Assembly: GCA_036504215.1 (NCBI GenBank) | Contig: DASXVO010000020.1 | Span: 1-55,606, forward strand | DNA length: 55,606 bases | From: Vicinamibacterales bacterium | GTDB lineage: Bacteria > Acidobacteriota > Vicinamibacteria > Vicinamibacterales > Fen-181 | Direction: 5' to 3' | Shown: positions 1 through 55,606 of the stretch, one piece after another | Layout of the letters: the number at the start of each line of letters is the position of its first letter | Numbering within the stretch: position 1 is the stretch's first letter | The notes under the pieces: generated by a model | Seen by the model: only the letters and a program-made list of their open reading frames with translations | What the model was told of the DNA's origin: nothing | Database searches by the model: none | Position numbers and translations under genes: made by a program

Positions 1-500
1 CGGACGTACGCCGCAGCTCCGATGGCTGGCGGGTACTGGAACAGCAGCGTCTGGGCGTCAGGATCGTCGGCGTCGGGTTCCAGCTTCCATCGGTCGGTCG
101 AGGGCTGCAGGTGCCGGATCTCCTGTTCAAGCGCCGGGCCGAGTACCTGACGGATGTGGTGCTGCGACGCGAGCATCAGGGCTTCGAGCCGCTTTCCGCG
201 CTGCTTGTTGCTGGAAGCGCCCTCAGGAGCGAGAGCGCCGCCGAATCCCAGGAACTCGCGGTCGATGACGATGTCGATGTCCTCGGAGAAGCGCTCGATC
301 AGCTTCCAGCCCTTGGAGAGTGACGTACCGCCTTTGAATGTCAGGTGCGGCCCAGACGAGGGCAGGCGGAACAGGGTGCGGAGTGTCCAGCACACCCAGA
401 GGTCCTTCTCCACGCTGCCGGCGCTGAGCCCGAGTCGTCGGCCCGCCTCTTCGTAGATGACGCGCTGGCGTTCGATAGGCTGCGTGAGGAAAGCATCCAT
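1..500 (-). CDS. abiEii: AbiEii/AbiGii-type nucleotidyltransferase toxin (3' end outside window)
   Basis: Toxin half of a type IV (AbiE) toxin-antitoxin pair; the family is a DNA polymerase beta-fold nucleotidyltransferase acting in the cytoplasm. Reading from the ATG at 500-498, 166 codons are visible before the window edge. An EKD triplet lies at residues 31-33, the nucleotidyltransferase motif GGTSL at 57-61 and SEDIDI, carrying the metal-binding aspartates, at 72-77. The start overlaps the TGA of the upstream gene by one base (TGATG), so translation is coupled to the antitoxin, as expected for AbiE operons. The C-terminal part, which should hold the remaining motifs, is not in the window, so I cannot say whether the gene is intact. 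Family assignment rests on motifs plus operon context. Confidence 0.88.
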   Translation of the reverse strand, partial: MDAFLTQPIERQRVIYEEAGRRLGLSAGSVEKDLWVCWTLRTLFRLPSSGPHLTFKGGTSLSKGWKLIERFSEDIDIVIDREFLGFGGALAPEGASSNKQRGKRLEALMLASQHHIRQVLGPALEQEIRHLQPSTDRWKLEPDADDPDAQTLLFQYPPAIGAAAYV

Positions 501-1120
501 CACTGCACCGAGGAGGTCGCAACTCTGCGCATGACGTCGCCGACCCACGTGGGCGCGTAGCGGAGGTCCTGCTGAAGCTGGCGCTTGTCGGCGTCGGACA
601 GCCGGCGGCGGAGTGTCGCCACCACCTGGTCATCGACATGGTCCCGGCCGAGCCAGCGCACCGCCTGGATGACGGTACCGCTGATTCGGCCGGCTGTTGC
701 CATCTGCCGGGGCGTGGTGTGCCTCAGGATGATCTGCTGTCGGCCAAGCTGCACCCGACGTGACCGGCCGTCGGTCAGAAACGTGAGCCGGACGGGCACC
801 TGATCCGATAAGCCCAGGAGGTTCGCGGCGTGCGCCCCGCTCGCCTGGAGTCGCGCGCCGTCACGCCCGGCCAGGGCCGAGGCCACAGCGTCCGGCGAGG
901 GTGAGAGGTCGCCGAGGCGAGCGTCACGACGTGGCAGGTCGTAGACGCCACGGGCGAGCTTGCGGATCGTGCCGGCTCGGGCATTCCGGCTCAGGGCCAG
1001 ATCTACGGCGTTGCGCGGGCCGAGGTCGACGAAATCCGCGGGCGTAAAGACAGTCCCCGGCCCATGTCGGCGAATCCTCTCAAGCACCTGGGAGTCCACG
1101 GAGGCGGTCTGCTTGCCCAT
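500..1120 (-). CDS. abiEi: AbiEi-like antitoxin / DUF6088 family protein
   Basis: Predicted antitoxin and autorepressor of the downstream AbiEii toxin; 206 residues. The N-terminal part (about residues 1-60) has the family pattern of a short helical winged-helix-like segment containing GTVFTPADFVDLG and a LARGVYDLP turn, followed by the AbiEi C-terminal domain. In characterised AbiE systems AbiEi binds inverted repeats ahead of its own gene. I chose the ATG at 1120-1118, because the reading frame extends only 11 codons further to a TTG that lies inside a perfect palindrome. No good Shine-Dalgarno precedes the ATG, so the message may be leaderless or nearly so. The gene overlaps the next one by one base. 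Confidence 0.85.
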   Translation of the reverse strand: MGKQTASVDSQVLERIRRHGPGTVFTPADFVDLGPRNAVDLALSRNARAGTIRKLARGVYDLPRRDARLGDLSPSPDAVASALAGRDGARLQASGAHAANLLGLSDQVPVRLTFLTDGRSRRVQLGRQQIILRHTTPRQMATAGRISGTVIQAVRWLGRDHVDDQVVATLRRRLSDADKRQLQQDLRYAPTWVGDVMRRVATSSVQ

Positions 1121-1122
1121 TG

Positions 1123-1153
1123 TTGACAGAAATATTGGACGTATTTCTGTCAA
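1123..1153. promoter_or_regulatory. Perfect 12-bp inverted repeat, candidate AbiEi operator
   Basis: TTGACAGAAATA at 1123-1134 is repeated exactly in inverted orientation at 1142-1153, with a 7-base spacer. Each arm begins with TTGACA, a consensus -35 hexamer, so divergent promoters could both lie under the site. It ends 2 bases upstream of the abiEi ATG and faces the DUF4365 gene on the other side. AbiEi proteins are known to repress by binding inverted repeats; the assignment here is inference. Confidence 0.7.
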
Positions 1154-1288
1154 AAGTCCAGCACAACAGTGATCCCATGGTCAAAGCCGAGTGCTGCGGA
1201 CGAGCAGTGTGTCGATCAGCACGACCGGAGAGCGGCGAACGGGCGACCCTCTCGCTGCGTCGCCGCCTGGGATGGTTATGATAGGTCG

Positions 1289-2566
1289 ATGAGGCGCCCA
1301 GATCAGCATGAAACCGATGCTGCCGGTCAACGGCTGCTGCGCGCGGCGTTCGAGGGGTTCGGCTGGGTCGTGAACGCCATTGAGAACGATTACGGTGCTG
1401 ACTACGAGGTTGAGATCTTCGAAGGTGGCATATCCACCGGCGCCACCTTCAAGGTTCAACTGAAGAGTTCGGCCGCGACGCAGTACTCGTCTGATGGAAC
1501 GGTCGTCTCGCAGCCGATCCGGGTCGCAAACGCGAAGTACTTGATGCACGAACTCAGAGTTCCGCCTGTGGTCGTGCACTGCGACGTCACCGGGGGGCAT
1601 TCGTATTGGCTCCTGCCCCAGCTCGATGCTTCGGTCGTCGGCCGTCTAGATTCGCTCGACGACGACCAATCCGTCACTCTCCACCTCCCTGTCACCAATG
1701 AACTGCCTGCTTCCAAAGCCGCGTTCGTTGAAGCGCTCCAACGTGCAGACGCGGCGTTGTCTGTTCGCGCAGCCCGCAGAGTGCGACCAACGTTGGTGGC
1801 AGAACTGGACGAGGAGGTACTCGGGAGCGATGCAGACGATGCTATCCGGGCTTTCCAGTCTCACTCGGACGCTCTACGCCTGACGCAGGCGCACGGTCGC
1901 GCAGTCGCAGGAAACCTCGACAAGGCCGTCAGCTTGATCGACCAACTGCTGGAGGCTCCTGGAAGTGCTCTCGAGGACAAGTTCAAAGCGTGGCTGATCT
2001 GGGAGATGGCGGAACTGAATCGGCAGATTGCCGCCGGCCTCGGTGATCGGAGTCGTGTCGAGACCAGCGACCGGGTCGCCGGAGAACTCCAGGCACTGAC
2101 GAAAGATGGCACCACCCACCTCAAGTACTACGTGGCCGTGTTCGCGTTCGCTGCCCGCGTAAGCGCGCTGGCGCACGACGCACATGCTCTAGGGATGGCG
2201 GAACGAGTCGCGGTACAAGCAAGGGCCACGTTCCTATTGTCACGGCAACAGTTGGACCGTCGGCTTGACTTGACGCTCGCATGAAGCGCCCGAATCGTCA
2301 ATCGACTACTGCGAACGTGCCAAGCATGGGTGTTGCCAATGGCGTTATCTCGCCTGGCGATGTCGGTCGGAGTGGCATGCCTCAAGTTCGAGCAGGAAGG
2401 ACGCGAGGACGCGGTTCAGAGCTTGAAGACCTACGGTCTCGATCTGTGCAAGGCTGCCGGCAGGATCGAGAAGCTGACGCGGGATCGCGCACGGATGCGG
2501 CAGACTGTGGCCCTGTTCGCCACGATGACGATTCCGGCCTCTAAGCCCGTCAGCAGGCCAGGCTAG
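1289..2566 (+). pseudogene. DUF4365 (PD-(D/E)XK-like) protein interrupted by one in-frame TGA
   Basis: The first part (1289-2284, 331 residues) begins with a DUF4365 domain: a conserved N-terminal helix, then the nuclease-like core DYGADYEVEIF followed by FKVQLKSS, i.e. the D...QxK arrangement seen in PD-(D/E)XK folds. The rest is helical. At 2282-2284 a TGA stops the frame, but the same frame continues open for another 93 codons to a TAG at 2564-2566. That continuation is helical, rich in charged residues and looks like the natural C-terminus. I therefore read this as one gene of about 424 residues broken by a nonsense mutation; a functional shorter product is possible. The ATG at 1289 is preferred because the conserved domain begins there; an upstream extension to 1169 looks non-coding. 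The gene lies next to the AbiE pair, consistent with a defence role, but its function is unknown. Confidence 0.7.
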
Positions 2567-2817
2567 CTCGTCGTCCCGAGTGGCCGATTGAAGCCCCTAC
2601 GCCGCGCGCCTCAGGCCCTCGTTCTGCCGCAACCACCCGTCCAGCTGGTTCCAACTCCTGGAAATCAGGCTCACCACTTACATCAGCAAATTACGCGATT
2701 GCCGCTGGCGTCGAGGCTGGCTCTGTGTGCTCGACGACCACTTTGACGCCCAGTGGGTTCGGTTGACGGGCCACGATGGCGACCTCGGGGACGGCTGGCG
2801 AATCGTGCGGGTCGCGT
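2567..2817. other. 251-bp intergenic stretch with minus-strand coding-like remnants
   Basis: No complete gene. On the minus strand a reading frame ending near 2691 has strongly GC-biased third positions (ending TPAAIA-stop) and is out of frame with the neighbouring secreted-protein gene. A second short tail ends with RQNEGLRRAA and a stop near 2597. They look like the 3' ends of lost genes, but I cannot assign them to a family. Confidence 0.35.
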
Positions 2818-3732
2818 TCAGCGCGGTCCCACAGCCCACCACCCCGGGCCCTCCGCCGGCGTCCAATCGCCCCAGGCCAGCCGCTGCAACGCCCCGCCGC
2901 ACGCTCCGCTGCGGTACAGGTCGCGGACGTCCGCGAACCTCGCGCGGAAGCCGGTCCAGAGCTCGAGCTTCGCATCCGGCGGCCACCACCGACCCTCGGC
3001 CCTCTCTGCCTTCGACGTGGCCGCTCCCCGCTCCAGATCGTCCATTCGTCGCGCGAACGCCTGCCACGGGTCGCGGTCGGCTGAGACATCCGGCGACCGC
3101 CGGCCGTCCATGAACTCGGCTTCGACCGCGGCCCAGGACGACAGCGCCGCCTCGACGCCCTCCATATACATCGTGTTCCGTTCCTGCGCCCCCTTCGCGC
3201 GGGAGTCCGGGTAGGAGTCGTTGCCGTTCAGCCACTCGAGGTGGTGGGTCGTCTCGCGCCACAGCATCACGCGATCGGCTTTGGCGAGCCGGAGCTTCCT
3301 CAGATCGACCGGCACGTACAGGCTGGCTGCCATGGCCCCGTGAACTCCCACGTACGAGGCAAAGGAGTCCGTCGCCCACGTCATGGCCCGCGCCTCCGCG
3401 TATTTCTCGATCTTCAGCCTCGTTGACAGGCCCGAGCGGAGCTTGCCGACGTCCCCCAGCCGGGCGACCTTCGCAAGGCAGCGGCCATCGATCGACGAGA
3501 TGAGCGTCTCCACCGCATCCGCAACGTCCCCGGCCCTGCCGGCCGGTCTTGGCGCGGAGGTGGGCGGGGGAAGCAGGCGCGGCGTCGGGGCGTCCCGAAC
3601 GGGGCCGCTCTGCACGTCGTCGAGTCTTGAGGATCCGTCCTGGCCGCGAGCAGGAAGCCGCCCGGCAGCCGCAGGCATGGCGACAACTGAGAAGACCGCA
3701 GCGGCGAGCAGGGCGCCCCGGGTACCGGTCAT
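2818..3732 (-). CDS. Secreted hypothetical protein
   Basis: Encodes 304 residues. Starting at the ATG 3732-3730, preceded by GGGAGA at suitable spacing, the protein opens with a Sec signal peptide (MTGTRG, a hydrophobic AAAVFSVVAMPAAAG core, cleavage after about residue 23). A Pro/Arg-rich linker to about residue 70 follows, then a helical domain. The segment with ETTHHLEW is histidine-rich and superficially resembles a zinc site but lacks a clear HExxH. The C-terminus is rich in Trp and Gly. I do not recognise the family. It lies 116 bp downstream of another secreted-protein gene on the same strand and may be cotranscribed. Export is well supported; function is unknown. Confidence 0.75.
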   Translation of the reverse strand: MTGTRGALLAAAVFSVVAMPAAAGRLPARGQDGSSRLDDVQSGPVRDAPTPRLLPPPTSAPRPAGRAGDVADAVETLISSIDGRCLAKVARLGDVGKLRSGLSTRLKIEKYAEARAMTWATDSFASYVGVHGAMAASLYVPVDLRKLRLAKADRVMLWRETTHHLEWLNGNDSYPDSRAKGAQERNTMYMEGVEAALSSWAAVEAEFMDGRRSPDVSADRDPWQAFARRMDDLERGAATSKAERAEGRWWPPDAKLELWTGFRARFADVRDLYRSGACGGALQRLAWGDWTPAEGPGWWAVGPR

Positions 3733-3848
3733 CGTGTCTCCCGGGCGCGCGGGCCGTCGGGCCCGGCGCGCCACCATGCCAGCAGAGGAATGAAGCCGGG
3801 TCCCGCACCTGAGCAACCGGCCCGCTCCGAAACGAAGTCAGGCCGACG

Positions 3849-4814
3849 CTACTTCTTGTCAGGCTTGCGCGACCAGACGCCGGGGATGGCGCCGGTCAGC
3901 TCGTGCGTCACGTACTCGCGGCTGTGCTGCGAGAGGTGCGCGAGGGCGCTCGTCTGGTCCTGGAGCAGGTAGTATCCCTTGCCTGCTTCAACGCTCACCT
4001 GGAGGCCGCTCGTCCGCTTGCCAATCTGATCGACGACCAGGTATTCGCCCGGGTCGAGGTAGAAGAAGCCGTAGGTGCCGGCCTTGTTGACCAGCATCAC
4101 GCGGTCGTTGGCGTGCAGCTTCCGCTGGAACTCGAGCGGCTCGGCATGCTTCTTCCCGGCTTCCAGAGGGCAGACGACGACAATCAGCCCCTTGTCGGGT
4201 TTGAGCTCGGGAAGGGGATGGTTCGTCAGCTCGCCGTATTCGAAGTTGTGCTTCGAATCGCGGTCCTTGAGCTTGTCGATCCCGATTTCCTGCCCGGCCT
4301 TGAACTCCGCCATCGTCACCCGGTCGCCGAACGTCGCCTTCGCCTTCTCGATCACGGCCTTCGAGTCGTCCTTGCCCACCTCGACCACGTACATCTTCGG
4401 GGATCCGTCCGGTGCGGCGATCTCGATGCACATCCAGTAGTTCGCCACGGTGATGTCGGAGAGGATTCCGCCGGCCACGCCGCCCAGCTTGTCCCAGAAG
4501 CCGCCGCGCCTCGTGGTGGAGACGTCGAAGATCACCCGACGGACCTGGTCGTAGGTTCCTTCGAACGCCCGATCGCGCGCGCGCCGGCCGGCGTCGAACG
4601 TCAACTTCTTCGACGCGTCGTCGAAGGTCAGCTCGCCGTCGAAGTCGAGCAGCCGTGGGTCGGAGGCCTTGTGAGTTTCGAACCTGGTGACTTCAAACGC
4701 GTTGACTGGCTTCGGCGGCGCCGTGGCGGCCTTCTTGGGTTCCTGAGCGGCGGGCCGGCCGCACAGGATCAGCACGACGGCAATGAACGGGAGGACAGCT
4801 CGGTGAACGGTCAT
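3849..4814 (-). CDS. Secreted hypothetical protein with DUF2846-like C-terminal region
   Basis: Encodes 321 residues from the ATG at 4814-4812, which has AGGAGC just upstream. Residues 1-22 form a signal peptide (MTVHRAVLPFIAVVLILCG). The middle part is a beta-rich region with aspartate- and lysine-rich surface segments. The last third (about residues 215-310) contains the pattern PDKGLIVVV...LVNKAGTYGFFYLDPGEYLVV, which resembles DUF2846-type proteins of the envelope. In that family this part is a small beta-sandwich of unknown role. The protein ends in a charged KPDKK tail. It lies upstream of, and in line with, the secreted protein ending at 2818. Function unknown; envelope location is inferred from the signal peptide. 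Confidence 0.78.
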   Translation of the reverse strand: MTVHRAVLPFIAVVLILCGRPAAQEPKKAATAPPKPVNAFEVTRFETHKASDPRLLDFDGELTFDDASKKLTFDAGRRARDRAFEGTYDQVRRVIFDVSTTRRGGFWDKLGGVAGGILSDITVANYWMCIEIAAPDGSPKMYVVEVGKDDSKAVIEKAKATFGDRVTMAEFKAGQEIGIDKLKDRDSKHNFEYGELTNHPLPELKPDKGLIVVVCPLEAGKKHAEPLEFQRKLHANDRVMLVNKAGTYGFFYLDPGEYLVVDQIGKRTSGLQVSVEAGKGYYLLQDQTSALAHLSQHSREYVTHELTGAIPGVWSRKPDKK

Positions 4815-5455
4815 GACTGCTCCTTTGACGAGGCGCGCAACGAACCGCCGGATGACGGCGATCAGATCGTCGACGACGCGATAGAACCGGGGCGACGCGA
4901 AACAGACGAACGAACGGATTGGAGAAGGGAGGCCCGAGACCCGCGCCATTCTCTGTTGCGGCCGGCCCGGTGTCAACGGCGGAGCGGGATTCGCCTGGCG
5001 TACTTCTCGGCCTGCGGCTTGGCTGCGAAGCGGGGCATCAAGGAGAGTCGCGACGGCCTCACGCCTGAACCCGCGCGGCAACTGTCTCGATCAGAAGCCA
5101 TCGGCGGCCGAGGCGCCCCCCGATCGGGTACGTGAAGGTCGGCGCATTCAGCGGAAGCGGCGGAGCAGCCGTGCAGTTCGCCGTCGCAAGCCAGGACGAC
5201 GTCAGGCGGGCCGACAGGCCGGATCTCACCGGCTGGATAGTCGATCTCCGCGAGCGGGCTCGTCGGCTCACGGGTCGGGCTGGCGTGCCAGGACTCCGGA
5301 CAGGCGTTCCCAGATGAAGGCGAGGGCGAGCTGAACTCCTGCTACCATCGAGCCATGGCCGAGACGAGCGTCGGCAGGAGGCGGTGCGACGGCCACGATC
5401 CGGCTGCTCTGCAGCGCACGACGGCGCGTACTCACGTGAGCCGCAACTCGAGGAC
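4815..5455. other. Intergenic region without a supportable gene
   Basis: About 640 bases upstream of the secreted-protein gene. Short open frames exist on both strands but none has a convincing ribosome-binding site together with a consistent codon bias. The promoter of the gene starting at 4814 should lie here, but I see no clear -35/-10 pair. The right part merges into a decayed nucleotidyltransferase fragment. Confidence 0.4.
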
Positions 5456-5644
5456 CTCGCCCGACTCGGCCGGGCACCGAACGTCCACCATGTCCGCTGC
5501 GTGCTGATCGGCGGGTTTGCCGTGATCGCGCACGGCGGTGCGCGCACCATCAAGGACATCGACCTCCTCGTCGATCCGTCTCCAGACAACGTCGCCAGGG
5601 TCCGCGAAGCCCTTCAGATCCTCGAAGACCAGTCCGCTCGGTGA
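5456..5644 (+). pseudogene. Remnant of a small nucleotidyltransferase (antitoxin/MNT-like)
   Basis: The frame encodes VRCVLIGGFAVIAHGGAR, then TIKDIDLLVD and SPDNVARVREAL. This is the N-terminal half of nucleotidyltransferase-fold proteins: the GG motif, then the D-x-D metal site in a KDIDLLVD strand. The sequence before VRCVLIGG does not look like a normal start and the frame closes with a TGA after QSAR, far short of a complete domain of about 150-200 residues. The following 180 bases show no continuation in another frame. I interpret it as a truncated relic, possibly from the same class of mobile TA/defence genes as at the left edge of the window. Confidence 0.65.
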
Positions 5645-5832
5645 AGGCGCTCGGGCCTGGTTCGCCGATCTCCCGATCGGACAGCGCCGGCGCGGCCTGG
5701 TGGAGCCGACTGCAGGCCCCCACGGTCCAGGTGCAGAATAGAGCTGTGTAACATCGACAGCGCACGAGGCACATGACAGGGTGCGGTTCGTCTGTCGTCG
5801 GATCCCTTTGCCGCCGTTCAGGAGTGCGTTCG

Positions 5833-7887
5833 ATGAACAAGGGATGGTTCGGTTTGATGCTGGTCGCCGTCGCGGCGGCGCCCGCGATGTCGACGATCGC
5901 CGCGCAGCAGGCGGGCAGGGAGCGCGTGGTGCTCGACGTGTTCGTGTCGGATCGGACGGACAGGCCGACGACCGGTCTTGGCGCGCAGGACTTCGAGGTC
6001 GTCACGGCCGGCGTCCGCCGCACCATTCTCGCGGCCGACGCGACCGGCACGCCGCAGACCATCGTCATCGTCGTGGACGAGGGCAGCTTCGTCCACGGAT
6101 CGGAGAAGCCGTTCTCGAACGCCGGGTCGAAGCTCGTCGATCGCCTGGACCCCACGAACCGAGTGGCGCTCGTGACGCTGCCGCAGCCGCGCGGACCGCT
6201 GTCACTGGCGACCGACCGCACTCCCATTCGCAAGACACTCGGCAAACTGGCAGGCCGCGCCGCCTCCGTCGACATGGCGGCACGCCGCGACGACGGGTCG
6301 GCCGGCCAGCCCCCGCTCGCTGACGCGAATGCCCAGACGGGCCGCGCGTCGAACCAGCCGGTCGATGCGCAGCGTCTCGCGCTCGGCACCTACGCCCGCG
6401 AAACGTCCGCCACCGACGTCCGCGAGCCCTCGCTCGAGGCGCTCGCCATCCTGCTCGACGCCCTGCGCGGAGCCCCGGGCCCGAAACAGATCGTGCTGCT
6501 ATCGGCCGGCATGGTCGAGACGGATCCCGTGCGCGACGAACGGCGCACGATCGGACGCCGCAACCTCCTGCAGACGCTCGAGCGCGCCGCCGTCGAGTCG
6601 CGCACGACCATCCACGTGCTGGGCCTCGCCTCGGCCTCGGGGCCCGCGATGGGGTGGACCGAGTTGGAGCAGCTCGCGGCATCGACCGGCGGCGTCCTCA
6701 CATCAGCGGGCCGAAAGCTCGACGAGCCGGTGAACCGGCTCGTGCGCGCCCTGTCGCCCCCCTACCTGCTGACGCTCGCGCCCGCCGCGATTGACGACCA
6801 GGCGGGGCCACACGTTCTGCAGGTGACGATTGCGCGGCCCGACCTCGAGCTTCGCGCGCCGCGACGGTACACGGTCCACCGCGAATTGGCACCCGCCGCG
6901 CCGCCCGCTTCCTCCCCTTCCCCCGCTCCGCTGGCTTCGCCTTCAGCGCCGGGAAGACCGCCGGCAGCTCCGCCTCCAGCCGAGCCGGCGACGATGGCCA
7001 GATCATCCGTCGCCGCCGCCGCCGGGCCGCCAGTCTCGGGGGCCGCGATTTCCCGAGGTGTCGTCACCGGTGAGCCGGAACTCGACGCGGTGCTGGCACG
7101 AAGCCTCGAATACCTCATCCGCTACCGCAGGGCCATCGCAAACGTCGTCGCGGAGGAGGAGTATTTCCAGACGCTGACCGGAACGCAGGTCAACGGCTCC
7201 AACCGACAGCTCCGCCGGACGCGATCGGACTTCCTGATGGTGACGGTCGCGAACGGCACTGGCTGGATCCCGTTCCGCGATGTCTTCGAGGTGGATGGGA
7301 AGAAGGTCCGCGACCGGGACGACCGGTTGCGCAGGCTCTTCCTCGAGACGCCGGCCACGGCCATCGACGCCGCGCAGCAGGTGCGGGCCGAGGCGGCTCG
7401 GTACAACCTCGGACGGTCCACGCGCAACATCAACGTGCCGATGCAGCCGCTCCTGTTCCTGGCGTCCGACGTCGCCTCGCGGTTCCGCTTCCGTCGCGGC
7501 GGCGTCGAGACGGTGGAGAACATCGTCGCGTGGCGGGTGGACTTCGAGGAGGTCGCGCGGCCGACGCTCATTCGCGGTCAATCGAACGCGGACGTGCCAA
7601 GCTCGGGCAGCTACTGGCTCGAGCCGTCCACGGGCCGCGTCCTCAAGACCCTGCTACGCGCGAGACATCCCGGCTACACACCGAGCGACCCGGGCCTCAC
7701 GATGGAAACCACCGTCGTCTACCGGAAGAGCGCGGCGCTCGACCTCTGGGTGCCGGCCGAGATGCACGAATGGTACACCCAGCGTTTCGAGCGGCTCGAG
7801 GCACACGCGACCTACTCGAACTTCCGCGTATTCCAGGTCGAGACGAGCAGCGAGGTCGTCGTGCCCAAGAAGACGCCCGCGCCCTGA
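5833..7887 (+). CDS. Secreted VWFA-related domain protein (acidobacterial type)
   Basis: Encodes 684 residues from the ATG at 5833, preceded by AGGAG at good spacing. Residues 1-25 form a signal peptide ending APAMSTIAA. Residues about 30-330 form the VWFA-related fold common in Acidobacteriota: an opening strand RVVLDVFVSD, the DFEVVTAGVRR segment, then a von Willebrand-type core where IVIVVDEGSF takes the place of the MIDAS strand (only a partial DxSxS). A Pro/Ala-rich linker (about 355-390) leads to a C-terminal beta-rich domain (about 420-684) with conserved Trp/Arg. Such proteins are extracytoplasmic and of unknown function, proposed to act in protein-protein binding. No partner gene is adjacent, and the gene is followed by a hairpin. 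Confidence 0.85.
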   Translation: MNKGWFGLMLVAVAAAPAMSTIAAQQAGRERVVLDVFVSDRTDRPTTGLGAQDFEVVTAGVRRTILAADATGTPQTIVIVVDEGSFVHGSEKPFSNAGSKLVDRLDPTNRVALVTLPQPRGPLSLATDRTPIRKTLGKLAGRAASVDMAARRDDGSAGQPPLADANAQTGRASNQPVDAQRLALGTYARETSATDVREPSLEALAILLDALRGAPGPKQIVLLSAGMVETDPVRDERRTIGRRNLLQTLERAAVESRTTIHVLGLASASGPAMGWTELEQLAASTGGVLTSAGRKLDEPVNRLVRALSPPYLLTLAPAAIDDQAGPHVLQVTIARPDLELRAPRRYTVHRELAPAAPPASSPSPAPLASPSAPGRPPAAPPPAEPATMARSSVAAAAGPPVSGAAISRGVVTGEPELDAVLARSLEYLIRYRRAIANVVAEEEYFQTLTGTQVNGSNRQLRRTRSDFLMVTVANGTGWIPFRDVFEVDGKKVRDRDDRLRRLFLETPATAIDAAQQVRAEAARYNLGRSTRNINVPMQPLLFLASDVASRFRFRRGGVETVENIVAWRVDFEEVARPTLIRGQSNADVPSSGSYWLEPSTGRVLKTLLRARHPGYTPSDPGLTMETTVVYRKSAALDLWVPAEMHEWYTQRFERLEAHATYSNFRVFQVETSSEVVVPKKTPAP

Positions 7888-7917
7888 CCCGTTCTTCCGT
7901 CCTCGGGGCGAGTCTGG

Positions 7918-8037
7918 GTGAGCCAGGTCGCCCGGCTGCAGTTCGATCGGCTGCGCGCCCGGTCACCCATCGTCGTGCTCGATGAACTGCACGAGTACCC
8001 GACGTGGAAGACGCTCCTGGACGGTTTCTGCGATACC
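7918..8037 (+). pseudogene. Fragment of an AAA ATPase of the DUF4143 group
   Basis: The frame reads RSPIVVLDELHEYP followed by TWKTLLDGFCDT. This matches the Walker B region and the following helix of the large family of ATP-binding proteins with a C-terminal DUF4143, where the form is FDEIHKYPxWKxxLKGxxD. Neither the Walker A part nor the C-terminal part is present within 400 bases on either side, so this is a short relic of a once complete gene of about 400 codons. After 8040 another frame (to about 8210) shows some coding character, but I cannot identify it. Confidence 0.65.
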
Positions 8038-8233
8038 TCCAAGCTGTGGGCGAGGATCTGCCGGCCATTTGCCGCGCGGCGGGCATGGTCGAGAACGTTC
8101 AGCACCAGCAGATCGAGCGTGCCCAGGGGGAGGCCGGTCTTGTCGGCTGGCGGCCTGCGGTTCTCTTCTTCAGCGTGTCGATAGGAACAGAAGGTTCCAT
8201 GAGAAGCTGAGACCGAGAGAGTCCTGAGACAGG

Positions 8234-8266
8234 AAGGGCGGAGTCACCGCGAGGTGCTCCGCCCTT
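8234..8266. terminator. Strong hairpin with GCGA tetraloop between convergent genes
   Basis: AAGGGCGGAG at 8234-8243 pairs perfectly with CTCCGCCCTT at 8257-8266. Inside it CACC (8245-8248) pairs with GGTG (8253-8256), leaving a single bulged T and a GCGA (GNRA) loop. It lies 34 bases beyond the stop of the minus-strand coiled-coil gene and 347 bases beyond the plus-strand VWFA gene. There is no long U tract, so it may act as a weak intrinsic terminator or as a 3' RNA stabiliser. Confidence 0.65.
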
Positions 8267-8299
8267 GGTCTGCCGCGTGGCGCGGGTCCCGCGACTCGG

Positions 8300-11026
8300 T
8301 CAGGCGAGTCGCTTGCTTTCGTCCGCTCCGGTCTTGGCCCGCAGTTGCCTGATGCTCTGCTCGATCCGTTCCGCCAGCTCGCGCTCGCGCTGCAACGTCC
8401 GCAAGGTGGTCTGCGCCTCCTGGACGGTGAAGTCGAGTCGCGCCAGCTTGTCCGCCACGTCGTCCACGACGGCGCGCTGCTCGCCGAGCGTCTCGAGGCT
8501 CACCCGTACGTCGTCGAGGAAGTTGACGACCATGCTCGTCTTGACGTGGATCTCGTCCACGGACCTGCGCTGCGCGACGATCTGCCCCATCTTCTCATCC
8601 GTCTGCCCGATGCGCCCCAGCAGGTCGTCCACCGTCTTCCGCAGCCGCGTCACGTCGGCGCGGTGAGCAGTCACGTGCTCGAGGTCGGCCTTCACGCTGG
8701 CGCTGATCTGGCTGATCGCTTCCACCTGGCCCCGGACGGCGGTCACCACCGCCTCGCGAGCGGCGATGCCCTGCATGCGCTGATCGACGTCCTCGACCGA
8801 CCGCTTCAGGTCGGTGACGACCGACTCGAAGGCGGAGATCTTCTTTCCCGCGAAGGCGAGCTGGGAGCGCCGATGCTCGAGCTGCGCCAGCATGGTCTCG
8901 AGGCGACGAAGCTGGTCGTCCGAGGCCTCGACGTGCGATGCGATGTCACGCTGCCGCCCCTGGACGCGCGACAGCTCCGCGATGAGCTCGTCCTTGACGG
9001 TGGCCGACCGCTTGAGTTCCTCGAGGAGGCTCTGGAGCTGGCGGATCCTCTCGGCGACGTCGGTCGCGAGCGCCCGGCTGGAGTTCGTGAGTTCGTCGAG
9101 CCGCTTCTCCTGCTCCGCGAGCGTTCGTTCCTCGTGCCGTGCCGCTTCGGAAGCCCCCCGAAGCTGCTCGAACTCGGTCTTGAGTGCCTCGACCTGCTCG
9201 GTCATCGGGATCAACGTGGACTGCACGAGCCCGACGGCCCGGAGCTTCTGCTGCACGTCGAGCGTCTGCGCGGCGACGCCATCGAGCAGCGTCCTGAGGC
9301 TGTCGAGTTCCGCACGTCGCTCGATCTGCTCCTTCAGCCTGGCGTCGACATCCAGGCTGAGCGCGTTGAGCGAATTCAGCCTCGTCTCGACCTTCTCGAC
9401 GAACGGCAGCTTGGCTGCGACCTTGCCGATTTGGCGGTCGAGATCGGCGGCCACCTCCTCGAGCTTGGACGCGCGCTTGTTGGCCTCGTCGATCGTCACG
9501 AGCCGGGAGACGAGCCCGTCCATCTTGGCCTCGAGCTCGGGCACCCGGACGACGAACGCCGTCATGCGCTCCCCGAACGCCTCGAGCGCGGCCCGGTCCG
9601 ATCCGAGGCGGTCGCGCATCTGGGTGACCTCGGCGAACGACTTGTAGAAGTCCTGGATTTCCTTCCTGAGCGCGTCGACGTCCTGGCGGCTGGTCCGGAG
9701 CGCCTCGAACTGGTACGTGGTGCGCTTCGAGAGTTCGTCCACCTGCGTCAAGCGCGCGCTCAGTTCCTCGAGGGCGGCCTGCTTCTTCGCCAGCTCGTCG
9801 GCCTGACCGAGCATCTCCTCGGTCTTCTTGGCGAGGAGGTCGATCCGCTGGTTGATCGTCGCGAGCCCCTTGTCCTTGGCGGCGATCGTCTCCATGCGGG
9901 CCTCGGAGTCGGTGAGGGCGTCGCGCATCGCCTTCAGTCGCTGCGCGGCCTCCTCGACCTCCTTCTTCTGCACCCCCAACTGCTCGAGGTACTGCCGGCC
10001 GAACTCCATCATGCCGGCGCTGTCCTTCTCGACCCGCGCGATCTCCCTCGCAAAGTCCTCCTTCGCGCGGGTGGCGGCCTCGAGCTGGGAGCCGGTCTCC
10101 TGCGCCAGCTTCTCGAGCCGGCCGAGCGTCTCCTCGGTCTTCGTGCCCTGCTTGTTCCCCTCGGCGAGCTTGGCGATCTGGAGATCCATCGCCCAGACCA
10201 TCTCATTCAGGCGATTGGCCTCGACCACGGCGCGCTCGATGGCGTGCTTCTGGTTCTCGAGCGACTTCGTCTTGAGGATGACGTGCTCGGCGAGCGCGTT
10301 GAGCGACGAGAGGCGTTCGTCGGTGGTCTTCGACAGCTCCTGGAGGCTCGCCAGCGGGCCGAGCTTCTTCTCGACCTCCTTCACCGTCTCCATGGCCGAG
10401 GCGGCGCGTTCCTGGCCCTCGCGCGAGGTGTCGCGGAAGCGGGCGTGCTCCTGCGCGAGTTGCGCCGACAGCGTCCTCATCTGCTCGAGTTCGGTGCGGG
10501 AAGCGGTCGCGCCGTCCAGCGACTGCTTGACTTCTGCCTGCACCTGGCGGAGTTCGGTTCGAACGTCGTCGAGCGCGAGCCGCTCCTTGCGGATCGTCTC
10601 GAGCGTCGCCTGTGTCTGCAGCGCCTGTGAGCAGAGCGTCTGCACCGACTCCTTGTGTTTCTGCAGCTCGGAGTCGGGCGCCATCACCTTGTCGACGGCG
10701 CGGCGCATGGTATCGGTCGCCTCAGTGAGGCTCGCGACCTTCTTGTCGATCGCGTCGACAGCCTTCCCACGAGCGTCCAGGTCCGTCAGCTTCGAGGTGA
10801 CGGTATCGAGCCGCGTGAGCGCCGCAGTGATCTTCTGCTCGACCGTTTCGAGCGACTTCCCCACCTGTGCGACCTTGCCGCCGCGCATCTCGATTTGCGC
10901 GAGCACGGCACCGAGCGCCACGCGCTCCTCGCGCGCGGCGTCCAGCAGCGCCTGCAATTCCTCGGAGGGGCTGCGCGAGAGGATCCCCTTCCCAATTCCC
11001 GTGATCTTCTTCAGCCCATCGAACAT
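8300..11026 (-). CDS. Very long coiled-coil protein, no enzymatic domain
   Basis: Encodes 908 residues from the ATG at 11026, preceded by GGGAGA. The N-terminus MFDGLKKITGIGKGI is a short amphipathic segment; from about residue 25 to the end the sequence is an almost uninterrupted heptad pattern rich in Glu, Lys, Arg, Ala, Leu and Gln. There is no Walker A or B and no SMC-type hinge or ABC signature, so it is not an SMC ATPase. No signal peptide or membrane span is seen, so it is probably cytoplasmic. Recurring units such as LTxLDxxSK and RLxELTxSS suggest internal duplication. Coiled coils of this length commonly serve as scaffolds for cell shape, polarity or chromosome organisation; its role here is unknown. 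It is a single gene, with the terminator-like hairpin behind it. Confidence 0.8.
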   Translation of the reverse strand: MFDGLKKITGIGKGILSRSPSEELQALLDAAREERVALGAVLAQIEMRGGKVAQVGKSLETVEQKITAALTRLDTVTSKLTDLDARGKAVDAIDKKVASLTEATDTMRRAVDKVMAPDSELQKHKESVQTLCSQALQTQATLETIRKERLALDDVRTELRQVQAEVKQSLDGATASRTELEQMRTLSAQLAQEHARFRDTSREGQERAASAMETVKEVEKKLGPLASLQELSKTTDERLSSLNALAEHVILKTKSLENQKHAIERAVVEANRLNEMVWAMDLQIAKLAEGNKQGTKTEETLGRLEKLAQETGSQLEAATRAKEDFAREIARVEKDSAGMMEFGRQYLEQLGVQKKEVEEAAQRLKAMRDALTDSEARMETIAAKDKGLATINQRIDLLAKKTEEMLGQADELAKKQAALEELSARLTQVDELSKRTTYQFEALRTSRQDVDALRKEIQDFYKSFAEVTQMRDRLGSDRAALEAFGERMTAFVVRVPELEAKMDGLVSRLVTIDEANKRASKLEEVAADLDRQIGKVAAKLPFVEKVETRLNSLNALSLDVDARLKEQIERRAELDSLRTLLDGVAAQTLDVQQKLRAVGLVQSTLIPMTEQVEALKTEFEQLRGASEAARHEERTLAEQEKRLDELTNSSRALATDVAERIRQLQSLLEELKRSATVKDELIAELSRVQGRQRDIASHVEASDDQLRRLETMLAQLEHRRSQLAFAGKKISAFESVVTDLKRSVEDVDQRMQGIAAREAVVTAVRGQVEAISQISASVKADLEHVTAHRADVTRLRKTVDDLLGRIGQTDEKMGQIVAQRRSVDEIHVKTSMVVNFLDDVRVSLETLGEQRAVVDDVADKLARLDFTVQEAQTTLRTLQRERELAERIEQSIRQLRAKTGADESKRLA

Positions 11027-11214
11027 AGATGTGTCTCCCGAGGCCCTGTGAGAAGGGCGATGCAGCGGCGTGAATACTCGAGGTCCTGACGTGCGGGCGG
11101 AGCAACCGGTCCGCCAGCCCGGGACCACGAATCCAGGGGACAGGCCATCGGCCCAGAGAATAGCGCCGTTCGCGGTCAGGACACAAGGAGTTGTGGTGGT
11201 CTGGCCACCGACTC

Positions 11215-13668
11215 CTATTCGTGCCTCAACGCCACGAGCGGGTCGACCGTGGCCGCGCGGCGGGCGGGCAGGTACGACGCCGCGATCGCGGCCACAACGA
11301 GTGCCGTCGGCACCCCGACGAAGGTGACGGGGTCGGCGGCGCCGACGCCGTAGAGCAGCCTGCCGATGACGCGCGCCAGCAGCAGCGACACAGCGACCCC
11401 GATCGCCGCACCAACCAGGGCCAGCCTGGCCGCCTGTCTCAGCACCGATTGAACCAGTGACGTCTGCGACGCTCCGAGGGCGATCCGAATTCCTATCTCT
11501 CTCGTCCGCCGGCTCACGGAGTACGCCATCACGCCGTACACGCCGATGATCGACAACACGAGCGCGAGGCCGCCGAACGCTGCCAGCAGCCCGGCGCCGA
11601 ACCGCTGAACGAACAGCGACTGGCTGAACGCGTCGCTCATCGTCATGACAAACTGCAGAGGCAGCTGTCGGTCGAGCTGGCTCATCTCACCGCGCACCGT
11701 GCCCAGCACCGCGGAGGGTTGGCCGGCGCGTACCAATAGCGTCACCCCCGGCTGGTAGATCTGGCTGAGGGGCTGGTAGATGAACGGCTGACGATCCTCG
11801 CCGACGCCGTTGTAGTCACTGTCGGCGGCCACACCGACCACCTCCGCGGGGTCGTCGATACCGAAATAGTGATACCGCTCACCGATCGGATCCTTGCCGG
11901 CCCAGAAACGTCTGGCCATCGTCTCGTTGATGATGACGACGTGGGGCGAGGTGGGCAGATCGCTGGCGAGGAAGTTCCTTCCCCTGAGCAGCCGGATACC
12001 CACGGTCTGAAGATAGGCGTCGCTCACGTTCTGAATCTGGACCAGTTTCCCGTTGCGAGGATCCTTGGTGTCCTGGCCGGCGAGAAACACCGTGCGTGAG
12101 AAGCCGCCGCCCATCAGCGGTGCGAAATCCGCCAGGGCTGCCGACTGTACCCCGGCCACTCCGGTCGCCCGCTCGATCATCTTCCGCTGGAACTCACGGC
12201 CCCTCGCCTCGTCGTAGCCGCTGGTTCCGAGGTCCACGGTCAACGACGCCAGCCGCTCGACGTCGAATCCGGGATTGATCTCCATCGTCCGGTTCAGGCT
12301 GCGCACGAAGAGTCCCGCCACGATGAGGGCAACGAGCGAGAACGCGATCTGCGCCAGCACCAGGACGTTGCGCAGGCCGAACAATCGCTCGCCGCCGGCA
12401 GGGTCCGCGGTGCCCTCCTTGATCTCGGTGACCAGGCTCGGCCGCGAAGCCCTCAACGCCGGGACGAGGCCGAACAACACGCCGGTCACGACCGTGGCTG
12501 CCGCGGTGAAGGCGAGCACCCGCGCGTCGGGGACCGTATCGAGCGTATCGGCCGGCAGGAACGGGGGCCGGGCGGCGAGCAGCAGCAACTGGCCCCAGTA
12601 CGACAGCGGCAGCGCGAGCACCCCTCCGACCGTGGCGAGCGCAAGGCTCTCGATGAGAAGCTGCCGCACGATCCGTGCGCGGGTGGCGCCGAGCGCGAGG
12701 CGCAGCGCGATCTCGCGTCGCCGCGCGTTCGCCCGCGCGAGCAGCAGGTTCGCGACGTTGCCGCACGCGACCAGCAGGACCAGGGCCACGATGGTCATCA
12801 GCATCCCGGTGGCCAGAAGGACGTTCCGGCCGTCGGGCCCCATGCGTGACTCGGGAAGGGTCAGCAGACGGACGGATCGCCCGCGGTTGTCGGTCGGGTA
12901 CTCGAGCTCGAGTTGGCTGGCGATCGACGTCATGTTCGCGCGCGCCTGCTCGATGCTGACGCCGGGCTTGAGCCGACCGACGGCCTGCCAGACCAGACCC
13001 CGCCGCGATTCGAAGTTCTCGAGCAGGAAGCCCGCGAGCACCTGCTGGTAACACATGCTCGGCAGCCAGACGAGCGGCCGCCCGAAGGGGTTCAGGCCGC
13101 GGAACCCGTTCGGCGCGACGCCGATGATCGTGAACGGTTGCCGATTGAGGGTGATCGTGCGCCCGACCACCGACCGATCGCCCGCGAAGTACCGCTGCCA
13201 GCCGTTGTAGCTCAGAACGGCGACCAGATGCGTGCCGGGTGTCCGGTCTTCGTCGGGTCGAAACGTCCGACCGAGGACCGGCTTGACGCCCAGCACGTCG
13301 AAGAAGTCGCCGGTGACGAGCTGTCCCTGCAAGATCTCGGGCTGCGTGCCCGTGTCCGACAAGGCGAGCTGGACGCCCATCATCGACGCCATCCCGGACA
13401 GCACCTGGTTCTTGGCCCGGTAGTCCAGGAAATTCAGCCGCGACATCGCTCCGACGAAGTCGGCGTTTCGCGGGTCCGTTGTGAAGATCGTCACAGTGCG
13501 GGAGGGCTCCGCGACCGGAATTGGCTTCAGCAGCACCGTGTTGATGCCGCTGAAGGTCATCGTGTTGACGCCGATCCCGAGGCCGATGGAAAGCGCAGCC
13601 ACGGCGGTGTAACCGGGGCTCCGAAGCAGAAGACGCAATCCGTAGCGCAGGTCCTGCACGATCGTCAT
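11215..13668 (-). CDS. ABC transporter permease of the ADOP (MacB/FtsX duplicated) family
   Basis: Encodes 817 residues. The ATG at 13668 is chosen over one 12 bases upstream because GAGGG lies just before it and family members start with a short segment followed by LQDLRYGLRLLL-type residues. Layout: first transmembrane helix at about 18-38; MacB periplasmic core at about 45-250; FtsX block 1 (about 285-400) containing VALLVLLVACGNVANLLLARA; second TM plus periplasmic core at about 430-670; FtsX block 2 (about 690-800) with IGVYGVMAYSVSRRTREIGIR. This is the whole acidobacterial duplicated-orphaned permease plan. No ATPase gene adjoins, as is typical; the substrate is unknown, and export of peptides or lipophilic compounds is the usual guess. 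Confidence 0.93.
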   Translation of the reverse strand: MTIVQDLRYGLRLLLRSPGYTAVAALSIGLGIGVNTMTFSGINTVLLKPIPVAEPSRTVTIFTTDPRNADFVGAMSRLNFLDYRAKNQVLSGMASMMGVQLALSDTGTQPEILQGQLVTGDFFDVLGVKPVLGRTFRPDEDRTPGTHLVAVLSYNGWQRYFAGDRSVVGRTITLNRQPFTIIGVAPNGFRGLNPFGRPLVWLPSMCYQQVLAGFLLENFESRRGLVWQAVGRLKPGVSIEQARANMTSIASQLELEYPTDNRGRSVRLLTLPESRMGPDGRNVLLATGMLMTIVALVLLVACGNVANLLLARANARRREIALRLALGATRARIVRQLLIESLALATVGGVLALPLSYWGQLLLLAARPPFLPADTLDTVPDARVLAFTAAATVVTGVLFGLVPALRASRPSLVTEIKEGTADPAGGERLFGLRNVLVLAQIAFSLVALIVAGLFVRSLNRTMEINPGFDVERLASLTVDLGTSGYDEARGREFQRKMIERATGVAGVQSAALADFAPLMGGGFSRTVFLAGQDTKDPRNGKLVQIQNVSDAYLQTVGIRLLRGRNFLASDLPTSPHVVIINETMARRFWAGKDPIGERYHYFGIDDPAEVVGVAADSDYNGVGEDRQPFIYQPLSQIYQPGVTLLVRAGQPSAVLGTVRGEMSQLDRQLPLQFVMTMSDAFSQSLFVQRFGAGLLAAFGGLALVLSIIGVYGVMAYSVSRRTREIGIRIALGASQTSLVQSVLRQAARLALVGAAIGVAVSLLLARVIGRLLYGVGAADPVTFVGVPTALVVAAIAASYLPARRAATVDPLVALRHE

Positions 13669-13964
13669 GGCAGCCCTCATCCGGGCAGAGGCGTCTACCC
13701 GGCTCGGTGAACCGTGGGTCGGGATAGCCGGTGATGCGTAGCGCCTCAGTCTACCCAGAAGTCACTGCGATTGTCATGCACGCCTGGGCGTTCTCTCCCA
13801 GGTGACGCGCCCCTCATGACGGCCCGCCGACCGGGCGGCCGGGTTTTCGACCGGGCGTCCAGCCGGCCGCAGCAGGAAACTCCTCGATTTCGGCCACTCC
13901 GAGTCGCCCGACAGTCGGCCCGTTTCTTGAAGAGTCGACTGGCACTCAGTCGTAATCACCACCT
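13669..13964. other. Upstream region of the permease gene, nothing recognised
   Basis: About 300 bases between the permease start and the first residues of an aminotransferase relic. It should contain the permease promoter. I see no recognisable gene, repeat or strong inverted repeat here. Confidence 0.4.
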
Positions 13965-14234
13965 ATGTTTCACGACGACACCCTCAGTACACTGCCGACC
14001 GTAGGCGACCAGTCAATCGCGCTACCCGTGTCCCGAATCCACACTCCTGCCACGGCGTTTCTGAACAACGCCGCAACCTCATATCCAAAGCCCGCCTCTG
14101 TCATCGATGCCGTCGTGCGATCCCTGTCCGACATCCCCCGTGACGCTGGCAGGAGCGGGGGATCGGACGACTCCCCGACCCAGTGCCGACACGCCCTGGC
14201 CACGCTGTTCGACGTGCGGCGTCCCGAGATCTGA
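13965..14234 (+). pseudogene. N-terminal remnant of a class V aminotransferase / cysteine desulfurase-like gene
   Basis: The frame encodes ATAFLNNAATSYPKPASV followed by IDAVVRSLSDIPRDAGRSGG and a helix ending LFDVRRPE. This matches the first 60 or so residues of class V PLP-dependent aminotransferases, where the pattern is YLNNAATSWPKPxxV and GRSGH. The frame ends at a TGA at 14232-14234, long before the PLP lysine region. Between 14235 and 14500 there are scattered short coding-like patches in two frames, but no continuation of the aminotransferase. The gene is therefore a truncated relic. It sits in the 856-bp space between the permease and the S46 peptidase. Confidence 0.7.
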
Positions 14235-14524
14235 TTCCCGATCCGTTCGTGGCGCCGATGATCGAGATACGGCTCGAGGGCGCCCGCCGTGGCACATTCG
14301 ACCTGTTCACGCCGTGGGCTGCGCCCAGGCCGAACTCGTCGAACTCGCGGCCTCCCGGCTGATGTTTGCCGACCTGACTCAGGCTGCCTCCGCGGCGTTC
14401 ATGGGCTTGGCGCCTGTTCTCCTGCACCGGGCAGCCGACCGCGCAGCCGAGGGGCATCGCAATCGACCGGCCACATGGGCTATCCTCCGCAGTGACATCC
14501 GATTCCACATCAGGAGACGCCACC

Positions 14525-16738
14525 ATGTCCCGATCGCGAAAGCTCATCCTCGGCGCCGTCATCCTGCTCGCGGCCGTGATCGGCCTTCGAGCCGAACAGG
14601 GCATGTGGATGCCGCAGCAGATTCCGGACCTGGCTGCCAGGCTGCGGACGCTCGGCTTCACCGGCGACCCCAGGGCATTTGCCGACCTCACCGGCCAGCC
14701 CATGGGCGCCATCGTGTCGCTCGGTGGATGCACGGCGTCGTTCGTGTCGCCCGATGGTCTGATCGTCACCAATCACCACTGCGTGACCGGCGGTCTCCAG
14801 TTCAACTCGACGCCCAAGCGTGACCTGCTGACCGACGGCTACCTCGCGAAGACCCGCGACGAGGAGCTCTCCAATGGCCCCGGCTCCCGGGTGCTCGTGA
14901 CGACGTCGGTGAAGGATGTCACCGACGCCATCACGGGAACGATCGATGTGGCGACCACCGACCGCCAGCGCAATGGCACGATCGAGCGACGGATCAAGGA
15001 GCGCGTCGCCGCGTGCGAGCAGAACGGCCTGCGCTGCAGCGTGACGCCGTTTTTCGAAGGACTGAAGTATTACGAAATCGCCCAGCTCGAGATCCGCGAC
15101 GTTCGGCTCGTCTACGCGCCGGCCGAGGGCATCGGCGTATTCGGCGGTGAGACGGACAACTGGCGGTGGCCGCGCCACACCGGCGACTGGAGTTTCCTCC
15201 GCGCCTACGTCGGCAAGGACGGCAAGCCGGCGGCGTACTCGAAGGACAACGTGCCCTACAAGCCGGCGCACTGGCTGAAGGTCTCGGCGCTGGGCACCAA
15301 ACCCGGCGACCTCGTCTTCGTCGTCGGCTACCCGGGCCGGACGTTCCGGAACCGCACCTTCGCGGAGATCCGTGAGACGACCGAGTGGACACTCCCGCGG
15401 TCGGTGCGCCTGGCGCAGGAGCAGCTCGCCCTCATCGACAAGCTGACGGCCAGCAACAAGGAACTGGCCATCAAGCTCGCGGGGCGCATCCAGGGGCTCA
15501 ACAACGGCCTGACGAACACGAAGGGCGTGCTCGAGGGCCTGGTGAAGGGCGGCGCGCTCGGTTTGAAGGAGGCGCAGGAGAAGTCCCTGGTGTCGTGGAT
15601 TGCGGCGACGCCAGCGCGGCAGAAGCAGTACGGCGACGTGCTGCCCGCGCTTGCCGCACTACAGGCCGAAGGCGAACAGGTGCGCGAACGAAGCGCCGTG
15701 ATGACGAACCTCTCGTCTGCCTCGCAGTACCTCGGCGCCGCGCAGACACTCTACCGGTTGTCGGTGCAGCGTCCGAAGAACGACCTCGACCGCGAGGCGG
15801 GCTTCCAGGAGCGCGACTGGAGCCGGATCCGCGAGGCCCAGGATCGCCTGCAACGCTCGCTCGACGCCACGGCCGACCGGGCGTTCCTCCGGTGGGCCCT
15901 TGGCCTGACCGCGGTGCTGCCCGCCGGGCAGCGGATCGAAGCGCTCGACACGGCGGTCGGGCTGCGCGCCGGTCTGCCGGCGGCAGAGGCCGACCACAAC
16001 ATCGACGCCTATCTCGAGAAGCTCTACGCGGGGACGAAAGTCGGCGACCGCGACGTGCGTCTGGCGCTCATCGACAAGAGCACCGCGGAGCTCACGGCGA
16101 CCAACGACTCGTTCATCGCCCTCGCGGCTGCGCTCGAGCCGCTCGCCGAATCGATCCGCGAGGCGGCAAAGACCCGGGCGGGCGCCTCGGCGCGTCTGCG
16201 CCCGCGCTACATGCAGGCGCTGCTCGCAAAGGCCGGCGGCCTGGTGGCTCCCGACGCGAACAGCACGCTCCGCGTGACCTACGGGCAGGTGAAGGGCGTG
16301 GACGCGAAGGACGGTCTCTTCTACAAGCCGCAGACCGGCCTGGCCGGAATCCTGGAAAAGCAGACGGGCGCAGGAGACTTCAACGCGCCCCGCAAGCAAC
16401 TCGACGCGATCGGCGCGTTCCTGAAGCACAGGAAGAGCCCGTATCTCGACGCCGGCCTGAAGGACGTGCCGGTCAACTTCCTCTCAACCGTGGATACGAC
16501 CGGCGGCAACTCCGGATCGCCGACCCTGAACGCGAGGGGTGAGCTCGTCGGCCTGCTGTTCGACGGGACCTACGAATCGGTATCGTCCGACTATCTCTTC
16601 GACGAGGTGAAGACGCGGTCGATCCACGCAGACAGCCGCTACATGCTGTGGAACATGGCCGAGGTGGACGGCGCGACGCACCTGATCGGGGAGATGACCA
16701 TCGTCCGCGCGCCGGCCGCAGCCGGCAGGAAGAAGTAA
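14525..16738 (+). CDS. S46 family dipeptidyl-peptidase (DPP7-like)
   Basis: Secreted serine exopeptidase that removes N-terminal dipeptides; 737 residues from the ATG at 14525 with GGAGA upstream. Residues 1-23 form a signal peptide. The chymotrypsin-fold triad is visible: His85 in TNHHC, Asp221 in WPRHTGD next to the family hallmark DNWRWPRH, and Ser663 in GGNSGSP. At the position that separates DPP7 from DPP11 (18 residues after the serine) this protein has Gly681 in LLFDGTY; in characterised enzymes Gly gives a hydrophobic P1 preference, Arg an acidic one. So a DPP7-type preference is predicted. The central helical insert (about 270-560) is of normal length. It probably acts in the periplasm on imported or released peptides. 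Convergent with speA, 31 bp away. Confidence 0.95.
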   Translation: MSRSRKLILGAVILLAAVIGLRAEQGMWMPQQIPDLAARLRTLGFTGDPRAFADLTGQPMGAIVSLGGCTASFVSPDGLIVTNHHCVTGGLQFNSTPKRDLLTDGYLAKTRDEELSNGPGSRVLVTTSVKDVTDAITGTIDVATTDRQRNGTIERRIKERVAACEQNGLRCSVTPFFEGLKYYEIAQLEIRDVRLVYAPAEGIGVFGGETDNWRWPRHTGDWSFLRAYVGKDGKPAAYSKDNVPYKPAHWLKVSALGTKPGDLVFVVGYPGRTFRNRTFAEIRETTEWTLPRSVRLAQEQLALIDKLTASNKELAIKLAGRIQGLNNGLTNTKGVLEGLVKGGALGLKEAQEKSLVSWIAATPARQKQYGDVLPALAALQAEGEQVRERSAVMTNLSSASQYLGAAQTLYRLSVQRPKNDLDREAGFQERDWSRIREAQDRLQRSLDATADRAFLRWALGLTAVLPAGQRIEALDTAVGLRAGLPAAEADHNIDAYLEKLYAGTKVGDRDVRLALIDKSTAELTATNDSFIALAAALEPLAESIREAAKTRAGASARLRPRYMQALLAKAGGLVAPDANSTLRVTYGQVKGVDAKDGLFYKPQTGLAGILEKQTGAGDFNAPRKQLDAIGAFLKHRKSPYLDAGLKDVPVNFLSTVDTTGGNSGSPTLNARGELVGLLFDGTYESVSSDYLFDEVKTRSIHADSRYMLWNMAEVDGATHLIGEMTIVRAPAAAGRKK

Positions 16739-16769
16739 GAGAGGAGCGCCCTGGGGCTCGCGACTGGAC

Positions 16770-18680
16770 CTACTCTCCCACCGCAAGGTACGTGTACCCC
16801 TCGAGCGCCTCCTCGTACCGCTTCATGAAGCGGCCTGATTCGGCCATCGTGATCCGCTTCTCGCGGAGGGCGGCTTCGACCGACCGCCGGACGCGCGACA
16901 CGAGAGTCTCCTTGTCGTACTGCACGTAGGAGAGCACCTCCGCCACCGAGTCTCCCTTCACGACCTTCTCGACGCTGTAGTCGTCGCCGTCGATCTTCAC
17001 GTGCACCGCGTCGGTATCGCCGAAGAGGTTGTGCAGGTCGCCGAGGATCTCCTGGTACGCCCCGACCAGGAACGTGGCCACGAGATACTCGCCGCCGTTC
17101 GGGCTGTGGAGTTCGAGGAACCCCTTGGTGTCGCGCAGGTCGATGAACTCGTCGATCTTGCCGTCGCTGTCGCACGTGAGGTCGGCGATGATGCCCCGGC
17201 GCAGCGGCTGCTGGTTCAGGCGATGGATCGGGATCGTCGGGAAGAGCTGCTTGACGGCCCAGTGGTCCGGCATCGACTGGAACAGCGAGAAATTGCAGTA
17301 GTAGGTGTCGCTGAGCTGCCGCTCGAGGCCCTCGAGTTCGTCGGGCACGTAGGTCAGTTCGCGGACGATCTTCAGCAGTTTCTCGCAGGTCGCCCAGAAC
17401 ATCTGTTCGACGCGGGCCCGGGCGTTCAGGTCGAGCACGCCGAGGTTGAACGCGGTGATCGCCTCTTCCTTGATCTGGAGGGCGTCGTGGTAGGCCTCCT
17501 GGAAGTTCTTCCGCGAGACGCCGGTGTAGGTTTCCCACAGCAGGTGCACCACGTGATGCTCGTCCTTGGTGGGCGGGGCCGGCGTGTGGCCACCCAGGAT
17601 CTCGTTGGTCGCGAGGACGTTGTACACGAGGATTGAATGGTGCGCGACGAGCGCGCGACCCGACTCGGTCACGAGGTCGGGATGCGGAACGCCCTTCGCG
17701 TTGCACGCCTCGGCCACCTGGCTGACGATGTCGGCGGCATACTCCTGCAGCGTGTAGTTGACCGACGAGTGGAAGTTGGTCTGGCTGCCGTCGTAGTCCA
17801 CGCCGAGGCCGCCGCCGCAATCGAGGTAGTGCATGTTCGCGCCGAGCCGGTACAGCTCGACGTAGATGCGGCTCGATTCGCGGAGCGCGTCCTTGACGGC
17901 GCGGATGTTCGTGATCTGCGACCCGATGTGGAAGTGCAGCATCTGCAGGCAGTCGAGCATGCCGACTTCGCGGAGCCGCTCGACGGTCGCGACGATCTCG
18001 GCCGTCGTCAAGCCGAACTTCGAACGGTCACCCGTGGACTCGACCCACTTGCCGGCGCCCTTGGTCGTGAGCCGCGCGCGGACGCCAATGACCGGCCGAA
18101 GGTCCAGTTCGGCCGCCGCTGAGAGGATCGTCTCGAGTTCTCCGAGGCGGTCCATCGTGATGACCACGCGTCGCCCGAGCTTCTGCGCGAGGAGCGCCGT
18201 CTCGATGAACGCCCGGTCCTTGTAGCCGTTGCACAGGATGAGCGCCTCGGGGTTCTCCTGCAGCGCCAGCGCGACGAGCAACTCCGGCTTCGATCCGGCC
18301 TCGATCCCGAGGTTGAAGGGACGTCCGTGCTCCAGCAACTCCTCGACCACGTGCCGCTGCTGGTTCACCTTGACCGGGTAGACGCCGCGGAACGTGCCCT
18401 TGTACTCGTTCTCGACGATGGCCTGCTGGAACGCGCCAAACAGCTGGATCAGGCGCGTGCGCAGGATGTCGGAGAAGCGAATCAGGATCGGCAGGTTGAG
18501 CCCGCGGCTGCGGAGATCGTCCACGAGTTCCTTGAGATCGATCTCGAGCGAACCGGGCCCGCCGGGCGTCACGGACACATTGCCCTTCTCGTTGATCGAG
18601 AAGAAGTCGCGGCCCCACCCGCTGACGTTGTAGAGCTCGGTCGAGTCCTTGATCGTCCAAGCCCTGAGATCGGTTTGCAA
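16770..18680 (-). CDS. speA: Biosynthetic arginine decarboxylase
   Basis: PLP enzyme that converts arginine to agmatine, the first step of polyamine synthesis; cytoplasmic. 636 residues if translation starts at the TTG at 18680-18678, which has AAGGGGG about 9 bases upstream; no ATG or GTG lies nearby and the family N-terminus begins about here. The alanine-racemase-like TIM barrel carries the PLP lysine, Lys104, in GVYPVKVNQQ. The HIGSQI substrate-side loop and DCGGGLGVDYDGS follow; the C-terminal beta domain contains TCDSDGKIDEF with the catalytic CDSDG motif. Length equals that of bacterial SpeA. No agmatinase or agmatine deiminase gene lies in the window, so the next step is encoded elsewhere. 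Confidence 0.96.
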   Translation of the reverse strand: MQTDLRAWTIKDSTELYNVSGWGRDFFSINEKGNVSVTPGGPGSLEIDLKELVDDLRSRGLNLPILIRFSDILRTRLIQLFGAFQQAIVENEYKGTFRGVYPVKVNQQRHVVEELLEHGRPFNLGIEAGSKPELLVALALQENPEALILCNGYKDRAFIETALLAQKLGRRVVITMDRLGELETILSAAAELDLRPVIGVRARLTTKGAGKWVESTGDRSKFGLTTAEIVATVERLREVGMLDCLQMLHFHIGSQITNIRAVKDALRESSRIYVELYRLGANMHYLDCGGGLGVDYDGSQTNFHSSVNYTLQEYAADIVSQVAEACNAKGVPHPDLVTESGRALVAHHSILVYNVLATNEILGGHTPAPPTKDEHHVVHLLWETYTGVSRKNFQEAYHDALQIKEEAITAFNLGVLDLNARARVEQMFWATCEKLLKIVRELTYVPDELEGLERQLSDTYYCNFSLFQSMPDHWAVKQLFPTIPIHRLNQQPLRRGIIADLTCDSDGKIDEFIDLRDTKGFLELHSPNGGEYLVATFLVGAYQEILGDLHNLFGDTDAVHVKIDGDDYSVEKVVKGDSVAEVLSYVQYDKETLVSRVRRSVEAALREKRITMAESGRFMKRYEEALEGYTYLAVGE

Positions 18681-19022
18681 CTTCCTGCCCCCTTCGTGTT
18701 TCGACTCGTCATTTCGGCCACCGTTCGTCGTCGCCGAACGTGGCCGGTTACACTCGCTCAATACGAAGCCCGGAGGGCACACCCACCCCGCCGTCGGTGT
18801 GCGTCCAAGGGCCTCGACACGTGCGCAGGCGGTGCGCGCCATTGAGTGTACAGCGTCACGGGCGACGCGAAAAAAAAACCTCCATCAATTCGTTCATGCC
18901 AGCGCTTTCGGTCTGCCCTCGGGCCGCGCCGTCGGTGGATCGGCGGCGTCACCCCAGACCGGAACGCTCGAAAACATCTTGACTTGCGGCAGCCATCCGG
19001 GAGAAATTCTCCCGACTACGGC
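18681..19022. other. Divergent intergenic region speA / murein endopeptidase
   Basis: About 340 bases between two divergent genes. It contains a run of nine A at about 18871 and a TTGACT hexamer at 18980-18985. It also contains a short perfect palindrome near the right gene, listed separately. I see no riboswitch-like structure or additional gene. Confidence 0.4.
18999..19013. promoter_or_regulatory. Palindrome GGGAGAA-A-TTCTCCC ahead of the murein endopeptidase
   Basis: Seven-base arms separated by one A, 9 bases upstream of the ATG at 19023. The left arm is Shine-Dalgarno-like but 18 bases from the start. It could be an operator over a promoter whose -35 would be TTGACT at 18980, or a structure hiding a ribosome-binding site. 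Weak evidence. Confidence 0.4.
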
Positions 19023-20087
19023 ATGTTGATGACCATTGGACTGATCGCCGGGCTGTGGCTGGCAGTGTTGCCGGCACCAGGTGCCACAGAACGACCCGCT
19101 GCCGCGAGGTCGCTCGACAGCCCCGCAGCGCTGCTCGAACTGAACGACGAGGAGCTGCTGAACCGGATCGAAACGGATCCGAACTCGCTCGGCTCGTTGT
19201 CCATCGGCATCCCGCGTGGCGCCGTTCTCGTCAACGCGGTGGCCCTGCCTGCCGGGCCCCGCTGGGAGGCTGCGCCCAACGCCGATTCGTGGGGAACCTC
19301 CGAAACGATGGCGGCGATTCAGACGGCCGTGGATACGGTCCACGAGCTGTTCCCCGACACCCCGCCCATTGTCATCGGCGACATCAGCGCGCGATGTGGC
19401 GGGCACCTCAAGCGGCACACGACGCACCAGGGCGGGCGCGACGTCGATTTTGGGTTCTACTACAAGACGGGCAAGAGCACCTGGTTCGCCCCGGGCACCT
19501 CCGCCAACCTCGATCTCCCGCGGAACTGGGCGCTCGTTCGCGCCTTCCTCACGCGCACCGACGTCGAAACGATCCTGCTCGACACCCGGATCCAACGGTC
19601 GTTGTATCAGTACGCACTGGGCCTTGGCGAAGACAAGGAATGGCTCGACCGAGTCTTCCAGTTCTCCAAGGGCTCGCGCGGGGCCATCATCTGCCACGTC
19701 GCAGGCCACCGCACGCACTACCACGTCCGGTTCTTCAACGGCGTCGCCCAGGAACTCGGGCGACGGGCCCGTCCGCTGCTCGTTCAGGCCGGGCTCCTGA
19801 ATCCTCCGGTCTACACCGTTCGCCACGTGGTCCGTCGGGGCGAGACGCTGGGCCACCTGGCGACGCGCTACGGGACGACGATTCGCGCCATCATGCAGGC
19901 CAACGGGCTGGCAGCCATCCAGCTTCGGGCAGGCCGCGCGTATCGCATTCCCAGGCAGGCCGCGATTCCCCCGACAGAGCCGGTGGTCGTGCGGCAGCGC
20001 CTGCTGCCGCCCCAGACGCCGGAGGCGCTGGCGGCAGTCGCCTGGCCGAGCGCCGAAACGTTGTACGGTACGACGTCGGACCGCTGA
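19023..20087 (+). CDS. Penicillin-insensitive murein endopeptidase (MepA/M74-like) with C-terminal LysM
   Basis: Secreted zinc peptidase expected to cut D-Ala-meso-DAP cross-links in peptidoglycan; 354 residues. The ATG at 19023 starts a signal peptide (MLMTIGLIAGLWLAVLP). The catalytic domain spans about 70-255, with His135 and Asp142 in the pattern HxxxxxxD and the HxH pair His232/His234 in HRTHYHVRF, the LAS-peptidase arrangement. Residues 264-310 form one LysM module (YTVRHVVRRGETLGHLAT), which binds glycan chains. E. coli MepA lacks LysM, so the fusion adds cell-wall targeting. The N-terminal 40-70 segment (LNDEELLNRIETDPNSLGSL) is a helical prodomain-like stretch. Stand-alone gene, divergent from speA. 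Confidence 0.9.
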   Translation: MLMTIGLIAGLWLAVLPAPGATERPAAARSLDSPAALLELNDEELLNRIETDPNSLGSLSIGIPRGAVLVNAVALPAGPRWEAAPNADSWGTSETMAAIQTAVDTVHELFPDTPPIVIGDISARCGGHLKRHTTHQGGRDVDFGFYYKTGKSTWFAPGTSANLDLPRNWALVRAFLTRTDVETILLDTRIQRSLYQYALGLGEDKEWLDRVFQFSKGSRGAIICHVAGHRTHYHVRFFNGVAQELGRRARPLLVQAGLLNPPVYTVRHVVRRGETLGHLATRYGTTIRAIMQANGLAAIQLRAGRAYRIPRQAAIPPTEPVVVRQRLLPPQTPEALAAVAWPSAETLYGTTSDR

Positions 20088-20220
20088 TCAGCCACCCTAC
20101 GCGCCGTCACCCACCCGGACATCACCTACAACGGCAGCACGGCTGAGCTGAGGCCAAACGCTCAAGTCTTCATCGCGCGCGTCGATTCTGCGTCTAGGCG
20201 ACATCGCCAGGAGCAGCGTC

Positions 20221-20928
20221 ATGCAGATCAGTTCAATCGGCAGCCCCGTGAGCGGACAGTTGACGCAGTTCGGGTTTCGCACGACCCGAACCTCGGACCT
20301 CTCGATCGTCACGGCCGAGGGAGACACGGTGACGCTGTCCACCAACAGCATGCGGGCCGTTGGGTTTGCCGGGGCGAGCGGAAGCGCCGGCGGCACCCGA
20401 CTCGATGCGGCGGCGCTTCAACTGAGCAGTTCGGACTCGGTGTCGCTGAGCGTGGATGGCAACCTCAACAAGCAGGAACTCGCGGACCTCAAGAAGGTCA
20501 TCACGGCGTTCGAGAAGGCCGCCGCCAAGGGCGACGCCCGCCAGTTCCTCGAGAGCCTGTCGCACGGCAACCTCGACACGATCAAGTCAGTCACGGGAAG
20601 CGCCAGCGTGGAGACGGTCGTCGAGACGATGGACGTGAGCGCGACCGCCGCGCCCCTGGTGGGAAACGCACCGTCGCCAGCGGCTCCTCCCGCGCCTCCC
20701 GCACCACCCGCGACATCGAAGCCCGAAGGCGAGCGGCCGGCCGCCGGTCAGCAGACGGCCATCGGCGACTTCACGTTCCTGATGCTGTCGAACATCCTCT
20801 TCCACGCCGGAGCGCAGCACGGCGACCACCACGAGGGCCAGCGCGAGAACCGGCACGACGCGGGGAAGGCCGAGGCGATCGCGCAGCCGCTCTCCGAGGA
20901 TCGCGCCCAGGTAGAGGAACACGACTAG
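20221..20928 (+). CDS. Hypothetical protein with a helical core and His-rich tail
   Basis: Encodes 235 residues from the ATG at 20221, with AGGAG 9 bases before. No signal peptide. The opening MQISSIGS followed by Ser/Thr-rich strands and a central amphipathic helix pair (SVDGNLNKQELADLKKV, about residues 78-130) resembles small proteins with DUF5610-type helical domains found near flagellar or secreted structural proteins; this is a weak likeness. A Pro/Ala linker (about 150-170) follows, then a tail rich in His, Asp and Glu (HAGAQHGDHHEGQRENRHD), which could bind metal. Codon use matches the neighbours, so I consider it real. Function unknown. Confidence 0.7.
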   Translation: MQISSIGSPVSGQLTQFGFRTTRTSDLSIVTAEGDTVTLSTNSMRAVGFAGASGSAGGTRLDAAALQLSSSDSVSLSVDGNLNKQELADLKKVITAFEKAAAKGDARQFLESLSHGNLDTIKSVTGSASVETVVETMDVSATAAPLVGNAPSPAAPPAPPAPPATSKPEGERPAAGQQTAIGDFTFLMLSNILFHAGAQHGDHHEGQRENRHDAGKAEAIAQPLSEDRAQVEEHD

Positions 20929-21028
20929 CAGCGCCCCCTGCGGCCGAATCCGGCGCCGGGTGGACTTCCGCTCTCGATCCTGTCGGTCTTGATGCATCAT
21001 GGAGTTCGTTGCTCCAGGGAGGGCACCC

Positions 21029-21382
21029 ATGACCGCACGGACCGTCTGGTATTTCTACAAGGTGAAGTGGGGCGCTCAGGAAGAGTTCCTCGCGTTGTTC
21101 AAGAAGAACCACTATCCGGTGCTGACAGCGCAGCTCGGTGGCCGCATCGCGGCGATCCGGCCGCTCGTGCCCGCCTATCACGGCGACGGCCGCGCCGACT
21201 GGACGTTCGTGATGGAACTGACCTTCCGCGACACGGCGGCGATGGTTGGCCCCTCGGGCGAGGACGAAATCGCCCGCCGCCTCTTTCCCGACCAGGAGGC
21301 GTTCACACGCGAGGAGCGCCGCCGCTTCGAGTTGGTTGACGCACACTGGGACGTACCGGTCACGGACGTCGAACTGGAGTAG
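21029..21382 (+). CDS. Small hypothetical protein, possible dimeric alpha/beta-barrel fold
   Basis: Encodes 117 residues from the ATG at 21029, preceded by AGGGAGGG. The sequence starts TARTVWYFYKVKWGAQEEF, then a helix with FLALFKKNHYPVL, then strands around DWTFVMELTF and a C-terminal strand DAHWDVPVTDVEL. A strand-helix-strand-strand-helix-strand order of about 100 residues fits a dimeric ferredoxin-like (ABM/EthD/NIPSNAP) fold, but no catalytic residues point to a reaction. No signal peptide. It ends 22 bases from the stop of the convergent VWFA gene. Confidence 0.72.
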   Translation: MTARTVWYFYKVKWGAQEEFLALFKKNHYPVLTAQLGGRIAAIRPLVPAYHGDGRADWTFVMELTFRDTAAMVGPSGEDEIARRLFPDQEAFTREERRRFELVDAHWDVPVTDVELE

Positions 21383-21404
21383 TGACCTTGTTCCTGCGTG
21401 TCGA

Positions 21405-23531
21405 TCATCGCCGCACGAACACGGGGAGCCGTGGGAACGCGAAGGTCCCGGCGATGTCGTCGATGAGGGTCAGCTGGCACGTGTAGAGACCCGGCGGAAG
21501 GTCATCGGTCGGCACGTCGAGCTGGAACGTCACGGCCTTTCGGTCCGGGGCGGACACGGCCGTCGCCTCCACGAGGCTCGTCTCGAACACCTTCTTCTGT
21601 CCCCGGAAGAACACCACGTTTGAGAGGACACGCACGGAACCGGCCGCGGCCGCAGCGTCGTACATCTCGTAGTAGAAGTAGAGCCGCTGGCCGGCCGGCA
21701 CGACGTGGGCGATGCTCGGGACGAGTTCCTGGCCATTCTGGACGAGCGGATTGCGCGCCTCCTTCTTCGGCGCCGCTTGCAGCCGCGTGCCGACGACGAC
21801 GGAACTCACACGCATTGGTACACGCGAGAGGTCGGGCACGTTCAGCGCGCCCTCGAACGATCCCATCGTGCCCGTGGCGTTCTCGCGGACCACGACCTTG
21901 AGCGAATACGTGCCGGCAGGCAGTTCGAGATCGCTCTGGTACTGGACGTTCTTCCGCTGGATCGCCTCGGTGGCGGCCACCGACAGGCTGATCGTGTCGC
22001 GAATCCGCGCGACCGGCCGGCCCTCTCCGTCACGGACGAAGCCCATCACATCGATCGTCGCCCGATCCTTGTCACGCGAAGTGGCGAACGGCACTTTCGA
22101 CCCTGGCACGACCACCCACAGCGGCACGAAGTAGCGGTTGCCGCGCAGTCGGAAGTAGGCCGATGAGGCGTACACCGGCAGGTCGGTGACCGAGAGGTCC
22201 GAGAACAACTGCTCGGTCAGCTGCTGCTCGCGGTCGTCGCGCCCGGAGTGCGCGAAGTCACGCGGCGCATAGTAGCCGGCACGGTATTCCAGCTCGAGAT
22301 CGGGTCGCTTCAGGCCGACCTTGATCCGGCGGAATCGGCCGTCACGCCCACGGTTGCTGCTGGTGAAGCCAAGCAGGTAGTACGCGGACGAATCGGCCAC
22401 CACGCGATCGAACACGGCCTTGACGTCGTTCTGGTCGAAGAATGCGCGTCCGCCCGTATCCTCGGCCAGCGAGGAGAGGGCATCCTGCGATGCCGCCATC
22501 GTGTCGAAGCGACCGGAGACGGCCCGCCCCGAGAACGCGGACTGGCCGCGCGTGCTGGCCTGGCTGGCATCGCCCGCAGGCCCGAGCGCCTGCAGCCCTC
22601 GCATGTCGGCGGCGTAGATGGAGACATTCGCGCGCACCGCATGGTCGATGACCGTGCGCATGGCGACGCGATTGTCCATGCCGCTCTGAGCCATCCCGCT
22701 GCTGAAGTAGACCAGGGATTTCTTCTGTTCGATGCCGGCCATCGCGTCGGTGAGCGCCTGGAGCGCCTGCAGTCGGCGGTCGGTGTTGAACAAGGTGAAT
22801 TCGGCGTCATCCGGAGCAAACGCGGTGGCGCTGTCGTCGGTGGGATCGGTCGCGACCGGCTCGTCGAAGCCCGCGCCTTCCACGCCGCTCAGCCGGTCGA
22901 TCGTCCCCAGCAACGCGTCGCGGTCAGAGGTGAAGTCCTGCAGCACCTGCAGCGTCGTGGAGAGCGTGGCAATCGCCACCATGTCCGCCGGCGTCAGCCG
23001 CTTCTCGATGTAGTCGCGCGCGGACGCCGCGGACCGGATCATCTCCCCGGGCTGCATCGAGCTGAGGTCGAACAACATCGCGATGAGTCGCCGGCCGTGG
23101 AGATCGAGCGGGGTTGGAGACACGGGCGAGACGCCCGTGCCACTCGATTGGACGCCCGTGCCACTCGATCGGACGCCCGTGCCACTCTGTCCCACGCGGC
23201 CGAGCACGGTCGGGACGGCAGCCGGGACGGCCTCGCTCGGTGGCGACTCGATCTCCTCGAAGTCGAATGTCGCGATCGTCTGCGGCTTGTTGTCCTCGAG
23301 TATCGTGAAGTCGTCGCGGGTCAGGCCGCGCACCACCGCGCCGTTCCGATCCCGGACCACGACGTTCACCGTGACGAGGTCCACTCCGGAACGAAAGACG
23401 GCGGCCGGTCGCTGGAGTGGCGCCCCGGTCTGCTGCTGCGCCATCGTCGCGCCCGAGGCGGACCATCCCGCGACGGCCAGCGCGACGGCGAACGGAGCCC
23501 GGAGTGCGTTCACGATCGACTTACTGATCAT
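21405..23531 (-). CDS. Secreted VWFA-related domain protein, second gene of the TonB-receptor operon
   Basis: Encodes 708 residues. The signal peptide covers about 1-31. It is followed by the typical opening strand GVDLVTVNVVVRDRNG and LTRDDFTILEDNKPQ. Then come the VWFA core (LIAMLFDLSSMQPGEMI, with DxSS in the MIDAS position) and a second half ending about residue 430 in LEYRAGYYAPRDF, the acidobacterial VWFA-related hallmark. The C-terminal half (about 440-708) is a beta-rich domain. The start codon lies 7 bases past the stop of the TonB receptor gene, so the pair is an operon and probably a functional unit of the outer envelope. A Ser/Gly/Thr-rich linker at about 114-136 contains three copies of SSGTGV, produced by a tandem DNA repeat. 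Confidence 0.9.
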   Translation of the reverse strand: MISKSIVNALRAPFAVALAVAGWSASGATMAQQQTGAPLQRPAAVFRSGVDLVTVNVVVRDRNGAVVRGLTRDDFTILEDNKPQTIATFDFEEIESPPSEAVPAAVPTVLGRVGQSGTGVRSSGTGVQSSGTGVSPVSPTPLDLHGRRLIAMLFDLSSMQPGEMIRSAASARDYIEKRLTPADMVAIATLSTTLQVLQDFTSDRDALLGTIDRLSGVEGAGFDEPVATDPTDDSATAFAPDDAEFTLFNTDRRLQALQALTDAMAGIEQKKSLVYFSSGMAQSGMDNRVAMRTVIDHAVRANVSIYAADMRGLQALGPAGDASQASTRGQSAFSGRAVSGRFDTMAASQDALSSLAEDTGGRAFFDQNDVKAVFDRVVADSSAYYLLGFTSSNRGRDGRFRRIKVGLKRPDLELEYRAGYYAPRDFAHSGRDDREQQLTEQLFSDLSVTDLPVYASSAYFRLRGNRYFVPLWVVVPGSKVPFATSRDKDRATIDVMGFVRDGEGRPVARIRDTISLSVAATEAIQRKNVQYQSDLELPAGTYSLKVVVRENATGTMGSFEGALNVPDLSRVPMRVSSVVVGTRLQAAPKKEARNPLVQNGQELVPSIAHVVPAGQRLYFYYEMYDAAAAAGSVRVLSNVVFFRGQKKVFETSLVEATAVSAPDRKAVTFQLDVPTDDLPPGLYTCQLTLIDDIAGTFAFPRLPVFVRR
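23121..23192. repeat. REP-like palindrome plus three 21-bp tandem units inside a CDS
   Basis: CACGGGCG (23121-23128) pairs with CGCCCGTG (23132-23139) around AGA. The right arm begins a 21-bp unit, GACGCCCGTGCCACTCGATT plus G, present at 23130-23150, 23151-23171 and, with a changed end, 23172-23192. The 63 bases are a multiple of three, so the VWFA protein frame stays open and gains repeated SGTGV peptides. Similar GGCACGGGCGTC strings are known to me as dispersed repeats in Planctomycetota, Verrucomicrobiota and Acidobacteriota genomes. Confidence 0.75.
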
Positions 23532-23538
23532 GCCCTGC

Positions 23539-26500
23539 TCAGAACATCAGACGGACGACGAGTTGGACGCTGCGCATCGGGCGAACGGACACGACCTGCC
23601 CGAACGTGGGCGAGTTCACCACGGTGTCGATCGCCGCCCAGACCGGCGTGTTCAACACGTTGTTCGCCTGGACGCGGAACATCAGCCCGCGCGTGCCGCG
23701 AATCGGAAACGACTTCACCAGGCCCATGTTCAGCGTGCGAGACCCCGGCCCGATGATCATGTTCCGCTGGGACGTGCCGAACGTCCCCGCAGGCGGCACG
23801 CTGAATGCCGACGTGTTGAAGAACCGCTGGAGCGTGGGGTTGTCGAGCGCGACCGGCTGTCCGTTGTAGTTGGCGCGCAGCGTCCCGTTCACGCCGCCCG
23901 CCACGTCCGACACGGCACCGGCCACGCGCGCGGTGAACGGCTGGCCCGACGAGAGAGAGACCGTCCCGGCCAGCGCCCAGCCCCCGAACAGGATGTTCGC
24001 CGCACCATCCTCGTTCAGCCAACGACGATTCGTCCCGAACGGCAGCTCGAGGCTGAAATCGCCGGTGAACCGATGCCGCTGATCGAAGCTCGACAGCCCC
24101 CATTCCGCATCGAGATCCTTGTCGTTCTGCGCCACCACACCGCCACCACCGCCGAGCGTCGAGGCGTTGTCCCTCGATTTCGACAGCGTGTAGACGCCAC
24201 CGAACGACAGGCCCCGCGCGAGCCGCTTCCGCACCCGCAGCGACAGCGCGTGCAGGATCGACTCCGCGCCCGATGATTCCCAGATGAACGCCTGCACTCC
24301 CGGCATCAGGAGCCCGGACGATCCGCGGTTGGGCGCACGCAGCATGTCGAGGCTTCGGCCCTTCGTGCCGGTGTAGCTGATCCCCGCAGAGAGCGTGCGC
24401 CCGAACTCCCGCTGCACGTCCACGTTCCACAGGTGCACATAGCCGATCTGGTACGAGGGATCGACGCCGAAGTTGTTCGTCGTCGTCGCCGTGGACGGGG
24501 TGCCGAACGCGTTCGACAGCGATAGCGGAGCCGTCACCGTCCCGATCCGCGTGTCGGTCGTCGCAAACGGCGGCTGCGCGGCGAGCTTCTGCGCAATCGA
24601 CAGGTACGGCACCGAGCTGTAGTTGATCCCGTAGCCGCCGCGAATCACGACCTGCCGCTGCGGCCGCCACGCCAGGCCGATTCGCGGCGCGAAGTTGTTC
24701 AGGTCCGGCTCGACGACGGTCAACGGGTACAGCCCCGTGTATGGTCCGGATTGCCCGGCCTGCACGGCCGTCGCGGCCGCGAAGCCAGGCGCCACGTCCA
24801 GGTCGACGAGGCGATTGCCCGCCTCCGAGTACGGCGACTGGTATTCGTACCGCACTCCCACGTCGAGCGTCAGGTTCGACGACACGCGCCAGTCGTCCTG
24901 CGCGAACGCGCTCCAGGACTGCGACCGGAATCGCACCAGTCCCGGCCCGAACTGGACCGACGCCTGCTGCGGCATTCCGAGCAGGAAATCGGCGAAGTCC
25001 GCACCGCTGAGGCGCGCCGTGCTGCCGCCCGTGAACAGGCCGGTGAACGTGTACGCGCCTCGCGCGCTGCTGTCCGTACGGCTGTCGAGCCGCTCGTCCT
25101 TGAAGCCGACACCCCAGCGGACGTTGTGCTTCTTGTACACGCGCATCATCGAGTCGGCCCAGGTGAGCGTCTGGGTGGACCGCGTGGACGGCGTGATGTC
25201 GCGCAGGCCGGTGAACCCTGAGAACGACAGGTTCGGCACGCCCCAGTCGAACGGATCGGCGGCCACTCCCGTGATGCCGGCGTCATTCGCCGCGTTGGCG
25301 AGATAGGCGTACCGGTTCGTCGTCGTCGAATCGCTGCGGTTGAACTGCGTGCGGACCGCGTGCACGATGTGCCACGCCGTGAAGGAGAATCCGACCGGAA
25401 TGTCCCAGCCCGATTGCGACGACTCGCCGCCGATCGTCGGGAACGCGGCACTCTGTGTGCTCGTTTGCCGGTGGTAGTGAATCGCCACGTTGAAGGTGGT
25501 CCCGCCGCCCATCGGCCCGCCGCGCCCTCCCCCGGCCGGTCCACCCATCATTCCGGCGCCCCGCCCGCCCCGCCGGTTCTCTGTGGCGCCGAACGTCCGC
25601 ACGAACCGGAAGTTGAGGTCATCAGCAGACGTCGTATTCGTGGTCGAGTAGTAGTAGTTTCGCGCGGTTCCGTCCTGGTTGGGCAGTGGGATGTACTGGA
25701 GAAGCGCCTGCGCCGATGGACTCAGCCGGTTGGCGGGGATCCGGTTGCCCGCAAACGGCAGGTTCGTCAGCGGATCTACGAGCAGGACGGGCGACGAGGA
25801 GAAGTCGCCGGCACGCTGAGCGGCAATGGGCACGGTCGAGTACGCGCTGTACGCGTTGGCCGAGTGATTGCCGGTGTAGTTGAGGAAATAGTACGTGCGC
25901 GGTCCGAGATCGAAGAGACGTGGGATCTTGAACTGACCGCCGATGGTTGCCGCCAGGCGCTGCTGCAGGTAGTCGGGCTTCTGCGTCGACTGTCCATTGA
26001 GCGAGTAGGGCGCCGCGTCGAACGGCGACCCGCCCACCGTGTAGGACACCTGGCCGTGCGGCTGGTCCTGGCGCAAGCGGTTGGCCATCGCCAGTCGTTC
26101 GTTCAGGCCGCCCCGCTGTCCACCTGGGCCGGCCATTCCCGGGCGGCCGCCGCCCATCCCACCCCGCCCGCCCGGTCCACCAAATCCGCCTGCCCCGGCG
26201 CCCGGTCCGAAGGCCGCGCCCACTCCAGGCAGCCTGTCTTCCCCCGAACCCGGCTGGCCGGGCAAGCCGCCGAGCAGGCCATCGCCCCGCGGCCCGAACA
26301 GCATCATCTCGTTCGTCTGGCCCGCGCTGCCGAATGCGGTCACGGTGTCGGACATCGTCTCCGGGGTGAAGCCGGGTGGCAGGCTCAGGTGTTCGGCCAG
26401 CGCCCGGGCGTCGTCCGCCGACGCTCCAAGTTGGTCGGTCGGACCGTTGCCAGCACCCGAAGCGATCCCGGCGGCTGGCGTCACACGCTGGAAGCGGGCC

Positions 26501-27048
26501 GCTCCGGTACCCGACGGCTGGGCTCGCGCTGGGAGGCCCGACGTGGCCTCGGGACGCGGCTTGACAGTCGCGGACGGCACGCCCGGGGGCGTCACCTCCG
26601 GTCCGACCGGCCGCGCCGGTGGTGCCACGCGAGAGGCGAGCGTCATCGCCAGTTCGATGCGGACCTGGCACGACGCATCGACCGTCAGTTCCTTGCTGAC
26701 GGGTGCGAATCCGGCGAATTCGGCCGACAGGACGTACCGACCCGGCCCCGGAGGTGCGAGGGAAAACGTACCGTCGGTGTTCGTGGAGGTGGCGACCGCC
26801 GCCGCGGCTGCGTCGTGCTGTTTGACTGAAATGGCCACGCCTGGCAGCCCGGACTGCCCGGACTGTCCGGCCGTCACGATCCCGGTGAGCGAACATGACG
26901 GCCGTGTCGAGGCGGCGCCAGGCCAACCGGTTGGCACCGGCACCTGCCCGCGGGCATCAGAGGCAACGAACGGCGCGAGCGTTACCGCGGTCCAGATCGA
27001 CAGCGCACGCGCCGCACGCGATACAATCCAGTCGGTTGTCACCCGCAC
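23539..27048 (-). CDS. TonB-dependent receptor, Oar/carboxypeptidase-regulatory-like type
   Basis: Outer-membrane active transporter of unknown substrate; 1169 residues from a GTG at 27048 that directly follows a strong AAGGAGAGG site. Signal peptide about 1-34; carboxypeptidase-regulatory-like beta-sandwich about 50-135 (SLTGIVTAG...GLPGVAISV...TNTDGTFSLAPPGPGRYVL); a plug-like part about 195-270; then a barrel to the end, closing with RSVQLVVRLMF, whose final Phe is the usual outer-membrane insertion signal. Two Gly/Met/Arg-rich stretches (about 280-315 and 495-520) are unusual insertions also seen in other acidobacterial receptors. The next gene starts 7 bases after its stop. No TonB box is obvious. 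Confidence 0.93.
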   Translation of the reverse strand: MRVTTDWIVSRAARALSIWTAVTLAPFVASDARGQVPVPTGWPGAASTRPSCSLTGIVTAGQSGQSGLPGVAISVKQHDAAAAAVATSTNTDGTFSLAPPGPGRYVLSAEFAGFAPVSKELTVDASCQVRIELAMTLASRVAPPARPVGPEVTPPGVPSATVKPRPEATSGLPARAQPSGTGAARFQRVTPAAGIASGAGNGPTDQLGASADDARALAEHLSLPPGFTPETMSDTVTAFGSAGQTNEMMLFGPRGDGLLGGLPGQPGSGEDRLPGVGAAFGPGAGAGGFGGPGGRGGMGGGRPGMAGPGGQRGGLNERLAMANRLRQDQPHGQVSYTVGGSPFDAAPYSLNGQSTQKPDYLQQRLAATIGGQFKIPRLFDLGPRTYYFLNYTGNHSANAYSAYSTVPIAAQRAGDFSSSPVLLVDPLTNLPFAGNRIPANRLSPSAQALLQYIPLPNQDGTARNYYYSTTNTTSADDLNFRFVRTFGATENRRGGRGAGMMGGPAGGGRGGPMGGGTTFNVAIHYHRQTSTQSAAFPTIGGESSQSGWDIPVGFSFTAWHIVHAVRTQFNRSDSTTTNRYAYLANAANDAGITGVAADPFDWGVPNLSFSGFTGLRDITPSTRSTQTLTWADSMMRVYKKHNVRWGVGFKDERLDSRTDSSARGAYTFTGLFTGGSTARLSGADFADFLLGMPQQASVQFGPGLVRFRSQSWSAFAQDDWRVSSNLTLDVGVRYEYQSPYSEAGNRLVDLDVAPGFAAATAVQAGQSGPYTGLYPLTVVEPDLNNFAPRIGLAWRPQRQVVIRGGYGINYSSVPYLSIAQKLAAQPPFATTDTRIGTVTAPLSLSNAFGTPSTATTTNNFGVDPSYQIGYVHLWNVDVQREFGRTLSAGISYTGTKGRSLDMLRAPNRGSSGLLMPGVQAFIWESSGAESILHALSLRVRKRLARGLSFGGVYTLSKSRDNASTLGGGGGVVAQNDKDLDAEWGLSSFDQRHRFTGDFSLELPFGTNRRWLNEDGAANILFGGWALAGTVSLSSGQPFTARVAGAVSDVAGGVNGTLRANYNGQPVALDNPTLQRFFNTSAFSVPPAGTFGTSQRNMIIGPGSRTLNMGLVKSFPIRGTRGLMFRVQANNVLNTPVWAAIDTVVNSPTFGQVVSVRPMRSVQLVVRLMF

Positions 27049-27137
27049 ATCCTCTCCTTACGATCCACTCGTGTCAGGACTGTGACAGTAGGGTGACAAC
27101 GCGAAGACACGTGACGGCCGAGCCTCGGTGCGGCGCC

Positions 27138-27680
27138 CTACTTCTTCCTCGTGAAGCTGAACACGGCGGTGGGCATGTCCTTTCCACCCACCTCGGAGGT
27201 CCACGCCTCGTCGTGGTGATCGGGATCCGTGAACGTGATCACCAGCCGCTTCATGTGGCCGTCCCCCGGTCCGATATTCGTCCCGTCGACGAACTCGAAG
27301 GCCACCTGGTTGGCTGCGGGCGCCTTGATGAGTTCCATCCGCGGCTGGTTGTGCGCGGCACAGTAGTGCGTCGCCAGCAACCGCTGCCCGTCCGGGTGGA
27401 ACATGGTCACCATCTCGTGCGGCGTGTCCCGGCCGAGCACGTGCATCACGGCGGAGCCGTCGCCCGTCATCCGCACGTCGACGTGCGCCGCGAGTTTCTT
27501 GCCACCTTCCTCCATCGACCCATCCCACTCACCCACCAACGTCCGGAGCTTCTGCCATTCCGGCGTCTGCGCCACCGGCCGGACCGACATGCCCGACGCT
27601 CCCTTGTCCTGGGCGCGCGGCGCCGAGGCCAACGTAGTCAGTGCCAGCACGGCGATACCCACGATCACCACTCTCTTCAT
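27138..27680 (-). CDS. Secreted lipocalin-like protein (DUF1579/nitrobindin-like)
   Basis: Encodes 180 residues from the ATG at 27680 with a near-perfect AGGAGG site. Residues 1-22 are a signal peptide (MKRVVIVGIAVLALTTLAS). From residue 42 the pattern EWQKLRTLVGEWDGSM followed by strands ending in VFSFTRKK is that of small ten-stranded barrels such as DUF1579 and nitrobindin-like proteins. Histidine-rich turns (HYCAAHNQ, DPDHHDE) could bind a metal or ligand, but no characterised motif is present. It lies 89 bases upstream of the TonB receptor gene and in the same orientation, so it might be the first gene of that operon. Function unknown. Confidence 0.75.
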   Translation of the reverse strand: MKRVVIVGIAVLALTTLASAPRAQDKGASGMSVRPVAQTPEWQKLRTLVGEWDGSMEEGGKKLAAHVDVRMTGDGSAVMHVLGRDTPHEMVTMFHPDGQRLLATHYCAAHNQPRMELIKAPAANQVAFEFVDGTNIGPGDGHMKRLVITFTDPDHHDEAWTSEVGGKDMPTAVFSFTRKK

Positions 27681-27857
27681 AGGGTCCTCCTGTCGATTCC
27701 AGATATAGGCCCGCGGACATTCTAGCAGGATGCCGACAGGCCGGCCCGCGTCCCACCGCTCCATGCTCTGCCGTCGCGACGCGGCGCGTCGAAGGCGCTT
27801 CGCACCCCGACCGCGGAAGTGCAATCGCCGTGCGCTGGCCGGGATTCCCTGCGGTAA

Positions 27858-27873
27858 GATAGTCGCCACTATC
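27858..27873. promoter_or_regulatory. Inverted repeat GATAGT-CGCC-ACTATC with a -10-like TAAGAT
   Basis: Six-base perfect arms around CGCC. TAAGAT at 27855-27860 overlaps the left arm and resembles a -10 box for the plus-strand operon starting at 28056. Candidate operator or promoter only; no matching -35 is clear. Confidence 0.3.
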
Positions 27874-28055
27874 GGGACTCAACGGGTTTGGGCTGTGTGG
27901 GTCCTCATCCGCCGCAGACACGCGCGAGTGGAGACGGCGATTGGCCAGGGTGCTGGAGAAGGCGCCCTCCATTCTCCGTTCGAGATTGGGCGGCCGGGTC
28001 GGAGTGTTTCAGCGGCCTGCCGAGGGGACAGCCGAGAATTGGGGAGGCGGAGGCG

Positions 28056-29591
28056 TTGTCCGAGAGTCTACGCCCTGTTGTCGCGGTTCAACGCGAGGGT
28101 GCCCGGTACGGACGGGCCCCGTTCGATCCCGACCGGGCGTACCCGGAACTGCACGGTCTTGCCGCACGGATCGATCCCGAGAACACCGCCTACGGCCTCG
28201 TCCGGGACGCGTTCATCTGCTACGACCGAGATCATTTTGGCACGGCCGGATGGAACCCGTTCGGCCGGTTGGTGGCCCCCGGCGACGTCGTCGTCATCAA
28301 GCCGAATCTCGTCATCCACGACCGCGAGGGTGTCGCCGACGTCCGGACGCACGGCGCCGTCGTGCGCTGTCTGCTCGACTACACGCGCATCGCCCTCCAA
28401 GGGAGCGGCCGCATCGTCGTGTGTGACGCGCCGATCCAGGGCGCGGACTTCGGCCGTCTGGTCGAGCAGTCCGGGCTCGACCGGATCGTGGAAGGGTGCT
28501 TCAGCCAGTCGGGTCTCGATGTCTCGCTGATCGACCTGCGATCGGAGTGGGCGCGGGTGGACGATCGGTCGGCCTTCATCCAGGAGCGAGTGCCGCTGCC
28601 GGGCGATCCGGCTGGCGCCACGCTCTTCGACCTCGCGGACGACAGCGCGCTCGATCCGATCTCAGGTCCGCGCACGCGGCTCGCGGTGGGCGACTACCGG
28701 GCGCTCTTCACGAGCGAGAACCACGGTCCGGGCCGGCACCGCTACCGCTTCTCCAACACCGTGCTCGACGCCGACGTCGTGCTGAACGTGGCGAAGATGA
28801 AGACCCACCAGAAGGCCGGGGTCAGCGGCGCGCTGAAGAACGTCGTGGGCATGAACACGAGCAAGGACTATCTGCCGCACTTCCGCATGGGCGCAGAACC
28901 CGACGGGGACGAGTTCCCGCGGTCTGCCTACAACCGGCTCGCGGCCGTGGCGCGCGCACGGCTGCAGGAGCGCGTGCCCCTGCAGGTCTGGCGAGCGCTT
29001 CGCCGGACCGCGGAACTTGCGCAGCGCGGCCTGCGACGGCGACGAGGTGGCGACGCCAGGTACGGCCTGCTCAGCGGAAGCTGGGAAGGCAATGACACGA
29101 TCTGGCGGATGGTCGTCGACATCAATCGGATTGCGCGCTTCGGCGCTCGTGACCAGCGGCTGCACGCGGAGCCGCGCCGCCGGCTCTACCACATCGTGGA
29201 CGGCATCGTGGCGGGCGAAGGCGAGGGACCGTTGAAGCCGCGCCCTCGCGCCCTGGGCGTCCTCCTGCACGGCACAGATGCCCCGGCCATCGACGGCACG
29301 ATGGCCGCGTTGATGGGGTTCGACCCCGAGCGGATTCCGCAGATTCGGGAGGCCTTCGCGCCGTCGTACGGCCTCTCGACGTCGGGCAGTCTCGAGGCGA
29401 CGCCAGTGACGGTCAATCCCGAACTCGCCGAGCGACTGCGCGGGGCGGCCCACTTTGCGTTCGAACCACCTCGCGGCTGGCCGAGCCTGCGGCATTCGGT
29501 TCGGCCGGAGTTCCTGGTGCAGCTCGCCGCCGCTTGCGACATCCTGCCCCCCCCCATTCGTCACGCAGGAACCGCGCATGACCGGCGGTGA
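28056..29591 (+). CDS. DUF362 family protein
   Basis: Encodes 511 residues. I chose the TTG at 28056 because GGGGAGG lies 8 bases before it and the conserved part begins soon after; upstream codons in the same frame look non-coding. The domain (about residues 60-430) has the DUF362 pattern: VVIKPNLVI, VRCLLDYTRIA, IVVCDAPIQG, then NVAKMKTHQKAGVSGALKN, then a C-terminal GTDAPAIDGTMAALMG. DUF362 proteins are proposed to have a metal- or nucleotide-related function and some carry ferredoxin domains; this one has no Cys clusters. It is the first gene of a three-gene operon: it overlaps the next gene by 14 bases. By context it acts in polymer or lipid assembly; its reaction is unknown. Confidence 0.88.
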   Translation: MSESLRPVVAVQREGARYGRAPFDPDRAYPELHGLAARIDPENTAYGLVRDAFICYDRDHFGTAGWNPFGRLVAPGDVVVIKPNLVIHDREGVADVRTHGAVVRCLLDYTRIALQGSGRIVVCDAPIQGADFGRLVEQSGLDRIVEGCFSQSGLDVSLIDLRSEWARVDDRSAFIQERVPLPGDPAGATLFDLADDSALDPISGPRTRLAVGDYRALFTSENHGPGRHRYRFSNTVLDADVVLNVAKMKTHQKAGVSGALKNVVGMNTSKDYLPHFRMGAEPDGDEFPRSAYNRLAAVARARLQERVPLQVWRALRRTAELAQRGLRRRRGGDARYGLLSGSWEGNDTIWRMVVDINRIARFGARDQRLHAEPRRRLYHIVDGIVAGEGEGPLKPRPRALGVLLHGTDAPAIDGTMAALMGFDPERIPQIREAFAPSYGLSTSGSLEATPVTVNPELAERLRGAAHFAFEPPRGWPSLRHSVRPEFLVQLAAACDILPPPIRHAGTAHDRR

Positions 29592-30951
29592 ACGGCTCTA
29601 CGCACGTGCGCCGATCTGGCTGCAGACCTTGATGGTGACGGCGTACGGCGTGAAGCTCGCCGCAATCCGCCGCGGCCGCCGCTACTGGCGATGGACGCGG
29701 TTCCTCGAGGAGAGTGCGGCGTGGCCGCGAGAGCGGCTCGAGGCCTACCAGGCCGAGCGACTGCGCGAGTTTCTCGCGTTCGTGTCGAAGAACAGCCCGT
29801 TCTACCGCGATCGACTCGCGGGAATCGACGTGCGGGGCGTGCGGGACCTGACGCGGCTTCCGGTCACCGACAAGGAAACCTTCCGGGTGAACCTGTCGCG
29901 CATCCGGACGACGGACAGGGGCGTGAAGGTCCACACGGGCGGGACGACGGGCAAGCCGCTCGAGGTCGTGTTCTTCGGGCGCGACCTCCAGGAACGATTT
30001 GCCACGCTCGACGCCTGGCGTGCGACGCACGGAGCCACGCGGCTCGGGCGGCGTGCGACGTTTTCGGGCCGGATAGTGGTCCCCCCGGGACAGGATGGGC
30101 ACCGATCGCTGGCGCGCACGAACCTGATCCTGCGCCAGCGCCTGTATTCCTGTTTCCATCTGGCGAACCAGAATCTCGACGCCTACGTCCGCGACCTCGA
30201 GAGGTTCCAGCCGGAGACGATCGATGGGTTTCCTTCGGCAATTGCCGCAGTGGCCGGCCACATCGTGGCCTCCGGCCGAACGACCGCGGTCCGGCCCCGG
30301 GCGGTCTTTTCCACTTCGGAGAACCTGTACGGCTTCCAGCGCGATATCATTCGGACAGCGTTCCGGTGCGAGGCCCGCAACCAGTATGCGTCCGCCGAAG
30401 GGGCGCCGTTCGTCGTCGAGTGCCGAAAGGGACAATTGCACTACGATCTCCGGACGGGCGTCATCGAACCTGGCGAGGGCAGCGTCTTGGTGACCAGCTT
30501 CACCACGCACGGGACGCCGCTCGTGCGATATCGTATCGGGGACCAGATCGATCTGACGCCCGGTGCGTGCGACTGCGGAAACGAGAACCCCGTGGTTCGC
30601 GCGATCGCGGGGCGCGAGCAGGATTACATTGTGTCGCCCGAACGCGGCATGGTGGGAGTCGGCCTGATCGACATCTTCAAGAAGATACCGCCGGTGGTCA
30701 AGCAGGCGCAGATCGAACAGGTCGAGGCGCGGACGCTGGTGGTGCGCCTCGTTCCCGACCGGGCGGGCTTTGCCGAGGAACACCTGCAGGTGCTGCGCGA
30801 GGGGCTGGCCGAGCGCGTCGGGCCGGGCATGGAGTTGCAGTTTGCGCTCGTCGATCGCATCGAACCCGAGGCGGGCGGTAAGGTCCTGTACCTCAAACGG
30901 CATCCCGGGATCGAGTGGAGATCCCCGGCCGGCCCCGCGCGTCCCCAATGA
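29578..30951 (+). CDS. CapK/PaaK-like adenylate-forming enzyme
   Basis: Encodes 457 residues from the ATG at 29578, inside the end of the DUF362 gene, preceded by AGGA. ANL-superfamily enzyme of the phenylacetate-CoA-ligase/CapK branch: phosphate-binding loop HTGGTTGKP at 119-127, the YASAEG adenine motif near residue 275, the A8-like YRIGDQ near 320, and the C-terminal lysine in GGKVLYLKR near 440. It activates a carboxylate as acyl-adenylate; the acceptor is unknown. CapK-type members occur in capsule or exopolysaccharide clusters, which fits the glycosyltransferase that follows with an ATGA overlap. A cluster at about 320-340 (GACDCGN) contains cysteines typical of this branch. Confidence 0.88.
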   Translation: MTGGERLYARAPIWLQTLMVTAYGVKLAAIRRGRRYWRWTRFLEESAAWPRERLEAYQAERLREFLAFVSKNSPFYRDRLAGIDVRGVRDLTRLPVTDKETFRVNLSRIRTTDRGVKVHTGGTTGKPLEVVFFGRDLQERFATLDAWRATHGATRLGRRATFSGRIVVPPGQDGHRSLARTNLILRQRLYSCFHLANQNLDAYVRDLERFQPETIDGFPSAIAAVAGHIVASGRTTAVRPRAVFSTSENLYGFQRDIIRTAFRCEARNQYASAEGAPFVVECRKGQLHYDLRTGVIEPGEGSVLVTSFTTHGTPLVRYRIGDQIDLTPGACDCGNENPVVRAIAGREQDYIVSPERGMVGVGLIDIFKKIPPVVKQAQIEQVEARTLVVRLVPDRAGFAEEHLQVLREGLAERVGPGMELQFALVDRIEPEAGGKVLYLKRHPGIEWRSPAGPARPQ

Positions 30952-32171
30952 AGGAACTGTCGCGACCGAAGATCGTGCGCGTTATCGCGCGGCTGAACGT
31001 GGGCGGACCGGCCCGCCAGGCAATCCTCCTGCACGACCGCCTGCGCGGGGAGGGGTTCGAGACGGTTCTGGTGCACGGATCGGTCGGTCCCGCCGAGGCG
31101 AGCCTCGAGGATCTGCTCCAGAGCCGGGGCCTGGTGTCGCAGAAGGTGCGCGACCTCGGTGCGACGATCCGCCCGCTGAGCGACGTCCGCGCGTTCGCCA
31201 GCCTGTTGCGGCTCGTCTTCCGTGAGCATCCCGACGTCGTCCACACGCACACGGCAAAAGCCGGGACGCTCGGTCGCCTGGTCGCGTCACTCTACAACCT
31301 GACGCGAACGTCGAAGAACCGGTGCCTCATCGTGCACACGTTCCACGGCCACGTGCTCGAGGGCTACTTCGGGCCGTGGGCCACGCGTGCTGTTCGCGTG
31401 AGCGAGCGGCTGCTGGGCCGCCTCACCGACCGCATCATCACGATATCGGAACGGCAGCGGGAGGAACTGGTTGGACGGTTCCTCGTGGCCGCGCCCGACC
31501 GCGTGTCGATCGTGCCATTGGGCCTCGAGCTCGATCCGTTCCTGTCGATCGGCGGCCCTGACCCGCAGTTCCGTCGCTCGATCGGCTTCCCCGAGGATGC
31601 CTTGCTCTTCGGGTGTATCGGACGGCTGGTGAGAATCAAGGACGTCCCCACGCTGCTCCGTGCCATGGTGCTGGCGCGCGAGCGGGCACCGGCTGTCAGA
31701 CTGGCCATCGTGGGCGACGGCGATCAGCGTCATGCGCTCGAGGAATTGGCCGTCAGCCTCGGACTGCAGGATACCGTCCGCTTCCTGGGCTGGCGGCGTG
31801 ATCTGTTGACCGTCTACACGGGGCTCGATGTCGTTGCCCTCAGCTCTCGGAACGAGGGAACCCCGGTGGCGCTGATCGAAGCGATGGCGGCGGGGCGGCC
31901 GACCATTGCCACCGAGGTGGGCGGCGTGCCGGACGTCGTCAAGCACGGCGAAACCGGCTTGCTCGTGCCCGCCGGGGATCCCGCGCGGCTCGCCGACGCC
32001 ATGGTTCGAATGGCGGAGTCAGCCGAGTACCGCCGGCGACTCGGCGAAGCCGGTCGACGGGCCGCCGCAACCTACCAGAGCGAACACCTGATTCGCCGAC
32101 TGACGGCGCTCTATCGCGACGGCGTCCGGGCCAAGCGCGGCGGACCGCTTGTCGACACGACCAGTCTGTAA
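30948..32171 (+). CDS. GT4 family glycosyltransferase
   Basis: Encodes 407 residues from an ATG that overlaps the previous stop (ATGA at 30948-30951). GT-B fold: an N-terminal nucleotide-independent half with the acceptor-side VGGPARQ loop at about 18-24 and HTHTAKAG at about 99-106; a C-terminal half with FGCIGRLVRIKD at about 221-232 and the donor-binding EGTPVALIEAMA at 303-314, whose two glutamates (303, 311) contact the sugar nucleotide. The closing GETGLLVPAGD is typical of GT4. It is a retaining enzyme that transfers a sugar from a nucleotide donor to a membrane or polymer acceptor; donor and acceptor cannot be told from sequence. Last gene of the operon. Confidence 0.94.
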   Translation: MKELSRPKIVRVIARLNVGGPARQAILLHDRLRGEGFETVLVHGSVGPAEASLEDLLQSRGLVSQKVRDLGATIRPLSDVRAFASLLRLVFREHPDVVHTHTAKAGTLGRLVASLYNLTRTSKNRCLIVHTFHGHVLEGYFGPWATRAVRVSERLLGRLTDRIITISERQREELVGRFLVAAPDRVSIVPLGLELDPFLSIGGPDPQFRRSIGFPEDALLFGCIGRLVRIKDVPTLLRAMVLARERAPAVRLAIVGDGDQRHALEELAVSLGLQDTVRFLGWRRDLLTVYTGLDVVALSSRNEGTPVALIEAMAAGRPTIATEVGGVPDVVKHGETGLLVPAGDPARLADAMVRMAESAEYRRRLGEAGRRAAATYQSEHLIRRLTALYRDGVRAKRGGPLVDTTSL

Positions 32172-32207
32172 GCGTCTCGAGAAGACAGTCCCGGCCGTGG
32201 TTCCCGA

Positions 32208-34223
32208 TCAGTGCGGAAGACCGAGGTCGTCGAGAAAGGTCTTGAAGCGCGGGTCGGCGCGCAGCCCGTCGAACAACGGATCGACGTTGAGATAGAGCAA
32301 CTCGGTCTCGTGGCGCGCGCGCGCCGCATCGAGCGATGCGAACGCGGCGTCGGCCCGGCCGAGCGCGGCTTGGAGGAACGCCCTCTGGTAGTGCGACGGC
32401 CGGATGGCGCGGGCGGGATTCTCGAGGTCGGCGAGGATCGTCAGCGCCTCGTCGCGCCGGCCGGCGCGGGCCAGCGTCCAGCCGAGGCTCGCGGCCGCGT
32501 CGGTGTCCCCCGGAGCGGCCGCCAGGGCCGCCCGGTACGCAGCCACCGCCTCGGCCACCATCCCCTTCTCCGCGTAGCTCGAACCGAGCAGAATCTGAGT
32601 GGCGTAGGCGTTCGGCGCGAGTTCGATCGCATCCCGCGCCTGCGCGATCGCCTCATCGAAGCGGCGGGCGCACAGGAAGATCAGCGTCCGGTTGCTGGCC
32701 GACAGCGCCGACAGCGGGTCGAGGTCCAGCGCCTTCCGCGACAGCGTCAGCGCTTCGTCGAAGCGACGCTCGGCCATCAGCAGCACCGAGTACCGGTGAT
32801 AGGCGACGGCGGAGTTCGGATTGACCTCGAGCGCGCGCCGAAAGCCTCGCTCCGCCTCGGGCCAGTTCCAGTCGTGGAAGAACGCCATCCACGCGAGCAA
32901 CGCATGCGCATCCGCCTGGTTCTCATCAAGTTCCAACGCCCGGCGGGCGGACGCCTTCGCCTGGGAAATCTCCTCGGGGCGGGGTTCTGGCCGATCGAGC
33001 GTGATCTTCGCATACGCGGCGGCCAGCGCGGCGTGCGCAGGGGCGTACCCGGGTGCGCGGCGCACGGCCTCCTGGAGATAGCCGAGAGCCTTTTCGGGCG
33101 CGCCACGCTCGATCGTGTTCAGGAAGTACTGGCCCTTGAGGAAGAGTTCCTGTGCGTCCGGATCGAGCGGCGCCACCGCCGCCGCCGGCGTGGCGACCAT
33201 CCGCGGGCCGAGCGCGCCGGAGATGGCGCGCGCGATCTCGGTCTGCGTCGCAAGCAGGTCCCGCACGTCGCGGTCATACACCTGCGCCCACACGTGCGCC
33301 CCGTCGCCGGCATCGATCAACTGTGCGCTGATGCGAAGCCGGCCGGCCACCTTGCGGACGCTGCCTTCGACGATGAAGTCGGCCTTGAGCCGGCGGCCGA
33401 TCTCCCGTACATCCACGTTCCGCGTGAACTGCATCGACGAGGTCCGCGCGATGACCCGCAACCCCCGTGTTTGTGCCAGCGCGGTCGTCAGATCCTCGAC
33501 GAGGCCGAAGCAGAAATAGTCGTTGTCACGATCGACGCTCGCGTTCGCGAACGGCAGCACCGCGATCGTGGGTTCGGCCGGCGAGTGCAATCGCTGTCGG
33601 CCGATGAACAGAGAGGCGGCCACGGCGATGAGCACGACGGTCAGGCCAATCGCGAGGCCTACCCACCAAGCACGCGGGCGGTGGCGCGCCAACGGCGGAC
33701 CGATCCGGAGTGGACCGCCTGACGGCGAATCCGCTGGCGCCACCCCGGCGTCCGGCGCAGGAGCCCTGCCGACTTCGTCCGGCCGGGATGCCGCGAGGAA
33801 CTCGCCAGGCCGCCGGTTGAACGAGGCCACGTAGCTGCCCTTCGGCAGATCGATGATGACCGGATCGTTCGCTCCCTCCGCGCGGTAGTAGTCGGCCAGC
33901 TTGGCCCGGAGTCTCATGGCTTCGACTCGCACCACCGGATCGGTCCGCGGATCGAACGACGCCGGCCGCTCGAGCGCCTCGACTCCTATCACGTACTCCT
34001 TGAGCCGGTCGCCGCGGCCGGAGAGGGTCTCCTCGACGACCAGCTGCAGGAACCGGCGCAGCCGCTCCGACCCCTTGAGGGGCGTGCAGGCCAGGACGGC
34101 CTCGAGCGCGGCACGCACCTCGCCAGGCGTGGGCGGGCCGGCGTCCGGGGCCTGGCCCCGACGGTCACCCTCCCCCGGCGCTCCGCGAAAGCCCATGATC
34201 TGCCCCATCTCTGGCCCGGCCAT
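32208..34223 (-). CDS. TPR membrane protein with FlgO/TolB-N-like domain and wHTH-like N-terminus
   Basis: Encodes 671 residues; the ATG at 34223 is preferred (GGGGG about 9 bases before), though ATGs at 34208 and 34196 are possible. Residues about 30-145 form a cytoplasmic domain with LKEYVIGVEAL and SFDPRTDPVVRVEAMRLR, a module found in acidobacterial adenylate-cyclase- and kinase-like proteins. One transmembrane helix (about 187-210, WWVGLAIGLTVVLIAV) follows. Residues about 225-345 begin PTIAVLPFANAS and form the FlgO/TolB-N-like domain; residues about 360-650 hold at least six TPRs. There is no effector such as a cyclase or kinase, so it is a truncated-architecture sensor or adaptor. Convergent with the glycosyltransferase. 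Confidence 0.85.
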   Translation of the reverse strand: MAGPEMGQIMGFRGAPGEGDRRGQAPDAGPPTPGEVRAALEAVLACTPLKGSERLRRFLQLVVEETLSGRGDRLKEYVIGVEALERPASFDPRTDPVVRVEAMRLRAKLADYYRAEGANDPVIIDLPKGSYVASFNRRPGEFLAASRPDEVGRAPAPDAGVAPADSPSGGPLRIGPPLARHRPRAWWVGLAIGLTVVLIAVAASLFIGRQRLHSPAEPTIAVLPFANASVDRDNDYFCFGLVEDLTTALAQTRGLRVIARTSSMQFTRNVDVREIGRRLKADFIVEGSVRKVAGRLRISAQLIDAGDGAHVWAQVYDRDVRDLLATQTEIARAISGALGPRMVATPAAAVAPLDPDAQELFLKGQYFLNTIERGAPEKALGYLQEAVRRAPGYAPAHAALAAAYAKITLDRPEPRPEEISQAKASARRALELDENQADAHALLAWMAFFHDWNWPEAERGFRRALEVNPNSAVAYHRYSVLLMAERRFDEALTLSRKALDLDPLSALSASNRTLIFLCARRFDEAIAQARDAIELAPNAYATQILLGSSYAEKGMVAEAVAAYRAALAAAPGDTDAAASLGWTLARAGRRDEALTILADLENPARAIRPSHYQRAFLQAALGRADAAFASLDAARARHETELLYLNVDPLFDGLRADPRFKTFLDDLGLPH

Positions 34224-34395
34224 CGGTGGATGCCCCCAGGCGAAAGCCCAGGGTCGTCGATCGGCGGATCCGCATTCTACCGTGGACCGCCCCACGCTGG
34301 CGATTCTTCCGGATTCCCTGGTTTTGCCGTGGTACTACCCCCCGGATCCTCACGCCGCCCGACCCCTTGGCGCACATTGATCGCGGCCGCACGCG

Positions 34396-34440
34396 GCAGA
34401 GAACCAGACCGCAGAGGCACCGAGGGCACCGCGGTTCCAG
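34396..34440 (+). repeat. Dispersed short repeat, copy A
   Basis: The 45 bases contain GAGAACC, then CCGCAGAGGCAC, then GCACCG and TCCAG. Copy B at 37632-37675 matches in inverted orientation at most positions, and copy C at 43071-43106 more loosely. The composition (runs of GCAGAG/GGCAC) matches a family of intergenic repeats I have seen in many high-GC Gram-negative genomes. Confidence 0.6.
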
Positions 34441-34602
34441 CTATGGTCGACATGCGTCCTCAGGGTTGATCTCATGATCCGTGGGCACGATGTTGCCTCC
34501 GTGAACCGTGATTCGCACACCGGGTCAACGGCCTATTCTGCGCCGCCGGGCGCTGACGGCCTGACGACGGTTCGAGGCGCAGCCCGAGGAGCCAGACCAG
34601 CC

Positions 34603-37098
34603 ATGGGCACCAGTTCTCGCGTCCTGTCGTTGGTGGCACTGGGCTGTGCGCTCGGAATCGCCGGCCCGGCCAGTTCACAGACGACCCGCTACGTTTCGAC
34701 GGCTGGTGCCGACAGCGGTGCATGCACCTCAACTCCGTGTCGAACCATCCAGTACGCGGTTGACCAGGCCACGCCGGGCGACCACGTCAAAGTCGCAGCC
34801 GATCTCTACACAGCCACCCACGAGGACGGCACACAGCGACAGGTCGTCAGCATCAAGAACGCCGTGACCATCACCGGTGGGTACACGACCACGAACTGGA
34901 CGACCCCGGACGCGGCCGCGAACCCCGTGATCCTCGACGGCAGCTTCATCTACACGATTGTCCCACTGGCTGGGTCGCTCCAGGCGGATGAGACCGTCAC
35001 GGGCGGCACCTCGGGAGCCACCGCCCAGGTCGGATATGCCTACACGTTGACGCCTGGGACGGGCACCTTCCAGCTCTCCGAAACGGTGACCGGCGGCACG
35101 TCAGGCGCCGTTGGGAACTACGTCGACGTCGTCGGCAACCGCGTCGCGATTGCGGTGACGTCCGGGTCGTTTCAGAACAACGAACTCATCACCGGCGCGA
35201 CCTCTGGTGCGACGGCGACGATCGTGAGCCAGCGGCTGCTGATGGTGGGGCGACTGGTCACGATCATGGGCGCCACGGTCACCGTCGATGGTCTTCAGCT
35301 CATCCACGGCAATTCGACGGAGAGCGGCACCTGTCCGTTCGGCTTCTCTGCTCCCTACGGCGGGTCGGGGGGCGGCATCTACATCGCGAACGCGACGGTG
35401 ATGCTGCACACCCTGCGGATCGAGAACAACATCGGCAGCAACGCCTACTCGCAGGGTTCCGGTGCGCTGATCCCCTGGAACGGCGAGCAGAACGGGGCCG
35501 GTGGAGGGCTGTTCGCCACGGCCAGCAATGTCACACTGACCGATTCCGTCCTTCGCGCCAACAACTCCAACACGCGTTTCTACGGCTCGGGCGACGCGAT
35601 CTACGTGCAGAACAGCGTCCTGGTTGCCCGCCACAATCAATTCCTCGACAACCTCGGCGGCGGAGAGAGCGGCTGGCAGGGCTACTACACGCCGGTCGGG
35701 ACCGTCTACACCGGCGGCACCGCGGCAACGTTGGTCGAGAACACCTTCTCGAGAAACGGAGGCGCCCCGCCCAACAACGGAGGCACGGTGATCGTCGTGT
35801 CGGGAACGGGGGCCGGACCGGTGGAGGTCACGGACAACCGATTCATCAACAACGTCGGGGCCGTGATCTCGTGGACCGGGACCGTGACGGTGAGGCGGAA
35901 TCTCATGACGGACAACCCGGGGGGCGGCATCGGCATTGGCAACAAGGGATACGGCCTCATCGAGAACAACCTGTTCCTGAACAACGGAAGCGACGGGGCG
36001 GACGGCACGGCGATCCACCACGGAAACTGGGCCACCGTGAACGACCCGCTGACGACGTTCAACCACAACACGATCGCCGGGTCCCGAGGGAACTCGGCGG
36101 TCTACGTGTGGTCGGGCACGGCCGATTTCCGTAACAACATTGTCGCCGGCAGCACGCTCGGCTTCGATGTCCGGAATCAGTACCTCAAGCGCCTGTCCCT
36201 GCGTCAGACGCTCTTCGACGGCAACGGGGCTGACATCAGCGGAAGCGTCACCGAGGACGTGGGCCACATCGATGGCCCGGCTGCCTTCGATGTGGACGGG
36301 TATCACCTCACCTCGACGTCGGCGGCCGTGGACGCCGGGTCGGACGTCGGTGTCATCGACGACATCGACGGAGCGGTGCCGAAACGGCCGCAGGGCCGCG
36401 CGCCGGATATCGGAGCCGACGAATCGCCGTTTTCGAGGCCGTACACCGGTGCGGCGTTCGGCTTGACCAAAACGGCATCGAAGCCACGGCTCCTCACCTG
36501 GTGGCCGGACAACGCGTCGGCCCCCTCGCACCGCATCGGTCAGGAGTTCCTCATCGCGCTGTCGAACCCGACGACCGCTCCGACGTCCGCGTCGTTCTCG
36601 ATGACCGACACGTTCCCGGCAGACCTCGTCTTCAGCGGCGAGAGCCACGCGTCCGGCATGTCGTTTGCCCGCGCCGGCAGCGACCTTTCGTGGCACGCCA
36701 CTACGAACCTGGCTCCCGGAGGCATTGCGTGGGCGAGCATCGTGGGCGAGGCGGGCCCGGAGGATGTCCGCAAGACGATTACCAACCAGGCGACCGCCGA
36801 CTTCACGCTCACGGACGGAACGGGGGGGACCCTGACGGCCTCGGCCGGCGCCACGCGCATTAAGGGGGCGCACCTCAACGAACTACGCCAGCGGATCGAT
36901 CAGCTACGGACGCGCGTTGGCTTGGGGACCCATCCCTGGACCGATGACACCCTGGTCCCGGGCGTCATCGTCATCAAGGTGGCGCATCTGACCGAGATGC
37001 GCGCTGCACTGGACGACGTCTACACCCATGAGGGCAGGCGGGCACCCGCCTACACGCCGCCGAGCCCGGTGGCTGGTGGCACGCCAATGTGCCGCTGA
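34603..37098 (+). CDS. Secreted right-handed parallel beta-helix protein with inserted ETVTGGTSGAT repeats
   Basis: Encodes 831 residues from the ATG at 34603 with AGGAG upstream. Signal peptide 1-25. From residue 28 the RYVSTAGADSG start is typical of pectate-lyase-like helices; the core runs to about 620 with many Asn-ladder turns (FRNNIVAGS). Between NPVILDG (about 107-113) and GRLVTIMGATVTVDG (about 216-230), which should be consecutive coils, sits an insertion of three imperfect repeats: ETVTGGTSGATAQV, ETVTGGTSGAVGNY, ELITGATSGATATI. Residues about 640-750 form a DUF11-like domain. The C-terminus holds the acidobacterial HxxELR module (AHLNELRQRID, AHLTEMRAALDD) but the third unit is missing. 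Exported, probably surface-bound; substrate unknown. Confidence 0.85.
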   Translation: MGTSSRVLSLVALGCALGIAGPASSQTTRYVSTAGADSGACTSTPCRTIQYAVDQATPGDHVKVAADLYTATHEDGTQRQVVSIKNAVTITGGYTTTNWTTPDAAANPVILDGSFIYTIVPLAGSLQADETVTGGTSGATAQVGYAYTLTPGTGTFQLSETVTGGTSGAVGNYVDVVGNRVAIAVTSGSFQNNELITGATSGATATIVSQRLLMVGRLVTIMGATVTVDGLQLIHGNSTESGTCPFGFSAPYGGSGGGIYIANATVMLHTLRIENNIGSNAYSQGSGALIPWNGEQNGAGGGLFATASNVTLTDSVLRANNSNTRFYGSGDAIYVQNSVLVARHNQFLDNLGGGESGWQGYYTPVGTVYTGGTAATLVENTFSRNGGAPPNNGGTVIVVSGTGAGPVEVTDNRFINNVGAVISWTGTVTVRRNLMTDNPGGGIGIGNKGYGLIENNLFLNNGSDGADGTAIHHGNWATVNDPLTTFNHNTIAGSRGNSAVYVWSGTADFRNNIVAGSTLGFDVRNQYLKRLSLRQTLFDGNGADISGSVTEDVGHIDGPAAFDVDGYHLTSTSAAVDAGSDVGVIDDIDGAVPKRPQGRAPDIGADESPFSRPYTGAAFGLTKTASKPRLLTWWPDNASAPSHRIGQEFLIALSNPTTAPTSASFSMTDTFPADLVFSGESHASGMSFARAGSDLSWHATTNLAPGGIAWASIVGEAGPEDVRKTITNQATADFTLTDGTGGTLTASAGATRIKGAHLNELRQRIDQLRTRVGLGTHPWTDDTLVPGVIVIKVAHLTEMRAALDDVYTHEGRRAPAYTPPSPVAGGTPMCR

Positions 37099-37490
37099 CG
37101 CCCGCGGGCATGACACCGGCGAGCCGGTCAATCCCCTGGGCGGGACCGTCGAGTGGATCTCGTCGCTGTCCGACACCGCGTCTGCGGCCGACGTGATGAC
37201 CCATACCGAGAACCCGGTGCTGCAAGCCGCGGCGAACGCGAAGGACGGCACGCCGTTCACCGCGGTCACGAGCGTGCCGGGCGTCGACAGCGGGACACTC
37301 GTGCCGAGCCAGGTGTCCCACCGGCAATTCGCGGAGGCGGGCGCCCGCACCTTCACGGACGGATCCCGCCACTCCGGCACGGTTATCGTCGGGGCCGGGT
37401 CCGGGCCGACGCTGATGGCCATCCACTCGGCGCGCGGCTCCACGCTCGGCGGCGCTTCGGTGACGATGGCCGGCACGTATCTCCTTGCAT
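37099..37490 (+). pseudogene. Unidentified coding remnant behind the beta-helix gene
   Basis: A frame different from the beta-helix gene shows strong GC-biased third positions from about 37100 to 37490: TGEPVNPLGGTVEWISSL, then MTHTENPVLQAAANAK and FAEAGARTFTDG. No start with a ribosome-binding site exists. It could be the tail of a lost gene or the frameshifted continuation of the beta-helix protein, whose C-terminal module ends abruptly at GGTPMCR. I do not recognise the family. From 37490 to 37760 nothing else is seen except a dispersed repeat. Confidence 0.45.
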
Positions 37491-37631
37491 CAGGTCGTCC
37501 AAGCGCCCCTCGGGCATGGCTGGAGCCATGTCCGACCGATGATCCATGGCCTCGGAAACCTGTTCCGACCGCGGCGGGGATTCCCTGGCCGTCGACCATC
37601 GGTAGGGAAAGGCCTGCCCGTCGGCCTGGGA

Positions 37632-37675
37632 CTGGACCCTCGGTGCGCTTCGTGCCTCTGTGGCCGGGTTCTCCG
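37632..37675 (-). repeat. Dispersed short repeat, copy B
   Basis: Read on the minus strand this has GGAGAACC, GGCCACAGAGGCACG, GCACCGAGG and GTCCAG, aligning with copy A at 34396-34440. Copies A and B thus flank the beta-helix gene in inverted orientation. Confidence 0.6.
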
Positions 37676-37760
37676 CGGGCTCTCGGGCTCGGGGGTCTCC
37701 GTGCAGACCGGTGATCGACGGGCGGCGCTGATATACTCCGGCCATCCGAGGAGAGCCGTG

Positions 37761-40700
37761 ATGTTCATGCGCCGAGTGGTTCTTGCTGTCGTGCTGATGG
37801 TTGCCGGGCTTCTCGCGTCCGTTCCCGCACAGGAACCGGCGCCAGTCAGCCCTTCCCTCTTCGATGCCATGAAGTGGCGGGCGATCGGCCCGCACCGGGC
37901 GAGCCGCACGGTGGCGGCCGCCGGTCATCGCGCACAGCCATTCACCTTCTACATGGGCGCCGTCAACGGCGGCGTGTGGAAGACCACTGATGCCGGGCGG
38001 ACGTGGAAGCCGATCTTCGACGACCAGCCGACCGGCTCGATCGGCGCGATCGCGGTCGCGCCATCCGATCCGAACATCGTCTACGTCGGCAGCGGCGAGG
38101 GGCTGCACCGCCCCGACCTCTCCACCGGCGACGGCATCTACAAGTCGATCGACGCCGGTCGGACGTGGACGCATCTCGGTCTGCGCGACGCGCAACAGAT
38201 TCCTCGCATCGACGTCGATCCCCGCAACCCCGACCGCCTGTTCGTCGCCGCGCTCGGCCATCCCTACGGGCCGAACGTGGAGCGCGGGATCTTCCGCTCC
38301 ACCGACGGCGGCCGGACGTTCGAGAAGGTGCTCTACAAGGACGAGAACACCGGCGGCAACGACGTGGACATCGACCTTGCCAATCCGGACGTCGTCTACG
38401 CGACGTTGTGGGAGGAGCGGCAGGGGCCCTGGGAGAATGCGGCCTGGGCGGGCATGAATGGCGGCATCTTCAAGTCCACCGACGGCGGCACCACGTGGCG
38501 ACCGTTGACCGAGGGCCTGCCGCCCGTCGTGCAGGCACACCTGGCCATCTCGTTGTCGAACCCGAAGCGTCTCTACGCGAGCGTAGCCGCTGGAGCCGCC
38601 CGCGGCAGCGTGACCGGCCGCGGCACCACCGGCATCTACCGCAGCGACGATGCGGGGGCCACATGGGTGAAGGCGACCGACGACGCGCGGCCCGCGGGTC
38701 GAATCGGCGGAGGCGATCTGCCGATGCCGCTTCCCGACCCGAAGAACCCGGACCGGATCGTCGTGGCGAGCACGGTGTCCTGGGAATCGATCGATGCAGG
38801 CAGGACCTGGGCCCCGTTCAAGGGCGCGCCTGGCGGCGAGGACTATCAGAACGGATGGATCAACCCCGACAATCCCGCCATCATGCTGCTCACCGTGGAC
38901 CAGGGAGCGGTCGTGACGCTGAACGGCGGGGATACCTGGAGTTCCTGGTACAACCAGCCCACGGCAGCGCTCTACCACGTCGTGGCGGACAATGCCTTCC
39001 CCTACCGCGTCTGCAGCGGCCAGCAGGAAAGCGGTTCGGTGTGCATCGCAAGCCGCGGCAACTACGGCGCAATCTCGGACCGCGACTGGCTGCCTGTCGG
39101 CGTGGACGAGTACGGCTACGTCGCCCCCGACCCGCTCGACCCCGACATCGTCTACGGCGGGAGAAGCGTGACCCGCTTCGATCGGAGGACCGGCCAGGTG
39201 TCGCCGGTCGGCCCGATGGCAGGCCGCGTCGGGCAGGCGGGCTTCCGCTCGGTGCGCACGATGCCGGTGGTCTTCTCTCAGGTGGACAAGCGCACGCTGT
39301 ACTTCGCGAACAACCATCTGTGGAAGACGGTCGATGGTGGCGCGCACTGGAAGCAGATCAGCGGAGACTTGACGCGCGCTACCTGGGAGACGCCAAAGAG
39401 CGTCGGCCAGTACAGCGACGATCCGACGGCGAAACCCCAGCAGCGAGGGGTGATCTACACCGTCGCGCCCTCCTACCAGGACATGGTGCACGTCTGGGTG
39501 GGAACCGACGACGGGCTGATCCACGCGACCGCGGATGCCGGGCTGACGTGGACGGACGTCACGCCTGCCGGACTCGGCGCCTGGGCCAAGGTGTCGCTCA
39601 TCGACGCCGGGCGCTTCAGCCCGCTCACGGCCTATGCGGCGGTCAACACGCTTCGGCTCGACGACCTGCGCCCGCACATCTACCGGACGCACGACGGTGG
39701 CAAGACGTGGACCGAGATCGTCGCGGGCATCCCGAACGGCGAGACGGTGAACGCGGTTCGGGAGGATCCCGTGCGCGAGGGGTTGCTGTTCGCGGGCACC
39801 GAGCGCGGCGTCTACGTATCGTTCGACGACGGGACGCACTGGCAGTCACTGCGTCTGAACATGCCGGTCACGTCGGTTCGCGATCTCGTCGTGAAAGACG
39901 ACGATCTCGCGGCAGCCACGCACGGTCGAGGATTCCTGATTCTCGACGACATCACGCCGTTGCGCCAGGTGGCCGCGACATCGGACCAGCAAGAGGCGAT
40001 CCTCTTCAAGCCGACGACGGCGTGGCGCGTCCGTTGGAACATGAGCCCCGACATGCCCTGGCCGCTGGAGGAACCGACCGGGCCGAATCCACCGGACGGC
40101 GCGATCATCGACTACTACCTGAAGTCGCCGGCGAACGGACCGGTCACGCTCGAGATTCGTGAGCGGGACGGCAAGCTGGTCCGAAGGTATGCCAGCGACG
40201 ACCCGATGCCGAAGCTGCCTGACGCGGCGGCTGCCGCGGTGCCCCTCTACTGGTATCGCCCGCCGCAGACACTGAGCGCGAGCGCCGGCATTCACCGGTT
40301 CCTGTGGGACGTCCACTATCAGCCGCTGCCGGCCGGCGGGGGCGGCGGTGGGCGGGGCGGCCTGCCCATCGGCGCGATCCCGCACGAAAGCGGCGCTGCG
40401 CCCTCCACCCCGTGGGTCTCGCCCGGGGCTTACACCGTGACGCTGACGGTCAACGGCAAATCCAGCACGCAGCCCATCACCGTCAAGCAGGATCCGCGGG
40501 TGAAGACGCCATCGCTGGTGATGCAGCAGGCCTACGCGCTGACGCGGTCGATGTACTTCCACGCCGTGGATGCACAGGTGGCGGCGATGGACCTCGCGGC
40601 GCTGCGGTCACAGGTCGCGGCGCTCGTGCCGAACGCCAAGGGAGCCACGGCCCAGGCGCTGGCGGCGTTCGAGACGGCGGCGGCGGCCCTCGAGGGGCAG

Positions 40701-40994
40701 CGGCCAGCCGCAGACAGCGGGGCTCGCGGCCCGGGCGGCGGCGCGACGCCGGGAGCTGCCCAGCTGCCGGCTCCGCCGCCCGACACGTTGTGGGCGCTTG
40801 GCGCGCTGCTGGCCGCTCGCATGAACTCCATGCAGGCGGCTGACGTGGCGCCAACGGCCGCGACGCTCGAGGCGGCAAAGGCGGCGGAAGGCGCGGCCAT
40901 GCGCGTGATGTCGCGGTGGAGCGCGCTACGCGCAGTGGATCTCTCCAGGTTGAATGCAGCGCTGAGGGCCGCCAAGCTCGCACCGTTGAAGTGA
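37761..40994 (+). CDS. Exported Vps10/sortilin-like BNR-repeat protein
   Basis: Encodes 1077 residues from the ATG at 37761 with GAGGAG before it. Signal peptide 1-24. Residues about 30-780 form beta-propeller-like repeats: at least nine Asp-boxes, e.g. KTTDAGRTW, KSIDAGRTW, RSTDGGRTF, KSTDGGTTW, KTVDGGAHW and RTHDGGKTW. This matches the Vps10/sortilin-type family often labelled glycosyl hydrolase in Acidobacteriota, but the sialidase catalytic Arg triad is not evident, so no enzymatic claim is made. After about residue 790 come a beta-sandwich part (YTVTLTVNGKSSTQPI) and a helical Ala-rich tail. It is probably periplasmic or surface-attached and binds proteins or glycans. Confidence 0.9.
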   Translation: MFMRRVVLAVVLMVAGLLASVPAQEPAPVSPSLFDAMKWRAIGPHRASRTVAAAGHRAQPFTFYMGAVNGGVWKTTDAGRTWKPIFDDQPTGSIGAIAVAPSDPNIVYVGSGEGLHRPDLSTGDGIYKSIDAGRTWTHLGLRDAQQIPRIDVDPRNPDRLFVAALGHPYGPNVERGIFRSTDGGRTFEKVLYKDENTGGNDVDIDLANPDVVYATLWEERQGPWENAAWAGMNGGIFKSTDGGTTWRPLTEGLPPVVQAHLAISLSNPKRLYASVAAGAARGSVTGRGTTGIYRSDDAGATWVKATDDARPAGRIGGGDLPMPLPDPKNPDRIVVASTVSWESIDAGRTWAPFKGAPGGEDYQNGWINPDNPAIMLLTVDQGAVVTLNGGDTWSSWYNQPTAALYHVVADNAFPYRVCSGQQESGSVCIASRGNYGAISDRDWLPVGVDEYGYVAPDPLDPDIVYGGRSVTRFDRRTGQVSPVGPMAGRVGQAGFRSVRTMPVVFSQVDKRTLYFANNHLWKTVDGGAHWKQISGDLTRATWETPKSVGQYSDDPTAKPQQRGVIYTVAPSYQDMVHVWVGTDDGLIHATADAGLTWTDVTPAGLGAWAKVSLIDAGRFSPLTAYAAVNTLRLDDLRPHIYRTHDGGKTWTEIVAGIPNGETVNAVREDPVREGLLFAGTERGVYVSFDDGTHWQSLRLNMPVTSVRDLVVKDDDLAAATHGRGFLILDDITPLRQVAATSDQQEAILFKPTTAWRVRWNMSPDMPWPLEEPTGPNPPDGAIIDYYLKSPANGPVTLEIRERDGKLVRRYASDDPMPKLPDAAAAAVPLYWYRPPQTLSASAGIHRFLWDVHYQPLPAGGGGGGRGGLPIGAIPHESGAAPSTPWVSPGAYTVTLTVNGKSSTQPITVKQDPRVKTPSLVMQQAYALTRSMYFHAVDAQVAAMDLAALRSQVAALVPNAKGATAQALAAFETAAAALEGQRPAADSGARGPGGGATPGAAQLPAPPPDTLWALGALLAARMNSMQAADVAPTAATLEAAKAAEGAAMRVMSRWSALRAVDLSRLNAALRAAKLAPLK

Positions 40995-41028
40995 ACAAGC
41001 CTGAGGCGGCGCGGACCACCCCCGCACG

Positions 41029-43011
41029 TCACCGTGCCGGGGTGATCCGCGCTACCCAGCCTCCGCCCGGCGCGAGGTGAATCCGCAGGCGATCGCCGGC
41101 GGCCACGCCGCGAGCCTCACGCGCATAGTCCACGCCGACCCGGTCTGCATTCGGACCGTCGCGGTAGATGTCCGCCTGCCATCCGCCGGCACCGAGGAAC
41201 GACAGGTCGACATCCAGGTCGCGCGGCTCCCAGCCGGTCAGCGCGCCGACGTACCAGTCCCGTCCCGTGCGGCGGGCGACGAGGATGTGCGACCCGACCG
41301 CTGCAGACAGCACCCGTGTCTCGTCCCAGACGACGGGGACGGCCGAGAGGAAGGCGAGGCTTTCCGGCTCGCGGCGGTAGTTGGACGGCGAATCGGCCAA
41401 CATCTGCAGTGGGCTCTCGAACACGACGTACATCGCGAGCTGCTGGCAGCGCGTGCCCTGGCTCATCGGGCGGTTGAAGATCGGCTTGAAGTCGGCCTTC
41501 GTCGCGTTCATCATCGCGCCCGGCGTGTAGTCCACCGGGCCGGCCAGCATCCGCATGAATGGGAAGGTCACGGCGTTGTCGGGTGAGGCGAGTTCGCTCC
41601 ACTTGCTCTGCTCGAGGCCGAGCACGCCCTCGCTGGTAAGCACGTTCGGGTACGTCCGGTAGAGGCCGGTCGGCTTGTACGCGCCGTGGAAGTCGACGAG
41701 CAACCGGCGTTTTGCGGCCTCGCGCGCCACCCGTTCGTAGAAGTTGACCATCCACTGGTCCTCGCGCTGCATGAAGTCCACCTTGATCCCCTTCACGCCC
41801 CACTTCTGGAACAGGTCCAGCGCCGGCTGCAGCTGATCGTCGAGAGTCTTCCAGACCACCCACATGATCAACCCGACGTTCCTGGCCTTTGCGTGCGCGG
41901 CAATGGCCTCCATGTCGATCGCCGGCACGACCGCCAGCAGGTCACCGAGCGGATACCAGCCCTCGTCGAGGATGATGTACTCGAGTTTCTGCTCGGCCGC
42001 GAAGTCGATGTAGTGCTTGTAGGTGTCGGTGTTGACGCCCGCGCGGAACGGCACGCCGAACACGTTGTTCGCGTTCCACCAGTCCCACGCGACCTTCCCC
42101 GGCCTGATCCAGCTCGTGTCGGCCACGCGGCTCTCCGACGCCAGGCGGTAGACGATGTCGCTCTCGAGCAGCGTCGCGTCCCGCTCGGCGACGACGAGCA
42201 CCCGCCAGGGGAATTCGCGCGCCCCGCGCGTGCGGGCCATGTAGGGCGCGCGCTCGAGGACTTTCTCCGTGCGGTCGCGTTCGAGCTGAACCTTCACCGG
42301 ATGATAGGGAAACTGTCCCTTGAGGCTGTTCGGCTCGGGTCCCGTCGTCAGGTCCATGCCCGGATAGTCCAGCAGGTCGGCTTCGGTGATCGCCACCTTC
42401 AGTCCGTCACCGACCTCGACGAGCGCGGGCAGCGAGGAGAATTTCTCGCCGACCTCGCTGATGCGGATCCGCTTGTAGGAGCGTTCCTGGTGGGAAATCA
42501 GGCTCGTCTCCTCCGGGAAGTAGAGGCGATGGTCGCCGGCGAAGCAGAACGTCGCCTCCTCACCGCGCACCTCGATCTCGCCGGGCAGCTTCGACACGAA
42601 CCGGTACGCGACCCCGTCGTCGTAGACGCGAACGACGAGAGAGAAGTCGCCGGCGAAGTCGACGCGGCGCTCGTTGAACCGGTCGCGGATCTCCGCGCGC
42701 TTGACCTGGACGACGGGCCGGAGCGTCTGGTCGATGGTGCGAGTGCTTGTCCCGACGACCGAGGGGTGCGAGCCGAGCACCCGGTTGCCGTCGAGTGTCA
42801 GCGTCAACCGGGACGGCCGGAGGACCTCGCGGCCGCGAACGGCAATCGCCCAGGTGAGCGCCTCGCCGGCCTCGACCGTCGCCACGATCGCTCCGTTCGG
42901 CGACGCGACCGTCAGCGGCCGTGCCGGTGGCGCCGCGCTGACGGCGGACACCGCCGCCATCATCGCCATCATCGAACACATCACCATCCGGCCCAGTGTG
43001 CGCACCGTCAT
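41029..43011 (-). CDS. Glycoside hydrolase family 97, retaining alpha-galactosidase-like
   Basis: Encodes 660 residues from the ATG at 43011 with GGAGGAA upstream. Signal peptide about 1-26; N-terminal beta-sandwich about 30-290; catalytic (beta/alpha)8 barrel about 300-560 with KVAWDWWN at 306-313, LDEGWYP at 348-354, KVDF with Asp412, and VDFHGAYKPTG at 439-449; C-terminal beta domain to the end. In the family the retaining branch (e.g. BtGH97b) uses an Asp nucleophile at the VDF position, whereas inverting SusB-type enzymes use Glu residues elsewhere. Asp412 therefore predicts retaining alpha-galactosidase-type chemistry; the substrate is inferred only. It lies 100 bp downstream of the DPP-IV gene, same strand. 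Confidence 0.93.
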   Translation of the reverse strand: MTVRTLGRMVMCSMMAMMAAVSAVSAAPPARPLTVASPNGAIVATVEAGEALTWAIAVRGREVLRPSRLTLTLDGNRVLGSHPSVVGTSTRTIDQTLRPVVQVKRAEIRDRFNERRVDFAGDFSLVVRVYDDGVAYRFVSKLPGEIEVRGEEATFCFAGDHRLYFPEETSLISHQERSYKRIRISEVGEKFSSLPALVEVGDGLKVAITEADLLDYPGMDLTTGPEPNSLKGQFPYHPVKVQLERDRTEKVLERAPYMARTRGAREFPWRVLVVAERDATLLESDIVYRLASESRVADTSWIRPGKVAWDWWNANNVFGVPFRAGVNTDTYKHYIDFAAEQKLEYIILDEGWYPLGDLLAVVPAIDMEAIAAHAKARNVGLIMWVVWKTLDDQLQPALDLFQKWGVKGIKVDFMQREDQWMVNFYERVAREAAKRRLLVDFHGAYKPTGLYRTYPNVLTSEGVLGLEQSKWSELASPDNAVTFPFMRMLAGPVDYTPGAMMNATKADFKPIFNRPMSQGTRCQQLAMYVVFESPLQMLADSPSNYRREPESLAFLSAVPVVWDETRVLSAAVGSHILVARRTGRDWYVGALTGWEPRDLDVDLSFLGAGGWQADIYRDGPNADRVGVDYAREARGVAAGDRLRIHLAPGGGWVARITPAR

Positions 43012-43070
43012 TGGCGTTCCTCCTCTGGAAGGCCCGATTCCATCCGGCTCGGGCGCCGGGCGAGTGAATC

Positions 43071-43106
43071 GCCCCTGCGCGCTCTGCGTGCCCTCGGTCG
43101 GGAACC
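43071..43106 (-). repeat. Dispersed short repeat, degenerate copy C
   Basis: The minus-strand sequence ACCGAGGGCACGCAGAGCGC followed by GCAGGGGC resembles copies A and B (GCACCGAGG, CAGAGGCAC order permuted). It lies in the 100-bp gap between the DPP-IV and GH97 genes. The likeness is by eye and weaker than A-B. Confidence 0.4.
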
Positions 43107-43111
43107 GTGTG

Positions 43112-45361
43112 CTATCTCGGCCCGGCCGGCAGATATTGCTCCAAAAACCCGTAGCGCAGCGTCTCGAGGTGCACGCCGCTGATCCCGTGCTGCCGGTTCG
43201 GGTACTCCATGAAGCTGAACTGCTTGTTGAGGTCGATCAGCCTGTTCAGCAGCCGCTGCGTACCTTGGAAATGGACGTTGTCGTCGCCCGACCCGTGGAT
43301 GATCAGCAGCTTGCCCTGCAGGCCCTCGGCAAACGTGATGGGAGAGCCGTTCCGGTAGCCATCCGGGTTGTCCTGCGGCAGCCCCATGTAGCGTTCCTGG
43401 TAGATCGAATCGTAGAGCGACTGGTCCGGCACCGGCGCGCCAGCCACGCCCACCTTGTAGAGATCGGGCGAGCGGAACAGCAGGTTGAGCGTCATCGACC
43501 CGCCGCCGCTCCAGCCGAAGACGCCGACGCGGGACAGGTCCACGTACGAATGTGACGCGGCCAGGGCCCGCACCGCGGCCGCCTGCTCCTTCGATGCCAG
43601 CACGCCGACCTCTCCGTAGATGATCTTCCGCCACGCCCTCCCCTTTGGCGCCGGCGTCCCCCGATTGTCGAAGCTCGCGATCAGATACCCATCGTCGGCC
43701 AGCGTTGCGGCGAGAATCCGTGCAGCCCCGCCCCAACTGTTGTTGACCGTGGTCGCGGCCGGCTCGCCATAGACGTTGACGACGATTGGGTACTTCTTCG
43801 ACGGATCGAAGTTCGAGGGACGAATCAGCCAGCCGTCAATCTTCACGCCGTCCCCGATGTCGACCTGGAGCATCTCCGTTCGGCCGGCGAGGATCGGCGC
43901 GACCTTCGCCTTGAGGTCGGCGTTGTCCTGGAACACCCGCGCCACCTGGTGCCCGGGCAGCCGCACCAGGTCGGCTTCGCCCGGGGAATCGAACGCCGAG
44001 TGATTGTGGAACGCCCAGCGGCAGTCTGGCGACATCGTGTAACTGTGCGTGCCGCCGGCGCCGGCCGGCGTCACACGCTCGGTCTTCCCGCTGCCGTCGA
44101 GCCGCGCCCGATAGAGAGAGCGCTCGGTGGCGTTGTCGGGCGACGCGATGAAATACAACCAGCCTCCGTCCTCGTCCACGCCGGCAATCGACATCAGATC
44201 GAAGGGCTGCGTCGTGACCAGTCGCGCCTGGCCGTTCCGCGAAACGGCGTACGCGTGGCGCCAGCCGTCGCGCTCGCTCACGAAGAGAAGTCGCGCACCC
44301 TTCTCGAGCCACACGAAGGACTCATTGATGTTCACCCAGGCGTCGTCGTGGTCTCGGAACATTTCCTTCACGTCGCCGGTCGCGACGTTCGCGATGAGGA
44401 CGGTGTTCGTGTTCTGGAGGCGGTTCAGATGCTGCAGCACCAGTTCCTGCGAGTTGCCGGCCCACGCCATTCGCGGAATGTAGATGTCGCGCGGGTTCCC
44501 CGGGGCCTTCACCCACCGAGTGGCCCCGCCTGTCGCACTCACCGCGCCGACGCGAACTGCCGCGTTCGTCTGCCCCGCCTTGGGATAGGGATACCGGGTG
44601 ATGACCGGGTAGAGGGAGTCGGTGTAGTTGATGAGTGCGAACTCAGGCACGCCGCTCTGGTCGAACTGGAAATAGGCGATCTGGCGACCGTCTGGGCTCC
44701 AGTCGAATCCGTCGCGCAGCGAGAACTCCTCGTCGTAGACCCAGTCCGAGGCGCCGTTGATGATGTGACCCGAACCATCGATCGTGAGCCGGGTCACCGC
44801 GCTCGTCTTGACGTCTTCGACGTAGAGATCGTTGTCGCGAACATACGCGGCGCGTGTGCCGTCCGGCGAGAGCTTGGCGAAGAGCAGCCCCGACTTCGAT
44901 TCGCCCCCGAGCCGCCGCCACGACTGGTCCGTCCGATCCAGGACCCAGCAGTCGTACGCCGTCTTTCGGATCAGTACCCGTCGCGCGTTGGCAGTGAACA
45001 GGATGCGGCGGCCATCGGAGTTCGCGCGGTAGTCGTCGAACGCCAGCGGCTTGCCGAGTTGCGGCGGCGTCAAGTGCGCCGCCGTCATCACGACGGATCG
45101 TGCCCCGGTTGCCGGGTCGTACCGGACGATTTCCATGGCGCCGGCAGCGTCGCGTTCCACCGCCTCGTAGGCCTGCCCGCCATCCACCCATCGTCCGCCC
45201 GCACCGGCGCGGCGGGGCCGTGCGCCGAACTCGGCATTCACCCGGCCAATCATGGCCTCCATGTTCTTCGAGAGCTGCGCCGTCGCTGGAACCGCTCCGA
45301 GGAGCGCGGCGGTGGTGACCAGGACGACGAGGGCGGGGCGCAGTGCGGGTCGGATCGTCAT
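43112..45361 (-). CDS. S9 family dipeptidyl peptidase IV-like
   Basis: Encodes 749 residues; secreted serine peptidase that releases X-Pro/X-Ala dipeptides. Signal peptide about 1-29. N-terminal eight-bladed beta-propeller about 60-500 with the double Glu of DPP-IV in VYDEEF (Glu211, Glu212), which anchors the peptide N-terminus. Alpha/beta-hydrolase domain about 510-749: Ser618 in GWSGGGS, Asp693 in SGDDNVHFQ, His725 in NRQHGIS form the catalytic triad. Lengths and spacings are normal, so it should be active. Together with the S46 enzyme it would break proline-containing peptides. First gene of a likely two-gene unit with GH97; a palindrome lies 33 bases upstream. Confidence 0.95.
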   Translation of the reverse strand: MTIRPALRPALVVLVTTAALLGAVPATAQLSKNMEAMIGRVNAEFGARPRRAGAGGRWVDGGQAYEAVERDAAGAMEIVRYDPATGARSVVMTAAHLTPPQLGKPLAFDDYRANSDGRRILFTANARRVLIRKTAYDCWVLDRTDQSWRRLGGESKSGLLFAKLSPDGTRAAYVRDNDLYVEDVKTSAVTRLTIDGSGHIINGASDWVYDEEFSLRDGFDWSPDGRQIAYFQFDQSGVPEFALINYTDSLYPVITRYPYPKAGQTNAAVRVGAVSATGGATRWVKAPGNPRDIYIPRMAWAGNSQELVLQHLNRLQNTNTVLIANVATGDVKEMFRDHDDAWVNINESFVWLEKGARLLFVSERDGWRHAYAVSRNGQARLVTTQPFDLMSIAGVDEDGGWLYFIASPDNATERSLYRARLDGSGKTERVTPAGAGGTHSYTMSPDCRWAFHNHSAFDSPGEADLVRLPGHQVARVFQDNADLKAKVAPILAGRTEMLQVDIGDGVKIDGWLIRPSNFDPSKKYPIVVNVYGEPAATTVNNSWGGAARILAATLADDGYLIASFDNRGTPAPKGRAWRKIIYGEVGVLASKEQAAAVRALAASHSYVDLSRVGVFGWSGGGSMTLNLLFRSPDLYKVGVAGAPVPDQSLYDSIYQERYMGLPQDNPDGYRNGSPITFAEGLQGKLLIIHGSGDDNVHFQGTQRLLNRLIDLNKQFSFMEYPNRQHGISGVHLETLRYGFLEQYLPAGPR

Positions 45362-45394
45362 AAGGGTCCTCGCTCGGAATCGCTGGAGCGCTAT

Positions 45395-45408
45395 TGTAGC
45401 GTGCTACA
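45395..45408. promoter_or_regulatory. Palindrome TGTAGC-GT-GCTACA between divergent genes
   Basis: Six-base arms with a 2-base centre, 33 bases ahead of the DPP-IV start and 40 bases ahead of the decayed M24 gene. Position suits a common operator for divergent promoters. The dyad is short, so it could be chance. Confidence 0.35.
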
Positions 45409-45448
45409 CTCCGGCGCCGGAGTCCCGATGCACATCGAGGTGACACCT

Positions 45449-46551
45449 ATGCCCGCATGCGCAAGATCCCTGTCGTCTCGTCGGATCGTCCTGGTGCTGG
45501 GTCTCGCGGCGGCGGCGGTCGCGGTGTCACGCATAGCCTCACCCACGACGGCTATCTCTTCATCGTCGAGGCGCCGGGCGCTGAAACGGCCAGGCGAATC
45601 GTCCCGGCCGAGCCCCTGATCGAGGAGTTCCTCGACACCCGAATCCCGGATGAAACGTCGCACTACAACCTGATCGTGGAGTGGGCCGAGCACCTCGCGC
45701 GGCGCGCACTGTCGAACGAGGTCATCACGCCCGGCCAGACGACAGTGGGCGACGTGCTGCATCTCGACTTCGGCCTGACCTACATGGGCCTGTCGAGCGA
45801 CTGGCAGAAGATGGCGTACGTGCTGCGCGACGGGGAAACCGACGTGCCCGACGGCCTGAAGCGCGCGATGGCCGACACGAACACGCGCCAGGACACCCTC
45901 GCCCGGATCTCGTGGCCCGGCAAGACGGCGGGCCAGGTCTACGACGAGACGATGGCGGAGATGCAGGCGAAGGGCATCACGGCACAGATCTACTCGCACC
46001 CACTCGGAAACCAGGGGCACGGACTCGGCGCATCGGTCGACATGCGGTCCGCGGCACGCGACCCGAAGGCCGCGCCGAAGACGCTGCGGAAGGGGTCCTT
46101 CCTGGCGATGGAACTCAACACCCAGGCACCGCTGCCCGAATGGAACGGACAGAAGGTCACCGTGATGGCCGAGGATCCGGCCTGCCTGACAGACGAGGGA
46201 TGGAAGTTCTTCCGGCCGCGGCAGGAGACGTTCTACGTGATCCGATCGAGCGCGCCGGCGCGGGCACCGTACGAGGATGGCCTGTACGCCGAACTCCGCA
46301 CGAGCAAGGGCTTGATCACGCTGCAGCTGGAGTTCGAGAAGACGCCGGTGGCGGGGCGCGAAGACGCCGGCAACGGCGGTGAAGTACGTCGTGCGTCGCC
46401 GGGGCAACGTGCCGTGGCCAAGGAGGGCCAGACGCGCATCACTCCCGCTCTCGACGAGGCCCTCCTCGGCATGCGGGTGGGCGAGAAGCGGTTCGTGATC
46501 CCGCCGGAGACGACGCTCGTCTATGAGATCGAGGTCGTCGCGATCGAATAG
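45449..46551 (+). pseudogene. Decayed M24 (Xaa-Pro aminopeptidase-like) gene fused to a PPIase tail
   Basis: A start at 45449 with GAGGTGA gives a good signal peptide (MPACARSLSSRRIVLVLGLA) but that frame is lost after about 30 codons. The body then continues in another frame from HSLTHDGYLF. The M24 metal ligands are all present: two Asp in LHLDFG and SSDWQK, His in NQGHGLG, Glu in AMELNT, Glu in RQETFY. Compared with related proteins, most of the N-terminal domain and about 45 residues between TTVGDV and LHLDFG are missing. After the M24 part, GLYAELRTSKGLITLQLEFE looks like the start of a cyclophilin, and LDEALLGMRVGEKRFVIPPE like the end of an FKBP domain. The simplest reading is a gene eroded by several deletions; a degenerate but expressed chimera cannot be excluded. 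Confidence 0.7.
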
Positions 46552-46552
46552 G

Positions 46553-47167
46553 TCAGCCGAGCAGGTTCGCCGCCACGACGTGGTCGAGGGATATTTGCGA
46601 CCAGGTCTCCATCTGCTCGCGGCGTTCGAGCAACTCGGGCAGCGTGAGGAAGCGCAGATCGGTGATGCACGCTTCGCCCTTGGAGACGTTCTCGTCGGTC
46701 AGTTCGCACAGGTGGATGACGCCGAAGTGCACCTGGCCTACCGGCGTCGTGTCGTCGTTCAACAGCGCAAGTGGCCGCGTGCGGAAGTGCCCGTCCATGC
46801 GCAATTCCTCGTGCAGTTCCCGCTGGAGCGCTTCCTCGTAGAAGTCGAGACCCGCCGCGAACAGACTCTCATCGCGATGGTTGATGTGGCCGCCGATGCC
46901 GATCGATCCCATGGACACCAGCCGCTTCTCACCTGAGCCCTTGCCGCGCACGTAGTGCAGCAGCGTCCTGGCCTTCTTGATCAGGACGTACGGGATGATC
47001 TGCTTGAGGGAGGGATCCTCTTCAGCTTTCGAGCGCGGCACGAAACGCGTGTGCTGGGCCTCGAGGATCCGGGGGATGTAGGCGGCCACGTCGGTCCGAA
47101 TGCCATGGAAGGACCCGATCTCGTCGAGCAACGCCCGCGGAAAGCACAGCACCATCTCGTCGCGCAT
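46553..47167 (-). CDS. NUDIX-like phosphoesterase (COG4112-type)
   Basis: Encodes 204 residues from the ATG at 47167, with AGGAGGA 11 bases upstream. A NUDIX-type motif is split by a short insert: GGHINHRDES at 92-101, then FYEEALQRELHEEL at 109-122, giving the usual G...E...REL.EE order. The family is annotated as predicted phosphoesterase related to MutT; it hydrolyses a nucleoside-diphosphate-X bond, with the substrate unknown. The N-terminal third (about 1-60) contains LCFPRALLDEIGSF and is specific to this subgroup. Its stop lies 1 base from that of the convergent M24 relic. Confidence 0.82.
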   Translation of the reverse strand: MRDEMVLCFPRALLDEIGSFHGIRTDVAAYIPRILEAQHTRFVPRSKAEEDPSLKQIIPYVLIKKARTLLHYVRGKGSGEKRLVSMGSIGIGGHINHRDESLFAAGLDFYEEALQRELHEELRMDGHFRTRPLALLNDDTTPVGQVHFGVIHLCELTDENVSKGEACITDLRFLTLPELLERREQMETWSQISLDHVVAANLLG

Positions 47168-47297
47168 GTGACCGATCCTCCTGGCCGGTGAAGGCAGTTT
47201 CAAACCTATCGATTGTAGAGCCGCGCGGCCGGCCCCGCAAATGTCCCGCCGCCGACGCTATAATCCACTCTCGGGCAGAGACCGGTGAGGACCACAC

Positions 47298-48380
47298 ATG
47301 GACAAGAGAGTCGGGATCGTCACGGGCGGCGGAGATTGCCCGGGCCTCAATGCCGTGATCAGGGCCGTGGCGAAGGCGGCGGCGCGCCGCGGATGGGAGG
47401 CGATCGGCATCATCGGCGGGTACGACGGGTTGCTCGAGCCGCCCCGCACCCTGCCCCTCGACTACCACGCGCTCGACGGCCTGCTGGTGCGCGGGGGCAC
47501 GATCCTCGGCACGGCCAACCGCGGACGATTCTCGGCGAAGACCGGCCACGGCCAGGAGCGCCAACTGCCCGTTGAACTGCTCGCGGAAACCAGGCGGAGC
47601 ATGGCGGCGCTCGGCATCGACGCACTGGTGTCAATTGGCGGCGACGGGTCGCTGTCGATCGCGCAACAGATGCACGAATACGGCATCCCCGTGGTCGGCG
47701 TGCCGAAGACGATCGACAACGACGTCGGCGGGACCTTGTTCACGTTCGGATTCGCCTCGGCCGTGGACTGCGTCACCGACGCGATCGACCGGCTGCACAC
47801 GACCGCAGAGAGCCACGGCCGCGTGATGGTCGTCGAGGTGATGGGCCGGTATGCGGGATGGCTCGCACTCTACGGCGGCATCGCGGGGGGCGCAGACGTC
47901 ATCCTCATCCCGGAAGTGCCGTTCAGCTACGACGCCATCGTCGCGAAGGTCCAGGAGCGTGAGGCCAGGAACAAGCACTTCACTCTCGTCGCCGTCGCCG
48001 AGGGGGCGCGGGAGAAGGGCGGCGGATTCGTGACGTTGACCGAACAGCCGCAGAACCGCGAAGCGAGACTCGGCGGCATCGGCGCCGTCGTGTCGGCCGA
48101 ACTCGAGCGTCGGACTGGCAAGGAATCGCGCGTCTGCGTGCTCGGCCACCTGCAGCGCGGAGGCACGCCGTCGCCATTCGACCGCGCGCTGTGCTCCATG
48201 TTCGGCACCGAAGCGATGGACCTCGTAGTGGCCGGAGACTTCGGGAAGATGGTCGCGTATCTCGGCACGCACGTTGGCGCGATCACCATCGCCCGCGCCG
48301 TCGCGAAGCTGAAGACCGTGCCTCCCGGCAGCGACATGTCACTCACCGCGCGCGCGCTCGGCATCTGCCTCGGCGACTGA
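47298..48380 (+). CDS. pfkA: 6-phosphofructokinase, ATP-dependent mixed-motif type
   Basis: Cytoplasmic glycolytic enzyme phosphorylating fructose 6-phosphate; 360 residues. GGGDCPGLNAV at 10-20 binds the phosphoryl donor; GGDGS at 114-118; PKTIDND at 136-142 contains the catalytic base Asp140; MGRYAGWLAL near 181 and GHLQRGG near 283 bind substrate. In the family, Gly at the position of GGDGS favours ATP while GGDD favours pyrophosphate; here Gly is combined with Lys in PKTIDND, the combination of ATP-dependent actinobacterial PFKs and group III enzymes. ATP use is therefore predicted. The start is the ATG at 47298, about 13 bases after GAGACCGGTGAGG. Confidence 0.95.
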   Translation: MDKRVGIVTGGGDCPGLNAVIRAVAKAAARRGWEAIGIIGGYDGLLEPPRTLPLDYHALDGLLVRGGTILGTANRGRFSAKTGHGQERQLPVELLAETRRSMAALGIDALVSIGGDGSLSIAQQMHEYGIPVVGVPKTIDNDVGGTLFTFGFASAVDCVTDAIDRLHTTAESHGRVMVVEVMGRYAGWLALYGGIAGGADVILIPEVPFSYDAIVAKVQEREARNKHFTLVAVAEGAREKGGGFVTLTEQPQNREARLGGIGAVVSAELERRTGKESRVCVLGHLQRGGTPSPFDRALCSMFGTEAMDLVVAGDFGKMVAYLGTHVGAITIARAVAKLKTVPPGSDMSLTARALGICLGD

Positions 48381-48744
48381 CGCGTCGGCCCTCCACCCGC
48401 AGTTCGTACGACGCGCCCGGCGGCACCTCCAGCCGAAGTACCGTTCGGTGACGATCCGCGGTTCGATTCTCGAGCGTCGCCGAGACGCGGCCGAGCGCAC
48501 GATCGAACACGATCGGGGCGTCCGCCGCAAAGCCGTCACGATCGAGTTCCAGGCGGAGCGTCCGGACAGGGGAGCCGCCGGAGAGCATCGCGCAGAACCT
48601 CTGGCGCAGACCGTCGCGCGGTACGACGCTGGTCTGGCCGCCCTGCTCCGTCAAGGTGCCGCCGTACGCCATGAGGCCGAAGAGCGGGTCGTCGGACAGC
48701 CGGCGGCGACGCCGGGGCTGTTCACGGGCAACTGCTGGTCTGCG
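48343..48744 (-). pseudogene. C-terminal fragment of an unidentified secreted-type gene
   Basis: Minus-strand frame with good codon bias: SDDPLFGLMAYGGTLTEQGG, then SVVPRDGLRQRF, then LRLELDRDGFAADAP and TVLRLEVPPGASYELRV. It opens after a TAG at about 48745 with no start signal, and the conserved-looking segment begins at once, so the 5' part is missing. The last codons run antisense into the end of pfkA and are not trustworthy. It resembles the C-terminal beta-sandwich of large carbohydrate-active or DUF5695-like proteins, but I am not sure. Probably a relic. Confidence 0.5.
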
Positions 48745-48791
48745 CTACGATGTGAACCTGGTCGACTGCATGTCATGCGGAGGAGGACGCC

Positions 48792-49379
48792 GTGCCCGAA
48801 GAAGTTGAAGTCCCGACCGAGAAGCTGCACGAGGCCATCCAGGAGGAACTCGAACACGAGGGTGGCCGGCTGCTGAAGCTGGCCGCACTCACGACAGCGT
48901 TGCTCGCCGCGTGCGCGGCCGTCGCCGCACTCGAGGCAGGCGGAACCATCAACGAGGCGCTTCTGCTGAAAGCCGATGCCACGCGCCTGCAGGCCGAAGC
49001 CTCCGATCAATGGGCCTACTACCAGGCGAAGGGCGTGAAGTCGGCGGTTGCCGAGGCGTCGCGCACATCCTGGCTCGCGATCGGGAAGGAACCCCCGGCC
49101 TCCTATGCCGAGCTGCAGGCCCGCTACGCGCGTGAGCAGGAGGAAATTAAGAAGGCCGCCGAGGAGAAGCAGCGGGAGCGCGACCAGAAGGAGCGCGAGG
49201 CAGACGCCCTGCTCCATCACCATCACCGGTACGCCGACGCCGTGGCTCTCTTCCAGGTGTCGATTGCGCTTGGGGCCGTCGCGGCACTCACCCGCAACCG
49301 GTTCGTCTGGATCGGCTCTGTCGGCATCGGCATCGCCGGGCTTGCCCTGGGGCTCGTGACGCTGCTGGGGTTGGCCTAG
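48792..49379 (+). CDS. DUF4337 family membrane protein
   Basis: Encodes 195 residues from a GTG at 48792 that follows AGGAGG at ideal distance. DUF4337 proteins are small membrane proteins of unknown function. A cytoplasmic start (VPTEKLHEAIQEELEHEGG) leads to a first TM helix at about 28-47 (KLAALTTALLAACAAVAAL). A central region with EASDQWAYYQAKGVKS is the family hallmark; a charged coiled coil at about 110-140 (REQEEIKKAAEEKQRERDQK) and a histidine patch HHHHR follow. Two further TM helices lie at about 150-170 and 173-194. Complete in length. It stands alone after the relic, followed by a perfect palindrome. Confidence 0.9.
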   Translation: MPEEVEVPTEKLHEAIQEELEHEGGRLLKLAALTTALLAACAAVAALEAGGTINEALLLKADATRLQAEASDQWAYYQAKGVKSAVAEASRTSWLAIGKEPPASYAELQARYAREQEEIKKAAEEKQRERDQKEREADALLHHHHRYADAVALFQVSIALGAVAALTRNRFVWIGSVGIGIAGLALGLVTLLGLA

Positions 49380-49741
49380 CAGCCACGAACGACTCGCCCC
49401 CAACGAGCGTCGCGGGGTGTGAAGCCTTCACACCCGATCCCGACAGACTGGTCGGGCGGGCCGATCCGCGACTGACGATTCCGACACCGCGCCGCCGAAA
49501 TTGGCAGACGCGATTGCCTCGGCCAACCAGACCGAACGTGGACGCGGACCTGGCAGCGCGACCGGCCACTACCGACCGGGAATGTCGATGACAGTGGCTG
49601 ATTGGCCGTCGCCCAGATCTGGCACAGCCCATGCTCAGAGTCCAGCGCCCCCCGCTCTGGCCCAGCCTGCCCCCGGCCGGCCGCGTACCTCGTCAGATCG
49701 CTGCATCCCGGGAGACGACCGTGGCGAGGAAAGGCGCGCCG
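49380..49741. other. Intergenic region with a 10-bp perfect palindrome at 49415-49435
   Basis: GGGTGTGAAG at 49415-49424 is followed by one C and CTTCACACCC at 49426-49435. It lies 36 bases past the DUF4337 stop and could terminate its transcript, but there is no U tract and the loop would be too tight unless the inner bases open. It may instead be a protein site for the cytochrome gene at 49742. The rest of the 360 bases shows nothing I can support. Confidence 0.5.
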
Positions 49742-51532
49742 ATGAGAACGGGATTGGCCGCGGTCATGGCGCTGGCGCTGTTCGCCGCGACCCCCGCACG
49801 GACCATGGGCGCACCCCAGGTGCGCGTGTCGCCTGGTCCGCTCTCTGCCGCGCACGCCAAGCTCGACGACCTTGCAAACTGCGGGCGATGCCACGATCCG
49901 GCCCGCGGGCTGGCAGCCGAGCGCTGCCTTGCCTGTCACAAGCCGATTGCCGATCGAATCGTGCGCAGGAAGGGCGTGCACCGCGGAGTGACCGACGACT
50001 GCCGGCGGTGTCACACCGAGCACCGTGGCGTCGACGGCGATCTGCGGCGCCTCGACCGGCAGACGTTCGACCACGCTGCCGAGACCGGCTTCGTGCTCGA
50101 CGGCCAGCACGCGCGAAGCGGCGTCACCTGCACCTCCTGCCACAAGAGTCGCAGCTTCGTCGACGTCCGATCCGACTGCGGCTCGTGCCACGCCGACGCG
50201 CACAAGGGCACGCTCGGGCGAACCTGCACGCCTTGCCACCGGACGACGGTTCCATTCAAGCAGACGCGGAACGACTTCGACCACGCCGGCGCGCGGTTCG
50301 TCCTCACCGGGGCGCACCTCGTGGCGGCGTGCGAGAAGTGTCACGCCGGTGGCGTGTTTCGCGGCCTCAAGTTCGAGGATTGCTCGGGCTGCCACAAGGT
50401 CTCTCACCGTCGGTCGCTGGGGCCGACCTGCGGGTCGTGCCACGTCACCGAACGGTGGGCGACCGCCGCGCGCGGGTTCGAGCACGCGAAGGCCGGTTTC
50501 GCGCTGGCCGGCGCGCACGCGAGGATGGCGTGCGCGAAGTGTCACGTGGCGGGCGTGCGGACCCCGCTGGCGCACGACCGATGCGCCGCCTGCCACGCGG
50601 ACGCGCACCGCACCAGCGTGCGAGAGGACTGCCACAAGTGCCATGACGAGGAGAGCTTCCGGAAGGCCAGCTTCGATCACGGGGCCCGGACGGGGTTCGC
50701 ACTCGCCGGGCGGCACGAGGGGCTCCCGTGCCGCAAGTGCCACACGGGGCTGTCGGCCCCGGACGTGCCGCTCGCCCTCAAGGTGCTGGACTTCCGCGGG
50801 GCGACCGGCCGCTGCGCGTCGTGTCACAGGGACCAGCACAAGGGCGAGTTCGGTCTCGTGTGCAACGCATGCCACGGACCGGCGACTTTCAAGGCCGCAG
50901 GGTTCGTGCACCCGCGTTCACCCGGGTTCTTCGCGGGCCGACATCAGGGGTTGGCGTGCGTGCGGTGCCACGTGCGCGCGTCCGATCCTCGCGGCGCCCG
51001 CATCGAGCCGGTGTCCGGCCGGGGGCAGGCGCTGCCGCCATCGATGGCCTGCAGTGGGTGTCACGTGGACGTGCACTTCGGCCAGGTGGAGGCGCCGTGC
51101 GAGCGATGCCACGCAGTGGATGCCGCGAAGTTCGCGCCCACCCGCTTCTCCCACGACGGCGGATCGTTCCGGCTCGCGGGCAGGCACGCGAGCATTGCAT
51201 GCGCGAAGTGCCACCCTCTCCAGACCGCCGTGTTCCCGGCTGGCGCCGGGACGGCCATGCGGCTGAGGCCGGTGGCGCGAGACTGCCGGTCCTGTCACCA
51301 GGACCCGCACATGGGCCAGGCGGATCCCGATTGCGCGCGGTGCCACACGCTGACCTCGTTCACACTGGCCGCCTACGATCACTCGGGCCTGGACGACCTG
51401 TTCGGCGTGGCCACGCACGCGCACCTTCCGTGCCGCGCCTGCCACAAGGTCGAGACCGGCCGGTTCCCGGCGGGCTGGGGCACCGCGATGCGGCTCAAGG
51501 TCGGCCGAACCTGCCTCGAATGTCACCCGTGA
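49742..51532 (+). CDS. 23-heme c-type cytochrome built from repeated three-heme modules
   Basis: Encodes 596 residues from the ATG at 49742 with AGGAAAGG before it; signal peptide about 1-23, so exported and heme-loaded in the periplasm. It has 23 CxxCH motifs, the first at residue 47 (CGRCH) and the last at 591 (CLECH). Three hemes form an N-terminal unit; then six modules start at residues 109, 179, 247, 311, 388 and 469 and a shortened one at 545. Each reads F/Y-x-H...F-x-L-x-G-x-H....CxxCH......CxxCH-x-D-x-H....CxxCH, so every module carries three hemes and extra His for axial ligands. This is the plan of a molecular wire. No membrane span apart from the signal peptide is seen. Its stop faces the NHL operon, 75 bases away. 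Confidence 0.94.
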   Translation: MRTGLAAVMALALFAATPARTMGAPQVRVSPGPLSAAHAKLDDLANCGRCHDPARGLAAERCLACHKPIADRIVRRKGVHRGVTDDCRRCHTEHRGVDGDLRRLDRQTFDHAAETGFVLDGQHARSGVTCTSCHKSRSFVDVRSDCGSCHADAHKGTLGRTCTPCHRTTVPFKQTRNDFDHAGARFVLTGAHLVAACEKCHAGGVFRGLKFEDCSGCHKVSHRRSLGPTCGSCHVTERWATAARGFEHAKAGFALAGAHARMACAKCHVAGVRTPLAHDRCAACHADAHRTSVREDCHKCHDEESFRKASFDHGARTGFALAGRHEGLPCRKCHTGLSAPDVPLALKVLDFRGATGRCASCHRDQHKGEFGLVCNACHGPATFKAAGFVHPRSPGFFAGRHQGLACVRCHVRASDPRGARIEPVSGRGQALPPSMACSGCHVDVHFGQVEAPCERCHAVDAAKFAPTRFSHDGGSFRLAGRHASIACAKCHPLQTAVFPAGAGTAMRLRPVARDCRSCHQDPHMGQADPDCARCHTLTSFTLAAYDHSGLDDLFGVATHAHLPCRACHKVETGRFPAGWGTAMRLKVGRTCLECHP

Positions 51533-51607
51533 TTCCGACCGCGTCGCCCGCAGCCCCTTGGGGCTCGATGGCCGCCAGCAGCGGGCCCGCAGGCACGACC
51601 GCGCGAA

Positions 51608-52729
51608 TCAGGGCAGCGACGCCGGGATGCGTTCGAACAACTGGATCCGCTTGTTCACCTGCTCGCTCACGAGAATGAGCCGGCGGGCGCGATCCACGGC
51701 AATGCCGGCGGGGAGTTGCATCTGCCCCGGCCGTTCCCCGAGTTCTCCCACCCACATCAGCGGCTGGCCGTCAGTGGTGAACATCTGGAAGTTGTTGAAG
51801 TCGGAGTCCACGACGTACACGACATTCTCGGCGTCCACGGCGATTCCCTTCGGCCGCCTGAACTGTCCGGGGCGGACGCCAAGGGATCCGAAGCTCGCGA
51901 TCACGTGCAGGTCGACGTCGAACACTTCCACCCGGCAGTTCATGGTATCCGTCACGTAGACGCGGCCGTCGGGACCGCTGGCGACGCCCGTCGGGAAATT
52001 GAACTCGCCCAGGCCCGTGCCACGCCGGCCGACGGTTCGAAGCAGTCTGCCGGAACTGAGTTCGAAGACGAGCAGCGCGTGCCGCCGAGAGTCGACGACG
52101 TACAAACGGCCCCGGGTATCGTCCACCGCGAGCCCGCTCGGGGCGACGAGTTCCGCCCGCTGGCCGATGGCGGTCCGGAAGCCGAGGTCGGCACCGAAGA
52201 CGAGGATCCGACCGAGGCCGCTGTCGCCCACGTAGATGTTGTTCGACGCGTCCACCGCCAGACCGACCGGCACCCGGAACATCGCCTGGCCCGACTTTGC
52301 CCCGATGGCCGTGAACGAGCGCCGCTCCGCGTCCATGACGAAGACGGCGGCCTGGGCCGTGTCGCTGACGATGACCCGGCCGAAGCCGTCCACGGCGACG
52401 CCAAACGGCTTCATGAAGCCGTTCGCGTTCCGGTTCTCGCCGGCTAATCGGTCCTTCCCGAGCAGCGCCTCCTTGAGCGACATCGTCTTGGGCTTGCGAA
52501 CGGCCCCGACGTCATCACCGCCGGCATACGTCCTGACGTAGCGAATTCGTGGTTCGTCGGGAGGTCCCGGCCACACGGTCTGAACAGGCGTCGTCCTGAG
52601 ATCCGGCGCCGGGGCCTTCCGCTCGGAGGCGGCCATCCCAACGAGTCCCACGAATAGAAACGCCACGAGCGGCAGTTCCTTCCGCAGTGCGAGGTTCGTC
52701 GTGTCTTGTTTGTCGTGGCTCATCATCAT
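51608..52729 (-). CDS. NHL-repeat protein with N-terminal membrane anchor
   Basis: Encodes 373 residues from the ATG at 52729 (GGGGAG 9 bases before); two more ATGs follow at once. A hydrophobic helix at about 20-35 (LPLVAFLFVGLVGMA) is an uncleaved anchor or signal peptide. A WPGPPDEPRIRYVRTYAG segment leads to six or so NHL repeats (about 95-370), e.g. NGFMKPFGVAVDGFGRVIV and GEFNFPTGVASGPDGRVYV, which form a beta-propeller for protein or ligand binding. It is the third gene of the NHL-cytochrome-NHL unit and is clearly homologous to the first. A binding or scaffold role with the cytochrome is inferred. Confidence 0.88.
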   Translation of the reverse strand: MMMSHDKQDTTNLALRKELPLVAFLFVGLVGMAASERKAPAPDLRTTPVQTVWPGPPDEPRIRYVRTYAGGDDVGAVRKPKTMSLKEALLGKDRLAGENRNANGFMKPFGVAVDGFGRVIVSDTAQAAVFVMDAERRSFTAIGAKSGQAMFRVPVGLAVDASNNIYVGDSGLGRILVFGADLGFRTAIGQRAELVAPSGLAVDDTRGRLYVVDSRRHALLVFELSSGRLLRTVGRRGTGLGEFNFPTGVASGPDGRVYVTDTMNCRVEVFDVDLHVIASFGSLGVRPGQFRRPKGIAVDAENVVYVVDSDFNNFQMFTTDGQPLMWVGELGERPGQMQLPAGIAVDRARRLILVSEQVNKRIQLFERIPASLP

Positions 52730-52771
52730 CCTGTCGCTCCCCAACGCCGGCGCGTACGCGCTCGCGAGTCG

Positions 52772-54613
52772 TCAATGACAGCCCGAGGCCGTCGTGCAGT
52801 TGCTCATTTGATATCCGTTCGGCGACGCCGCGGCCGTGAACGCCGTGATCCGGGCCGCGCCGTTGTTGAAGGGGGCCCGATCGGAGCTGAGCGCGATCAG
52901 GAACGGGCGGAAGCTGCCGTGCGGGGAGGCCGAGTGACACGCCTGGCACGGGCGCGACGCGTGGCTGCTGACGTTGTGGACGGTGTTCGTGCTTCGGATC
53001 GTCGACGCGCTGTGGCAGTTGAAACAGAACCCGGTAGCCACCGATATCGTCGGGCTGGTGGTGTTCCAGGTGGCGTTGGCGAACCGGAGCATGTAGGCGT
53101 TGGTCGAGCCGTGCGCGCCCTGCGGGACCGAGGCCCCCGTCGTCTCGTTGTTCCCGTGGCAGTCGGTGCAGTACATCCTCGTCGCGCTCGTCGTGGTATT
53201 CCACGGGGCAAGAAGGTTGGTGGCCGGCACTCGCAGGTGGGGCGGACCGACGACCGGGTGGTAGCTCCGGTTGTTCGGATTGACGGCGGCGGCGACGTCG
53301 GTTTCCGGACCGCCCGACGGGGCGTTCGGCGGCGTCGGGCCGAATGCGTACGACGAGTGGCACTTGAAGCAGATCTGGTATTCGCGCGCCGCCGAACCAC
53401 TGATCGTATAGCCGGACTGCGACGCAGAGGTCATCGGGTAGGTGCCGGTCAGCGGGAGCGCGGCAGGGTACGTGGCCGGCTCCACGCCAGAGACGCCCGC
53501 AAGCACCCCCGAGGCAATCGAATTGACTCCCGATGCGTGCAGCCCGGATGAGGCGCCGTGCGAGTTGTGACAATCCGCGCAGTCCACGTGCCGCCGGGCG
53601 CCGGAGAAGTTGGACGGCGAGGTGCGGACCTCGGTCGAATCGTGGACGATGGTCGCGGTCGACGTCTCGAGGGGGTGTCTGTAGGTCCTGGCGAACACCG
53701 GCGCGAGGTTCTTGGCGGCCACCGCCGTGCTCCCGTGGCACTGGAAGCAGACGTCGCGCTGATTGACGGCCTTCAGCAGGCGTTCTGCCTGCGGCGCCGA
53801 GTGGGGGCGATGGCAGGCCTCGCAGCCGTTGTCGCCGACCGTCCCATAGCCGGTGTGTGCACCCAAGCCGGCGATGCCGCCCGTGCTCGCCGTCGTGTAA
53901 CTCTTCGTCGACGTGGCGTGCGAGGACGACGTCCACGACCAGCCGCTGCCGCTGCGCCGGTGGCACGTCACGCACAGGGCCGATCCTTGATTCACCTTCA
54001 CGAGGAACTTGCCTGTCGTCGAATCGAGTCGCTGACTGTGCGGGTCGTGGCAGGCGACGCACTGAACCATCCGCGTGCCGGACTCGAGGCGCACGGCGTC
54101 GCTCGACGGCGGATCGACGACCTCCGTGTTCGCCGGGTTTCGAGCGAACGACACGGGGTGGTCGTTGGACAGGTCGGTCCCGAGACTGGCAGTCGCCGGA
54201 ACGAACGGTCCTCCGGCCATCGCGATGGTTCCGTTGTTGACGGTCGCGTTCACGGCGATGGTACCGTCATGGCAACTGAGGCACAGCTTGGCCGATCCCG
54301 ACGGCTGTGGAGCGCTCGTGCCCGGGAACGTGTTGAATGTCCCCGCGGTCGTGCCGGACTGGTAGGAACTGCTGCCGTAGGTCGTGTAGCTGGCGGCGCT
54401 CGGCGCATGGTTCCAGAGCTGGCGTGCCGGCGAGGCATTGTGCGGCGTGTGGCAGAAGACACACGGCTGTGTCTCCAGCGTCGCCCGGCTCGCGGCGCCG
54501 CCAGTCACCGAGAGGTCGTGCTTGGAGCCGACCACGTCGCTCGGCTTTCCCTGGCCGCCCGCGACCGTCGCGGCGAGGACGGCCGCGATCGCGACCGCTC
54601 CGGCGCGCCTCAT
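52772..54613 (-). CDS. Multiheme cytochrome c3-family protein (11 CxxCH plus one CX5CH)
   Basis: Encodes 613 residues from the ATG at 54613, preceded by GAAGG inside the end of the upstream gene. Signal peptide about 1-20. Eleven CxxCH motifs: CVFCH, CLSCH, CVACH, CVTCH, CEACH, CFQCH, CADCH, CFKCH, CTDCH, CFNCH, CQACH. Several continue as CHxPH or CHxSH (CVFCHTPH, CVACHDPH, CEACHRPH), the doubled-CXXCH style of cytochrome c3-like and extracellular electron-transfer proteins. The protein ends in CTTASGCH, a CX5CH form that might bind a twelfth heme or none. Long Ser/Thr/Gly-rich linkers separate the hemes. It is the middle gene of the unit, 7 bases after the first NHL gene and 42 before the third. 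Confidence 0.92.
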   Translation of the reverse strand: MRRAGAVAIAAVLAATVAGGQGKPSDVVGSKHDLSVTGGAASRATLETQPCVFCHTPHNASPARQLWNHAPSAASYTTYGSSSYQSGTTAGTFNTFPGTSAPQPSGSAKLCLSCHDGTIAVNATVNNGTIAMAGGPFVPATASLGTDLSNDHPVSFARNPANTEVVDPPSSDAVRLESGTRMVQCVACHDPHSQRLDSTTGKFLVKVNQGSALCVTCHRRSGSGWSWTSSSHATSTKSYTTASTGGIAGLGAHTGYGTVGDNGCEACHRPHSAPQAERLLKAVNQRDVCFQCHGSTAVAAKNLAPVFARTYRHPLETSTATIVHDSTEVRTSPSNFSGARRHVDCADCHNSHGASSGLHASGVNSIASGVLAGVSGVEPATYPAALPLTGTYPMTSASQSGYTISGSAAREYQICFKCHSSYAFGPTPPNAPSGGPETDVAAAVNPNNRSYHPVVGPPHLRVPATNLLAPWNTTTSATRMYCTDCHGNNETTGASVPQGAHGSTNAYMLRFANATWNTTSPTISVATGFCFNCHSASTIRSTNTVHNVSSHASRPCQACHSASPHGSFRPFLIALSSDRAPFNNGAARITAFTAAASPNGYQMSNCTTASGCH

Positions 54614-54620
54614 CCGACCT

Positions 54621-55606
54621 TCAGTGCGCATCTGGCCGACTGACATACTGAAACACCTGCACTCGCCCGTTGAGCGTGTCGGCGACGAAGATCCGGTTCG
54701 ACGAATCGATGTGCAGGGCGCTCGGCAGCGAGAACTCGCCGGCCGCCGTTCCGCTCTGCCCAACGACGAGCAGCAGGGCTCCGTCCTGACCGAAGATCTG
54801 CACGACATCGTGCATCGCCTCGGCGATGTAGATGTGGCCGTCGGAATCCACGGCCACCCCTTTCGGCTTGTCGAAGTCGCCCGTGCCGTTGCCCCGCTTG
54901 CCGAACTCATGCAAGTAGGTGCCGTCGGCTGCGAACACCTGGAGCCGCGCGTTCATCGAATCGACAACGTAGAGACGACCGTCGCGGGCGACCGTGATGT
55001 CCGTCGGGTAGTTGAACTCTCCCGCAGCGGCCCCCCGGCGGCCGAAGACCTGCAGGACGCGTCCCCCTGGACTCAGCACCGTGATCTGGCACGCCAGTGT
55101 GTCCACAACGAAGAGGCGGCCGTCTGGCGCCACGGCGATGCCCGTGGGCCGCGAGAAGATGGCCTCGCCGTTCACGACGCCAAGTACCGTCTTCCGCTTC
55201 CCGTCCGGACCGTACCGGTAGATGCGCCGCTTTGCCGAGTCCGCGACATAGATGTCCTGATCGACGCCAACCGCCACGCCGACCGGCGACACGAACGGCG
55301 CCGGTTCCAGGTAGGAGTACTTGCGGGCGCCCACGTCCACCACGTGCACCATGCGCTGGTCGGGATCCGCAATCAGCAGGCGCCCCGCCGCATCCGTGGC
55401 GAGACCGCGGGGGTGCAGGAATCTGGGCTGGCGCCGTCCGCCCACCACGACGGCCAGCGCACGAGCGAGCCATGACCGGCCGGCGCCCACGTCGTGCGGC
55501 CCGCTGATCGCGGTGACGAATCGCACGCGGGCAGGATCGGGCGCGGCGGGCCAGACAGGTCCCTGCCCGGCCGGCGGTGACCACGCCGCGGAACCGGCGC
55601 CAACAG
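54621..55606 (-). CDS. NHL-repeat protein (5' end outside window)
   Basis: The frame is open from the right edge of the window (at least 327 residues). The first visible residues, PVWPAAPDPARVRFVTAISG, align with the TVWPGPPDEPRIRYVRTYAG of the NHL gene at 51608, so the GTG at 55526 is internal and the true start lies outside. Six NHL-type repeats follow (e.g. RFLHPRGLATDAAGRLLIA and GEFNYPTDITVARDGRLYVV), forming a beta-propeller. The stop codon at 54621-54623 is 7 bases before the ATG of the cytochrome gene. This pairs the protein with the cytochrome in one transcript. Confidence 0.9.
   Translation of the reverse strand, partial: VGAGSAAWSPPAGQGPVWPAAPDPARVRFVTAISGPHDVGAGRSWLARALAVVVGGRRQPRFLHPRGLATDAAGRLLIADPDQRMVHVVDVGARKYSYLEPAPFVSPVGVAVGVDQDIYVADSAKRRIYRYGPDGKRKTVLGVVNGEAIFSRPTGIAVAPDGRLFVVDTLACQITVLSPGGRVLQVFGRRGAAAGEFNYPTDITVARDGRLYVVDSMNARLQVFAADGTYLHEFGKRGNGTGDFDKPKGVAVDSDGHIYIAEAMHDVVQIFGQDGALLLVVGQSGTAAGEFSLPSALHIDSSNRIFVADTLNGRVQVFQYVSRPDAH

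Follow-up and report, generated by a model that had tools for sequence, protein, structure and literature searches.

A solitary 23-heme cytochrome gene in a Vicinamibacterales bacterium and its relationship to the periplasmic cytochromes of PCC3-type operons

Results

A 23-heme cytochrome built of three-heme modules

The window analysed here, a stretch of 55,606 nucleotides from contig DASXVO010000020.1 of a Vicinamibacterales genome (assembly GCA_036504215.1), carries a gene for a 23-heme c-type cytochrome of 596 amino acids (49742..51532, + strand). An earlier note made from the sequence alone had reported 23 CxxCH motifs in these 596 residues, and our recount of the translated frame confirmed this number; composition-preserving shuffles contained 0.26 such motifs on average and 3 at most. 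The wider motifs CX3CH and CX4CH were absent from the 596-aa translation. GC3 ranges from 0.83 to 0.90 along the gene. This normal codon use supports a real gene, together with a ribosome-binding-site-like GAGGAAAGG read from the sequence 7 nt 5′ of the ATG at 49742 (49726..49734, +) and a predicted signal-peptide-like N-terminus without a lipobox (residues 1–24; 49742..49813, +). Scans for promoters and terminators and an Rfam search returned no matches.

The protein starts with a feature that the earlier note did not contain, a separate three-heme cap at residues 30–105 (49829..50056, +) with CxxCH motifs at residues 47, 62 and 87 and invariant His at 38, 80 and 94, which is not a copy of the module. 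It is followed on the + strand by six modules of three hemes each (module 1, 50066..50275; module 2, 50276..50476; module 3, 50477..50671; module 4, 50672..50902; module 5, 50903..51145; module 6, 51146..51373) and by a half module 7 with two hemes, which ends at the stop codon (51374..51529, +). The heme plan is therefore 3 + 6 × 3 + 2 = 23. Every module follows the order FxH–GxH–CxxCH–CxxCHx3H–CxxCH and provides three hemes and three further His. The previously described build of six and a half three-heme modules was recovered with a strict pattern, which occurs six times in addition to the two-heme half module; in 2000 shuffles with fixed hemes, it was absent from 1974 and present once in 26. 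Module starts at residues 109, 179, 311, 388, 469 and 545 agree with the previous assignment, but the third lies at 246 and not at 247. An alignment of the modules with one another, as the earlier note had proposed, extends well beyond the CxxCH motifs: mean identity outside the heme Cys and His is 23.3%, compared with 13.7 ± 1.5% (maximum 17.8%) in shuffles that kept the heme motifs in place. Directly 3′ of the stop codon, a search in all frames for a remnant of a 24th heme or a second cytochrome gave no heme motif.

The modules belong to a known domain family. Cytochrome_C7 (PF14522) matched the protein in 10 stretches with 98.4 bits at a curated cut-off of 24.8, and single modules scored 16–29 bits against the same profile, while TIGR04257 (nanowire_3heme) just missed its cut-off (35.6 vs 40). 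The nearest solved structure found with a family profile was 3OV0 (E 2.2e-11, over four modules; E 4e-13 with a two-module profile), which is GSU1996, whose hemes, 12 in number, form a line of 12 nm. The proposal that the repeat may define a family of its own could thus not be upheld, because both Cytochrome_C7 and GSU1996 match and the name 'nanowire' is already in use; the module is a Cytochrome_C7 unit whose nearest counterparts are the four GSU1996 triheme domains. Matches to zinc-ribbon and LIM proteins found with phmmer (2dlo) were dropped as chance matches of Cys/His-rich sequences. AlphaFold2 models were of low confidence both for the full-length protein, with an alignment of the window protein, L046 and L047 (mean pLDDT 31, pTM 0.18), and for a target of two modules, aligned with 11 repeat rows (pLDDT 54, pTM 0.30), and a Foldseek search with this low-confidence two-module model gave no match at all.

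In eight homologues, whose identity to the window protein is 43–48%, none of the 23 CxxCH motifs varies, and exactly 23 of the 26 other His are likewise invariant; among the residues other than Cys and His, just 11% are invariant. Besides those of the cap, the invariant distal-type His are 111, 123 and 154; 181, 192 and 222; 248, 259 and 289; 313, 325 and 366; 390, 401 and 445; 471, 482 and 523; and 547 and 559. The window copy has kept all 92 heme-ligand residues, i.e. 23 Cys-Cys-His sets and 23 distal His. Since 23 further His are invariant alongside the 23 CxxCH motifs, every heme could be bis-His, the simplest reading of the sequences being one distal His per heme.

An OmcE-like cluster next to the cytochrome gene

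The 23-heme gene converges with a group of three genes on the opposite strand, all of which are possible partners only: an NHL-repeat beta-propeller gene (51608..52744, −), the gene of an 11-heme doubled-CXXCH cytochrome (52772..54610, −) and a second NHL-repeat gene (54621..55604, −), inside which the contig ends at 55606. The full-length OmcE filament subunit (7tfs, E 7.6e-25; 9yuq, 2.8e-21) aligns to residues 6–219 of the 11-heme protein (11 CxxCH, PF09699), which carries seven more hemes beyond this part. It could possibly be a filament subunit with an extension or a UetJ-like protein. In the order, homologues of it were confined to its own genome, with 59 others searched, and 21 others of 297 were found across the phylum. 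Four OmcE-like tetraheme matches (G072:C44:47412, G102:C27:48018, G191:C19:29996 and G247:C32:25277) each contain one TAG, which probably marks the regular end of a shorter gene.

Relatives of the cytochrome are encoded in a conserved operon

Our comparison with other genomes revealed a five-gene operon across the phylum, consisting of genes for an NAD/FAD/2Fe-2S reductase, a membrane protein, a 20–24-heme cytochrome (A), a 15–40-heme cytochrome (B) and a putative beta-barrel. The window protein is homologous to cytochrome A over its whole length. The operon, with fused or with two cytochrome genes, was detected in 31 of 396 genomes of the order and the wider phylum (E ≤ 1e-60) and also in a KSB1 MAG (L047). 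A scan of named genomes gave two relatives, and the relatives compared from outside the phylum were those of an Emticicia plasmid, the KSB1 MAG and alphaproteobacterial short forms.

In at least 20 loci, the homologues adjoin a membrane protein with two WX3HX13H motifs and SGXXG, and most also adjoin a second large cytochrome; the putative barrel gene comes next where the contig allows. The membrane protein motifs read WLEVH-x13-H, SGFVG and WHVFH-x13-H. Both motifs were present in 23 of the 27 homologues checked, including those of our genome, KSB1 and Emticicia. The exceptions are L053, which shows one motif owing to a mis-set frame start, and the short forms L056, L057 and L121, which do not have the full set. 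The putative barrel is an exported protein of about 440 residues that lacks TM helices and has an aromatic C-terminus. Pfam assigned neither this protein nor the membrane protein to a family, and our search for solved relatives of the membrane protein found none.

A second locus in the same genome, on contig 16 (L018:10104-14177), encodes a single frame of 1357 residues with 51 CxxCH motifs, the first half of which shares 46% identity with the window protein; the second half is of another repeat type. It stands in a row of genes for the NAD/FAD/2Fe-2S reductase, the membrane protein, the 51-heme protein and the exported protein of about 440 residues, with gaps of −4, 7 and 28 nt, and this fusion contains the only second-cytochrome region of the genome. 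Cytochromes A and B thus occur as separate proteins or fused, on contig 16 and in relatives. The window gene differs from the fusion, which continues into a second cytochrome and is part of a complete operon: in the window, neither a reductase nor a membrane protein, second cytochrome or barrel is encoded beside the 23-heme gene. Fused cytochromes were also observed in other families of the phylum, with 53 CxxCH at L103:5875-10893 (−), where the start of the frame is provisional, and with 51 CxxCH at L105:8200-11967 (+).

A tree built from 31 A proteins places the window copy among the fused proteins (support 97/91), on a branch that is longer (1.01) than any other in this clade. A 24th heme follows in its own clade, but the window protein ends after 23. 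Truncation of the gene, which the relatives with 24 hemes had brought up as a candidate, is weakened by the many A proteins of other families that stop right after the 23rd or 20th heme. The simplest reading is that the window gene is a duplicate which lost its second half.

An old chain and a conserved cap

The earlier note had suggested that the gene grew by module duplication. This view holds, yet the duplications took place long ago, as each module best matches the module at the same position in relatives. Compared with L048, the window modules are 41% identical to the same-position module and 31% to the other modules, with the relation holding in six of six rows; for L050, the values are 38% and 30%, and it holds in three of six. 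Heme counts of the relatives cluster at 20, 23 and 24.

Homologues of the cap with 7 hemes, encoded on alphaproteobacterial plasmids and in G030, have a flavin/2Fe-2S reductase and a membrane protein of short length as neighbours, without a barrel. L120, L121 and L122 from alphaproteobacterial plasmids as well as L056 and L057 represent a conserved three-gene unit of this kind, which lacks the barrel and encodes an FAD/2Fe-2S reductase, a membrane protein of about 230–300 residues ('iron reductase') and a 7-heme c3-type cytochrome related to the window cap.

Discussion

Our analysis assigns the 23-heme cytochrome, as judged by homology, to the family of PCC3-type periplasmic cytochromes, of which it is a real, conserved and modular but solo member. 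PCC3 was described by He et al. 2017 as a porin, an extracellular cytochrome, a periplasmic cytochrome with a median of 21 hemes and an inner-membrane protein (PMC5566968); the conserved inner-membrane protein of about 300 residues contains SGXXG and two WX3HX13H motifs, and the wires have 22–39 residues per heme (PMC5566968). In Gallionellaceae, the periplasmic cytochrome of PCC3 carries 21, 24 or 27 hemes (Hoover et al. 2023, PMC10734462), similar to the 20, 23 or 24 hemes in the A family. With about 25 residues per heme, the window cytochrome lies inside the PCC3 range, and its homologues are accompanied, as in PCC3, by a very large second cytochrome, by a membrane protein in which SGXXG and two WX3HX13H motifs occur, and by a putative barrel. 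The operon is accordingly classed as PCC3-type on its composition and motifs. Apart from these similarities there are differences: the window gene stands alone, whereas PCC3 is a gene cluster; the operon of this phylum usually begins with an NAD/FAD/2Fe-2S reductase; and in one clade both cytochromes are fused (41–53 hemes). In the part of the literature covered by our searches, we found no mention of a fusion of two PCC3 cytochromes. A 2026 metagenome study reported porin-cytochrome clusters with a 4–5 kb cytochrome, a porin and a ferredoxin-NADP reductase (PMC13264449), which by their description may be the same operon.

Two further systems resemble parts of the locus. GSU1996 (3OV0) consists of four triheme domains with a line of interacting hemes and one His-Met heme per domain, and it is described as a monomeric, periplasmic and capacitor-like protein which is thought to store electrons (PMC10138318). 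Both proteins are chains of c7-type three-heme domains in one polypeptide, and the window protein, with its signal-like N-terminus, is predicted to be periplasmic like GSU1996. They differ in that GSU1996 has 12 hemes instead of 23 and a His-Met heme in each domain, in place of which the window protein would have an invariant His for each of its 23 hemes. The Uet system comprises an undecaheme cytochrome (UetJ), NHL proteins (UetHI) and periplasmic triheme cytochromes (UetDEG) (PMC10734462), besides the tetraheme UetA, the isomerase UetB and the porin UetC. By this description, an undecaheme doubled-CXXCH cytochrome and NHL proteins likewise adjoin the window gene, and UetDEG are C7-type three-heme units like the window modules. 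However, UetDEG are separate three-heme proteins, in contrast to the single 23-heme chain found here.

We consider the window protein to be probably an exported periplasmic electron relay of the PCC3-like family, made of the cap and six and a half c7-type modules. Electrons would hop from end to end along a predicted bis-His heme chain. In the PCC3-like path of its relatives, they would pass from NAD(P)H or quinol via the flavin/2Fe-2S reductase and a two-heme b-type membrane protein to the 23-heme-type cytochrome A, with its cap at the inner membrane, and from there via a second cytochrome in or beyond the outer-membrane barrel to the outside; we infer both the periplasmic location and this direction of electron flow. 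By analogy with GSU1996, the wire could measure about 1 nm per heme and be roughly 20 nm long. Because a related cap occurs in the 7-heme proteins of the barrel-free loci with their flavin reductase and short membrane protein, the cap is the likely inner-membrane end, which suggests that it accepts the electrons there. The chain may then have grown outwards from the cap, module by module. The window copy, which lost or never had a second half, would probably act as a periplasmic bridge of its own. Perhaps it supplies the neighbouring OmcE-like cluster with electrons, a guess based on their adjacency at the contig end.

The preservation of all heme ligands despite the longest branch of the clade speaks for such a relay and at the same time against a decaying paralogue, i.e. 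a remnant of a fused 41–51-heme gene that was cut after the first half and is now drifting. Decay of function could account for the long branch and the missing 24th heme, and it would fit with the position among the fused proteins and with a gene that stands alone; with an open frame, normal codon use and many intact homologues in other families that likewise end after the 23rd or 20th heme, we regard it as very unlikely. The same isolation from conduit partners would also suit a soluble multiheme reservoir in the periplasm, which would buffer electrons in times without acceptors and have no fixed partner. Such a capacitor is in line with the description of GSU1996, the closest solved relative, as capacitor-like (PMC10138318) and with a second, complete conduit elsewhere in the genome. 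Yet the window copy has conserved the cap that is tied to an inner-membrane donor, which suggests that it still receives electrons from such a partner, and storage and relay can coexist. Such a reservoir seems unlikely to us. The extracellular, polymerised wire envisaged in the earlier note would have precedents in the solved multiheme filaments and an OmcE-like gene as its neighbour. The comparison did not support this view: the homologues hold the place of the periplasmic cytochrome in PCC3-type operons, a PDB search gave no sequence similarity of the 23-heme protein to OmcE, OmcS or OmcZ, and the resemblance to a filament subunit belongs to the 11-heme neighbour. We therefore regard a polymer subunit as highly improbable.

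A more far-reaching idea extends the relay model. In one clade, the PCC3 conduit might be a single polypeptide of 41–53 hemes, which would start at the inner membrane, pass the barrel and reach the outside, with NAD(P)H electrons supplied by a dedicated flavin/2Fe-2S reductase, and the window gene might be a fission product of it that was redeployed as a periplasmic feeder of the OmcE-like cluster. As a whole we hold this scenario to be speculative and rather doubtful. If the fusion is real, a cap, a periplasmic chain and a second chain in one polypeptide would fix the order of the parts across the envelope, and the PCC3 layout, so far a proposal based on iron-oxidiser genomes, could be tested with one protein.

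By itself, the window protein enlarges the list of very long heme chains by one, and the wider family matters more. With this family, the range of the PCC3-type system comes to include a phylum of soil and sediment bacteria, most of them uncultured, and the system gains a connection to an NAD(P)H-linked reductase. Moreover, the homologues offer a natural length series of 20, 23 and 24 hemes and, in the fused forms, of 41 to 53. In contrast to the old modules of the window protein, a second cytochrome at L048:10600-12453 consists of near-identical three-heme repeats of 74 residues (85–88% identical outside the heme ligands), which seem to be young, and its length seems to change quickly. Furthermore, the Emticicia oligotrophica plasmid pEMTOL02 (L119:9881-14772) carries the operon with a membrane protein, a 23-heme cytochrome beside a 40-heme cytochrome and a weak barrel match (25 bits), and this PCC3-like cluster is a sign of plasmid-borne transfer.
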